Below are positions 1-43,511 of a DNA stretch of 43,511 nucleotides, in pieces (position 1 is the first letter of the stretch; every line of letters starts with the position of its first letter). The notes beneath the pieces are model-generated. The model searched no databases. It was not told the DNA's origin and saw only the letters and a list, made by a program, of their open reading frames with translations. Both the position numbers and the translations under genes were made by a program. The DNA comes from Bacteroidia bacterium (GTDB taxonomy: Bacteria; Bacteroidota; Bacteroidia; UKL13-3): the NCBI GenBank assembly GCA_023151275.1, contig JAKLJI010000002.1:224889-268399 (forward strand), in the 5' to 3' direction.

Positions 1-1
1 A

Positions 2-778
2 AATAACGACCTAGAAGTGCATCCGGGTTGGCTTGAACCACTCATTTCAAAAGCCGAACAACAACCTGATTTAGGCGCACTTCAACCCAAACTTCTTAAC
101 TACTTCGACCATTCTAAATTTGAATATGCAGGTGCTGCAGGAGGAAAAATGGACAAATATGGTTATCCTTTCCTGAGGGGCCGCGTTTTTCATGTTCTTG
201 AAGAGGATAATGGTCAATACAACCACGACGAAGAATTATTCTGGGCAAGTGGAGCTGCATTGATGTTAAGAAGAAGTGCATTGAAAGAGGTTGGTGAATT
301 TGATGAATTAATTGTTCACCACTTTGATGAAATTGATTTATGCTGGCGTCTGATTTTGGGCAATTACAGAATTGGTTATGCCGCAGATGCTGAAGTGTAC
401 CATATTGGTGGAGCAAGTATTAGCCCCAACAGCTACAAAAAAGTGTATTGGAACCACAGAAATTCTTTGTACATGTTACTGAAGAATTATGAATTTCAAT
501 CCATTTTAAGCCGCGTCAGTGTTCATGTTCTTTTGGATTGGATTCTGATGATTCGCTTTCTACTGGGTGGCCAATTCAAGCTTGTTGTTGCCTTGATGCA
601 TGCCCATACTTGGCTGCTGATAAATAGCCTAAAAATTAGGGTTCAACGAAAACGAGTTCAAAAAATCAGGAAAAGGACTGATAAAGAAACCGACCCTTTT
701 CTTTTTCAAGGTTCCATTGTTAAACAATTTTTTCTCCATAAAAAAGACACCTATACCGCATTAATTGAAGCACTATGA
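2..778 (+). CDS. Glycosyltransferase family 2 (5' end outside window)
   Basis: This is the C-terminal part of a GT-A fold, family 2 glycosyltransferase, probably a rhamnosyltransferase-like enzyme adding a sugar to a surface polysaccharide at the inner face of the membrane. The frame is open to the window edge and begins NNDLEVHPGWLEPL, which is the NxD (metal/nucleotide-sugar) motif followed by the usual PGWL segment. The GTG at 17 is therefore an internal Val codon and not the start. A second hallmark is the E-D-type block FDELIVHHFDEIDLCWRL, followed by a hydrophobic stretch near residues 175-200 that may be a membrane-associated helix. The stop overlaps the next start (ATGA), so translation is probably coupled to rfbC. 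The family is clear; the donor and acceptor sugars cannot be read from the sequence. Confidence 0.88.
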   Translation, partial: NNDLEVHPGWLEPLISKAEQQPDLGALQPKLLNYFDHSKFEYAGAAGGKMDKYGYPFLRGRVFHVLEEDNGQYNHDEELFWASGAALMLRRSALKEVGEFDELIVHHFDEIDLCWRLILGNYRIGYAADAEVYHIGGASISPNSYKKVYWNHRNSLYMLLKNYEFQSILSRVSVHVLLDWILMIRFLLGGQFKLVVALMHAHTWLLINSLKIRVQRKRVQKIRKRTDKETDPFLFQGSIVKQFFLHKKDTYTALIEAL

Positions 779-1341
779 TTATCCATAAAATTCATGAAGC
801 ACTAAACGGACTGATGGTATTTCAGCCTGAAGTATTTGAAGATGAAAGAGGATTTTTTACTGAAGTTTATAGAAAGGATCAATTTGTAGCCCATGGTATT
901 CCGGAAGAGTTTGTGCAAGATAATCACTCCAGATCTGGATATGGCGTTTTAAGAGGCTTGCATTTTCAATGGGAACCACCCATGGCAAAACTCATGCGAG
1001 TTACCTTTGGCGAGGCCTTTCTTGTTGCGGTGGATATCCGCAAAAACTCACCCAGCTTTGGTGATTGGTATGGGGAAATTGCAAGTGCCTCCAATAAAAA
1101 AATGGTATATGCTCCCGCCGGATTTGCACGCGGGTTTTGCGTATTGAGTGAGTTTGCAGAAATTCAATACAAATGCACCGGCCACTACAACAAAATGGCA
1201 GAATCCGGCATTCTTTGGAACGACCCGGCAATTGGAATAAAGTGGCCAATTGAAAATCCTCAATTATCAGACAAAGACAAAGTAGCTCAAACCCTTGAAC
1301 AATGGGCTGCCAAACCAGATTCAAATCATTTTCTGTTATGA
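775..1341 (+). CDS. rfbC: dTDP-4-dehydrorhamnose 3,5-epimerase (RmlC/RfbC)
   Basis: This cytosolic cupin-fold enzyme epimerises C3 and C5 of dTDP-4-keto-6-deoxyglucose, the third step to dTDP-L-rhamnose. The 188-residue length is normal for the family. The catalytic block QDNHSRSGYGVLRGLHFQ contains the base His63, followed by Lys72 in AKLMRV, and the later PAGFARGF block is also typical. It sits in an overlapping operon (ATGA with the glycosyltransferase before it, ATGA with the epimerase after it). The glucose-1-phosphate thymidylyltransferase and the 4,6-dehydratase of the pathway are not in the window and may lie upstream of it. Confidence 0.95.
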   Translation: MIIHKIHEALNGLMVFQPEVFEDERGFFTEVYRKDQFVAHGIPEEFVQDNHSRSGYGVLRGLHFQWEPPMAKLMRVTFGEAFLVAVDIRKNSPSFGDWYGEIASASNKKMVYAPAGFARGFCVLSEFAEIQYKCTGHYNKMAESGILWNDPAIGIKWPIENPQLSDKDKVAQTLEQWAAKPDSNHFLL

Positions 1342-2339
1342 AAAATCAACGCATTCTGATTCTAGGTGGAAGTGGCTATGTGGGTAGCTTTCTTAGTCCC
1401 TATTTGTACGACAAAGGCTATGAAGTTGAAGTTGTAGATATTGGTTGGTTTGGTCATGCCTTACCTGCATCTATTCCTGTGCGGGAAGATGACATTTTTA
1501 ATCTAACCCAACACGATCTCAAACATATTGATACCGTAATTTTTTTGGCCGGATTATCCAATGATCCCATGGCTGAATATTCACCGCAAAAAAACTTCAT
1601 TTACAATACTGCCATGCCCGCCTATATAGGCCACATGGCTAAGCTTGCAGGTGTAAAACGAATTCTCTTTGCTAGCAGTTGTTCGGTTTACGGATTCACA
1701 CACAATCAAACCTTTTCTGAAACGGATTTGGCATCTTGTGACTATCCGTATGGGGTATCCAAATTGCAAGGAGAACGAAGCTTATTGGCCCTTGCCGATG
1801 AAAACTTTCAGGTATTGTGTATCCGACAAGGCACATTAAGCGGTTATAGTCCACGCATGCGCCTCGACCTTGCCTTAAACACCATGTTTATGCGGGCCAT
1901 GAAGGACCAGGAAATTCAATTAAGCAATGAACGTATTTGGAGGCCTATACTTGGAACAAGTGATTTATGCCGGGCCTATGAATTGGCACTTGAACATGCC
2001 AATTGGAATGATTTATCGGTAGTAAATCTGGCATCGTTTAATGCCACAATTGGAGAACTTGCCGAACAAGTAGCTTTGTTTATTCAACGTGAAACTGGAA
2101 AATCAATAAGTATTCACGATAAAGGCATTCAGGATTACCGAAATTATAAAGTAAGCACCGATAAAATTAAAAACGGTTTGGGATTTCAAGCCCAGCAAAA
2201 TGTGGAATCTATTCTTAGAGATTTGATGAGCAATCTTGCTGAGTTTACACCCTTTGAGCAAGACCGATTTTACAATATTGAAGTATTCAAAAATAAATTA
2301 AACCAAGACGCACATGAAGATCATGTTAACAGGCGCTAA
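1338..2339 (+). CDS. NAD-dependent sugar-nucleotide epimerase/dehydratase (extended SDR)
   Basis: This is an extended short-chain dehydrogenase/reductase of 333 residues acting on a nucleotide sugar. The Rossmann motif GGSGYVGS lies at residues 10-17, the Ser of SSCSVYG near 114 and the catalytic Tyr138-x3-Lys142 in DYPYGVSK. The start is the ATG at 1338, which overlaps the rfbC stop as ATGA; the open frame runs 12 codons further upstream but only inside rfbC. The gene lies between rfbC and rfbD and overlaps rfbD by 26 bases, so it is clearly part of the same sugar pathway. A third SDR-type step is not needed for plain L-rhamnose, so the product may be a modified or different deoxysugar. The exact reaction is not recognisable. 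Confidence 0.85.
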   Translation: MKNQRILILGGSGYVGSFLSPYLYDKGYEVEVVDIGWFGHALPASIPVREDDIFNLTQHDLKHIDTVIFLAGLSNDPMAEYSPQKNFIYNTAMPAYIGHMAKLAGVKRILFASSCSVYGFTHNQTFSETDLASCDYPYGVSKLQGERSLLALADENFQVLCIRQGTLSGYSPRMRLDLALNTMFMRAMKDQEIQLSNERIWRPILGTSDLCRAYELALEHANWNDLSVVNLASFNATIGELAEQVALFIQRETGKSISIHDKGIQDYRNYKVSTDKIKNGLGFQAQQNVESILRDLMSNLAEFTPFEQDRFYNIEVFKNKLNQDAHEDHVNRR

Positions 2340-3180
2340 CGGACAGTTGGGCTCGGAGATTTTAGAGGTATTAACACAGGATGGACATGAGGTAATTGCA
2401 TTAACCCATGACGATTTGGAATTATCCGATTTATTTCGAATCAAAGAATTAATCATTGAGCATCTACCACAGGTATTAATCAACACTGCTGCCTACCACA
2501 ACGTGAATGAGTGCGAAAAAAATCCACAAAAAGCCTATCGCATTAATGCCGAGGCTCCAGGATTTATGGCTAGAATGTGCAATTACCTGCATATTAAATT
2601 TATTCATTTCAGTACTGATTATGTTTTCAGTGGCAACTTGAATCGTCCCTACAATGAAGGAGATAGCCCTGATCCTTTAAATGTGTACGGCCTATCTAAA
2701 CTAAAAGGAGAAAACCTGATTCGCTCAAGCTCTTGCAAACAATTGATTATTCGGATCAGCGGGATCTATGGGAAAAATCCATGTCGCGCTAAAAAAGGTC
2801 TCAACTTTGTAAAGCTTATGCTAGATAAAGCCTCAAGGGGTGAAACAATTCAAGTTGTTGATGACCAGATAGTGGCTCCTACTCCGGTAAGCGAGATTGC
2901 AGCAACACTTCCAGAATTAATACATAAAGACGTACATGGCTTGTTACATATTAGCACAAGTGGCGAATGTTCTTGGTACGATTATGCTCGGGAAATTTTT
3001 GCGTATACCGGAATTGAAGCCAATTTAATTCCCGGTAAAAGCAGCGACAGTGCAATAAAACGTCCTTCCTATTCTGTGCTTGATAACCGCTTGATGATGA
3101 GCAAAGGCTTTGGCAAAATGCCAAGCTGGAAAGATGCTCTCCACAAGTACCTGGATGAAATAAAAGAACCTGCATATTAA
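2314..3180 (+). CDS. rfbD: dTDP-4-dehydrorhamnose reductase (RmlD/RfbD)
   Basis: This cytosolic SDR enzyme catalyses the last step of dTDP-L-rhamnose synthesis, reduction of the 4-keto group. The 288-residue length is standard. The N-terminal nucleotide-binding motif MLTGANGQLGSEI, the Thr-Asp-Tyr segment HFSTDYVFSG and the catalytic YGLSKLKGE (YxxxK) are all present. The C-terminal LDNRLM segment is also characteristic of RfbD. The start overlaps the upstream epimerase by 26 bases. The next gene begins only one base after the stop, which places a cytochrome gene unexpectedly at the end of a polysaccharide operon. Confidence 0.93.
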   Translation: MKIMLTGANGQLGSEILEVLTQDGHEVIALTHDDLELSDLFRIKELIIEHLPQVLINTAAYHNVNECEKNPQKAYRINAEAPGFMARMCNYLHIKFIHFSTDYVFSGNLNRPYNEGDSPDPLNVYGLSKLKGENLIRSSSCKQLIIRISGIYGKNPCRAKKGLNFVKLMLDKASRGETIQVVDDQIVAPTPVSEIAATLPELIHKDVHGLLHISTSGECSWYDYAREIFAYTGIEANLIPGKSSDSAIKRPSYSVLDNRLMMSKGFGKMPSWKDALHKYLDEIKEPAY

Positions 3181-3181
3181 C

Positions 3182-3586
3182 GTGAAAGCAACCCATATTC
3201 ACCTGATTTGGGGAACCTTGCTTATCTCTTGGATAGTTTATCTGGGAGTGTTGCTTGCTGAACCCGTAAAATCTGAATCTTTATTGAATCAAACTGAACA
3301 ACAGGGTAAACAACTCTGGCAAAAACACAATTGCCAGAGTTGTCACCAATTGTTTGGCCTTGGTGGATATTTGGGCCCCGACTTAACAAGCATCCAAAAC
3401 AAAATCCCCAACCTGGATGCCTTCCAAATTCTGGTCAATACCGGTAATCAAACCATGCCGGCATACAACTTAACCCCACAAGAGGCAGATGCCTTATACC
3501 AATTTTTATTGGCACAAAATAGACCCGGACCAATCACTCCACTCAACCATAAGGCCGATTTAAACGGCTGGATTTCGAAAAAATAG
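3182..3586 (+). CDS. Membrane-anchored cytochrome c, NorC-like
   Basis: This 134-residue mono-haem cytochrome c has one N-terminal membrane helix (about residues 8-26), so its haem domain faces the periplasm. The haem is attached at CQSCH (51-55). The following FGLGGYLGPDLTS resembles the NorC segment after the haem motif, and the Met of QTMPAY (Met92) is the likely sixth ligand. In nitric oxide reductase, NorC passes electrons from soluble donors to NorB; the immediate downstream gene here is NorB-like (2-base gap), so the pair likely forms one complex. The start is a GTG one base after rfbD with no convincing ribosome-binding site. Function as NorC is inferred; the alternative is the electron-input subunit of another haem-copper enzyme. 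Confidence 0.82.
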   Translation: MKATHIHLIWGTLLISWIVYLGVLLAEPVKSESLLNQTEQQGKQLWQKHNCQSCHQLFGLGGYLGPDLTSIQNKIPNLDAFQILVNTGNQTMPAYNLTPQEADALYQFLLAQNRPGPITPLNHKADLNGWISKK

Positions 3587-3587
3587 T

Positions 3588-4895
3588 ATGCAAAAGTCAT
3601 TGGGAAAGCTTTACTTAATATTCGGACTTTTTTGTCTTATTTTAACCCTTTTCTTTGGGGTAATGGCAGCTCATAGCTATATCATTCCGGGCTTTTGGAA
3701 GGACCTATTGGGATTTCAACAACTTCGACCCATTCATGCAAGCTCGGCTTTGTTCTGGATATTGGTATCGGCGAATGGGCTAGTGATACATTTTCAAACC
3801 AAATCAAGAAACAAATGGATTGACAACTTTGCATTGGCACTTCTGGCAATAGCCTATGTATCCATGATAATCGCCTACGTAAAACAAGATTTTGGTGGTC
3901 GTGAATATTGGGAAGCCGGTTGGCCGTTTTCAAGCTTGGTTCTGGCTGCTTTCGTGCTATTATTCATCAACGGGCTTCGGTTTTTCATAGGAACCAAACC
4001 AAGAAAAGTTTACCATTGGATGTGGCTAAGTGGTTCTAGCTTTTTGGTATTATGCATGGCTGAAAATTTCCTTTGGTTGATACCCGGAATTCATGCCGAT
4101 ACAGTAAAAGACCTAACCTTGCAATGGAAAGCAAATGGAGCATTTGTTGGCGCATGGAACCAATTGATTTATGGAGTTTCCTTTCAATTGATGGAAAAAA
4201 TTGGAGGGAAAGATGCTGTCGTTGAAAGTAAAACTGCCTATGGCATGTTCTTCTTAGGTTTATTCAATTTAATATTCAATTGGGGCCACCATGTGTACCT
4301 TGTTCCTACTTACGCTTATGTGAAATTTATTGGCTACACGGTAAGCATGACGGAGTGGATTTTCTTTATCCGAATTTTTACTGACTGGAAAAAAAGTCTT
4401 CCCGCTGAACTCTTCAAACTTCGCAAACAAGAAGGTACTTATTGGTTTTTAGTGGCCTCAGAAACCTGGATAATGCTCAACATGGGATTGGCTATATTGA
4501 TGTCAATTCCGGCTATCAACCTTTACACCCACGGAACTCATATTACAGTGGCCCATTCTATGGGAGCAACCATTGGAATAAATAGCATGATTTTACTAGG
4601 TGGAATTTGGTTTATGGCATTCGGAAATAAGCCTATGAGTAAATGGAATCGATTTTGGTTTTGGCTCAGCCAATCCTCATTGCTTGTTTTGTGGTTAAGT
4701 TTATTAATGGCCGGAATAATCAAATCAATTTGGAATAGTGAAGGTCAAAAACACGCATTTGCCTTCATGATGCAGCAATCAGGAATCGCATTTAAACTAT
4801 TTGCCTGGTCGGGAAGCTTGCTAATGCTGGCTTTAGGGGCTATCGGAATTCAACTGCTGCTTAAGCTGATAAAGACAGAGCCTAAATTAAACTAA
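3588..4895 (+). CDS. NorB-like haem-copper superfamily catalytic subunit, divergent metal ligands
   Basis: This polytopic membrane protein of 435 residues (about 12 helices) belongs to the nitric-oxide-reductase branch of the haem-copper oxidase superfamily. Visible ligands are His50 in LRPIHASS (low-spin haem, helix II), the helix VII pair His234-His235 in WGHHVYL and His323 in THITVAHSM (high-spin haem). Against my recollection of classical cNOR, the remaining Fe_B histidine (cNOR His207) aligns with Asn183, the two helix VI glutamates align with Val187 and Asn191, and the second low-spin haem His (two residues after the haem b3 ligand) is Met325. The spacing from helix VI to the HH pair fits without gaps. 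It pairs with the NorC-like gene upstream; norD and norQ are absent. NO reduction is plausible but unproven. Confidence 0.8.
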   Translation: MQKSLGKLYLIFGLFCLILTLFFGVMAAHSYIIPGFWKDLLGFQQLRPIHASSALFWILVSANGLVIHFQTKSRNKWIDNFALALLAIAYVSMIIAYVKQDFGGREYWEAGWPFSSLVLAAFVLLFINGLRFFIGTKPRKVYHWMWLSGSSFLVLCMAENFLWLIPGIHADTVKDLTLQWKANGAFVGAWNQLIYGVSFQLMEKIGGKDAVVESKTAYGMFFLGLFNLIFNWGHHVYLVPTYAYVKFIGYTVSMTEWIFFIRIFTDWKKSLPAELFKLRKQEGTYWFLVASETWIMLNMGLAILMSIPAINLYTHGTHITVAHSMGATIGINSMILLGGIWFMAFGNKPMSKWNRFWFWLSQSSLLVLWLSLLMAGIIKSIWNSEGQKHAFAFMMQQSGIAFKLFAWSGSLLMLALGAIGIQLLLKLIKTEPKLN

Positions 4896-4964
4896 GACAA
4901 GCCTTCATTTTTATTTTCTGAAATTGGATAAAATTATTTCTACTTTACGTAGCACATAAAACAA

Positions 4965-4982
4965 GGGAATCGCATATTTCCC
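4965..4982. other. Weak hairpin between convergent genes
   Basis: The 147-base gap between the NorB-like gene and nadB (which converge) holds GGGAA...TTCCC, a 5-bp stem with an 8-base loop. No T-run follows it, so it is only a weak candidate for a shared transcription end. I see no gene in this gap. Confidence 0.2.
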
Positions 4983-5042
4983 AATGCATTTTTATATTTT
5001 GAAAGACGAATGGAAATCCCTCAAATTAACTCTAGGAGCAAG

Positions 5043-6560
5043 TTAGTTCAATTCGTTTTCTAGTTCAGCTTCCGACAAAACATTCAATGGATTAGGTTCA
5101 TCTTCCAAAAAGTGACAACCCAATGATTGCGTTCTGCGACTCGCAGCTTCCACCAAGAGTTTTGCAGTTTGAATTTTGTTATCAAGAGGTGTAAAAGTAA
5201 CGACTTCATTATTTAGGAAATCTGACTCCTCCTCCATGTAATTCAGCTCTGCAGCCACTTTATTCAAGCCAGCTTGGGTTCTAACGATACCTGCATACTG
5301 GGTAAGCATCTCTCCTATTTTCTTTGCTGTACGTGAATAATTTTCATTACGCTGCTGATAACCTATGAGTTGGTTTTTGGGCAAACTAGGAATTGAATGA
5401 TGTTCAGCCTGCCACTTTTTCGCAAGCAACCAGGTACTTGCCAAAATCTCCATGAGTGAATTCGATGCAAGCCGATTTGCCCCATGAAGTCCGGTACAAG
5501 CCACCTCTCCCAATGCATATAAACCTTCAAGCGTTGTCTCACCCGATGTACTTGCAGCTATCCCACCGCAAAAATAGTGAGCACCCGGAGCCACCGGAAC
5601 TTTTCCCAAAGCAAGAAATCCATCTTTCCTAAACCAAGAATAAAGGGCAGGAAAATGTGATTTCATTTTCAATTCAGAAATTTGGCTTATATCCAGCCAA
5701 ACAAAATTTGAACCGCTTTGCTGCATCGTATAAAACACACCCTGACTCACCAAATCTCGCGGTGCCAACGAACCCAAAGGATGTCTGGACCTCATGAATG
5801 GATGGAAATCCTGACTAAGCAACTCGGCTCCGGCACCACGCAATGCCTCGGTTATCAATTGTCCCTTTTGGGGATCTTTCCCCATGAAAAGAGTTGGATG
5901 AAACTGGACAAATTCAAGATCATCAACCTGGGCACCAGCCCTATTTGCAATGGCTAGGGCCTCACCGGTTGAATGAGGTGCGTTGGAATGAAATCCAAAC
6001 AAGGCTGAACCACCTCCTGTTGCAAAAACCACTGCATGACCATAAATCCGATATACTTTTCGGGAAGATTCGTGCAGAAGTTCAACACCTTTCACTTGTT
6101 TATTCTCTTGAATCAAATCAAGCAAACGATACCCTTCAAAGCGTTTTAAATTGGTTTGCTTCTCAAGTTGGTCATAAACCACCTGAGTGATATGCTTTCC
6201 CGTTTCATCGCCAATATGAACCACCCTTGGTACGGAATGTCCACCTTCGAGAGCCTTATGAAAATCGGGATTAAAACCGCGCGATTTCCAATAAGCCAGT
6301 GCTGGCAAGGACGCTTCAAGAAGTTCTTTCACAACAGACTCCTTGTTATGAAAGGATCCCGCAACCAAAGTATCTTTTACATGTGCTTCAAAATCGTTTT
6401 CATCCAAAGGAATGGCAATACCACCCTTGGCTTTGTAACTGCTGGAACCTGAAGGACCTCCGGCGGCAAATTGCCAAATCTCCCAGCTCGCAGGTATCTG
6501 AGCCGCAAACATGCCCGCTGCAAGTCCAGAACCAATAACAAGTACACGTGGCGAATTCAT
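5043..6560 (-). CDS. nadB: L-aspartate oxidase (NadB)
   Basis: This FAD enzyme oxidises L-aspartate to iminoaspartate, the first step of de novo NAD synthesis; NadA uses the product. The start is the ATG at 6560, one base after the nadA stop, which puts the FAD motif VLVIGSGLAAG at residues 7-16 as expected; the frame extends 21 codons upstream but only inside nadA. Other hallmarks are SSSYKAKGGIAIP, the substrate region FVQFHPT, ITEALRGAGAEL and GEVACTGLHGANRLASNSL. At 505 residues it is slightly shorter than the E. coli enzyme, mainly in the C-terminal helical domain. It is co-transcribed with nadA; nadC is not in the window. Confidence 0.96.
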   Translation of the reverse strand: MNSPRVLVIGSGLAAGMFAAQIPASWEIWQFAAGGPSGSSSYKAKGGIAIPLDENDFEAHVKDTLVAGSFHNKESVVKELLEASLPALAYWKSRGFNPDFHKALEGGHSVPRVVHIGDETGKHITQVVYDQLEKQTNLKRFEGYRLLDLIQENKQVKGVELLHESSRKVYRIYGHAVVFATGGGSALFGFHSNAPHSTGEALAIANRAGAQVDDLEFVQFHPTLFMGKDPQKGQLITEALRGAGAELLSQDFHPFMRSRHPLGSLAPRDLVSQGVFYTMQQSGSNFVWLDISQISELKMKSHFPALYSWFRKDGFLALGKVPVAPGAHYFCGGIAASTSGETTLEGLYALGEVACTGLHGANRLASNSLMEILASTWLLAKKWQAEHHSIPSLPKNQLIGYQQRNENYSRTAKKIGEMLTQYAGIVRTQAGLNKVAAELNYMEEESDFLNNEVVTFTPLDNKIQTAKLLVEAASRRTQSLGCHFLEDEPNPLNVLSEAELENELN

Positions 6561-6561
6561 C

Positions 6562-7524
6562 TCATACAAATTCAAGCATACGTTCAACAGGCTTAATCGC
6601 CCGCTCACGGGTAGCTTCATCAAGTTGAATTAAAAAGGCTTGTTCCTCATCAGAACCAATGGCATTTAGCGCATTCACAATACCAAGCAACGTAGTTTCT
6701 TTCATGTATTTGCAATGCACACAAGGAGTCAGAAATTCCTTATCGGGATTAGCTGCTTTGAGTGTAAAAGCCAAATCACACTCAGATGCTAAAAGAAACT
6801 TCTCCGATTTACTCCTTTTCACATAACTCAAAATATCATTCGTGCTTCCCAAAACCCCTTTACGCGCATCCAATTGCTCCTTCACCAATTGATTGGGAAC
6901 TTCCCAATGCAATAAAATATCAGCTTCCGGATCAGATGTAAACATTTCATTTTTGAACTGTTCATGTACTTCACACGTACCCTTCCAAAGAATCAATTCT
7001 TTGCCGGTTTCACGTTTGATGACCTCTGCCAAATTTTGTCCCATGTAGTAATCGGGAACAAATATGATTTTATCACTAGGAATACTTCGAGCTATTTCAA
7101 GTGCATTCCGTGAGGTGCAACAAATATCCAATTCACATTTCGTTTCGGCATAGGTGTTGATATACCCCATTACAGGAACTCCGGGATACTGTGCCTTCAA
7201 TTGGCGCACATCCTCTGCAGTAATTGAAGAAGCAAGCGAGCAGCCGGCTTCAGGAGCCGCCATAAAAATAGGGGCATTGGGATTGAGCAATGCTGCTGTT
7301 TCTGCCATAAACCGAACTCCACAAAAAAGAATTCGTTCAGCCTTTGCATCCCTGGCAAATAAACTTAGGCCCAGCGAGTCGCCGGTAAAATCAGCAATAC
7401 CTCCATCCTTTTCCAACAATTGAATTGCAGGTGGCATGTAATAATGTGCAAGCAGCGTAACGTTTTTTTCTTTCTTTAACTGCTTTATTTTCTCGATAAG
7501 AAGCGATTGTTCGGGACTAACCAT
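6562..7524 (-). CDS. nadA: Quinolinate synthase (NadA)
   Basis: This [4Fe-4S] enzyme condenses iminoaspartate with dihydroxyacetone phosphate to quinolinate. The 320-residue length is in the normal range. The three cluster cysteines are visible as Cys95 (PEAGCSLAS), Cys184 (GTCEVHE) and Cys271 (CVHCKYM), and the N-terminal LLAHYYMPPAIQ substrate motif is typical. The gene is first in a two-gene operon, with nadB starting one base after its stop. A -7-like element lies four bases upstream of the ATG, so the message may be leaderless. It is divergent from the MbnP gene across an 82-base gap. The assignment is secure. Confidence 0.96.
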   Translation of the reverse strand: MVSPEQSLLIEKIKQLKKEKNVTLLAHYYMPPAIQLLEKDGGIADFTGDSLGLSLFARDAKAERILFCGVRFMAETAALLNPNAPIFMAAPEAGCSLASSITAEDVRQLKAQYPGVPVMGYINTYAETKCELDICCTSRNALEIARSIPSDKIIFVPDYYMGQNLAEVIKRETGKELILWKGTCEVHEQFKNEMFTSDPEADILLHWEVPNQLVKEQLDARKGVLGSTNDILSYVKRSKSEKFLLASECDLAFTLKAANPDKEFLTPCVHCKYMKETTLLGIVNALNAIGSDEEQAFLIQLDEATRERAIKPVERMLEFV

Positions 7525-7528
7525 GATG

Positions 7529-7536
7529 CAAAAATG
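7529..7536 (-). promoter_or_regulatory. Putative -7 element of nadA-nadB
   Basis: CATTTTTG on the minus strand differs in one position from the Bacteroidota -7 consensus TAnnTTTG. It ends four bases before the nadA ATG. I could not find a clear -33 TTTG at the right distance, so this is tentative. Confidence 0.35.
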
Positions 7537-7594
7537 TAGCTCTCAATTAACTCTGTAATTGACCTACATCAACACCTTGACTGATTTGTATTGG

Positions 7595-7602
7595 TAAATT
7601 CG
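7595..7602 (+). promoter_or_regulatory. Putative -7 element of the MbnP-MbnH pair
   Basis: TAAATTCG matches TAnnTTTG except for one T to C change. It ends four bases before the ATG of the MbnP gene, the same spacing seen at several other genes in the window. No good -33 element is visible. Confidence 0.35.
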
Positions 7603-7606
7603 ATTC

Positions 7607-8335
7607 ATGAAACTGTTAAAAAGCTATTGCAGTTTAGCTGTCATATTAGCCTTGTTGTTGATTTTAGGCTGCAAAAAAGAAACACCAATTCCTAGCCCTG
7701 AAACCGGGAACCTTGTTTTGAAAATTAACTACACATTTAATAACCAAAAATTAATTCCCGACAGTTTGATATTCCGAACGCCAACCGGATATCTTGTTTC
7801 TGTGAGTAGGCTTGAATATTACCTTTCTGGTTTCAAAATAGGCGCAACAAACACAAACAATTGGAATTATCTAAATGGTTTAAAACCGGAAGGAAATACA
7901 CTTTTACTAACAGATTTAGCTCCGGGCGATTATCAATCCATCCAGTTTTCAATTGGGCTAATTCCCGAATTAAACCAGCATGGAAAGATTAGTGGAACAT
8001 TTGAAAACAATCAAATGATCTGGCCTACAGAAATGGGAGGAGGCTATCATTTTCTGAAATTTGAAGGCAGGTATAAAAAAGAAGAACGCAATCCGGGAGG
8101 CTATGCAATTCATTTGGGAACGGATAGTTTTTTGATTCAGCATCAAGCTTTACCAGTTCAATTCAGTATCCATAAAAATCAAACCGATACACTTCATTTA
8201 ACCATGCAGGTTGAGGAATGGCTTAGTCTTCCTTGGCCATGGGATTTTGAGAAAGACGGGAATTATACTATGGGGATTTCTGAGGCCATGAAAAAAGTAA
8301 TGCAAAATGGAAACAAGGTATTTAAAGTGGATTAG
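7607..8335 (+). CDS. MbnP-family copper-associated lipoprotein
   Basis: This is a 242-residue exported lipoprotein; the signal peptide ends in a lipobox (ILGC, Cys22). The body matches the MbnP-like domain: RLEYYLSGFKI, then a FSIGL segment, then MIWPTEMGGGYHFLKFEGRY and YAIHLGTD. In the described methanotroph system, MbnP is a periplasmic copper-binding protein in which a Trp is converted to kynurenine by the dihaem partner MbnH. Here the partner gene overlaps by 29 bases, which strongly suggests that the two proteins work together. No methanobactin precursor or biosynthesis gene is present, so a role in copper handling is inferred from family and context. Confidence 0.82.
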   Translation: MKLLKSYCSLAVILALLLILGCKKETPIPSPETGNLVLKINYTFNNQKLIPDSLIFRTPTGYLVSVSRLEYYLSGFKIGATNTNNWNYLNGLKPEGNTLLLTDLAPGDYQSIQFSIGLIPELNQHGKISGTFENNQMIWPTEMGGGYHFLKFEGRYKKEERNPGGYAIHLGTDSFLIQHQALPVQFSIHKNQTDTLHLTMQVEEWLSLPWPWDFEKDGNYTMGISEAMKKVMQNGNKVFKVD

Positions 8336-9353
8336 TTTTGGATTGCTAACCACAATCGTATTTGGACTTGCACAATGCAAGAAAGAAATCGCAAGCACTG
8401 AAAAAGTTTATGCCCCAAGTTATTACCTGCCTGAGCTACCGCAAGGGTATCCACCACTTATCAATTCAGAAAAAAATCCATTGACCAAGGAGGGTGAAAA
8501 ACTAGGAGCGTATTTATATTCAGACCCCATTTTAAGCAGCAATGGAATGACCTGTACAAGTTGCCATCAGCCCGCACTTTCTTGGTCTGGCCCCTTGTAT
8601 GTAAATCCAAAAGGTATAAAAACCAGTGTTCCCATTCATTTGAATTTAGGTTTTAGAACCGTATTTAATTGGAATGGTTCAGCACCAGATTTGGACCTTG
8701 TGGCCAAAGGTGATTTTGAACCTGAATTTTTCAATACCGACTCAAACGAATTAAAATTAAAACTGCAAGCCAACAGCCTGTATCAAGGATTATTTTTTGA
8801 GGCATTCGGTGTGAAAAAAGTTCATCAGTTGACTTTTGATTCCATTAAAACACTGGCCAGCTATGCTCTTGCCCAACACCTAAGGGCCCGAATTGCCAAA
8901 CCTTCAACTTTTGATTTGTACAGACAGCGACGCGGCACCATAACACCGGAAATTTATAGAGGTATGCTTTTGTTCTTCTCCGAAAAAGCAGATTGTTTTC
9001 ATTGCCATATGGAACCCATGTACTGCGATAATTCGGCCCATAACAATGGACTTCAGGACAACCATGAAGGAGTTGACAAAGGATTGGAACTAGTAACTGG
9101 CAAAGCATCAGATCGAGGAAAATTCATCACGCCAACCTTAAGAAATTTATCCAAAACGGGTCCGTACATGCACGATGGTCGGTTTACTACATTGGAAGAG
9201 GTTATTGAGTTTTATGATTCGGGCATCAAAAACTCCGAAACCCTCGATCCTATTATGTTTAAACGCCATGAGGATTTGAAATTAAACCTGACTCAACAGG
9301 ATAAAGCTGACCTGGTTTCTTTTTTGAAGTCACTTAATAGTTTGGAAGAATAA
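8307..9353 (+). CDS. Dihaem cytochrome-c peroxidase-family protein, MbnH-like
   Basis: This 348-residue dihaem protein belongs to the CcpA/MauG/MbnH superfamily. It has a lipoprotein-type signal (GLAQC, Cys24) and two covalent haem sites, CTSCH at 83-87 and CFHCH at 230-234, followed by the family block ITPTLRNLSKTGPYMHDGRF and TLEEVIEFYDSG. It overlaps the end of the MbnP-family gene by 29 bases, the arrangement expected for an MbnH that oxidatively modifies its MbnP partner. A plain periplasmic H2O2 peroxidase is the alternative, but the neighbour argues for MbnH. It should sit in the periplasm or on the outer membrane with its lipid anchor. Confidence 0.87.
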   Translation: METRYLKWISFGLLTTIVFGLAQCKKEIASTEKVYAPSYYLPELPQGYPPLINSEKNPLTKEGEKLGAYLYSDPILSSNGMTCTSCHQPALSWSGPLYVNPKGIKTSVPIHLNLGFRTVFNWNGSAPDLDLVAKGDFEPEFFNTDSNELKLKLQANSLYQGLFFEAFGVKKVHQLTFDSIKTLASYALAQHLRARIAKPSTFDLYRQRRGTITPEIYRGMLLFFSEKADCFHCHMEPMYCDNSAHNNGLQDNHEGVDKGLELVTGKASDRGKFITPTLRNLSKTGPYMHDGRFTTLEEVIEFYDSGIKNSETLDPIMFKRHEDLKLNLTQQDKADLVSFLKSLNSLEE

Positions 9354-9462
9354 AGATAAGCTTCGTCAACCCTTCTTCAATCTTCTAAACTAATTCATTT
9401 TTTAGCGCTTTTGGATATATTGCAAAAAGTAATGCGAATTGTCGCCAAACAGAAAAAAGCAA

Positions 9463-12054
9463 ATGCCAAGCAAAAAAAAATTGAACATTCCGGATTTTCT
9501 AGGCCTAAACTATTTTTTGTTTAACAAGGATGGGCAAATACTGGAATGGAAAGGCTTAGCGAATTGGTTTGAGGAGGATAGTTCAACTAACCGATTAAAG
9601 GAAGGAATTGATGAAAAATTGGTTCCTTTGATTTCACTTTATCCCAATGAACTTATTTCATTTAAGTTGGTCATAGAAAACAGGGATTTTCTGATAAAAG
9701 TTGGTCCAACAGATGATGGCAATTATCTATTACATAGCATTGAAATTCCAGCCCTGGGAAACAGCAGAAATCGGGGCAAAGAATTTGAACTACAATCGCT
9801 CTCAGGCCTGAATCATATTTACGTAGTGCGGCTTGATTTAACCGGCTATTACACCTATGCCAATAAGGCTTTTTGTGACCGCTTTGGCTATACCCCAGAA
9901 TCCATAAAAGGTGTTGAATTTAAAAGCACCATCCATCCGGATGACATCCATAAATGCGAAGAAATTGTTGCCCAATTGCTTTCAAACCCGAATTGGAGTG
10001 TAAGTAATAAAATTAGGAAACCCGATAAAGATGGAAAATATTTGGATACCGAATGGGAATATCAGGCCCGTTTTGATGCTGATGGGACCCTCCTTGAAAT
10101 TCAAGCCATAGGCAGAGACCTCAGTAATTTTGAGGAAACCATATCGAAATTAAAAATTTCAAATGAACAATATGAGCGGTCAATTGAGGGCGGAGATTTA
10201 GTAATTTGGGATTGGATTCTTGAAATTGGTAAAATCCGATTAAACAAGAAATGGTGGGACATTCTACAAACAAATCAAAAAGAAGAATCCATTTCAATGT
10301 CGGCTTGGGAAAAATGGATTCATCCTGAGGATGTTCACCAGGTAAAGGTTGCCTTACTTGAACTGACCCAACAAGAGGCCACCAAAATTGACTTAGACTT
10401 TCGTATACTAACCTATTATGAACAAATAAAACACCTTCATATTTCAGGAAAAATTATGGAGATGACCGAACATGGAAAAGTTCGGAGAATTTCAGGTATT
10501 ATTCAAGATATAAGCGAAAAGAAAGAAAAGGAAAACCTTATTCGAATGATTGAGGAAAGGAATCATGCTATTATTTCTAACTTTTCGGATGGTGTGGTCA
10601 TTCAAGACATGAATGGGGCAATTATTTCCTGTAACAAAAGTGCAGAACAAATTCTGGGTTTGAGCTTTGAGCAAATGTTAGGACGGAAATCCATTGATCC
10701 ACGCTGGCGTTCCATCCATGAGGACGGAAGTGATTTCCCGGGTGCTGAACACCCAGCCATGGTTACTATTCAAACCGGAAAACCCCAAAAGAATGTTACC
10801 ATGGGAGTACATAAGCCCGACGGAAGTTTATCCTGGATTAATATTAGCTCTCAATTTTTATTCAAAGGAACAAATAGAGAACCTTATGGTGTTTTTGCTA
10901 TTTTTCATGATATCACCGAGAAAAAACAATACGAGGATGAAATAAAGAAAAACAGAGCCTTGTTGGATGAAACTTCAAGAATGGCTCATGTTGGCGGTTG
11001 GGAATATTACCTGGAGACTAACAGCTTCGTCTGGTCGGATGAAGTGTACCGCATTCATGGCCTTGAGCCGGGCACTCCACTTAGGTCGGAAGATACCATC
11101 AACTTTTACAATGAAGAATCTCAACCCATAATTCAACACGCATTTCAGCAACTGCTTGAAGAAGGAATTCCATTTGATAAAAAACTAATCCTAAACTTAA
11201 GCAGTGGAAAGCAAGTAGATGTTCATGTGATAGGAAAACCCTGGTATGAATCTGGAAAAATGAGGAAGATTTTCGGCATTATTCAAGATATTAGTATTCA
11301 AAAGAAACAGGAAACCGACTTGCTGGATGAGCGAAACAGGCTTCAAAACATTCTTGAAGCAACAGATGCAGGAACCTATGAATGGAATCCAATTACCAAT
11401 GAAGTTTGGGTAAATTCAAGGTGGACAACCATGCTTGGGTATTCACCTGGTGAGGTACAAATTTCAAACTTCGACGATATTAAACCCTTTTACCATCCGG
11501 AAGACTTACCGATAATTTTAGAAAAAGCCAAGGATCATATTGATGGGAAAAGTGATATGTATTCTGTAGAGGTAAGGATGTTAAGTAAATCTGGAAAATC
11601 TGTTTGGGTTTATGAACGAGGAAAAACCATTAAACGAAATTCAAAAGGCGCCCCATTACTCATAGCAGGAACGCATGTAGAAATCACCAAAAACAAGAGT
11701 TTAGAAGAAGAAATTATTCTACTTTCATTGGTTGCAGAGAATTTATCCAATCTCGTCATTCTAACCCAATTAAATGGCTTGGTATTGTGGGCGAATTCAG
11801 CATTTACAGGTTTATGTGGGCTTCCTTTGGCTACCTTAAAGGGACATCATTTACGAGAATTTTTTCCCAATAATCCGGCTTCCGAAAACCCCGCTGAAAT
11901 TCGCAACATTCTAGAGTCTGGAAATAGTTACCAGCGAAACTGGATAATTCTTGATTCAGGAGGAAACGAACAAGAAATTCTGTTTGAAATTAAAATGATC
12001 TTCAACAAGGAAGGAAAGCCACTTGCCGTTTTATCGAATGGGAAGTTAATTTAA
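9463..12054 (+). CDS. Multi-PAS sensory protein without an output domain
   Basis: This is an 863-residue cytosolic protein (no signal peptide or membrane helix) built from tandem PAS/PAC modules: about 112-222, 236-352, 360-487, 495-612, 617-742 and 748-863, with a degenerate PAS-like segment at 1-100. The PAS/PAC boundaries are marked by repeated GIIQDIS-EKK, FHDITEKK and GTHVEITKNK tails and by IHPDD/IHPEDV/YHPEDL blocks. The last PAS ends at the stop, with no HisKA, HATPase, GGDEF or receiver domain. I start it at the ATG at 9463 because the upstream TTG (9439) adds only eight low-complexity residues. It converges on the FIST-kinase-receiver operon and may be a sensor partner, or a kinase that has lost its transmitter. 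The ligands are unknown. Confidence 0.85.
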   Translation: MPSKKKLNIPDFLGLNYFLFNKDGQILEWKGLANWFEEDSSTNRLKEGIDEKLVPLISLYPNELISFKLVIENRDFLIKVGPTDDGNYLLHSIEIPALGNSRNRGKEFELQSLSGLNHIYVVRLDLTGYYTYANKAFCDRFGYTPESIKGVEFKSTIHPDDIHKCEEIVAQLLSNPNWSVSNKIRKPDKDGKYLDTEWEYQARFDADGTLLEIQAIGRDLSNFEETISKLKISNEQYERSIEGGDLVIWDWILEIGKIRLNKKWWDILQTNQKEESISMSAWEKWIHPEDVHQVKVALLELTQQEATKIDLDFRILTYYEQIKHLHISGKIMEMTEHGKVRRISGIIQDISEKKEKENLIRMIEERNHAIISNFSDGVVIQDMNGAIISCNKSAEQILGLSFEQMLGRKSIDPRWRSIHEDGSDFPGAEHPAMVTIQTGKPQKNVTMGVHKPDGSLSWINISSQFLFKGTNREPYGVFAIFHDITEKKQYEDEIKKNRALLDETSRMAHVGGWEYYLETNSFVWSDEVYRIHGLEPGTPLRSEDTINFYNEESQPIIQHAFQQLLEEGIPFDKKLILNLSSGKQVDVHVIGKPWYESGKMRKIFGIIQDISIQKKQETDLLDERNRLQNILEATDAGTYEWNPITNEVWVNSRWTTMLGYSPGEVQISNFDDIKPFYHPEDLPIILEKAKDHIDGKSDMYSVEVRMLSKSGKSVWVYERGKTIKRNSKGAPLLIAGTHVEITKNKSLEEEIILLSLVAENLSNLVILTQLNGLVLWANSAFTGLCGLPLATLKGHHLREFFPNNPASENPAEIRNILESGNSYQRNWIILDSGGNEQEILFEIKMIFNKEGKPLAVLSNGKLI

Positions 12055-12306
12055 ATCCGGAATACGCATTTGACCATCAATTATCGCCCTGTAAACTGAT
12101 TAATGCATCTATTCAGCAATCGGCTCCAAAATGACTGTGAAATTGGCCTTTGGGAACTCATGACGAGGTTCAGGCGTACACTACTGATAAACCTGAATTC
12201 TGGTTTTTTGCGTCACAATACCTTAATAGCAAAATAGACTTTAAGGATGCTCTAGGAAAACAGGGATTACTCCCGATAAAACTGCATTAGCATGCATTTG
12301 CCAAGT
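12055..12306. other. Gap with possible decayed coding sequence
   Basis: There is no full gene in this 252-base gap between the convergent PAS protein and the receiver gene. A short plus-strand frame ending in TAG near 12290 reads coding-like residues (KPEFWFFASQYLNSKIDF) but has no start, because a TGA lies close upstream. It may be the remnant of a frameshifted gene. It does not resemble a kinase domain that the PAS protein could have lost. Confidence 0.25.
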
Positions 12307-12723
12307 TTAAGTGGCTTGATCCTGTAAGATTAGTTCCATATCCTGGATGGATAAAGGCTTATTGAAAAACTTTCTAACCATCGGAAACGACAATGCCCTG
12401 TTAATATCTCGGTCATCTAATGATGAAGTGAGCATGTACACATTAATTTTTGACAGCAAGGTAGGGTTAAGGTTTTGTAAACCTTCCAGGAACTCAAAAC
12501 CGTCCATATCAGGCATTCTAACATCCAAAAGAATCATGGATGGAACCGCATTTAAATCGTCTTGAGCAGCAACCAAACTGGCCAAGGCTTCTGAAGCATT
12601 AGTAAAAATACTTAATTGAACAGGCCAACCTGATTTTTCAATAATTTTTGCACTGATCAGGTTGAAGATTTTATCATCATCTACTAAATAACAGCGTACT
12701 GGGGATGTATTTTGTTCAGGCAT
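12307..12723 (-). CDS. Single-domain response regulator
   Basis: This 138-residue protein is a stand-alone CheY-like receiver. The acidic pocket is DDD at 15-17, the phosphoacceptor is Asp67 in LLDVRMPDMDG, and the switch residues are Thr99 (MLTSS) and Lys122 (FNKPL). There is no DNA-binding or enzymatic output domain. It lies 18 bases downstream of the histidine kinase in the same orientation, so it is the likely phosphorylation target, either passing phosphate on in a relay or acting through protein contacts. It is the last gene of a FIST-kinase-receiver operon. Confidence 0.93.
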   Translation of the reverse strand: MPEQNTSPVRCYLVDDDKIFNLISAKIIEKSGWPVQLSIFTNASEALASLVAAQDDLNAVPSMILLDVRMPDMDGFEFLEGLQNLNPTLLSKINVYMLTSSLDDRDINRALSFPMVRKFFNKPLSIQDMELILQDQAT

Positions 12724-12741
12724 TTTACAAATTAAATGGAA

Positions 12742-14931
12742 TTACTCTTGATATTCTAAAGGTAATCGGATACTTATGGTGGTTCCTTGATTTTTTACAG
12801 ACTCAAGAGTTATTTCACCACTAAGTTTTTGAATGATTTCAGAAGTGATGTAAAGTCCCAAACCGGTACCTGTTGTTTTATTTGAACCCCGGAAAAACAT
12901 CTGAAAGACTTTTTTCTGATGGTGTTCTGAAATGCCTTCTCCATTGTCGGAAACCTGAATTATTAAGTCTCTGTCCTTTTTGAAAGCCGAAACTTTTACA
13001 AACGAATTTGAAATGTCTGTTCTGGCATACTTAACCGAATTTGCAACTAAATTTTTAACTACAGTATTTAGCCTTGAACGATCACTTACCAGGTCAATTC
13101 CAGGCTCAATTTCCAAAATTAAATCTACTGTATGTGCAGAATAATACCGAACATCCTTATGGGCTAATGTTGCCATTTCGGCCAGATTAATCCGCTCTGG
13201 TTTTACAGCAAGACGTGCGTTTCGTGAATACTCCAAAATTTCTTTAATGGTTTCATCCATTCGAATTACAGAATCATTAACCAATTGAAGAAATTCAGCA
13301 TTGGAGCCTTCATCCAAATTACCACCACTTTGGATAAGAGAAATCAAGCCTTTTATGGCAAGTAATGGGGCTCTTAAATCATGAGAAACACTGTAAACAA
13401 AGTTATCAAGCTCTGAATTTATCTTCTTGAGTTCTGCATTGTTTTGGATTAACTCATCCTGAGCTTTTTTCTGCAAGGAAATGTCCACATAAAAACAAGC
13501 CAAGTAATCGGTATGATTGATTTGAACAGGCTGGTTGCTAATTTCCGCATGAAAAACTGAGCCATCCTTTCGTTTGCATTCTACCACGAGGGATTGGTTG
13601 GTAACAGAAGATTCCTTTAAGGAAATAAAAGTGCTCGATAACTCAGGATGCAACATTTCAAATTTTACATGCTTGACTTCATCAACCGTGAATCCAAACA
13701 TGGTGCAAAATGCAGGATTTGCATAAACCAAATTTTTATTGACGGGATTAAGAATAACCGTTCCATGAGGAGTCCCTTCAAAGAGTGAACGGTATCTTTC
13801 CTCGCTTTCGGAAAGCACAATCAATGAATTGTAGCGCTTTTCTTCCACAGCAATTGCCGAGGCAATAATATTTAGCATTTGTGTTTCTTCCTCGCCAGGT
13901 ACATTTCCATTTTCAAAACACACAGCTAAAACCCCGGTAAACTGGCCATCCAATATTACTTTCCTACCTAATGTTCGAAACAAATGCACATGCTTACCAT
14001 CCCGTTCTCTGCGAACTTTTACACTTTCCGGAACATGTTTATCAATGTGAAAATCGGTACTTGCATTGCGAATAAAACCCTTCAAAAAAAGGACATCTTC
14101 TACCGCCAAATAGGGCTGAGCAGCAACGGGAGCAGAAGAATAGGCGAATAGATCCATCTTATCAAGACCCTTATAAAAAGAGAAATCACCTCTCAGTAGT
14201 TCCCTGGCAAGTTTGGTCAGGGCGTGAATATTTTCAATGGGGTCTGAACCAAATCCCAAAAACACATTGGCCAGTTTGGTCAGGCGTTTTTCGGAATCTT
14301 CAATCAAGGAAGCCTTCTTATGGTTTACAAATTGCGCAAGCACTTGTTGGGCAAAAACACCAAATGCATCTGCCCGTTGCTTTTCAACGGGATTGTAATT
14401 CAAAGCACCAGATTCCAAAACACCGCCAATAAAATACAAGGTCAAATCAGACTCTTGGGGCGCAACCCGTGTAACCATTAGTTGGTGAAAGGACAATAGG
14501 TCATGTAAATCTGACCATTGTCCCTTGTTTATTTGAAGTACAACTCCAATATCGTAATAATTGAGATTGGTTTGAATTAGGTTGAATAGTTTAAAAGCTC
14601 TTTCTCTTTCGAGCTTAATTCCTTCGGAAGCATATTGCAGGGCAATCCGTTTTTCGGAATTGGCCAAAAGGATGATGCCTACTTCAAACTCAAAAATATC
14701 AATTACCGATTCAGCTGCCAACTTGAGCAAATCGTGCTCATTGGTTTTATTAAAAGCTTGTTGACTGAAATAATTCATGCGTTTGTGCATGAACACTTCG
14801 CTATCGAGCCTGTCTTTTGTATTAATTAATTCCTGCTCAACTGATGAGAACTTACTTACCCTAAGCTGAAGCTCAAGGTATTTTTTGGCCAGTTCTTCTT
14901 TGCTAAGTTTTTGGAGTTCAATCAATGACAT
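12742..14931 (-). CDS. Soluble GAF-GAF-PAS histidine kinase
   Basis: This 729-residue sensor kinase has no membrane helices. It begins with a coiled coil (about 1-50), then two GAF-like domains (about 55-200 and 215-365), a PAS domain (380-490), HisKA with phosphoacceptor His517 in YSVSHDLRAPL, and HATPase_c with the N box Asn631 (NLVANSVKYA), G1 box DNGEGI (662-667) and G2 box GTGLGLYI (688-695). It likely autophosphorylates on His517 and donates to the downstream receiver. The FIST protein gene ends two bases before its ATG, so the FIST domain is probably the ligand-sensing input for this kinase. Signal identity is unknown. Confidence 0.93.
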   Translation of the reverse strand: MSLIELQKLSKEELAKKYLELQLRVSKFSSVEQELINTKDRLDSEVFMHKRMNYFSQQAFNKTNEHDLLKLAAESVIDIFEFEVGIILLANSEKRIALQYASEGIKLERERAFKLFNLIQTNLNYYDIGVVLQINKGQWSDLHDLLSFHQLMVTRVAPQESDLTLYFIGGVLESGALNYNPVEKQRADAFGVFAQQVLAQFVNHKKASLIEDSEKRLTKLANVFLGFGSDPIENIHALTKLARELLRGDFSFYKGLDKMDLFAYSSAPVAAQPYLAVEDVLFLKGFIRNASTDFHIDKHVPESVKVRRERDGKHVHLFRTLGRKVILDGQFTGVLAVCFENGNVPGEEETQMLNIIASAIAVEEKRYNSLIVLSESEERYRSLFEGTPHGTVILNPVNKNLVYANPAFCTMFGFTVDEVKHVKFEMLHPELSSTFISLKESSVTNQSLVVECKRKDGSVFHAEISNQPVQINHTDYLACFYVDISLQKKAQDELIQNNAELKKINSELDNFVYSVSHDLRAPLLAIKGLISLIQSGGNLDEGSNAEFLQLVNDSVIRMDETIKEILEYSRNARLAVKPERINLAEMATLAHKDVRYYSAHTVDLILEIEPGIDLVSDRSRLNTVVKNLVANSVKYARTDISNSFVKVSAFKKDRDLIIQVSDNGEGISEHHQKKVFQMFFRGSNKTTGTGLGLYITSEIIQKLSGEITLESVKNQGTTISIRLPLEYQE

Positions 14932-14933
14932 GA

Positions 14934-16127
14934 CTAATCGTTATTCCTGTAAATTACGTAGAGCGCGGTGGTATAATTGTGATAGGTATTTTTACCACCC
15001 AATCTGGCAAACTCACCAAAACCATACATACCTAGCCAGGGCGGACATTCACCCTCTGTAGAAAATGGAAATTGCATACGATTTACAAGTTCCTCTTTGA
15101 GAATCCGATTAAAAAGAAACCTACCTCTGGCCAAACAGTCGGCGTGAAAAACTGCAACAGGCTTCTTAGCACCTGCTCGTTTAACCATATTTTCAACAAG
15201 CCTGTCCATTTCAATAAAAATCTTCTCTTCATCGCGTTTGGTTAACCACAGCTCAGTACCTTCGGAAATGGAGGTGGCATAATGCATAGTTTCACCTTCA
15301 TGGGAAGTAACAACACGAAGTATATGTTCATTGCCATATTCATCAACCAAATCATCCGAAATTTTTTCAGCTAAAGCACCAACAGGAATGGTATCTCCAC
15401 AAGTATGAGAAGGCAATAAACCTAATCTGGAAGTGAATTCTGTCCAAGCCGGCCGGCCATTAAATTCCAGGATTTCATTTCCATTTGCTTTAGTTACAAC
15501 AAGTGGTTCTCCAAAAGCCACAAAACCATGCGTGGCGGCAGTGTCTATATACAAACCAGGGTCAGAAAATCCTATCATATAGGCTCCATGGGTATACACG
15601 TTAGAATCAACTGCCTGGTAACTTACCACACCCTTCATGTTATCTGATGAGGTTGCACCAAAAATTGTTACATCTGAACCAAAAACATCTTCCATGGCTT
15701 GAATACAGGCATTGTTATCGATATCAATTCCTGAAGCAAGAAAATATATCATATTCACTCCTGGCGTTGAATCCTTAAGGTGATGTGCCATTTTGAGCGT
15801 CTCCTGATATGCTGTTTTACCCGAAATGGAAGAAGTATGACTAACCCCAAAATCCTTGCCGCGAATGGCCATTAATGCAATGTCCTTCATCGACTCACTT
15901 ACACCTTCTCTTCCAACAACACCGCAACAAGAAGCCGCAACAATTCTTGCTTGTGGGGCTAATCGTGATGCCTCATCAACCAATTCACTAAACTCATGGC
16001 CAATGGATGCATGAAGGATAATTAAATCACAAGTTGAGAGATCATCACCTAAGGCAATTTCCATACATTCTGCTACGCCACGTCGGGTATTCACCATTCG
16101 GGTACTTCCGGAAAAAAATTCAAGCAT
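14934..16127 (-). CDS. FIST domain sensory protein
   Basis: This 397-residue protein has a FIST_N domain (about residues 30-200) followed by a FIST_C domain (about 230-380). FIST is an input domain usually found next to kinases or cyclases and proposed to bind small ligands such as amino acids. The FIST_N core is seen in ILHASIGHEF and ARIVAASCCGVVGREGV, the latter being the GCS/TxG-type motif. I chose the ATG at 16127; the frame extends 22 codons upstream into a hydrophobic stretch that looks like a chance extension. It is first in an operon with the soluble histidine kinase (2-base gap) and a receiver. Confidence 0.85.
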   Translation of the reverse strand: MLEFFSGSTRMVNTRRGVAECMEIALGDDLSTCDLIILHASIGHEFSELVDEASRLAPQARIVAASCCGVVGREGVSESMKDIALMAIRGKDFGVSHTSSISGKTAYQETLKMAHHLKDSTPGVNMIYFLASGIDIDNNACIQAMEDVFGSDVTIFGATSSDNMKGVVSYQAVDSNVYTHGAYMIGFSDPGLYIDTAATHGFVAFGEPLVVTKANGNEILEFNGRPAWTEFTSRLGLLPSHTCGDTIPVGALAEKISDDLVDEYGNEHILRVVTSHEGETMHYATSISEGTELWLTKRDEEKIFIEMDRLVENMVKRAGAKKPVAVFHADCLARGRFLFNRILKEELVNRMQFPFSTEGECPPWLGMYGFGEFARLGGKNTYHNYTTALYVIYRNND

Positions 16128-16650
16128 AAGTGAAAATATTTTTTCTAAAATTAGTGGAGTAGCAAGAAAAAATCCACCTAAAAAGACAGACAAAAATCAG
16201 GAGAGTTGCTGAATCCCAGCCACTCAGCACTTTTGGACGCAAACAATACGAATACTTAGTACAAATCGAAGAATTATTTGCCTATCCGAGTTGATGTAAT
16301 TGAAAATAATCATCAGAAAAATTGCAAATTCTTACAAAATTTGGGTCAAAATGTGAACTCAACACCTATTCAATTCCGCTTAAGTTGTATCCAAATAGGT
16401 TTTCAAAGGAGGCTAACTTAACTTTCGATATCTATTTTTACCAAACAGAACTTCCTTCCAACAGAGGTAGCATTATCCCATTTCCTCAACAAGTCAGCTT
16501 GTACGGAGCAGTCAATTTTCGCATCAACAGATTGGTGATTCACTACAAATCAATCCAAAATGATTGATAACTGCTGTTCAGCTAAAACCTGAGAAATTAT
16601 TCTTGAATTAATTCCTAAAACAGAATTGAGAGAGCAAGTAGCAATTGAAA
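16128..16650. other. Gene-free stretch
   Basis: No recognisable gene lies in these 523 bases between the FIST gene and the glycosyltransferase. The 5' part should hold the FIST operon promoter: on the minus strand TATTTTCA (16138-16131) and TAATTTTA slightly further upstream are candidate -7 elements. A plus-strand open frame of 81 codons (16322-16567) starts with TTG, resembles no family and has no promoter; I treat it as chance. Confidence 0.4.
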
Positions 16651-17658
16651 TTAATTTCCCTTTTTGCCTCTCCAAATTGAATTCGCAAGGGGTTCGATAA
16701 AATCAAGCGCTCGGTCAGGATTCAATTCAAGTAAGCCTTTAGGAATTTCATAATCAGAAGCTAGATTTATAAAGGATTGAAAATTTTCCAGGAGCTCTTT
16801 ATAATCTGTTACGATAACTCCATTTCCCAATCGAAGCAAATCACCTAATCCTCCGCGATCTAAACCAATAACCTTGGTTTTTACCAAAAAACTTTCATGA
16901 GCAATGCGATTCCATCCCTCATTCATTTTAGGGAAAGCCAGGGTAAACAAGCTCTCTCCCATTCTTTTTAAATAGTCAGTATGCGATTCCTTAACAACAG
17001 GAATTCCTTTGAATTCATTGGGATCTTCCGGATTCGTACTTGAGAAATAACAGGCATAACCCCACTCCATCAATTGACTTGCTAGCTTGAAAATGGATGT
17101 ATCATTTTTCCAACTCAATTGCCCAAGATGAATCTGCTTTTTCTTTTGAGTTGTTTGATAGGAAAGGTACTCATACGGATTAATCAAATTAGGAAAAACA
17201 TGCACCTGTTCTTGTTTTAAAACCTTTGAGAAATAGCCTAGCCAAAATGGAGAAACAACAACCAACGCCAAGTTATCTGGCCGAATCCAACTATTCCACA
17301 AAAAGAATTTATTGAAGTAATACTTCAACCAACGACCTGAATTGTCCTGCTCATCGTGGTAATGCCAAACCAATACAACCTTCTTCCTAAAAACAACTGC
17401 TAAAATTAAAGCCGGAAAAGCCATTCTGCTTACCAGTACAAACAAATCAGTTTGAGAATTTGATTGAAACGGAAGCCATTGCAATTTTAACCAAGCCAGT
17501 GGCGTTTCAAAAAACCGGGGAATGCGTTTAATATTGAGCCTGTTTGGCTGCCCCGGGAATTGCTTTTCAATCCAGAGAAAAAGGCTTTCTGCAAGATTTT
17601 TTTCATGCAGAAAGCCTCCTGTTACGTATTTACCGTAAGACAGATAAGTTACCTTCAA
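16651..17658 (-). CDS. GT-B glycosyltransferase (family 4-like)
   Basis: This 335-residue protein has the GT-B two-domain outline of a group 1 (GT4-like) glycosyltransferase: an N-terminal half with YLSYGKYVTGG and VVLVWHYHDEQ, and a C-terminal half with IHLGQLSW and the nucleotide-sugar site EGWNRIAHESFLVKTKVIGLDRGGLGDLL, which contains the family's E-x7-E spacing. It probably transfers a hexose to a lipid or saccharide acceptor at the cytosolic membrane face. Its start is two bases after the stop of the SPFH gene, so it is transcribed with SPFH and pyruvate carboxylase, an unexpected functional mix. Substrate unknown. Confidence 0.78.
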   Translation of the reverse strand: MKVTYLSYGKYVTGGFLHEKNLAESLFLWIEKQFPGQPNRLNIKRIPRFFETPLAWLKLQWLPFQSNSQTDLFVLVSRMAFPALILAVVFRKKVVLVWHYHDEQDNSGRWLKYYFNKFFLWNSWIRPDNLALVVVSPFWLGYFSKVLKQEQVHVFPNLINPYEYLSYQTTQKKKQIHLGQLSWKNDTSIFKLASQLMEWGYACYFSSTNPEDPNEFKGIPVVKESHTDYLKRMGESLFTLAFPKMNEGWNRIAHESFLVKTKVIGLDRGGLGDLLRLGNGVIVTDYKELLENFQSFINLASDYEIPKGLLELNPDRALDFIEPLANSIWRGKKGN

Positions 17659-17660
17659 GC

Positions 17661-18587
17661 TTACTTCGATTTATTCATTTCATCCAGGCGTGAAATGGCC
17701 ATCATTTCCTTCATTGTTTTTTGCATGCCTTCCAATGAACCATCCAGGAATATCACATTTCCTTTTCCATGCTCAGCAAAGTTCTTCACCGATTCAGTCC
17801 ACATACTAAACAAGATGAAAGATGCATCCAGATTTGAATCCTGCATAACTTTGGCAGCCTGACTCATACCTTTAGCCACTTCTTCCCTAAACAATGCAAT
17901 ACCCTGTCCCCTAAGTTGAGCAGCTTCCATCTCGGCCTGTGCTGCAATTTTAATGGCATTACCTTCTGCTTCTGCTGCTTTGGTTTTTGTAATCAAAAGT
18001 GCTTGACCTTCATTTTCAGCTGCCGATTTCATGTTATTGGATGCCACCACTTTTGCCATAGATTTCATCACCTCTTCATCAAAGTTGATATCGTTGATTT
18101 GAAGGTCAATCAAATGATAGCCCCATTCTTCAAGGGTTTTATCCATATTGTCTTTTACAGCCTCTGTAATTTCGCGGCGCAGGCCCAAAATTTCAGCCTG
18201 TTTTTTGGTGGCAACATAAGCCCGGATTGAACCTTCAACAGACCGGGTAAGTGCTTGCATAAAATTGCCGGCATCAATAAACTTGAAGGCAACATTTTTG
18301 ATGGTTTCTTCCTCCTGATTGATAACCGAGTACAACAACATTGCGGTAAAATTCACATTGGCCTGGTCAATGGTAGTGGCATTAAAACCCAATTCTACCG
18401 AGCGATTTTGAATTGAAATCTTACGAAAGATGGATTCAATAATTGGAATTCTAAAATTCAAACCCGGGAACAAAATGCGATTGTACTTTCCAAAAATAGT
18501 GGTTACCGCAACTGTTCCTTGTTGAACTGTGGTGATAGAAAGGAGCAATACGACCAATGCGATTGCAGACAAAACAGGTATTATCAT
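17661..18587 (-). CDS. SPFH/Band 7 (stomatin/HflC-like) membrane protein
   Basis: This 308-residue protein has one N-terminal membrane helix (about residues 3-20) followed by a Band 7/SPFH domain starting VQQGTVAVTTIFGKY and NRILFPGLNFRIPI. A long Ala/Glu/Lys-rich coiled coil follows (KTKAAEAEGNAIKIAAQAEME), typical of oligomeric scaffold proteins of membrane microdomains or of HflKC-type protease regulators. It starts six bases after the pyruvate carboxylase stop and is followed after two bases by a glycosyltransferase gene. No NfeD-type partner is adjacent. The family is certain; the cellular role is not. Confidence 0.92.
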   Translation of the reverse strand: MIIPVLSAIALVVLLLSITTVQQGTVAVTTIFGKYNRILFPGLNFRIPIIESIFRKISIQNRSVELGFNATTIDQANVNFTAMLLYSVINQEEETIKNVAFKFIDAGNFMQALTRSVEGSIRAYVATKKQAEILGLRREITEAVKDNMDKTLEEWGYHLIDLQINDINFDEEVMKSMAKVVASNNMKSAAENEGQALLITKTKAAEAEGNAIKIAAQAEMEAAQLRGQGIALFREEVAKGMSQAAKVMQDSNLDASFILFSMWTESVKNFAEHGKGNVIFLDGSLEGMQKTMKEMMAISRLDEMNKSK

Positions 18588-18593
18588 AGTGTA

Positions 18594-21500
18594 TTAACTG
18601 AGTTTTAATTCAACAACTAAATCATCTTGTTCCAGGAAACTTGATTCTTTCATCAAAATAGCCTGAACAATGCCTGAGGCAGGTGAAAGAATGGTACTTT
18701 CCATTTTCATAGCTTCAATGGTGAACAAGGGTGTATTCTTTTCTACAGAATCTCCGGGTTGAACAAGTAATTTAGATAATCTTCCTTGCAAAGGTGAACC
18801 AATTTCGTTGAATTCCTTGGCTTTTTTGTTGGCCGGTTTAGCAGATTTGTTATGCCTGTCAATCACTTCAATGCTTCGGGTTTGTCCATTCAACCTAAAA
18901 AACACAAGCTTTTTACCATCTTCTTCACTCACCAAATTGATTAGCCGCACCAGAATATTTTTTCCCGGAGCAAGTTCAATCAAAATTTCCTCTCCAAGTT
19001 TTAATCCAAAAAAGAATGCCGGTGTAGGCAAGTGGTACAAGTCGCCAAAGAGCTCCCTTTTCGTGGCATAATCTTCAAAAACCTTCGGGTAAAAACACCA
19101 ACTGAGGAAATCGGTGAACTGGTAATCTTGCCCAAACTTTTGCTTAAAGTTTTCAAAGTCTACTTCAAAATCAACCGGCTCTAGATGCTCATTTGGCCTG
19201 CCTGAGTAGGGCTTGGTATCTTTTAAAATCAAGCGTGTTAATTCAGCAGGAAAACCTCCCGGATTCTGCCCTAAATCACCCCTAAACAATTCAATTACCG
19301 AATCAGGAAATGAAATGGAATCTCCTTTTTGTAGAATATCTTCCTTAGAATAGTTATTGGCTGTCATAAACAGCGCCATATCTCCTACAACTTTGGATGA
19401 AGGGGTAACCTTTACCAAATCTCCAAACATTTGATTTACTACAACATAATTTTCCTTGATGATTTCAAACTTATCTTCCAAACCTAAGCTTCTGGCTTGT
19501 GGACGCAGGTTTGAATACTGTCCACCTGGAATTTCATGTTCATAAACCTCGGCAGTTCCGGCTTTCAACTCATGTTCAAAAGGATAATAAAAATCACGAA
19601 CAGCCTCAAAATAATCCGACAGTTGATTCAAGCATTTGAGATCTATTGGATTGTCCCTCTCCTGCCCTTTCATCATGGCCACCATGGAATTAAAATTGGG
19701 TTGAGAGGTTAATCCACTCATGGAGGCAAGTGCCACATCAATTACATCAACTCCGGCTTCGATGGCCTTCAGATAAGTCGCGGGTTGTATGCTGCTTGTA
19801 TCGTGTGTATGCAAATGAATCGGAATATCAATTGATTTTTTCAATTCGGTAATCAACACCGAGGCTTGGTAAGGTTTTAGCAGTCCGGCCATATCTTTTA
19901 TTGCAAGGATATGTGCGCCTGCATCTTCCAATTGCTTTGCCAGATCTAGATAATAGTTTAGGTTGAATTTCTTGTTCTTTTCTTCATCAAAAAAATCACC
20001 TGTATAGCAAATACATGCCTCTGCAAGTCCATTGGTACGTTCACGCACAGCATTGATGCTTACCTTCATTCCTTCAATCCAATTGAGGGAATCAAAAATG
20101 CGAAACACATCAATACCTTGTTGATAGCTTTCCTGAATAAATCGTTCAACCAAATTATCCGGATAAGCTTTATATCCAACTGCATTTGACCCACGAATTA
20201 ACATTTGAAACAAGACATTGGGTATAGCTTCTCGCAGCAGTTGAAGACGCTGCCAGGGGTCTTCATGCAAAAAGCGAAGCGCCACATCAAAGGTTGCACC
20301 TCCCCACATTTCCAAAGAAAACAGACCTGGAAGGTTACGCGCATAGGCATCTGCAACCTTTAACATATCCTGAGTACGCATGCGTGTTGCAAACAAACTT
20401 TGGTGTGCATCTCTCAAGGTACAATCCGTATATTGAATTGACTTTTCCTGCTTCAACCACTTTGTAAATCCTTCTGGCCCCAGCTCTTTCAAGCGATCGC
20501 GGGTGCCTTTTGGAATGGGTGCAAACTTGTCGAAATGCGGAATTTTAGGGCTTCTGAACTGCTTGTTCGGGTCTATGAATTTTACATCCTCATTTCCGTT
20601 TACGATAACATCAGCAATGTATTTAAGTGCTTTTGTTCCTCTATCCAAACGCTTGCTGAATTTAAACAATTCAGGATGTGAATCAATAAAATTAACAGTG
20701 GTTCTTCCCTCCAAAAAAACGGGATGTGCCAATACGTTCTCAAGGAAACTGATATTGGTTTTTACACCACGAATTCTGAATTCTTTTAACACCCGTTGCA
20801 AGCGCTCTGCTGCCTCAAACAAATTCCGACCAGAGGCCGTAACCTTTACCAGCAAGGAATCAAAAAAGGGTGAGATACGTGCATTTGGATAGGCACTTCC
20901 TTCGTCCAAACGTATACCGGGACCACCTGCATTTCTGTATGCAATGATCGTACCATGATCCGGTTTGAAACCATTTGCGGGATCTTCTGTAGTAATACGA
21001 ACCTGCACAGCGAACCCTTTAACCTGAATCTGGTCTTGTGAACCGATATTGATTTCAGGGGAGCTTAGGGGATAATTCTGTGCAATTAGCAATTGAGAGC
21101 GAACAATATCAAATCCGGTTACTTCTTCTGTTACGGTATGCTCCACCTGAATGCGTGGATTAACTTCGATGAAGTAAATGTTTTCCTGCTGATCAACGAG
21201 GAATTCTACCGTACCGGCATGACTGTAATTTACCTGTTTGCAAATGGCAAGTGCATAGGCATGAAGTTTTTGTTTGGTCTCTTCTTTTAATCCCGGAGCA
21301 GGAGCCATTTCCACCACCTTTTGAAACCTACGCTGCACAGAGCAATCGCGCTCGTGTAGGTGAACCAGATTTCCATGCTTATCGCCCAAAATTTGCACCT
21401 CAATATGCCGGGGTTGGTCGATAAACTTTTCGAGGAAAACGGTATCATCACCAAAGGCAACACGAGCTTCATTTCTGGCCTCCTGAAACATCTTATTCAA

Positions 21501-22034
21501 ATCTTCCTCGGAACGAACAACCCGCATTCCCCGTCCACCTCCACCGGCAGCGGCTTTTATCATCAAAGGATAACCAATACGTGAGGCTTCCTGCTTTGCA
21601 ATTTCAAGATTCACTAAATCAAGCTGACTATCCTGAATGATGGGAACGGAAGCATTTAATGCCACTTTTTTGGCAAGCACTTTATCGCCTAATGCTTTCA
21701 TTACAGAAGGGTCGGGACCAATAAATAAGATACCCTCTTCCTTGCAGCGTTGAGCAAAGCTTGCATTCTCACTCAAAAATCCATAACCCGGATGGATGGC
21801 ATCAACTCCGTTATGCTTAGCAACATAAAGTATTTCTTCATAATCCAAATACGGTTTCAGGGGGTCATTCTCCTCTCCTATTTGGTAAGATTCATCTGCC
21901 TTATAGCGATGCAACGAATACCGATCTTCATAGGTATAAACTGCAACAGTTCGGATATTGAGTTCAACTGCTGCACGAAAAACACGTATTGCAATTTCAC
22001 CTCTGTTAGCAACAAGGAGCTTATTAATTTTCAT
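18594..22034 (-). CDS. pyc: Pyruvate carboxylase
   Basis: This 1146-residue single-chain pyruvate carboxylase makes oxaloacetate from pyruvate, bicarbonate and ATP, replenishing the TCA cycle. Domains in order are: biotin carboxylase (about 1-450; MIKAAAGGGGRGMRVV, LHERDCSVQRRFQKV and EVNPRIQVEHTVTEE), carboxyltransferase (about 525-830; YTDCTLRDAHQSLFATRMRT with metal ligands in HLHTHDTS), and a C-terminal biotinyl domain with EAMKMES, Lys1110 being the biotinylated residue. The length is normal for the family. It heads a run with SPFH and GT4-like genes at gaps of 6 and 2 bases. Confidence 0.97.
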   Translation of the reverse strand: MKINKLLVANRGEIAIRVFRAAVELNIRTVAVYTYEDRYSLHRYKADESYQIGEENDPLKPYLDYEEILYVAKHNGVDAIHPGYGFLSENASFAQRCKEEGILFIGPDPSVMKALGDKVLAKKVALNASVPIIQDSQLDLVNLEIAKQEASRIGYPLMIKAAAGGGGRGMRVVRSEEDLNKMFQEARNEARVAFGDDTVFLEKFIDQPRHIEVQILGDKHGNLVHLHERDCSVQRRFQKVVEMAPAPGLKEETKQKLHAYALAICKQVNYSHAGTVEFLVDQQENIYFIEVNPRIQVEHTVTEEVTGFDIVRSQLLIAQNYPLSSPEINIGSQDQIQVKGFAVQVRITTEDPANGFKPDHGTIIAYRNAGGPGIRLDEGSAYPNARISPFFDSLLVKVTASGRNLFEAAERLQRVLKEFRIRGVKTNISFLENVLAHPVFLEGRTTVNFIDSHPELFKFSKRLDRGTKALKYIADVIVNGNEDVKFIDPNKQFRSPKIPHFDKFAPIPKGTRDRLKELGPEGFTKWLKQEKSIQYTDCTLRDAHQSLFATRMRTQDMLKVADAYARNLPGLFSLEMWGGATFDVALRFLHEDPWQRLQLLREAIPNVLFQMLIRGSNAVGYKAYPDNLVERFIQESYQQGIDVFRIFDSLNWIEGMKVSINAVRERTNGLAEACICYTGDFFDEEKNKKFNLNYYLDLAKQLEDAGAHILAIKDMAGLLKPYQASVLITELKKSIDIPIHLHTHDTSSIQPATYLKAIEAGVDVIDVALASMSGLTSQPNFNSMVAMMKGQERDNPIDLKCLNQLSDYFEAVRDFYYPFEHELKAGTAEVYEHEIPGGQYSNLRPQARSLGLEDKFEIIKENYVVVNQMFGDLVKVTPSSKVVGDMALFMTANNYSKEDILQKGDSISFPDSVIELFRGDLGQNPGGFPAELTRLILKDTKPYSGRPNEHLEPVDFEVDFENFKQKFGQDYQFTDFLSWCFYPKVFEDYATKRELFGDLYHLPTPAFFFGLKLGEEILIELAPGKNILVRLINLVSEEDGKKLVFFRLNGQTRSIEVIDRHNKSAKPANKKAKEFNEIGSPLQGRLSKLLVQPGDSVEKNTPLFTIEAMKMESTILSPASGIVQAILMKESSFLEQDDLVVELKLS

Positions 22035-22209
22035 GGGTTAGACATTTGTGGGAATTTCGTTAAAGATTTTCATGAAGCCAAAGAGCTTGGGATGAAAAAG
22101 CAAAAGACTTTTCAACCGGGAAAAGCAATCAACCCACAAATGCAGGCAATACCAAGGCAATGGCTTACAAATCAACCATCAGACCAAGGCCTATTAATTT
22201 TTTATGAAC

Positions 22210-25200
22210 TCAGCGCATGAGATATATCTTCCCAACACCATTTGTAAACAGGCCCTCTTCACCTGAAGATTTAGCAGTTCGATGCTCCAACTCATTACCC
22301 TTCAATCGTGTCAAAACCTGATAAAGGTAAACGCCATTGGCAAGCGGGTCGCCATATTGGTCGCGCCCATCCCAATACCATTCCGAGATATTGTTTCCAA
22401 TACGTATGTTTCCAAATTCTTCCTTAGTTACCTCCTTAACAACTCGTCCATCAACAGTCAGAATGCGAATGAGTAACTGGTCTGGAATAAATTCACCTGT
22501 CAATGTAAACACAAAGCGCATTTGTGTGGTAAAGGGATTGGGATAGGGATAAAAATGGGTGATTGTACTTTTGCCAAGTACGTTAAAATCAACTTGATAT
22601 TCGGTATTACCGGCTGCATTGCCACTTGCATCTTTAGCTTGAACACGAAGCGTGTATAAACCATCTGCAAGGCGTGATGGTTTATATTCCAGGGCTGCCT
22701 CATTTGATTTCTCCTCTGCCGGAAAGAAGCTCACCTCCGGACTATTTAGGTTGATGGGGAGGTAATCAAACTCTCTAGGTTTACGAAGCCATAAAGAGAA
22801 CGTTGATGTATCTTTTTGAAGTAAAAAGGCATTATTATCTTTTGAAGTAATTCGGATTCGGGGTGATGGAGAAACCAATTCGCCATTTACAATACGTTGG
22901 CCATCAAAACGAATATCAAGCAAGGGGTTTTGTCTATCTGCAAGAATATCCACTTGCCTCTGAGCAATATTGTTGTTGAAATTGAATTCAACCGGATTGT
23001 TATCCGGATTCGCAATCAACTCTACCCCATGCCTACCACTTGAAATTTTCGAATCCAATTTGATTGAAACGGGCACCACTGCATCTGCTTTTATCGGAGC
23101 GATAATTGACTTATTTTGTTGAACCTGAATCCGATTCGCATTGGCCAATGAACTTTGAATGAAGATGGAATCCGTTGCGAATGGAGAAACATTCCTCAAT
23201 CCAATTCTCCAGCTCAAACTATCGCCTTGCTGAATCTGTTCTCCTTTCCATTCATTAACAGCAGCAGGATCCCAGGCCAACTCTGCCGATGGTGCATAAT
23301 GAACAGCCCATGATTTAAAATAAGTGGGAGTTCTTGAGCTTGAATCAACCGAGCTTAATTTCAATTTTAGATACGGATAAATGGATGCATCAATAAATGA
23401 AATATCCAATTTACTTCCACTCAAATTAGAAATTACTACTGAATCTTTGCCTTGTTTATTGGTAACGAGTAAGCTCACCCAGGAGCGCCCTGAAGGTGGA
23501 TTTTCCGCATCCTCTTTTACAAACTCCAAGGTATTCCATGCTTTTGCAGGACCGGCAGGGCTAGTGGTAAAATCTCCTTCAAACCACTTAAGTAAAAACG
23601 ACTTTCTTATTCGAAGGTATTTTTCATCCTGGGGTTGATCGGCTGCAGGAGGAAGACTCACCAATCCTTCAAGTTCGTTGTTTATGACAGTGTCTTCAGT
23701 AGCTGTTCCTAATGCACCACCTTTTACGCCAATAACTGCCCAAGCTGTATTTGGGCTTTTCACCTGGGAAACAACTGTTGATCCAATGGCTGAGAATATA
23801 GACTTGGTAGCAGGAAGCCAATTATTAACATTGCTTGAATAGCGTGAAAATAAAGCTACAAAATAGCCATCAGGAACAGAATCAATCAATCGCTTCAATT
23901 CTGTTTCTCCATCTGCAAAATTCGTATTGAAAGGATAATACCTTAAGCTTCTATCGCCCTTATTGGCTTGAATAAACGCGCAATTAAACGGATAATTGGG
24001 TAATTCATAAGGCATGTCAACTTGGAAGGGTTCAAAGACCAAAGCAACAGTTCCCTGCGAAATACAATTGCCTACCAAAGCATTCAGCAGGTAGGGTATT
24101 GTAACGCCCATGCGTCTATGATCCCAACGTCGATTTTCAATGCCAAGAATTAATTCGTTATCGGTAAACTCCCAGGTCTTGTTCGAATCATTAAGCACAA
24201 CAAAACGAGAGGCGCTAATTTGTTTGGTTTGATTGTAACCTGCCTGCCGAAAGCCTTTATCTGCATTAGGAATCCAGGTAAAAGAAGATGTTTGCCAATC
24301 CCCACCTTGATTGGAGGGCAAATCCATCCGGGCTCTCCAAAACCAAATGGTGGTATCGGATTGTTTTTGTTCTATTGAAAATGAAGCGAGCGCTGCGCCA
24401 CTGATTATATCCGACTTCTTCAACAAGGGACTATTGAAAAGCGGGGTTGTATCCACTTCAAACAAATAGGCTTGCTGACCCGAAAACAGGTTATTGTTCT
24501 GCACCCAAAGCTTCACGGAATCGCCGGAATGCATGGCAAATGGAGGCGGGAATAAAAGCCGAATACCTGTTCCTTTCAGGAAGTACTCAAAACTCAAATT
24601 GTTGTTGGAAAAATTGGCTTCATTGACCAATTGATTTGGGTTGAGTCGAATTTGAAAACGATTGATACCGGTATGTTGTTCCTTCACATCTTTCACCCAA
24701 TAGTAAACAGTATCCCTGAACAAAGGCGATGGAATTTTGAACTCAGGAAATGTGATTTGTGAGTTATCTGGTAAGGTACGTGTTATGGAAACTTCAATAG
24801 AATCTGAAATGGCCTTTCCTGCATTGTCAACAACAATAGCTAAAGCAAAGGAATCGGATTGAGCGGTTGAAGACTCCGGGAAAATAAAAGCTGAATTTGA
24901 GTTCAGTAAAAAATCGGGCAATGCCGGACTATACAATTTGAATGCGGGATCGCCCTGAAGTAACAATTGCAGCGCATGAGAGCGCGCATACAAATCGCCG
25001 GTTGCGGTAGATTGAAGTAGCGCTTCTTGAATAATTCTTCCTACTCCTTTTCCATAATGCAAACCGTTTATGGCCGTGTAAAAGGAGTTCATTTGACTGA
25101 ACAGGTTATTGGTTAAAGTTAGGTTACTATGCGCCAACCAACCAATTGCACCTTTATTTGCTGCACATAAAAAATCCTTACCATACACCAACCCTGTTCC

Positions 25201-27198
25201 CCCCGGATCAACATCATTGGCATTTCCAATATTGCATCCATTGAAATAATAGAATGCCGGCTTTTGAGTTGACTGTAAGTTTCCAATAGAACCGAAATCC
25301 ATATCCAACACCGTAAGCGAGCCATGTCCTAAAAAGGTAAGCATAGAGATCCCATTGTTTTGAATGGCAATTAACTTTTCACGGATATTATCTTGTGTTG
25401 GGGCTGTAACATTTTTATGGAAAGAACTCACAAAGGCCCCTGTTGGTGCCCTTTTGATGATGTTTTCCATGGCATTCACCTGATTTTTGAATGGCAATTG
25501 CTCCGAAAAATAATCTTCACCTCCACTGATATGCAGGTACTGTTTTCTCCAGAAAGCGATGGAATCTTCATTCTCAATCCGAATTAATTTGTTCAGGTAG
25601 TTTAGCACTTCGGCATTGGTACTTGCGGGAATTCGTCCGGTAGCCAAAGCAGGAACCCCTTTATCATTATCAAACCCGGAGCTAAACATATTGTCGGAAG
25701 AAGGTTCACCAATTGCCGGAACTAGATTTTTGGCATAATTCTCTGGTGTCAATCGCAACAAACTGTTTTGATAACCGCGTCCCAATAACAACAAATACTG
25801 AGGTTTTGCGGATTGATTTTGGTACAAATACTTAACAAAACGTCTAATGGCTAAGGGATGATGATGACCATAGAAAAAGGTATTGGCCAGGTCTTCTGCA
25901 TAAACAAGCAGTGTTTTGTAGGAAGCGGAACGATAGTTCCTGTAAGCTTCTGCAGATTGGCTCAGTTGTCGGCTGCTTACTATCAAATAGGAATAGGCTT
26001 CATTCGGATCAATCAAACCAAAAGTAACTCTGGATAAATTAGAAACAGGAATGATTTCTTCGGATTTGGCGAGGTAGAGCGAAGATGATAAATCTGATTC
26101 TACTACCAATTGCCAATTCAATCCTTGAGTGGAACTGCGGAAGAGCTTTTGACTTGAAGTATCAAGAATAAAAGGCAGGCTTCCTGAAATTAAACCTTGA
26201 TACATTTTCCGTGTTGAGGAAACCTGATTTTGTAAAAAAGCTCCCGAAAAATTCTGGGAAAGGTATTCCAAATGAATGTATGAAATTCCATTTAAATCAG
26301 AAGTAACACCAAGGTCGTTAACCACATCAAAGCGAACAAAAAAATCAGGCCCGAGCATTGAAGCGGGAATTGTAACACTTACCAAGCGTTCTCCATAGCC
26401 TCTGTAGGTTGTATCAGCTACAAGTGTTAAGTTGTTTTGTTGATTTCCGGCAAAAATGCGAACATGGTGATTGGGGAGGTTGGGGTCTGGAAGGAAAAAA
26501 TCAGAAGAACCAATAAGCTTAATTTGAAGCTTTGCCATTCCTGCCTGGACGGGATTTTGCAAGGAGAAAGGATAAATTCGCGATTGGCCTTGGGAAATAA
26601 GGTAAGATATCCAACCCTCTGCATCTCCATAGTCAGAAAGGTAATAACGTTCGCTGGCGGGTAAATTCGCCCCTCGGTAGTATTCCTCCTGCGGACAAAA
26701 CCAAAGCTGTTTGAGTACTTGTGTTTCCTGACCTAATGAGCCTGCAGGAAGAATTGTTTCTTGATAACGCTTTGGAGGATTAGAAGCAGTTGTTGAAGAA
26801 CGTACCAAAAAGTACCAAGCCGTATCCGAAAAAAGTGATTTTTGCGTATGGGGTTGTTCCTGGGCTTGCCTGTAGAGTTCCTGATCTAACTTTCCATCGT
26901 TGGCAAAGCCAAGAAAAACTAGAGATTGGCCAGCCCTTACAAAGGAATCCTGTGGATTAGAAACATAAAATGCGTGTTCTCTTCCATTTCTAAATAAGCG
27001 TAAATCCGGTATTGGCCAATCCAATGGATTTAAGCCAGCGCGAGCAAAAGAAACCGAATCGATTTGAAATACACCGTTTGAAGGAATAGGAAATTTCAAT
27101 GCAGGAGCATCTTTTTCAATCCACTCGAAGCCATACTGCGCCTTTGCATTAAACAGAGCAGCAACAAATAAGAATGCAAAGAGTAGGTGTTTTCTCAT
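22210..27198 (-). CDS. C25 (gingipain-type) peptidase-like surface protein, PorU2-like
   Basis: This 1662-residue exported protein has a Sec signal (1-20, ending AKAQ). The N-terminal region (PIPSNGVFQIDSVSFARAGL) is the beta-rich segment seen in PorU-type sortases. A Peptidase_C25 domain spans about 390-760, with LLLLGRGY, PALATGRIPAS and the catalytic dyad His625 (LGHGSL) and Cys655 (FNGCNIG). CARDB/Ig-like modules follow (NNLSFEYF, NNIAQRQVDI) and the C-terminus is a FlgD/Ig-like or T9SS-type sorting region (YPYPNPFTTQMRFVFTL, WDGRDQYGDPLANGVY). PorU removes the sorting domain of type IX secretion cargo at the cell surface; the length and C-terminal modules fit a PorU2-type paralogue. A secreted protease is the alternative. 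A strong terminator separates it from the upstream dipeptidase gene. Confidence 0.82.
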   Translation of the reverse strand: MRKHLLFAFLFVAALFNAKAQYGFEWIEKDAPALKFPIPSNGVFQIDSVSFARAGLNPLDWPIPDLRLFRNGREHAFYVSNPQDSFVRAGQSLVFLGFANDGKLDQELYRQAQEQPHTQKSLFSDTAWYFLVRSSTTASNPPKRYQETILPAGSLGQETQVLKQLWFCPQEEYYRGANLPASERYYLSDYGDAEGWISYLISQGQSRIYPFSLQNPVQAGMAKLQIKLIGSSDFFLPDPNLPNHHVRIFAGNQQNNLTLVADTTYRGYGERLVSVTIPASMLGPDFFVRFDVVNDLGVTSDLNGISYIHLEYLSQNFSGAFLQNQVSSTRKMYQGLISGSLPFILDTSSQKLFRSSTQGLNWQLVVESDLSSSLYLAKSEEIIPVSNLSRVTFGLIDPNEAYSYLIVSSRQLSQSAEAYRNYRSASYKTLLVYAEDLANTFFYGHHHPLAIRRFVKYLYQNQSAKPQYLLLLGRGYQNSLLRLTPENYAKNLVPAIGEPSSDNMFSSGFDNDKGVPALATGRIPASTNAEVLNYLNKLIRIENEDSIAFWRKQYLHISGGEDYFSEQLPFKNQVNAMENIIKRAPTGAFVSSFHKNVTAPTQDNIREKLIAIQNNGISMLTFLGHGSLTVLDMDFGSIGNLQSTQKPAFYYFNGCNIGNANDVDPGGTGLVYGKDFLCAANKGAIGWLAHSNLTLTNNLFSQMNSFYTAINGLHYGKGVGRIIQEALLQSTATGDLYARSHALQLLLQGDPAFKLYSPALPDFLLNSNSAFIFPESSTAQSDSFALAIVVDNAGKAISDSIEVSITRTLPDNSQITFPEFKIPSPLFRDTVYYWVKDVKEQHTGINRFQIRLNPNQLVNEANFSNNNLSFEYFLKGTGIRLLFPPPFAMHSGDSVKLWVQNNNLFSGQQAYLFEVDTTPLFNSPLLKKSDIISGAALASFSIEQKQSDTTIWFWRARMDLPSNQGGDWQTSSFTWIPNADKGFRQAGYNQTKQISASRFVVLNDSNKTWEFTDNELILGIENRRWDHRRMGVTIPYLLNALVGNCISQGTVALVFEPFQVDMPYELPNYPFNCAFIQANKGDRSLRYYPFNTNFADGETELKRLIDSVPDGYFVALFSRYSSNVNNWLPATKSIFSAIGSTVVSQVKSPNTAWAVIGVKGGALGTATEDTVINNELEGLVSLPPAADQPQDEKYLRIRKSFLLKWFEGDFTTSPAGPAKAWNTLEFVKEDAENPPSGRSWVSLLVTNKQGKDSVVISNLSGSKLDISFIDASIYPYLKLKLSSVDSSSRTPTYFKSWAVHYAPSAELAWDPAAVNEWKGEQIQQGDSLSWRIGLRNVSPFATDSIFIQSSLANANRIQVQQNKSIIAPIKADAVVPVSIKLDSKISSGRHGVELIANPDNNPVEFNFNNNIAQRQVDILADRQNPLLDIRFDGQRIVNGELVSPSPRIRITSKDNNAFLLQKDTSTFSLWLRKPREFDYLPINLNSPEVSFFPAEEKSNEAALEYKPSRLADGLYTLRVQAKDASGNAAGNTEYQVDFNVLGKSTITHFYPYPNPFTTQMRFVFTLTGEFIPDQLLIRILTVDGRVVKEVTKEEFGNIRIGNNISEWYWDGRDQYGDPLANGVYLYQVLTRLKGNELEHRTAKSSGEEGLFTNGVGKIYLMR

Positions 27199-27290
27199 AC
27201 CTGAATTGGAAACTGCTTACTTTTCAAATAAAAGCAAAATAAACGCCTTCAGGTTTAAAAAGATATGTAAAAGGATGCTGAAAAAGGTAA

Positions 27291-27321
27291 AAAAAGGCGG
27301 CGGGCAAGCCCGCCGCCTTTT
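27291..27321 (-). terminator. Strong intrinsic terminator after the M20 dipeptidase gene
   Basis: A perfect 10-bp GC stem (GGCGGCGGGC at 27296-27305 with GCCCGCCGCC at 27308-27317) is flanked by A5 and T4, so on the minus strand it ends in a T5 run. It begins 14 bases after the dipeptidase stop and separates that gene from the PorU2-like gene. It can also work on the plus strand. Confidence 0.92.
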
Positions 27322-27334
27322 CAAGCACTAATTA

Positions 27335-28717
27335 TTACTTGTGCATTTTAGCAAAGTTCTCAAAGAAATAAGGAATGGTTTCAATGCCTTTCAGGTAATT
27401 GAAAACACCATAATGTTCATTCGGACTATGCAAAGCATCCGAGTCCAAGCCAAAACCAAATAGAACAGATTTCAATCCCAATTCCTTTTCAAATAAAGCT
27501 ACAATAGGAATTGAACCTCCACCCCGAGTTGGAATTGGTTTCTTACCAAAGCTTGTTTCCATAGCTTTTTCAGCAGCAAGGTAAGCTGGAGAATCAATTG
27601 GCGTAACCACTGGCTCACCGCCGTGATGCGGACGCACTTCAACCTTTACACCCTGTGGCGCGATTGATTCAAAATGCTTTTTGAACAAATCGGTAATGGT
27701 ATGTGAATCCTGATTAGGAACCAAACGCATGCTGATTTTAGCAAATGCTTTTGATGGCAATACTGTTTTTGAACCCTCGCCTGTATAACCGCCCCAAATT
27801 CCATTGCAATCCAAGGTTGGACGAATGCCTGTACGTTCAAGCGTATTAAATCCTTTTTCACCCCAAACATCATCAATGTTTAAGTCTTTTTTATACGCTT
27901 CCAAATCAAATGGAGCTTTGTTCAATTCAGCCCTTTCTGCATCACTTAATACTTGGACAGCATCGTAAAAACCAGGGATGGTAATGTGGTTGTTTTCATC
28001 GTGCATGGAAGCAATCATTTTAGCAAGGATATTGATTGGATTGGCAACAGCACCACCATAAACACCACTATGTAAATCACGATTTGGGCCAGTAACTTCC
28101 ACCTCTACATAACTCAATCCACGAAGACCAGAATCGATGCTTGGAATATCATTGGCAATCATCGATGTATCCGAAATCAATACCACATCCGCCTTCAATT
28201 TTTCTTTGTTCTCAATGCAGAAAGTAGCCAGGTTTGGAGAACCCACTTCTTCTTCTCCCTCAATCATAAACTTGACATTGCAAGCCAGTTTATTGGTTTT
28301 CATCATGTATTCAAATGCTTTTACATGCATGTAAACCTGACCTTTATCGTCGCAAGAACCACGGGCAAATATGGCACCATCGGGATGAATTTCTGTTTTA
28401 CGAATTACAGGTTCAAATGGAGGAGAATCCCACAACTCAAGCGGAACTGCAGGTTGAACATCGTAGTGACCGTAAACCAAAACGGTAGGCAGGCTTGAAT
28501 CAATAATTTTCTCTCCGTACACAATTGGATGACCAGCCGTTGGAACTACTTCCACCTTATCGGCACCGGCAGCAAGGAGTTTTTCACGGATAAACTCTGC
28601 AGCCTTCACCACATCGTCCTTAAATGCACCATCGGCACTAATGGATGGAATACGAAGTAAATCAAAAAGCTCGTCGAGAAAACGTTGGCGATTTTCAGCA
28701 ATATATTCTTTAATCAT
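27335..28717 (-). CDS. M20 family dipeptidase
   Basis: This 460-residue zinc peptidase of the M20A/CNDP-like group has no signal peptide and is therefore cytosolic. Metal and catalytic residues are visible: His84 and Asp86 (VYGHYDVQPA), Asp123/Asp124 (GSCDDKGQ), catalytic Glu155 and ligand Glu156 (MIEGEEEVGS), Asp183 (ISDTS) and a C-terminal His in HSPNEH. The dimerisation lid domain (about 200-370) includes RDLHSGVYGG. It probably hydrolyses dipeptides imported from protein degradation. It is monocistronic, with a good promoter upstream and a strong terminator downstream. Confidence 0.93.
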   Translation of the reverse strand: MIKEYIAENRQRFLDELFDLLRIPSISADGAFKDDVVKAAEFIREKLLAAGADKVEVVPTAGHPIVYGEKIIDSSLPTVLVYGHYDVQPAVPLELWDSPPFEPVIRKTEIHPDGAIFARGSCDDKGQVYMHVKAFEYMMKTNKLACNVKFMIEGEEEVGSPNLATFCIENKEKLKADVVLISDTSMIANDIPSIDSGLRGLSYVEVEVTGPNRDLHSGVYGGAVANPINILAKMIASMHDENNHITIPGFYDAVQVLSDAERAELNKAPFDLEAYKKDLNIDDVWGEKGFNTLERTGIRPTLDCNGIWGGYTGEGSKTVLPSKAFAKISMRLVPNQDSHTITDLFKKHFESIAPQGVKVEVRPHHGGEPVVTPIDSPAYLAAEKAMETSFGKKPIPTRGGGSIPIVALFEKELGLKSVLFGFGLDSDALHSPNEHYGVFNYLKGIETIPYFFENFAKMHK

Positions 28718-28734
28718 AGCAATAGATGAAAGCG

Positions 28735-28765
28735 TAAAAGTAGGAAAATTTCAGGGTCAGCCAAA
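28735..28765 (-). promoter_or_regulatory. Promoter of the M20 dipeptidase gene
   Basis: On the minus strand TTTG (28765-28762), a 19-base spacer and TACTTTTA (28742-28735) match the Bacteroidota TTTG-N19-TAnnTTTG promoter with one mismatch. The -7 element ends 17 bases before the ATG. Confidence 0.6.
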
Positions 28766-28801
28766 AGACCGCCAATCAAACTGCTTATTTTATACACAGA
28801 T

Positions 28802-28831
28802 TTTGTCTATAAAAACTAACTCCTATCTTTG
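28802..28831 (+). promoter_or_regulatory. Promoter upstream of the small membrane protein and helicase
   Basis: TTTG (28802-28805), an 18-base spacer and a perfect TATCTTTG (28824-28831) match the Bacteroidota housekeeping consensus. It would start a transcript about 55 bases upstream of the small ORF at 28893 and could carry through to the helicase gene. Confidence 0.6.
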
Positions 28832-28880
28832 ATTGTAGATAAGTATGAAATCAGCTATTTCTCGACTTCATGAGCAAACC

Positions 28881-28888
28881 TATCTTTA
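28881..28888 (+). promoter_or_regulatory. Second -7-like element, adjacent to the small ORF
   Basis: TATCTTTA (TAnnTTTG with the last base changed) ends four bases before the GTG at 28893. A weak TTTC lies about 19 bases upstream. It is either an alternative, leaderless start for the small ORF or coincidence. Confidence 0.3.
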
Positions 28889-28892
28889 GAAA

Positions 28893-29069
28893 GTGAACCA
28901 ATTATCGAAATATAGGAATACAGGAACCCGCTTTTACCTAATAGCAGCGCTGTATTTCTTGCTGCTTCCCCTTACAGCAAGTTTTTACTTTTTCTCCAGT
29001 TTTTTGAACCCAACAGACGATTTCCCCTACGACTTGGCCACAGATCATTTCGGTGGTCAGCAAAAATGA
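28893..29069 (+). CDS. Small single-pass membrane protein (58 aa), unknown function
   Basis: GTG-initiated frame of 58 codons, with an in-frame stop two codons upstream that fixes the start. It encodes a basic N-terminus (NQLSKYRNTGTR), one convincing membrane helix (FYLIAALYFLLLPLTASFYF) and a short acidic tail (NPTDDFPYDLATDHFGGQQK). The positive-inside charge pattern and natural-looking tail favour a real gene over chance. Two -7-type elements lie just upstream, and the helicase gene begins 50 bases downstream with its own -7 element. It matches no family that I recognise, and the function is unknown. Confidence 0.5.
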   Translation: MNQLSKYRNTGTRFYLIAALYFLLLPLTASFYFFSSFLNPTDDFPYDLATDHFGGQQK

Positions 29070-29107
29070 TGTTGAAATCTTCCCTCTAAGGCCAAAGTTC
29101 AAGGCTC

Positions 29108-29115
29108 TATTTTTG
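29108..29115 (+). promoter_or_regulatory. -7 element of the helicase gene
   Basis: TATTTTTG is a perfect TAnnTTTG match and ends four bases before the GTG start of the helicase. No clear -33 TTTG was found about 19 bases upstream. Transcription from here would begin at or next to the start codon. Confidence 0.45.
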
Positions 29116-29119
29116 CCGG

Positions 29120-31405
29120 GTGGATTACCTGGAAACTTTAAATCCTGCTCAACGTGCGGCGGTAGAACAAATTGATGGACCTGTGCTTATTGTGGCCGGT
29201 GCCGGATCTGGAAAAACACGTGTACTTACTTACAGAATAGTACACATGCTAAAACATGATGTTGATCCTTTCCAAATCTTGTCCCTAACATTTACCAATA
29301 AAGCGGCCAAAGAAATGCGTCATCGTGTTTCTCAAGCTGTAGGCCCAGAGGCTAAGAACCTGTGGATGGGAACATTTCACAGTATTTTCTCTCGAATTTT
29401 AAGGTCTGAAAGCGAAAAAATCGGTTACCCAAGAAACTTTACCATCTACGACTCGGACGACAGCAAAAGCTTGATTAAGACCATTGTGAATGAGTTAAAG
29501 CTGGACGATAAACTTTACAAACCGGCGGCCATGCTGGGTAGGATTTCTGCAGCTAAGAACGCCTTAATCACCGCAGAAGAATACTTGATGAATGAGGAGT
29601 TCAACGACCAGGATACCTCTAGCGGAAGACCCAAATTTGCCGTCATATTTAAAACCTACCAAGACCGTTGTTTCCGCGCAGGAGCCATGGATTTTGACGA
29701 TCTATTGGTGAATACCTACAAGCTTTTTGCGAATCATTTGGATGTACTGAATAAGTACCAACACCTGTTCAGGTACATTATGGTTGATGAGTTTCAAGAC
29801 ACCAATCATGCCCAATACATGATTATCAAGAAACTTTCTGCAGTTCATCAAAACATCGCAGTAGTGGGTGATGACGCACAAAGTATTTATGCATTCAGGG
29901 GTGCCAATATCAAAAACATCCTCGGTTTTCAACGGGACTTTCCGGATGTGAAAACCTTCAAGCTTGAACAAAATTACCGAAGCACCCAGAATATTGTTGA
30001 TGCTGCTTCCTCAATCATTGAACGCAATAAAGACCAAATCAAAAAGAATGTTTGGACTGACAATGAAAAGGGTGATCGAATCAAAGTAATCAAGGCGCTT
30101 ACAGATAATGAAGAAGGTAAAATGGTTGCCTCTTCTATCTTTCAGGAAAAGATGAACTCTCATGTGAGAAACATGGATTTCGCAATTCTTTACCGAACCA
30201 ACGCCCAAAGCAGAGCCATAGAGGAAGCCCTTCGTAAAATGAATATCCCCTACAAAATTTATGGTGGAATGTCGTTTTACCAACGTAAAGAAATCAAAGA
30301 CCTACTTTCCTATTATCGAGTGGTTTTGAATCCACGCGATGAGGAAGCCCTTAAAAGGATTATCAATTACCCAACGCGAGGCATTGGTAAAACCACAATG
30401 GAAAAGATTACCATTATTGCAGACCACAACAAGGTTAGCTTGTGGGAGGTGATGGAAAACATTGGACAGTTTGGTTTGAAGGGTGTGGGAGTGATTGAGG
30501 ATTTTGTCACCATGATCAAAAGCTTTCAAACCAAACTTGAACAAAATGCTTATGATGTTGCCTTTCACATTGCCAAACAAAGTGGTGTTTTAAAAAATCT
30601 TTATGAAGACAAAACCGTTGAAGGCATAGCGCGCTACGAGAATATTGAGGAACTCTTGAGCGGAATTAAGGAGTTTTCGGTGGAAGAAACTGCTGATGAA
30701 GATGGCGTTTTACGTCCTAACAGGCTTGCGGATTTCATGGCCAATGTGGCCTTACTTACCAATGACGATAATAACAAAAATGAGGACCAAGACCACGTAA
30801 GCCTGATGACAATTCACTCTGCCAAAGGTCTGGAGTTCCCAAATGTGTATGTAGTAGGATTGGAAGAAAATTTATTTCCAAGTCAACTCTCTCTGAACAG
30901 CCGGCAAGAGCTTGAAGAAGAGCGAAGGTTGTTCTATGTGGCACTTACACGAGCCATGAAAAAACTCACCTTAACCTTTGCCACCAGTCGCTTCAAATTT
31001 GGACAAATCATTCACTCCGAGCCTTCTCGTTTCCTGCAAGAAATTGACCCTCAATTCCTGAGTTTTGAAAGCTTGTTTTCTGCAAGAGGTCCACAACAAG
31101 AATCTCGTCCAAGCCCGGCAGGGAAAACATTAAGTGGATTACCTAAAAAGGTACTTCAACCCGCAGCAAAACCAAGTTTACCGCAGAAATCGGCTAGTCC
31201 CGCTGCCGCAAATGAAGAAGAATTTATTGGGGACGACACCTCTGGATTGGAAGCCGGAATGCGAGTTAGACACCAACGTTTTGGAGAAGGAAATGTATTG
31301 AGTGTTGAAGGAAGTGGCGACAACAAAAAGTCGACTATTGAATTTGCAAGTCATGGCAAGAAAATTCTGGTCTTGAAATTTGCGAAGCTCAAAATCATGA
31401 ACTGA
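29120..31405 (+). CDS. uvrD/pcrA: UvrD/PcrA-type ATP-dependent DNA helicase
   Basis: This is a 761-residue superfamily 1A 3'-5' helicase for DNA repair and removal of proteins from DNA. Motifs in order are: Q motif LNPAQRAAV, Walker A GAGSGKT (27-33), LTFTNKAAKEM (Ia), VDEFQDTN (II), VGDDAQSIYAFRGA (III), LEQNYRS (IV), MTIHSAKGLEF (V) and ERRLFYVALTRA (VI). The C-terminus is a Tudor-like tail (MRVRHQRFGEGNVLSVEG) that in PcrA/UvrD contacts RNA polymerase. The GTG start is right because it puts the Q motif at the usual distance from the N-terminus. Its -7 element is almost adjacent to the start codon. Confidence 0.96.
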   Translation: MDYLETLNPAQRAAVEQIDGPVLIVAGAGSGKTRVLTYRIVHMLKHDVDPFQILSLTFTNKAAKEMRHRVSQAVGPEAKNLWMGTFHSIFSRILRSESEKIGYPRNFTIYDSDDSKSLIKTIVNELKLDDKLYKPAAMLGRISAAKNALITAEEYLMNEEFNDQDTSSGRPKFAVIFKTYQDRCFRAGAMDFDDLLVNTYKLFANHLDVLNKYQHLFRYIMVDEFQDTNHAQYMIIKKLSAVHQNIAVVGDDAQSIYAFRGANIKNILGFQRDFPDVKTFKLEQNYRSTQNIVDAASSIIERNKDQIKKNVWTDNEKGDRIKVIKALTDNEEGKMVASSIFQEKMNSHVRNMDFAILYRTNAQSRAIEEALRKMNIPYKIYGGMSFYQRKEIKDLLSYYRVVLNPRDEEALKRIINYPTRGIGKTTMEKITIIADHNKVSLWEVMENIGQFGLKGVGVIEDFVTMIKSFQTKLEQNAYDVAFHIAKQSGVLKNLYEDKTVEGIARYENIEELLSGIKEFSVEETADEDGVLRPNRLADFMANVALLTNDDNNKNEDQDHVSLMTIHSAKGLEFPNVYVVGLEENLFPSQLSLNSRQELEEERRLFYVALTRAMKKLTLTFATSRFKFGQIIHSEPSRFLQEIDPQFLSFESLFSARGPQQESRPSPAGKTLSGLPKKVLQPAAKPSLPQKSASPAAANEEEFIGDDTSGLEAGMRVRHQRFGEGNVLSVEGSGDNKKSTIEFASHGKKILVLKFAKLKIMN

Positions 31406-31433
31406 TTCCAGGGTTTTAAAATATAATAAGGAC

Positions 31434-31449
31434 AGGTTAGAAGTAACCT
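31434..31449. other. Weak hairpin between convergent genes
   Basis: AGGTTA-GAAG-TAACCT forms a 6-bp stem in the 55-base gap between the helicase and the metallo-hydrolase, which converge. There is no adjacent T-run, so a role as terminator is uncertain. Confidence 0.25.
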
Positions 31450-31460
31450 AAGCTAAACAC

Positions 31461-32516
31461 TTAGTTTTTCGTGCGAATTCGTATTACTTCACCAGGAAGA
31501 GGAAGCATGATTCCCAGATTTGACCTGCCCATAGAGTTTAGCACTTCGCGAGGTTCAAGCATTGGTTCATCACTCAAATCAAAGGTTCCGTAATGCATCG
31601 GAAGCATGGCCTTTGCTCCGGATTCCTGGAATGCTTTAAGCGCATCTGTTGGTGAAATATGATTGGAACTCATAAACCATTCGGGTTTGTAAGCACCAAC
31701 CCCAATGATGAAAACATCAATATCCTTACATAGGCTTGGCAATTCTTTGAAATGCAAATCATATCCGGAATCACCACTGAAGTAGATATTGCCCGAATCG
31801 GATTGAAATAAAAACGCACCCCACAAACGCTTATTGGTGTCTGTTAAACCTCTTCTACTCCAATGGCGTGAAGGAAGAAATGCGAGTTTTATACCTGCCT
31901 TTTCCAATTTGGGATGTTTGTAAACTTGATACCAACCGGCTTCCTGAACAGCGAGTTGACTTGAAGTAAGATCTCGCAACAAATCACTCATGTTCAAACC
32001 AGTAAGATAATAGGCATTCGGAAAATGCTTAAGCATTTGCTTCAAGGTTGGCTTATCGCAATGGTCGCGATGGTCATGACTGATGAGGATAAAGTCGATG
32101 GGTGGAAAATCAGACCAAGCAAACGGAAACTCCGAATGCCGTTTTACCGGACCTGCATTGCCTTGAACCGGATCGATTAAAAAGGTGATTCCATTCAAAC
32201 GAATGAAAAAGGACGCATGGCCCAACCAAATAATCCCATCTTTAGCGTTTGAAAACAGGCTGGAATCCTTCTTAATCTCCAGACCTCGAGGATTCAGTTT
32301 TTTGGCATTCTTCTGAGGATTCTTACTGAATTGCCATTTCAGCAAATCAGAGAATTTGGCCTCGAAGGGATTGTACTGATTGACAAAACGTTTTTCGGAA
32401 TCAAGGGTATTTCCTGGAAATGGCTTTAAAAATGACAATTCAGGATTGGATACAACCTGGCTCATACAAGGTGAAAGGCTAATAAAGAATAAGAATAGGA
32501 ATAAGTAATTTTTCAT
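31461..32516 (-). CDS. Exported metallo-beta-lactamase-fold hydrolase (NAPE-PLD/UlaG-like)
   Basis: This 351-residue protein has an N-terminal Sec signal (about 1-19, ending PCMSQ). It carries the MBL-fold zinc motif HDHRDHCD with ligands His147, His149, Asp151 and His152, then GDSGYD and MPMHYGTFDLSDEPMLEP with further ligands. The order WLGHASFFI-RLNGITFLIDPV is that of the NAPE-PLD-like phosphodiesterase group, in which phospholipid or related diester bonds are cleaved. The likely location is the periplasm. Its start overlaps the coaE stop as ATGA, so the two genes are translationally coupled without an obvious functional link. The substrate is not known. Confidence 0.88.
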   Translation of the reverse strand: MKNYLFLFLFFISLSPCMSQVVSNPELSFLKPFPGNTLDSEKRFVNQYNPFEAKFSDLLKWQFSKNPQKNAKKLNPRGLEIKKDSSLFSNAKDGIIWLGHASFFIRLNGITFLIDPVQGNAGPVKRHSEFPFAWSDFPPIDFILISHDHRDHCDKPTLKQMLKHFPNAYYLTGLNMSDLLRDLTSSQLAVQEAGWYQVYKHPKLEKAGIKLAFLPSRHWSRRGLTDTNKRLWGAFLFQSDSGNIYFSGDSGYDLHFKELPSLCKDIDVFIIGVGAYKPEWFMSSNHISPTDALKAFQESGAKAMLPMHYGTFDLSDEPMLEPREVLNSMGRSNLGIMLPLPGEVIRIRTKN

Positions 32517-33097
32517 GCAGGAAGAACAGCATTCACTACCTCGTAAACCTGCGGAATCAGCAAATGTTTTTCGTCGTTGTGAATCTGAAATTGAGCAAAT
32601 GGAACTTTATCCTCTTCCGACATTTGATTTTTGAGTCGGAGCTCCACTTCTTCTTTGGTTTTCCCATCGCGAGCCATTGCCCGTTGAATGCGCAATTCCA
32701 ATGGAGCCCTCACCAATATCAAAGCATCTAAATCGTGGTATGAACCCGATTCAATCATTAATGCAGCTTCTTTTACTACCATGGCCACCGCTTGAGACTC
32801 GGCCCAAGTTGTAAAGTCTGTTCGAACCGCAGGATGAACAGTCTCATTGAGTAGTTTTAATTTCTCGGGCTGACGGAATGCGATTTCAGAAATATACCCC
32901 CTGTTTAATTGACCATCTTCTGTATAAGCCATTGGGCCAAAGATGGATTGGATGGATTGAATCAAACTTGGGTTGGTAACCATAAGGGATTTGGCTCTGG
33001 AATCCGCATCGTAAACAGGAAACCCCAACTGCATAAACAGTTTGGCAACCGTAGATTTTCCGGAGCCCATATTTCCTGTAATTCCAATTTTTTTCAT
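32513..33097 (-). CDS. coaE: Dephospho-CoA kinase
   Basis: CoaE phosphorylates the 3'-OH of dephospho-CoA, the last step of CoA synthesis in the cytosol. The 194-residue length is standard. The P-loop GNMGSGKST is at residues 8-16, followed by FPVYDADSRAKSL; AALMIESGSYHDLDALILV and RIQRAMARDGKTKEEVELRLKNQ are the family's LID and CoA-binding regions. It follows the yajC gene across a terminator hairpin and overlaps the metallo-hydrolase gene by four bases. Proximity to yajC and nusB is, to my knowledge, common in Bacteroidota. Confidence 0.96.
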   Translation of the reverse strand: MKKIGITGNMGSGKSTVAKLFMQLGFPVYDADSRAKSLMVTNPSLIQSIQSIFGPMAYTEDGQLNRGYISEIAFRQPEKLKLLNETVHPAVRTDFTTWAESQAVAMVVKEAALMIESGSYHDLDALILVRAPLELRIQRAMARDGKTKEEVELRLKNQMSEEDKVPFAQFQIHNDEKHLLIPQVYEVVNAVLPA

Positions 33098-33107
33098 GGT
33101 AAAAAAG

Positions 33108-33130
33108 AAAGGCAGCCTAAGCTGCCTTTT
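33108..33130 (-). terminator. Terminator after yajC
   Basis: The stem AAAGGCAGC (33108-33116) pairs with GCTGCCTTT (33121-33129) around a CTAA loop; on the minus strand it is followed by TTTCTTTTTT. It lies between the yajC stop and the coaE start and could also attenuate read-through into coaE. It is symmetrical enough to act on both strands. Confidence 0.8.
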
Positions 33131-33133
33131 AGT

Positions 33134-33472
33134 TTATTTCTTTTCTTCTTTTGGTTGATTGAGTGCCTGAGAAGCTTCCATAGAAACGGCAGTGCGATCA
33201 ATCCGAAGTTTGGTACCTTCACTTTCGATAAGGAAAGTATGCTCAGTTGCTTCGATAATCTTGGCATGGATGCCACCAATGGTGATTACTTTATCGCCCT
33301 TGTCCAAGGTTTCACGGAATTTCTTTTGAGCTTTGTTTTTCTTCATTTGAGGATAAATCATGAAGAAATAGAAAACCACAAAAATCAATACAAATGGTAG
33401 CATTCCCATAATGCCACTTCCACCGGTGGCCCCGCCTGGAGCAGGACCCATTAAAAATACAGAAAGGTTCAT
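33134..33472 (-). CDS. yajC: Sec translocase auxiliary subunit YajC
   Basis: This 112-residue single-pass membrane protein is part of the SecDF-YajC complex that assists protein export. A Gly-rich N-terminus is followed by a membrane helix (about 24-40, LPFVLIFVVFYFFMIYPQ) and the family signature YPQMKKNKAQKKFRETLDKG-DKVITIGGIHAKI. The gene starts 10 bases after the DUF1573 stop, in the order nusB, DUF1573, yajC, coaE. Confidence 0.96.
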   Translation of the reverse strand: MNLSVFLMGPAPGGATGGSGIMGMLPFVLIFVVFYFFMIYPQMKKNKAQKKFRETLDKGDKVITIGGIHAKIIEATEHTFLIESEGTKLRIDRTAVSMEASQALNQPKEEKK

Positions 33473-33482
33473 ATTTACTTGT

Positions 33483-33956
33483 TTATTTTGGGGTTGAAGC
33501 GCTTATTACTTCACCCTTAATTGCTAAAATGGTTTCAGTTGGAACGGTATTGGCAAGGATAGAAACTGTTTTATCGAATACCCCCGATTTACCTGCGCTG
33601 TTAAACTCCACATCAATTACTCCATCAGCGCCAGGAGCAACGGGTTCTTTGGGAAAACTAGGAACAGTGCAACCACAAGAAGCACTTGCATTGCTTATAA
33701 TTAAATCAGAATTACCGGTATTGGTAAATTTGAATTTGTAGGTTACTACTTCACCCTCTTTCAGTTTTCCAAAATCATGAATATTTTCCTGAAACGACAT
33801 GATTGGAGCCTGATCGGCAGCTGTGGTTGAAGTATCATTTGCTGATGCCGGATTTGAAACTAAATCTTCAGAAACACTTGGCTTTCCATTATCACCGCAA
33901 GCTCCAATGCTTAGAGATACGACCAATAGAGGAATCAAAAAACCTTTTTTCATCAT
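33483..33956 (-). CDS. DUF1573 domain lipoprotein
   Basis: This 157-residue lipoprotein has a lipobox IGAC (Cys20), a short Ser/Thr/Ala-rich linker (about 28-50) and one DUF1573 Ig-like/ASH-type domain: HDFGKLKEGEVVTYKFKFTNTG, LIISNASASCGCTVPSFPKEP and GVIDVEFNSAGKSG. The family is abundant in Bacteroidota and has no settled biochemical role; the conserved CGCT pair may bind metal or form a disulfide. Its own promoter (33977-34007) overlaps the end of nusB, so it can be expressed with yajC independently of nusB. Confidence 0.92.
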   Translation of the reverse strand: MMKKGFLIPLLVVSLSIGACGDNGKPSVSEDLVSNPASANDTSTTAADQAPIMSFQENIHDFGKLKEGEVVTYKFKFTNTGNSDLIISNASASCGCTVPSFPKEPVAPGADGVIDVEFNSAGKSGVFDKTVSILANTVPTETILAIKGEVISASTPK

Positions 33957-33976
33957 AATTGAATTGTGTTAGGGTT

Positions 33977-34007
33977 CAAATTTAAAGGAGAGCTTTTATT
34001 CTTGCAA
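33977..34007 (-). promoter_or_regulatory. Promoter of the DUF1573-yajC genes
   Basis: On the minus strand TTG (34007-34005), a 20-base spacer and a perfect TAAATTTG (33984-33977) match the Bacteroidota consensus. The -33 part lies inside the nusB 3' end; the -7 element ends 20 bases before the DUF1573 ATG. Confidence 0.6.
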
Positions 34008-34937
34008 TCCCCTGCCCTGCTTTTGAATTCTGTTTTCTTTGCGCAATTGCAGTTGAATCTTATCCAGAATACCGTTAATAAAACCATGGCTGGAAGGAGT
34101 TGAATACAGTTTCGCAATTTCTAGATACTCGTTGATACTTACCTTTACTGGCACAAGTGGCATAAAGAGTATTTCAACCAGTGCCAAACGCATCAAGTGT
34201 AAATCAACTACTGCAATACGATCTTGATCCCAATTTTGGGTTTTAGCAATAATCAATTCATCCAATTCTTGTTTGTGCGCCAGACACAAATCAAACAAGT
34301 CTTTCATAAAGCGCAAATCTTCTTCCTTGTCTTTGTGGGGCGATAGAAGGAAATCCGCTTTAGTTTCTTTCAGCGCTCCCATCATTTTTTGAAGACCAGA
34401 AAGTATCACGACTTGGTCATCCTCCCAATTCAGAAAGATTTCCTCTACATAGGAATTGAAATGTTCTGAGTCGGCAAAAAGCTGTTCAAAAATGGCCAAT
34501 AAAAAATTCCTGTCCTCTGAATAGGTATGATTGGGTTTTGAGCCGTATTCCTCAAAAAAAGGAAGGACTCTGATTTCATTGTAAATTTTACGGTTAAAAT
34601 CGGACGCGTCTTTCCAAAGGGGATTGATTTTTTTTAATGCTTCTTTTAAGGCTGGACTATTTTCCATCTGAAGCAAAATCGTATTGTTGGCATAAGCCTG
34701 AAGAGGCTTGATAATTGCCTCTTGGGGAAAATACTTTCCTTTTTGCAACTCAAGTTCTTGTGTTACAAAATGTTGAAACTCCAAAGGAAAGGATAAGCAA
34801 AAGAGGTACAATTCCCAGGTTTTATCTACACCTGCAAGTAACCTTGAGCGGAAGGCAGCTGCATTAGCTTGTTCTTCCTGAGCAAACGCATATAGCGTTT
34901 GAAAAACTTTAATTCGTAAAAACCTTCTGTTGAGCAT
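33996..34937 (-). CDS. nusB: Transcription antitermination factor NusB (long Bacteroidota form)
   Basis: This 313-residue protein has the NusB fold split around an inserted/extended region: the N-terminal [20 protein letters not shown] and the C-terminal core [58 protein letters not shown]. Typical NusB is about 140 residues; the long form is usual in Bacteroidota. It acts in the cytosol in rRNA antitermination and 30S biogenesis with NusE and NusA. I start it at the ATG at 34937 because RRFLRIK is the conserved N-terminus; the frame extends upstream only from a TTG inside the leader hairpin. The leader contains a perfect 16-bp inverted repeat. Confidence 0.93.
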   Translation of the reverse strand: [313 protein letters not shown]

Positions 34938-34952
34938 AAAAACTAGTAAGCA

Positions 34953-35010
34953 GGAAACCGCGGTGTTCAATAACGGTAATCAACAAGAAGGAAAGAACAC
35001 CGCGGTTTCC
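34953..35010 (-). repeat. Perfect 16-bp inverted repeat in the nusB leader
   Basis: GGAAACCGCGGTGTTC (34953-34968) is exactly complementary to GAACACCGCGGTTTCC (34995-35010), with a 26-base loop. Each arm contains the palindrome CCGCGG. On the minus strand it follows the dehydrogenase stop by about 18 bases and ends 15 bases before the nusB ATG. It may be the dehydrogenase terminator (a T5 run follows 10 bases later), a 5' stem of the nusB mRNA, or a protein-binding site. Confidence 0.85.
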
Positions 35011-35015
35011 CGCAT

Positions 35016-35023
35016 CAAAAATA
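35016..35023 (-). promoter_or_regulatory. Putative -7 element of nusB
   Basis: TATTTTTG on the minus strand is a perfect TAnnTTTG match just upstream of the inverted repeat. A transcript from here would begin with the hairpin itself. No good -33 element is visible inside the dehydrogenase gene end. Confidence 0.4.
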
Positions 35024-35027
35024 GCGA

Positions 35028-36101
35028 TTAGTAAGTAGAACGCATCTTTCCAATATCAGAAATGCGTTTTTCAGCCAAATTCATGGCAGCCTTTTGGGTA
35101 TGGATTTTTTCGTTGGATGAAATTTTTAGGATTTCACTAGTTACATCAAAGATATGCTCTGCCTTGCGGTAAGCAGTTTCGCGGTTGTAACCAATATGCT
35201 CTTGGTAAACATTAATCAAGCCACCAGCATTAATCAAGAAATCCGGAGCATAGGTAATGCCTCTTTCGATAAGCATTGGACCATGAATATTTTCATCAGC
35301 AAGCTGATTGTTTGCAGCACCGGCAACCACTTTTGCTTTAAGCATTGGGATATGCTCATCGTTCAAAATAGCACCCAATGCACAAGGAGCAAAAATATCA
35401 ACGTCTTGAGAATAGATTTCATCCCCGTTCACTACTGAAGCACCTAAGGTACTTGCGTAATGTTTTAAGGTTGCCTCATTGATATCAGAAATCACGAGCT
35501 TTGCTCCTTCTTTATGAAGCATTTCAAGCAAATGACCGCCCACTTTTCCTACACCTTGAACAGCAACTTTTTTACCGGCAAGGCTATCTGTACCCCAAAC
35601 ATGCTTGGCAGAAGCTTTCATGCCCATGTAAACACCATAAGCTGTAACCGGAGATGGATCTCCGCCGCCGCCCATGCTTTCTGGTAAACCTACCACATGA
35701 GAAGTTTCCATGTGTACATACTCCATATCACGGGTTGTGGTATTCACATCCTCTGCAGTAATGTATTTACCATTCAGGTTTTCAACGAACCGGCCGAATT
35801 TACGCATCAAAGCTTCTGTTTTTACTTTGCTTGCATCTCCAATGATAACGGCTTTGGCTCCACCAAGATTCAGTCCTGAAATAGCCGCTTTATAGGTCAT
35901 TCCCCTGGATAAACGTAATACATCATTCAAAGCTTCGGCTTCACTGCCATAGTTCCAAACTCGGGTTCCACCAAGTCCGGGACCAAGTACCGTATTGTGA
36001 ATGGCGATGATGGCCTTGAGACCAGTAGAATTGTCGTTGCAGAAAACCACCTGCTCGTGGTCGTAGGTAGCTAACTGTGTGAAAATTTCTGAATTTGACA
36101 T
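35028..36101 (-). CDS. Leucine/Glu/Phe/Val dehydrogenase family (leucine-dehydrogenase-like)
   Basis: This 357-residue NAD-dependent amino-acid dehydrogenase interconverts a branched-chain amino acid with its 2-oxo acid and ammonium. The length fits leucine dehydrogenase (about 360) and not hexameric glutamate dehydrogenase (about 450). The substrate region has GPGLGGTR (40-47), Lys71 and the catalytic Lys83 in LNLGGAKAVI, with the 12-residue spacing of the family; the Rossmann motif VGKVGGHLLEML follows near residue 182. Product specificity (Leu, Val or Phe) cannot be read by eye. It has a TACTTTTG -7 element 31 bases upstream and is divergent from the ABC exporter. Confidence 0.9.
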   Translation of the reverse strand: MSNSEIFTQLATYDHEQVVFCNDNSTGLKAIIAIHNTVLGPGLGGTRVWNYGSEAEALNDVLRLSRGMTYKAAISGLNLGGAKAVIIGDASKVKTEALMRKFGRFVENLNGKYITAEDVNTTTRDMEYVHMETSHVVGLPESMGGGGDPSPVTAYGVYMGMKASAKHVWGTDSLAGKKVAVQGVGKVGGHLLEMLHKEGAKLVISDINEATLKHYASTLGASVVNGDEIYSQDVDIFAPCALGAILNDEHIPMLKAKVVAGAANNQLADENIHGPMLIERGITYAPDFLINAGGLINVYQEHIGYNRETAYRKAEHIFDVTSEILKISSNEKIHTQKAAMNLAEKRISDIGKMRSTY

Positions 36102-36132
36102 AAGTTTTGGTTTAAGTCTGGTTTAGGTGGGG

Positions 36133-36140
36133 CAAAAGTA
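36133..36140 (-). promoter_or_regulatory. -7 element of the amino-acid dehydrogenase gene
   Basis: TACTTTTG on the minus strand matches TAnnTTTG exactly and ends 31 bases before the ATG. A -33 TTTG is not evident at 19-20 bases. Confidence 0.5.
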
Positions 36141-36217
36141 GTTTTATTTTTGATTTTTCCGCCTGACTGAAAATATGGCCCAACTTTGAGTGATAATCGG
36201 ACTGATTTGCCTGAAAA

Positions 36218-38044
36218 GTGAAAGAACGCATAGAAATTTCTAACTTGCGCCCCTTGAAACCTTTAAGAGCTCTAAGACCTTATTTCATTCGTTATAAGTG
36301 GCGACTTCTCGCAGGTATAGTTTTTGTTAGTCTTTCTAACTTGTTCGCTGTTTTCCCTGCACAATCCGTTCGTATTGCCATTGATTTGGTAGTTGAAAAC
36401 TTAAAACTTCACAAACTTTTAGAAGACTCTAATCTGGAGACACTCATTGAATCAAGAACCGGTTTTCTATTGTTGCTATTTGCTTTTTTGGTCCTGTTTT
36501 TGGCCATCGTTCGAGGAATCTTCATGTACCTCATGCGGCAAACCATCATTGTAATGAGCAGGTGGATTGAGTATGACTTGAAGAACGAAATTTTCAAACG
36601 CTACCAGGATCTCTCCTTTGACTTTTACCAACGCAATAACACAGGGGATTTGATGGCCCGAATAAGTGAGGATGTGAGTCGGGTGCGCATGTATGTGGGT
36701 CCGGCAATCATGTATTCCATCAACCTGGGAGTTACAATCTTTCTGGTGTTGTGGGTTATGTTTAGTGTGAACGCTCGTCTAACCTGGTTGGTTATTCTTC
36801 CCTTGCCTATACTGTCACTGAGTATATTTTATGTAAATAACCTGATTAACCGCAAAAGCGACGCTATCCAGGCACAGCTTTCCGAGCTAAGTACTTTTGT
36901 GCAAGAAGCCTTTTCAGGAATACGAGTAATCAAGGCCTTTGGCGTTGAAAAAGAATCGGAAGCAGAATTTGAAAAACAAGGAAGCATATACCTCGATAAG
37001 CAAATGGACCTCGCCAAAACCGATGCTGTTTTCTTTCCTGTTATGTTTTTTTTAACCGGATTGAGCACCTTGATAACGGTTTTTGCGGGAGGCATTGAAG
37101 TGTTGGAAGGAAGAGCCAGCTTGGGCAATATTGCGGAGTTTGTAATCTATGTGAATATGCTCACCTGGCCAGTAACCAGTTTGGGTTATACTAGCAGTTT
37201 AATTCAACGGGCATCTGCATCCATGGCCAGAATCAATGAGTTTTTGGAGCAGGTTCCTCATATAAAAAACGAAGGAAAAGTGCTTCCTAATTTCAACACC
37301 ATTCGCTTGAAAGATGTTAGCCTCACCTATCCCGGTAAAGAATTCCCTGCGCTTCAATCCATTAACCTAGAGATTAAGAAAGGGGAAGTACTCGCCATTC
37401 TAGGAAATACGGGTTCAGGTAAAAGCACCTTCGCCAGATTGTTACTTCGCATTATCGACCCAAATTCAGGTGCCATCGAAATTGACTCCAGCAATTTGAA
37501 AGACATTCACCCAGCTGCCTGGAGGCAAAAAATTGGTTATGTGCCTCAGGAAGTTTTTTTGTTTAGCGATACCATCAAAAACAATATTTCCTTTGGGGAG
37601 CCGGGTGGAGATGCCGAACAACAGCGAATTGAAGAGGCAGCTGCATTAGCCGGATTAACTGAAATCCTACACGAGTTTCCGAATGGTTTAGAAACATTGG
37701 TGGGAGAACGGGGAATAACCTTGTCGGGGGGGCAGAAGCAGCGTGTGGCCATTGCCAGAGCCTTTATTCGGAACCCCGAAATTTTGGTACTCGATGATTG
37801 CCTGAGTGCATTAGATACAAAAACTGAATCGGTTATTCTTGACAACCTGGGCAGGATTATGCAAGGAAAAACAAGTGTGATTATTAGTCATAGACCGAGC
37901 AGTGTTAGACATGCCCATTGGATTATTGTGCTTGACGAAGGCAAGGTAGTTGAATCCGGAACTCATGCACAACTCCTGGAAAAAAACGGGAAATATGCCG
38001 AGATGGTAAATCGTCAAAAATCGGAACCGGAAGAAGCGAACTAA
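36218..38044 (+). CDS. ABC exporter, fused permease-ATPase (MsbA-like)
   Basis: This 608-residue half-transporter dimerises in the inner membrane. The N-terminal ABC_membrane domain (about 25-320) has six helices, and the ATPase domain follows: Walker A GNTGSGKST (396-404), Q-loop VPQEVFLF, signature LSGGQKQRVAIA, Walker B ILVLDDCLSALD and H-loop ISHRPS. MsbA-type lipid A flippase or multidrug exporter is the usual assignment, but the substrate is not shown. The Walker B catalytic Glu is replaced by Asp-Cys (LVLDDCLSALD), as in some asymmetric exporters with one weak site, so a heterodimer partner elsewhere is possible. The GTG start is supported by the KERIEISNLRPLK N-terminus. Confidence 0.92.
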   Translation: MKERIEISNLRPLKPLRALRPYFIRYKWRLLAGIVFVSLSNLFAVFPAQSVRIAIDLVVENLKLHKLLEDSNLETLIESRTGFLLLLFAFLVLFLAIVRGIFMYLMRQTIIVMSRWIEYDLKNEIFKRYQDLSFDFYQRNNTGDLMARISEDVSRVRMYVGPAIMYSINLGVTIFLVLWVMFSVNARLTWLVILPLPILSLSIFYVNNLINRKSDAIQAQLSELSTFVQEAFSGIRVIKAFGVEKESEAEFEKQGSIYLDKQMDLAKTDAVFFPVMFFLTGLSTLITVFAGGIEVLEGRASLGNIAEFVIYVNMLTWPVTSLGYTSSLIQRASASMARINEFLEQVPHIKNEGKVLPNFNTIRLKDVSLTYPGKEFPALQSINLEIKKGEVLAILGNTGSGKSTFARLLLRIIDPNSGAIEIDSSNLKDIHPAAWRQKIGYVPQEVFLFSDTIKNNISFGEPGGDAEQQRIEEAAALAGLTEILHEFPNGLETLVGERGITLSGGQKQRVAIARAFIRNPEILVLDDCLSALDTKTESVILDNLGRIMQGKTSVIISHRPSSVRHAHWIIVLDEGKVVESGTHAQLLEKNGKYAEMVNRQKSEPEEAN

Positions 38045-38296
38045 ACCAAGAAACGGGGGGAGCGCCTTCACAAAATTTGACTCGCTTCAAATCAAAGCAA
38101 ACAAAAACCCGAATTTACCGACTAATTATCAAGTATTTAAACTCAGCTTCTAAACTTCTTGCATGTCAAAAAAACGCCATATTGGGCTTTAGACTGCTGA
38201 GTTATCAACATAGACCCGCTGTTTGGGGGGTATTAAATGTTTTGAAATCATAAACCGAACATATATTTTGCCCCCACTTTACATTAAATCCCAACA
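38045..38296. other. Gap upstream of the DUF3276 gene
   Basis: No gene was seen in 252 bases. The 3' end holds the promoter of the DUF3276 gene. There is a G6 run at 38224-38230 and one DnaA-box-like TTATCAACA near 38201, which is not enough to suggest an origin. Confidence 0.4.
38241..38270 (+). promoter_or_regulatory. Promoter of the DUF3276 gene
   Basis: TTTG (38241-38244), a 17-base spacer and TATATTTTG (38262-38270) fit the Bacteroidota promoter with one extra base in the -7 element. The element ends 26 bases before the ATG. Confidence 0.55.
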
Positions 38297-38617
38297 ATGG
38301 ACGAGTTCAACAGAAACGACAAACAGGAAATATTTTCCAAAAAAATCAGGGCAGGAAAAAGGACTTATTTTTTCGATGTAAAATCAACCAAAGGCAAAGA
38401 TTACTTCATTACCATTACCGAAAGTAAAAAACGCTTCGAGGACGGGAATTTTGTAAAGCACAAAATTTTCCTCTACAAAGAAGACTTTAATAAGTTTACT
38501 GAAGCCCTCAATGAAACTGTAAATCATATCAAAACAGACCTCATGCCCGATTATAACTTTGATGAGTTCAATCACGACCAAAGTTTCGACATGAACTTTG
38601 ATGAGGAAAACAATTAA
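38297..38617 (+). CDS. DUF3276 (PUR-type nucleic-acid-binding) protein
   Basis: This 106-residue protein matches the Bacteroidota DUF3276 family, which has the PUR-alpha-like fold and binds single-stranded nucleic acid. The diagnostic pattern is FSKKIRAGKRTYFFDVKSTKGKDYFITITESKK followed by HKIFLYKEDFNKFTEALNE, ending in an acidic tail (DEFNHDQSFDMNFDEENN). It is cytosolic and probably single-copy and well expressed; its biological role in Bacteroidota is not settled. It has its own promoter and is followed by a separately promoted lipoprotein gene. Confidence 0.9.
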   Translation: MDEFNRNDKQEIFSKKIRAGKRTYFFDVKSTKGKDYFITITESKKRFEDGNFVKHKIFLYKEDFNKFTEALNETVNHIKTDLMPDYNFDEFNHDQSFDMNFDEENN

Positions 38618-38649
38618 GGATTTCTTTATCAATTTCGCTGATTATTTTT

Positions 38650-38657
38650 TATTTTCG
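38650..38657 (+). promoter_or_regulatory. -7 element of the unknown lipoprotein gene
   Basis: TATTTTCG (TAnnTTTG with one mismatch) ends 26 bases before the ATG at 38684. The leader is short and A/C-rich with no strong Shine-Dalgarno sequence. Confidence 0.45.
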
Positions 38658-38683
38658 CCACGTTTAACCTTTAAACCATACAC

Positions 38684-39616
38684 ATGAAAAAGTTGATGAA
38701 ATCAATCTTCGTTCTCAGCGCACTTAGCGTTGGGTTCCTGAGTTCTTGTACCAAGGACGAAACCGATTCTACCAAAGAAAGTCTTGCACCTTCAGTTGTT
38801 ATCAACGGTGGCATTGGCAAAACAACTATCTCTGCCAATACAGATTCATTCCTGCTCGACATCCAAGTTACTGCTGATACAGACCGTAAAATTAAATCGG
38901 TTTATATCACTCGTGCTATTTCTGGTGGTGCTACAGACCCTATCGTTAACAAAACTTACAACGATGCAGCTGTTATCCTGAAGCACTACGATTTGGTTAA
39001 AGGTGTTTTAACCATCGACGACGGAGACAAAATGACTTATTCAGTTAAAGTTACCGACGACAAAGACAAAGTTACCACTGCTACTTTTGAAGTTACGATC
39101 AATAGCGTATCTGTATCTGAACAGATTCTATTAGGAGCTCCATCAAACACCACAAACGAATACCGTTTCTTTGGAGTAGCAAATAGCTTCGCTCGTTACC
39201 GTGCAGGTGCTACAGGCACAGAACTTGCTCGCAGCAATTCAGACAAAATTGATTTCCTTTATTTCTACAACTCAGCTGGTAGCGTAGGTAATGCACTTTA
39301 CTCTCCAAACTACAACTTCAGCGCCGGAACAGGTTGGGCTACTGAAGTGAGCAGCTGGACTACCAAGAAAGAAACTGTTTACTTGTTAACAGACCTTTCT
39401 TTGTCTGCTTTCGACGGTTTGACTACAAAAACTTTCTTCGACGAATTGGACGCTTTGACTTGGACTTCAGCAATCGACCGTATGCCTAACTTGGAAGCTA
39501 GCCAAGTATTAGCTTACAAACGTGGCGATGGCAAACGTGGATTTATCCTTGTTGCTGCTACTGCTGCTAACGCTACAACTGGTGTATTGACCGTAAAAGT
39601 AAAAGCAGAATTGTAA
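38684..39616 (+). CDS. Unknown lipoprotein with strong codon bias
   Basis: This 310-residue lipoprotein has a signal peptide with lipobox LSSC (Cys22). Residues about 35-145 read like one Ig/cadherin-type beta domain (LDIQVTADTDRKIKSVYITR, then KMTYSVKVTDDKDKVTTATFEVTINS). The C-terminal half (about 150-310) is rich in Thr, Ser, Ala and aromatic residues and has no recognised motif. Codon choice is visibly biased (GCT, ACT, GAC and CGT dominate) compared with its neighbours, which suggests high expression. It has its own -7 element and a strong terminator. Function unknown; it is likely an abundant cell-envelope protein. Confidence 0.88.
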   Translation: MKKLMKSIFVLSALSVGFLSSCTKDETDSTKESLAPSVVINGGIGKTTISANTDSFLLDIQVTADTDRKIKSVYITRAISGGATDPIVNKTYNDAAVILKHYDLVKGVLTIDDGDKMTYSVKVTDDKDKVTTATFEVTINSVSVSEQILLGAPSNTTNEYRFFGVANSFARYRAGATGTELARSNSDKIDFLYFYNSAGSVGNALYSPNYNFSAGTGWATEVSSWTTKKETVYLLTDLSLSAFDGLTTKTFFDELDALTWTSAIDRMPNLEASQVLAYKRGDGKRGFILVAATAANATTGVLTVKVKAEL

Positions 39617-39636
39617 TTTCTTAACAAACTGATGAT

Positions 39637-39669
39637 AAAAGCCCTTGGTCCTAAGCCAAGGGCTTTTTT
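39637..39669 (+). terminator. Intrinsic terminator after the lipoprotein gene
   Basis: The stem AAAAGCCCTTGG (39637-39648) pairs with CCAAGGGCTTTT (39656-39667) around a 7-base loop and runs into T6 (39664-39669). It starts 20 bases after the stop. Its T-run overlaps the -7 element of pfkA. Confidence 0.92.
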
Positions 39670-39676
39670 ATTTTTG
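39669..39676 (+). promoter_or_regulatory. -7 element of pfkA
   Basis: TATTTTTG matches TAnnTTTG exactly, ends four bases before the pfkA ATG, and shares its first T with the T-run of the preceding terminator. A TTG (39645-39647), 21 bases upstream and inside the terminator stem, could be the -33 element. Confidence 0.5.
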
Positions 39677-39680
39677 TGCC

Positions 39681-40658
39681 ATGAAAAAAATTGCTGTATT
39701 TACGTCGGGTGGCGACTCCCCCGGAATGAACGCCTGTATTCGTGCAGTGGTGCGAACTGCCATCTACCACAACCTTGAGGTAGTTGGTATTATGCAAGGC
39801 TATAAGGGAATGATTGAAGGTGGAGAAAACTTTATTGAACTCAATTCCCGCTCAGTTGGAAATATCATTCAACGTGGTGGTACCATTCTAAAGTCATCCC
39901 GCTCCAAAGAATTTATGACTCCAGAAGGTCGTAAAAAAGCTTACGACAATTTGGTAGCCCATGGCATTGAAGGCATCGTTTGCATTGGTGGAAACGGAAC
40001 TTTTACAGGTGCAGAAATTTTCTTCAATGAATTTGGAATACCTTCCATAGGTGCTCCCGGAACCATTGATAACGATTTGTACGGAACCGATTTTACCATT
40101 GGCTTTGATACCGCAATCAACACTGCAGTTGATGCAATCGACAAAATTCGCGATACAGCAGATAGCCACGGGCGCGTGTTTCTCATTGAACTCATGGGAA
40201 GGCATGCCGGCTTTATTTCATTAGCCGCAACCATTGCAGGTGGAGCTGAACAGGTATTACTCCCCGAGATTGTTGAAGACCATAGCAAAGTAGTTGAATT
40301 CTTTAAAGGCAGAACAAATACCAAAAAATCATTTTCCATTGTCATTGTTGCTGAAGGAAACATTGAAGGAGGCGCCTTTAAAATCGACGAATTACTCAAA
40401 AAAGAAATTCCAAATTTTGACTCACGGGTTGTAATCCTTGGCCATATTCAACGCGGAGGAAGTCCAACTGCATACGACCGTGTTCTGGCTTCCCGTCTTG
40501 GTGCAGGAGCCGTTGAAGCGCTCATGCGCGGTGAGAAAAACAAGATGGCCGGACTTATCAACAACAAATTTGTACTTACTCCTTTCCACGATGCCATTTA
40601 CATGAAAAAAGACCTCAACCCCGATTTGGTGAGGTTGGTCGAAATATTCAATTGTTAA
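39681..40658 (+). CDS. pfkA: ATP-dependent 6-phosphofructokinase
   Basis: This 325-residue cytosolic enzyme phosphorylates fructose-6-phosphate and commits carbon to glycolysis. Motifs are FTSGGDSPGMNACIRAVVR (ATP site), CIGGNGTFTGAEIF, the catalytic GTIDNDLYGTDFTIGFDTA with its Asp base, and LMGRHAGFISLAA for substrate binding. The start is the ATG at 39681; the frame extends 12 codons upstream but only into the terminator of the previous gene. The -7 element is so close that the mRNA may be leaderless. A strong terminator with a TTCG loop follows. Confidence 0.96.
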   Translation: MKKIAVFTSGGDSPGMNACIRAVVRTAIYHNLEVVGIMQGYKGMIEGGENFIELNSRSVGNIIQRGGTILKSSRSKEFMTPEGRKKAYDNLVAHGIEGIVCIGGNGTFTGAEIFFNEFGIPSIGAPGTIDNDLYGTDFTIGFDTAINTAVDAIDKIRDTADSHGRVFLIELMGRHAGFISLAATIAGGAEQVLLPEIVEDHSKVVEFFKGRTNTKKSFSIVIVAEGNIEGGAFKIDELLKKEIPNFDSRVVILGHIQRGGSPTAYDRVLASRLGAGAVEALMRGEKNKMAGLINNKFVLTPFHDAIYMKKDLNPDLVRLVEIFNC

Positions 40659-40666
40659 CTCATTCA

Positions 40667-40693
40667 AGCTGCCCTTCGGGGCGGCTTTTTTTT
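40667..40693 (+). terminator. Intrinsic terminator of pfkA
   Basis: The 8-bp stem AGCTGCCC / GGGCGGCT (one T-G pair) closes on a TTCG tetraloop (40675-40678) and is followed by a T8 run (40686-40693). It lies 8 bases after the pfkA stop. Confidence 0.93.
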
Positions 40694-40720
40694 AAGCGAT
40701 TCCTCTAAGAATTAACATTT

Positions 40721-40920
40721 TCCTTTGGCCGCGCCCCTGCCTTTATCACAATCCCGTTTCAATCTAAAGGCGTACCAGGCAGGGTCAGGCTTTCCACTGC
40801 TAGTCCTCGCCCATTTGCCAGCAAAACCTATCCTGAAACTGAAAATTCCTTAAGGCAAATGGTCTGTGGGCTATCCGTTGCAATCCTTCGCGGAAGGGCG
40901 TTTCCATAAACCAAATCCAT
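40721..40920. repeat. GC-richer structured intergenic segment, possible repeat element or ncRNA
   Basis: There is no gene in the 526 bases between pfkA and the delta-60 protein. The first 200 bases after the terminator are GC-richer than their surroundings and hold several inverted repeats: GCCTTTA (40739-40745) with TAAAGGC (40765-40771), CCCTGCC with GGCAGGG (40778-40784), CCATTTGCC (40811-40819) with GGCAAATGG (40854-40862), and CCTTCGCGGAAGG. The phrases GTCAGGCTTTCCACTGC and GGGCTATCCGTTGCAATCC look related to each other and to intergenic repeats I associate with Bacteroidota genomes. 40921-41154 is AT-rich and shows nothing else. Confidence 0.5.
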
Positions 40921-41154
40921 AATACCCATTTTACCATCTAATACTGCCTAAAATGCTTGGGAAATTGAGCGAAAACTCAGTTACCCACACTCGTCATAAA
41001 GATTCCCTATTCCTTGGTCATGCAACTGCCAATGTTTTTTGACTTTTGGCCCTCATGACTAAGTTCAAATACATAAACCTGGCTAAATTCAATGTGGATT
41101 TTCAGCTGAAATACCAGCTAAACAAAAGGCAAAACCTAATAAAGGGAAGGAATA

Positions 41155-41185
41155 TTGGTGCCACTCTTTATTAATTGTATCTTTA
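41155..41185 (+). promoter_or_regulatory. Putative promoter of the delta-60 repeat protein
   Basis: TTG (41155-41157), a 20-base spacer and TATCTTTA (41178-41185) resemble the Bacteroidota promoter with one -7 mismatch. The element covers the first base of one candidate ATG (41185) and ends five bases before the next (41191), which favours the latter as the start. Confidence 0.4.
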
Positions 41186-41190
41186 TGAGA

Positions 41191-42981
41191 ATGAAACATC
41201 TAACGGCATTCCTTTTGTTGTTTATTAGCTATTTCAATTTGAGCGCCCATCAAGGCTTGGATAGCACTTTTGGCAGCAATGGCAAAATTTCCTGGAAACC
41301 TCTTCAGCAAATTCAAGGAAGTAAAATCAAACTTCTTCCCGGCTTACATCAAACTCAACACCCATATACTTTTTACGGCATTTGCGAGGTTGATGGGAAT
41401 CAAAACCTTTTTGTTCAACGCGTTACCGAAGACCTTAGCCCCGATACTTCTTTTACAAAAGATGGAATTCAATATTACCCGATAACCCTTCCAAACACTT
41501 TAAAATTTGCCACTCGCGACGCTGAGAGCAATTTGATTTTTGTCGGAACAGATATTGTTCAAGGAAAAAAGGTTATTGCGGTTTACAAATACACAGCCGC
41601 TTTCAAACCCGATTTCACATTTGGAAATGCCGGCGTGGTCCATAAAAACATGGGTTTTCAGGATGATGAACCAACAGATATTTTCATTCAAACCGATGGA
41701 AAAATCGGAATCAGCTTTATCGACCGAATCACATCAGACCCCAAAATGCTTCGCTTAACCGCACAAGGTAACCTGGACAGCAGTTTTGGCAACCAGGGTG
41801 TTTTTCAGTTCCAAAGCCTGCAAACCATGGATGCTATGAAACTGGCCTTGTTACCAACAGGCAAAATAGTAATGGGCTTATCTCATTTGCTAAATAGTAC
41901 TTACAAAACGGCCCTGCTTTGTTTGCAGCCCAATGGCCAATTGGATAGCAGTTTTGGAAATTCTGGATTGAACTACTTAAATCTAGGCACAGGCCATGAA
42001 AGCATCTTGAAAATGTGGCCCAATAAATGGGGAGGAATAGCCGTATTAGCCAATGCGAAATTGAATGGACAAAACAACAGGATTCTCTTTCAATTGCAGG
42101 CAAACGGAAGCATCAATCAAGGATTTGGAAACTTTGGAATATGCATACTGGGCGAAAATTTAGTGGGGATAGAGAGCTTTTACACTGATAGCAATTCAAT
42201 TGGTCTACAAACTGGTCGGCACCTTTTCCAAATTAGTGACTCAGGAGCCCTTGTTTCAAGCAAAATACTTCCTAAAGAAGGAACACTTTTTCCATTGGTG
42301 AATAAATGGGTTCAATGGGGAACCACAGATTACGCCGCCCATTCAACCCTTAACAGAAGCCTTTTCAAACAAAATTTTGATTTGGATTCACTTTCCAATC
42401 CAGGACCTGAAATTAAACTAGGCAGCAAATTTGCCTTTTCACCCAATGGATTGTTTGCGCAAGAAGGCCTCCATGAAAAAATGCTTCTGGCCTTTGGCGG
42501 AGAAGATTATGACAAGGGTTATATCCGATTGATGCTGCTAGATTCAACAGCTTTACCCAACCAAGAATTTGAAGCCGCTAAGTTGCCTGTATTCCCCATC
42601 CGTTCTTCGGCAAATTACACTTCCATTGCAGTAGCCTGGCAAACAGATAGCAGCTTCTTTTTTGCCATGCGCGATAGCCAGCAAATCCATGTGTACAGTA
42701 TAAGCACCCAGGGAAAAATTCTATCTCAATTTACCATTCAGGGAGCTTCAGGTTCTAGTATCCCTTTGAAACTTGCTACTTATCCTAACCAGGACAAATT
42801 CTTGTTAGCCTTCAAAGGAATAAAGCGGTATTCTGGAAATGGCCAAGAAGATAGCAGCTTTTCATTTGACTATTCCGGTGCTGTTCACGCCATAAAAATC
42901 AATCGCAATCACTCTCATCCGAACTTTTTCAAAAAACATCTAATTCGTATTAGCAAACCCTCGTCAATGCTGGATTCGTGA
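41191..42981 (+). CDS. Exported delta-60 repeat protein, probably 3'-truncated
   Basis: This 596-residue exported protein has a signal peptide (about 1-20, KHLTAFLLLFISYFNLSA). At least six delta-60 type repeats with the core LDSSFGNxG are visible, for example LDSTFGSNGKI, FKPDFTFGNAGVV, LDSSFGNQGVF and LDSSFGNSGLNYL; the family is thought to form a beta-propeller-like structure. Proteins of this kind in Bacteroidota usually end in a type IX sorting domain, which is absent here: the frame ends in a basic tail (RNHSHPNFFKKHLIRISKP) 33 bases before the end of an IS4 transposase gene. The insertion sequence probably cut off the C-terminus. ATG at 41185 is an alternative start. Confidence 0.8.
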   Translation: MKHLTAFLLLFISYFNLSAHQGLDSTFGSNGKISWKPLQQIQGSKIKLLPGLHQTQHPYTFYGICEVDGNQNLFVQRVTEDLSPDTSFTKDGIQYYPITLPNTLKFATRDAESNLIFVGTDIVQGKKVIAVYKYTAAFKPDFTFGNAGVVHKNMGFQDDEPTDIFIQTDGKIGISFIDRITSDPKMLRLTAQGNLDSSFGNQGVFQFQSLQTMDAMKLALLPTGKIVMGLSHLLNSTYKTALLCLQPNGQLDSSFGNSGLNYLNLGTGHESILKMWPNKWGGIAVLANAKLNGQNNRILFQLQANGSINQGFGNFGICILGENLVGIESFYTDSNSIGLQTGRHLFQISDSGALVSSKILPKEGTLFPLVNKWVQWGTTDYAAHSTLNRSLFKQNFDLDSLSNPGPEIKLGSKFAFSPNGLFAQEGLHEKMLLAFGGEDYDKGYIRLMLLDSTALPNQEFEAAKLPVFPIRSSANYTSIAVAWQTDSSFFFAMRDSQQIHVYSISTQGKILSQFTIQGASGSSIPLKLATYPNQDKFLLAFKGIKRYSGNGQEDSSFSFDYSGAVHAIKINRNHSHPNFFKKHLIRISKPSSMLDS

Positions 42982-42982
42982 A

Positions 42983-43009
42983 TTAATGACCAAGAAATTA
43001 AGTCATTAG
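42983..43009. other. Short inverted repeat near the IS end
   Basis: TTAATGAC (42983-42990) pairs with GTCATTAG (43002-43009) apart from the outermost base, between the delta-60 gene stop and the transposase stop. It may be a hairpin at the end of the insertion sequence or a bidirectional terminator. The other end of the IS is outside the window, so terminal repeats and target duplication cannot be tested. Confidence 0.4.
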
Positions 43010-43014
43010 TAGTC

Positions 43015-43511
43015 TTAAAAAAGCGATTGTCGGCCCGAAAAATCAAGGGTTTCTTGTTTTATTCTAACGCTTCTGGCTCTTGGTTGTATTCTCAATATGA
43101 CATAATCCAGAGTTAGGTAGTAGCATAAACAAATCCTGATTTTCTCTACAAAATTTGAGAACGCTGTCTTTCCTTTAGCTTTTACTCTTCTCAATAATTC
43201 TAGGAGTAAGTAGGTAATTAATGCAACGAATATTTGTGATTTAACCCCATTAGGGCTGGTGCTTACAAAGGTTTTTACATTTAAGTTCTGCTTAAGTTGT
43301 TTAAAGAATATTTCTATATCCCAACGTCTTTTATACAGTGCCGCAATGGTCGATGCTTGCCAGGTCAAGTTATTGGTTATTATTTCTATTGTGGTGTTTT
43401 TTTCTTCATGGTAAGCAACGACTCTTCGAAGGGTTTGGGAATCCAATTTTAGATCAATTGCCTTTTTACCTGTAAGTTGAATAAGCTCATCTATCAAGAC
43501 ATGTTGGTCAT
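43015..43511 (-). mobile_element. IS4-type DDE transposase, C-terminal part (5' end outside window)
   Basis: The frame is open to the window edge (DQHVLIDELIQL...), so the internal TTG at 43497 is not the start; about 165 residues of the C-terminal half are seen. The IS4 signature Y-(2)-R-(3)-E-(6)-K is present as YKRRWDIEIFFKQLK, with the Glu being the last residue of the DDE triad. The following hydrophobic segment (FVALITYLLLELLRRVKAKG) and the C-terminal RIQPRARSV tail are typical. The element inserts in the antisense direction relative to the delta-60 gene, which it appears to interrupt. Whether it is active cannot be judged from this fragment. Confidence 0.9.

Follow-up and report, generated by a model that had tools for sequence, protein, structure and literature searches.

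This locus raises the question of whether a NorB-like protein that departs from the known ligand sets at its low-spin haem and its second-metal site is still an NO reductase (NOR). The window, which is the whole stretch of 43,511 nucleotides analyzed from a Bacteroidia bacterium, carries the gene a single base downstream of the stop codon of a NorC-like ORF (Table 1). Pfam detected COX1 in the product (PF00115; 86.2 bits against a cut-off of 34.8) and no other domain. A codon check confirmed His50, Asn183, Val187, Asn191, His234, His235, His323 and Met325, and a frame error was ruled out, as the frame is open and the relatives agree. Ligand positions are given in P. aeruginosa cNOR numbering, in which we take His60, His207 and His349 to be the numbers of the corresponding histidines. 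When aligned with Bacteroidota cNOR, Asn183 pairs with the FeB His of helix VI, Val187 and Asn191 pair with the two glutamates of that helix (Glu211 and Glu215), and Met325 pairs with the second His of the helix X HxH motif; the profile comparison with cNOR structures agreed. A slip of the helix VI alignment was ruled out, because residues 179 to 188 are ungapped and Trp190 pairs with a cNOR Trp. Glu106, Glu109 and Glu256 occupy the positions of Glu135, Glu138 and Glu280; the numbers of these glutamates and of Glu211 and Glu215 follow passages of PMC3431322 and PMC4816578. Gln179 takes the place of a Trp that cNOR and qNOR carry four residues before the FeB His, and that is described for qNOR as conserved and near the metal. 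The sequence-only reading had put the four substituted residues at these cNOR positions with His50, His234/His235 and His323 kept, and the codon check and the alignment agree with it; the helix alignment demonstrated no conserved His or Glu at the helix VI site. Homologues that share Met325 are referred to below as the Met325 family.

Table 1. Coordinates of the genes and residue positions discussed, numbered from the first letter of the window.
Feature	Position	Strand	Remarks
NorC-like subunit, GTG start	3182..3586	+	Pfam cytochrome c; homologue directly before NorB-like gene in 75/89 loci
NorB-like haem-copper subunit, Met325 family	3588..4895	+	435 aa; Pfam, structure search, trees
His50, helix II low-spin haem b ligand position	3735..3737	+	101/101
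Gln179-Trp180-Lys181	4122..4130	+	each 101/101
Asn183, helix VI FeB His position	4134..4136	+	variable in family
Val187 and Asn191, Glu211 (FeB ligand) and Glu215 positions	4146..4160	+	alignment
His234-His235, two remaining FeB-site histidines	4287..4292	+	101/101
Glu256, Glu280 position	4353..4355	+	101/101; candidate third ligand of a putative 2-His-1-carboxylate site
His323 (haem b3 ligand position), Ser324, Met325 (low-spin haem ligand position)	4554..4562	+	
nadB (L-aspartate oxidase) and nadA (quinolinate synthase), convergent neighbours	5043..7524	-	
MbnP-like protein and MbnH-like di-haem enzyme	7607..9353	+	MbnH-like score below NCBIfam cut-off

A search of solved structures with the single sequence yielded two matches, both of them NorB chains of cNOR (4xyd, 3o0r). 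The eight chains that a profile search matched at E 0.01 belonged to cNOR, cbb3 and qNOR, and none was from the B family. The AF2 model made for the window protein (mean pLDDT 79.5, pTM 0.85, with weak spots over residues 161-180 and 211-280, where block means fall to 50-68) had its best fold match in cNOR (VIA Z 40.1 and 38.2), tied with cbb3 (Z 38.7-40.0). By fold and profile match, the protein is a member of the C-type branch of the haem-copper oxidoreductase superfamily. The membership is clear, yet the ligand set is incomplete: four residues (His50, His234, His235 and His323) are kept of the His sextet by which a passage of PMC3413370 defines the superfamily.

Two trees were built, with the labels cNOR, qNOR and cbb3 assigned from partner genes, domains and length; several database records name cNOR a 'cbb3-type subunit I'. 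In the first (35 members, 13 cNOR, 5 qNOR, 5 cbb3 and one A-type), the family formed one clade (SH-aLRT 100, stem 2.04), cNOR and qNOR joined each other with the Met325 family excluded (SH-aLRT 100), and the three NOR-like groups were joined against cbb3 with a support of 81. In the second (37 rows), the family was recovered at 100/99 and cNOR plus qNOR, without the family, likewise at 100/99. The window protein lies on a long branch in both trees (1.5-1.6 changes per column), and the tree program flags meeting long branches, for which reason no order is claimed for the deepest splits. Sequence and fold thus place the Met325 family with cNOR, qNOR and cbb3. The Pfam, structure and tree results bear out a catalytic subunit that is NOR-like but divergent and is paired with a NorC-like protein, and the clade of its own and the incomplete ligand set bear out that it is no ordinary cNOR; the family did not cluster with ordinary cNOR, and the ligands were not all conserved.

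The likeness to cNOR (NorCB; 3o0r, 4xyd) covers the NorC-NorB pair, the fold, four of the six His positions, the Glu135, Glu138 and Glu280 positions and the Ca2+ loop, whereas the identity is 19-20% in the structure alignment, His207, Glu211 and Glu215 are missing, Met stands for His349, NorQ is absent beside the family gene in 88 of 89 loci, and the family is a separate clade whose stem measures roughly 2 changes per column. CcoN of the cbb3 oxidases shares the C-type fold and a haem c subunit as the electron entry, but the family is one CuB-type His short, has Met at the low-spin haem position, is served by a single short NorC-like cytochrome and stands apart in the tree. A NorB-like core is shared with qNOR and Nod, the latter also being short of one coordinating His; both are fused proteins, whereas the window has a 435-aa COX1 protein alone and a separate NorC-like ORF. 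Membership in qNOR was ruled out by the tree, in which all five qNOR included group with cNOR in a clade that leaves out the Met325 family, and by the lack of a fused cytochrome-like N-terminal domain. The eNOR, sNOR, gNOR and nNOR are NOR families with altered active sites, compared here by description. A passage of PMC11388526 relates sNOR, gNOR, nNOR, eNOR and bNOR to the B-family oxidases, and a home among these is therefore unlikely for a C-type family whose sequence and fold are those of cNOR, qNOR and cbb3. The suggestion that the protein is a NOR with an altered FeB site holds as far as divergence and lost ligands go, and its filing with those families is improbable.

A set of 101 distinct homologues was collected, with pairwise identities of 31-99.8% (median 44%) and 94 clusters at 90%; identical copies, the partial genes of loci L045, L046 and L100, the sequences of genomes G666 and G729, a second copy in G483 and the copy of L166 were left out. 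Relatives at 40-46% identity were found in nine named Bacteroidota records. Besides the residues so marked in Table 1, Arg47, Glu106, Glu159, Asn191, Tyr195, Tyr237, His323, Met325 and Asn332 were invariant in 101/101, and Val187 (99/101), His318 (96/101) and Glu109 (93/101) were nearly so. Site 183 was Asn in 51, Tyr in 39, Leu in 4, Gly in 3, Ala in 2, and Ser and Met in one each; no member had His at 183 or Glu at 187. A FastTree family tree built without that column required at least 12 changes at site 183. Asn183 as a conserved ligand was ruled out, Asn being present in just 51 members. Because the site varies, the third FeB His is lost in the family and not swapped for a conserved Asn, and the constant marks of the family, as judged from the aligned residues, are Met325 and the kept residues. 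The 'Asn-type' NOR clade raised in the sequence-only reading accordingly gives way to a clade marked by Met325.

The family is unevenly spread over the phylum. With the window protein alone as the query, 8 of 395 genomes of a phylum-wide draw matched at E 1e-30 or better, whereas a profile of 14 members (E 1e-30) found the family in 77 of 395 genomes of the same class and in 26 of the 64 genomes of the window's own taxonomic family, its own genome included. Plasmid-borne copies were rejected: among the best 12 of 207 matching plasmid records, the top identity was 26.6% and the label was cbb3-type subunit I.

Around the family genes, 89 loci were compared, with the near-duplicates L037, L039, L102, L103, L174 and L175, L181 (its twin L087 likewise absent), L166 and the short-flank loci L087-L100 left out. 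Neighbours were counted by BLAST clusters, and as many flanks stop at the end of a contig the counts are lower bounds; gene names come from the scanned cluster representatives, and the loci are not independent (L127 and L129 are near-identical, as are L163 and L168). A NorC-like gene was present in 79/89 loci, mostly in the position given in Table 1. The NorC-like protein of the window has one N-terminal membrane helix (by eye), a CxxCH haem site (Cys51, Cys54, His55), a GLGGY loop with Gly61 and Tyr63 at the positions of the Ca2+ ligands Gly71 and Tyr73, and Met92 as the likely haem ligand. Since the CxxCH site and the Gly and Tyr of the Ca loop are present, the electron input is therefore probably kept. 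No NorC-like gene was found in the remaining 10 loci, some of them cut by contig ends, and 8 of these had no CxxCH protein among the ORFs kept. Near L038, L040, L116, L164, L165, L169 and L170 no CxxCH protein was seen, and several of the family proteins there are longer (up to 541 aa).

The same loci demonstrated a marked difference in NorQ, which was found in 1/89 family loci, whereas 9 of the 12 distinct loci of canonical cNOR had it within flanks of just 1.5 kb; these counts cover the genes beside the loci. The lone positive locus (L031) also carries a canonical NorC, NorB, RIC, NorQ and NorD, that is, a canonical cNOR operon of its own. No NorQ or NorD match was found in the window and the stretches of its own genome that were examined. 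According to passages of PMC9976466, NorQ and NorD load FeB in P. denitrificans, cNOR made without norQDEF is stable, haem-filled, FeB-free and inactive, and qNOR needs neither protein.

The class draw was further searched for clade II NosZ (TIGR04246) and canonical NOR, which were detected in 129 and 30 of the 395 genomes, respectively; the canonical-NOR search (E 1e-45) considered no more than three candidates in any one genome, and its 30/395 may be low. NosZ was present in 64/77 family carriers compared to 65/318 non-carriers (Fisher p 9e-25, odds ratio 19), and in 21/30 carriers of canonical NOR (odds ratio 5.6). In the window's taxonomic family, NosZ was present in 24/26 carriers compared to 3/30 non-carriers: of 56 genomes, 24 had both genes, 2 the Met325 family alone, 3 NosZ alone and 27 neither (p 3e-10), with the eight genomes left out of the 64 all being non-carriers and the NosZ of G769, two fragments below the cut-off, counted as present. 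The same pattern was observed inside genera, such as 7/1/1/8 and 3/0/0/5 in the same order. Both genes lay on one contig in 16 of the 64 double carriers, 15 of them within 20 kb, and in the window's genome NosZ lies 7.7 kb upstream on the same strand, together with NosD. Among the 129 NosZ carriers, 64 had the Met325 family, 21 a detected canonical NOR and 10 both. It was also observed that 54 of the 129 have neither.

Canonical cNOR or qNOR was detected in 11/77 carriers compared to 19/318 non-carriers (p 0.03), so simple replacement by the family is not shown, and the two are not strict alternatives. The window's genome has three PF00115 genes: one is the Met325-family gene, another is of the A type and the third is a cbb3 gene. 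Matches to NirK were obtained in 16/77 carriers (13 over the cut-off) and 7/80 controls (4 over the cut-off), the seven controls with NirK being 5 of 54 NosZ-only genomes and 2 of 26 others. A search for NirS gave 1/77 carriers, 0/80 controls and 0/14 named genomes, and neither NirK nor NirS was found in the window's genome. The partner of the Met325 family is NosZ rather than Nir.

The other neighbours were diverse. Tyrosine phenol-lyase/tryptophanase-type lyases were present in 36/89 loci, proline dehydrogenase (ProDH) in 29 (directly after the NorB-like gene in 24), NadB in 26 and NadA in 25; the window nadB scored 405 bits, below the NCBIfam cut-off of 452.75, and NadA scored above the Pfam cut-off. 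The lyases, ProDH and NadAB are not NO-related, and their presence suggests that the regulon is a wide anaerobic one and not confined to NO. PTPS was found at 18 loci, NrdJ at 14, NosD at 9, NosZ at 6 and qNOR at 3 (two of these being L127 and L129). MbnP was present at 19 and MbnH at 21 of the 89 loci, and the pair, at about a fifth of loci, may at a guess supply copper to NosZ. The lyase genes, frequently a tandem of two, immediately precede the NorCB-like pair (L032, L035, L104, L106, L107, L110, L111, L113 and others). In the window (775-3180), dTDP-sugar/epimerase genes come directly before the NorC gene, as similar ones do in related genomes (L033, L109, L176-L179). A 602-aa protein (U602) without a Pfam or NCBIfam match occurs at 22/89 loci (for example, L033:1807-3612), with a copy in the window's own genome (G000:C2:79562-81298, in L194). 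Its model resembles the FMN TIM-barrel enzymes FabX, PfaD and nitronate monooxygenase, and its invariant Cys402, Cys419, Cys455 and Cys457 could hold an Fe-S cluster. A further cluster without a Pfam or NCBIfam match, present at 12/89 loci, comprises a 409-aa protein, membrane-bound by eye, with an HAHSH motif (L032:19445-20671). The minus strand of the window (22210-27198) encodes a 1662-aa protein with a gingipain-type Peptidase_C25 domain.

The explanation that we favour, and to which we give close to an even chance, is a two-subunit haem-copper enzyme, fed by cytochrome c and of the same type as cNOR and cbb3 but remodelled at the second-metal site, which reduces NO to N2O for the clade II NosZ of the same cell. 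Electrons would enter at haem c of the NorC-like subunit, take a Ca2+-bridged path to haem b, held by His50 and by Met325 in place of the usual second His, and pass to haem b3 (His323), as in cNOR. Glu106 stands at the position of Glu135, a Ca2+ ligand according to a passage of PMC4816578. The second-metal site is short of two of the four cNOR ligands (His207 and Glu211), and what remains would most likely be a 2-His-1-carboxylate site of His234, His235 and Glu256, with the metal loaded without a NorQ/NorD pair of the enzyme's own. This arrangement is preferred because Glu256 is invariant, His207 and Glu211 are gone, and a cNOR simulation described in PMC3431322 has one water between FeB and Glu280; an empty metal site is its main rival. 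The N2O produced would then be reduced by NosZ. We infer haem binding, the identity of the metal and the ligand role of Glu256, and likewise NO as the substrate, for which the grounds are the fold, the NorC-like partner and the NosZ linkage. NO-related neighbours, namely the iron-sulphur repair protein RIC (18/89), Crp/Fnr (27/89) and Rrf2 (17/89), count in favour of NO reduction. Counted against it are the missing His207, Glu211 and Glu215 together with a NorQ that is not adjacent, the 10 loci without a NorC-like gene, the 13 of 77 carriers in which no NosZ was detected, the canonical NOR present in some carriers, the neighbours that are not NO-related, and the scarcity of NirK and NirS, by which most carriers would make no NO through a known Nir. 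The NosZ linkage points to NO/N2O metabolism; the reaction itself stays uncertain, as it had been called at the outset.

The protein might instead be a haem-only relative with no second metal, a reading that we regard as unlikely but worth serious attention. It would bind NO, or a different diatomic molecule, to sense it, to scavenge it or to transfer electrons in the service of N2O respiration, and would form no N-N bond. The loss of His207, Glu211 and Glu215, the unconstrained site 183, the lack of NorQ near 88 of the 89 loci and a NosZ linkage tighter than that of canonical NOR all fit such a protein, yet the invariance of His234, His235 and Glu256 would be odd for an empty site, and qNOR, too, does without NorQ and NorD. 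Rather less probable is a reductase of another nitrogen compound (such as hydroxylamine or nitrite) or of O2 that uses the same electron route. Its distal pocket is changed, with Gln179 for the Trp near the metal and invariant Lys181 and Asn191, and few carriers have NirK or NirS; against this, the sequence features indicate no given substrate, the link to NosZ speaks for an enzyme that acts together with N2O metabolism, and C-type O2 reductases keep three CuB histidines.

An Asn for an FeB His also marks nitric oxide dismutase (Nod), and Flavobacteriia carry Nod-like genes. Passages of PMC3413370 and PMC5552932 describe Nod as having one coordinating His changed to Asn and one Glu near the centre changed to Gln, and mention such a gene in Muricauda. 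Nod falls within qNOR, has a fused hydrophilic domain, keeps all other histidines and has no apparent way to take external electrons, according to PMC3413370, whereas the Met325 family has a NorC-like partner and Met325, its site 183 varies, and trees without Nod sequences set it outside the cNOR plus qNOR clade, Nod being compared by description. Membership in Nod was ruled out on the Asn count at 183, the lack of a fused domain and the position outside that clade, and a Nod relative is very improbable. Hardly credible at all is a decaying, inactive NorB: ligands have been lost and the window copy sits on its long branch, but about 40 residues are invariant over the 101 sequences, the frames are open in most members, and the NorC-like partner and the neighbourhood are conserved.

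A search of the open-licence PubMed Central literature gave no description of the Met325 family, which is apparently an undescribed branch of the NO reductase/oxidase superfamily. According to passages of PMC12569097, Bacteroidota account for 53% of the nosZ-bearing genomes that lack nir, and the occurrence of nir and nosZ without nor, in 9% of the Bacteroidota studied, is unexplained. The family was probably passed over there, because sequences without conserved ligand-binding domains were, by the same passages, excluded. A wider claim, which we put forward tentatively and with clearly less than even confidence, is that this is a new Bacteroidota haem-copper family with a His/Met low-spin haem and a rebuilt binuclear site, which either holds a 2-His-1-Glu metal that is put in place without NorQD or lacks the second metal altogether, and that the family serves as the main NOR of many N2O-respirers that appear to be NOR-less. 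As NosZ usually accompanies it, the Met325 family may be the enzyme by which many N2O consumers handle NO and which has gone unrecognized. Should the family reduce NO, a major NOR is missing from the maps of N2O sources and sinks that are drawn from genomes; should it not, the invariant Met at the low-spin haem and the missing FeB ligand would make it a natural experiment on the requirements of the NOR binuclear site.
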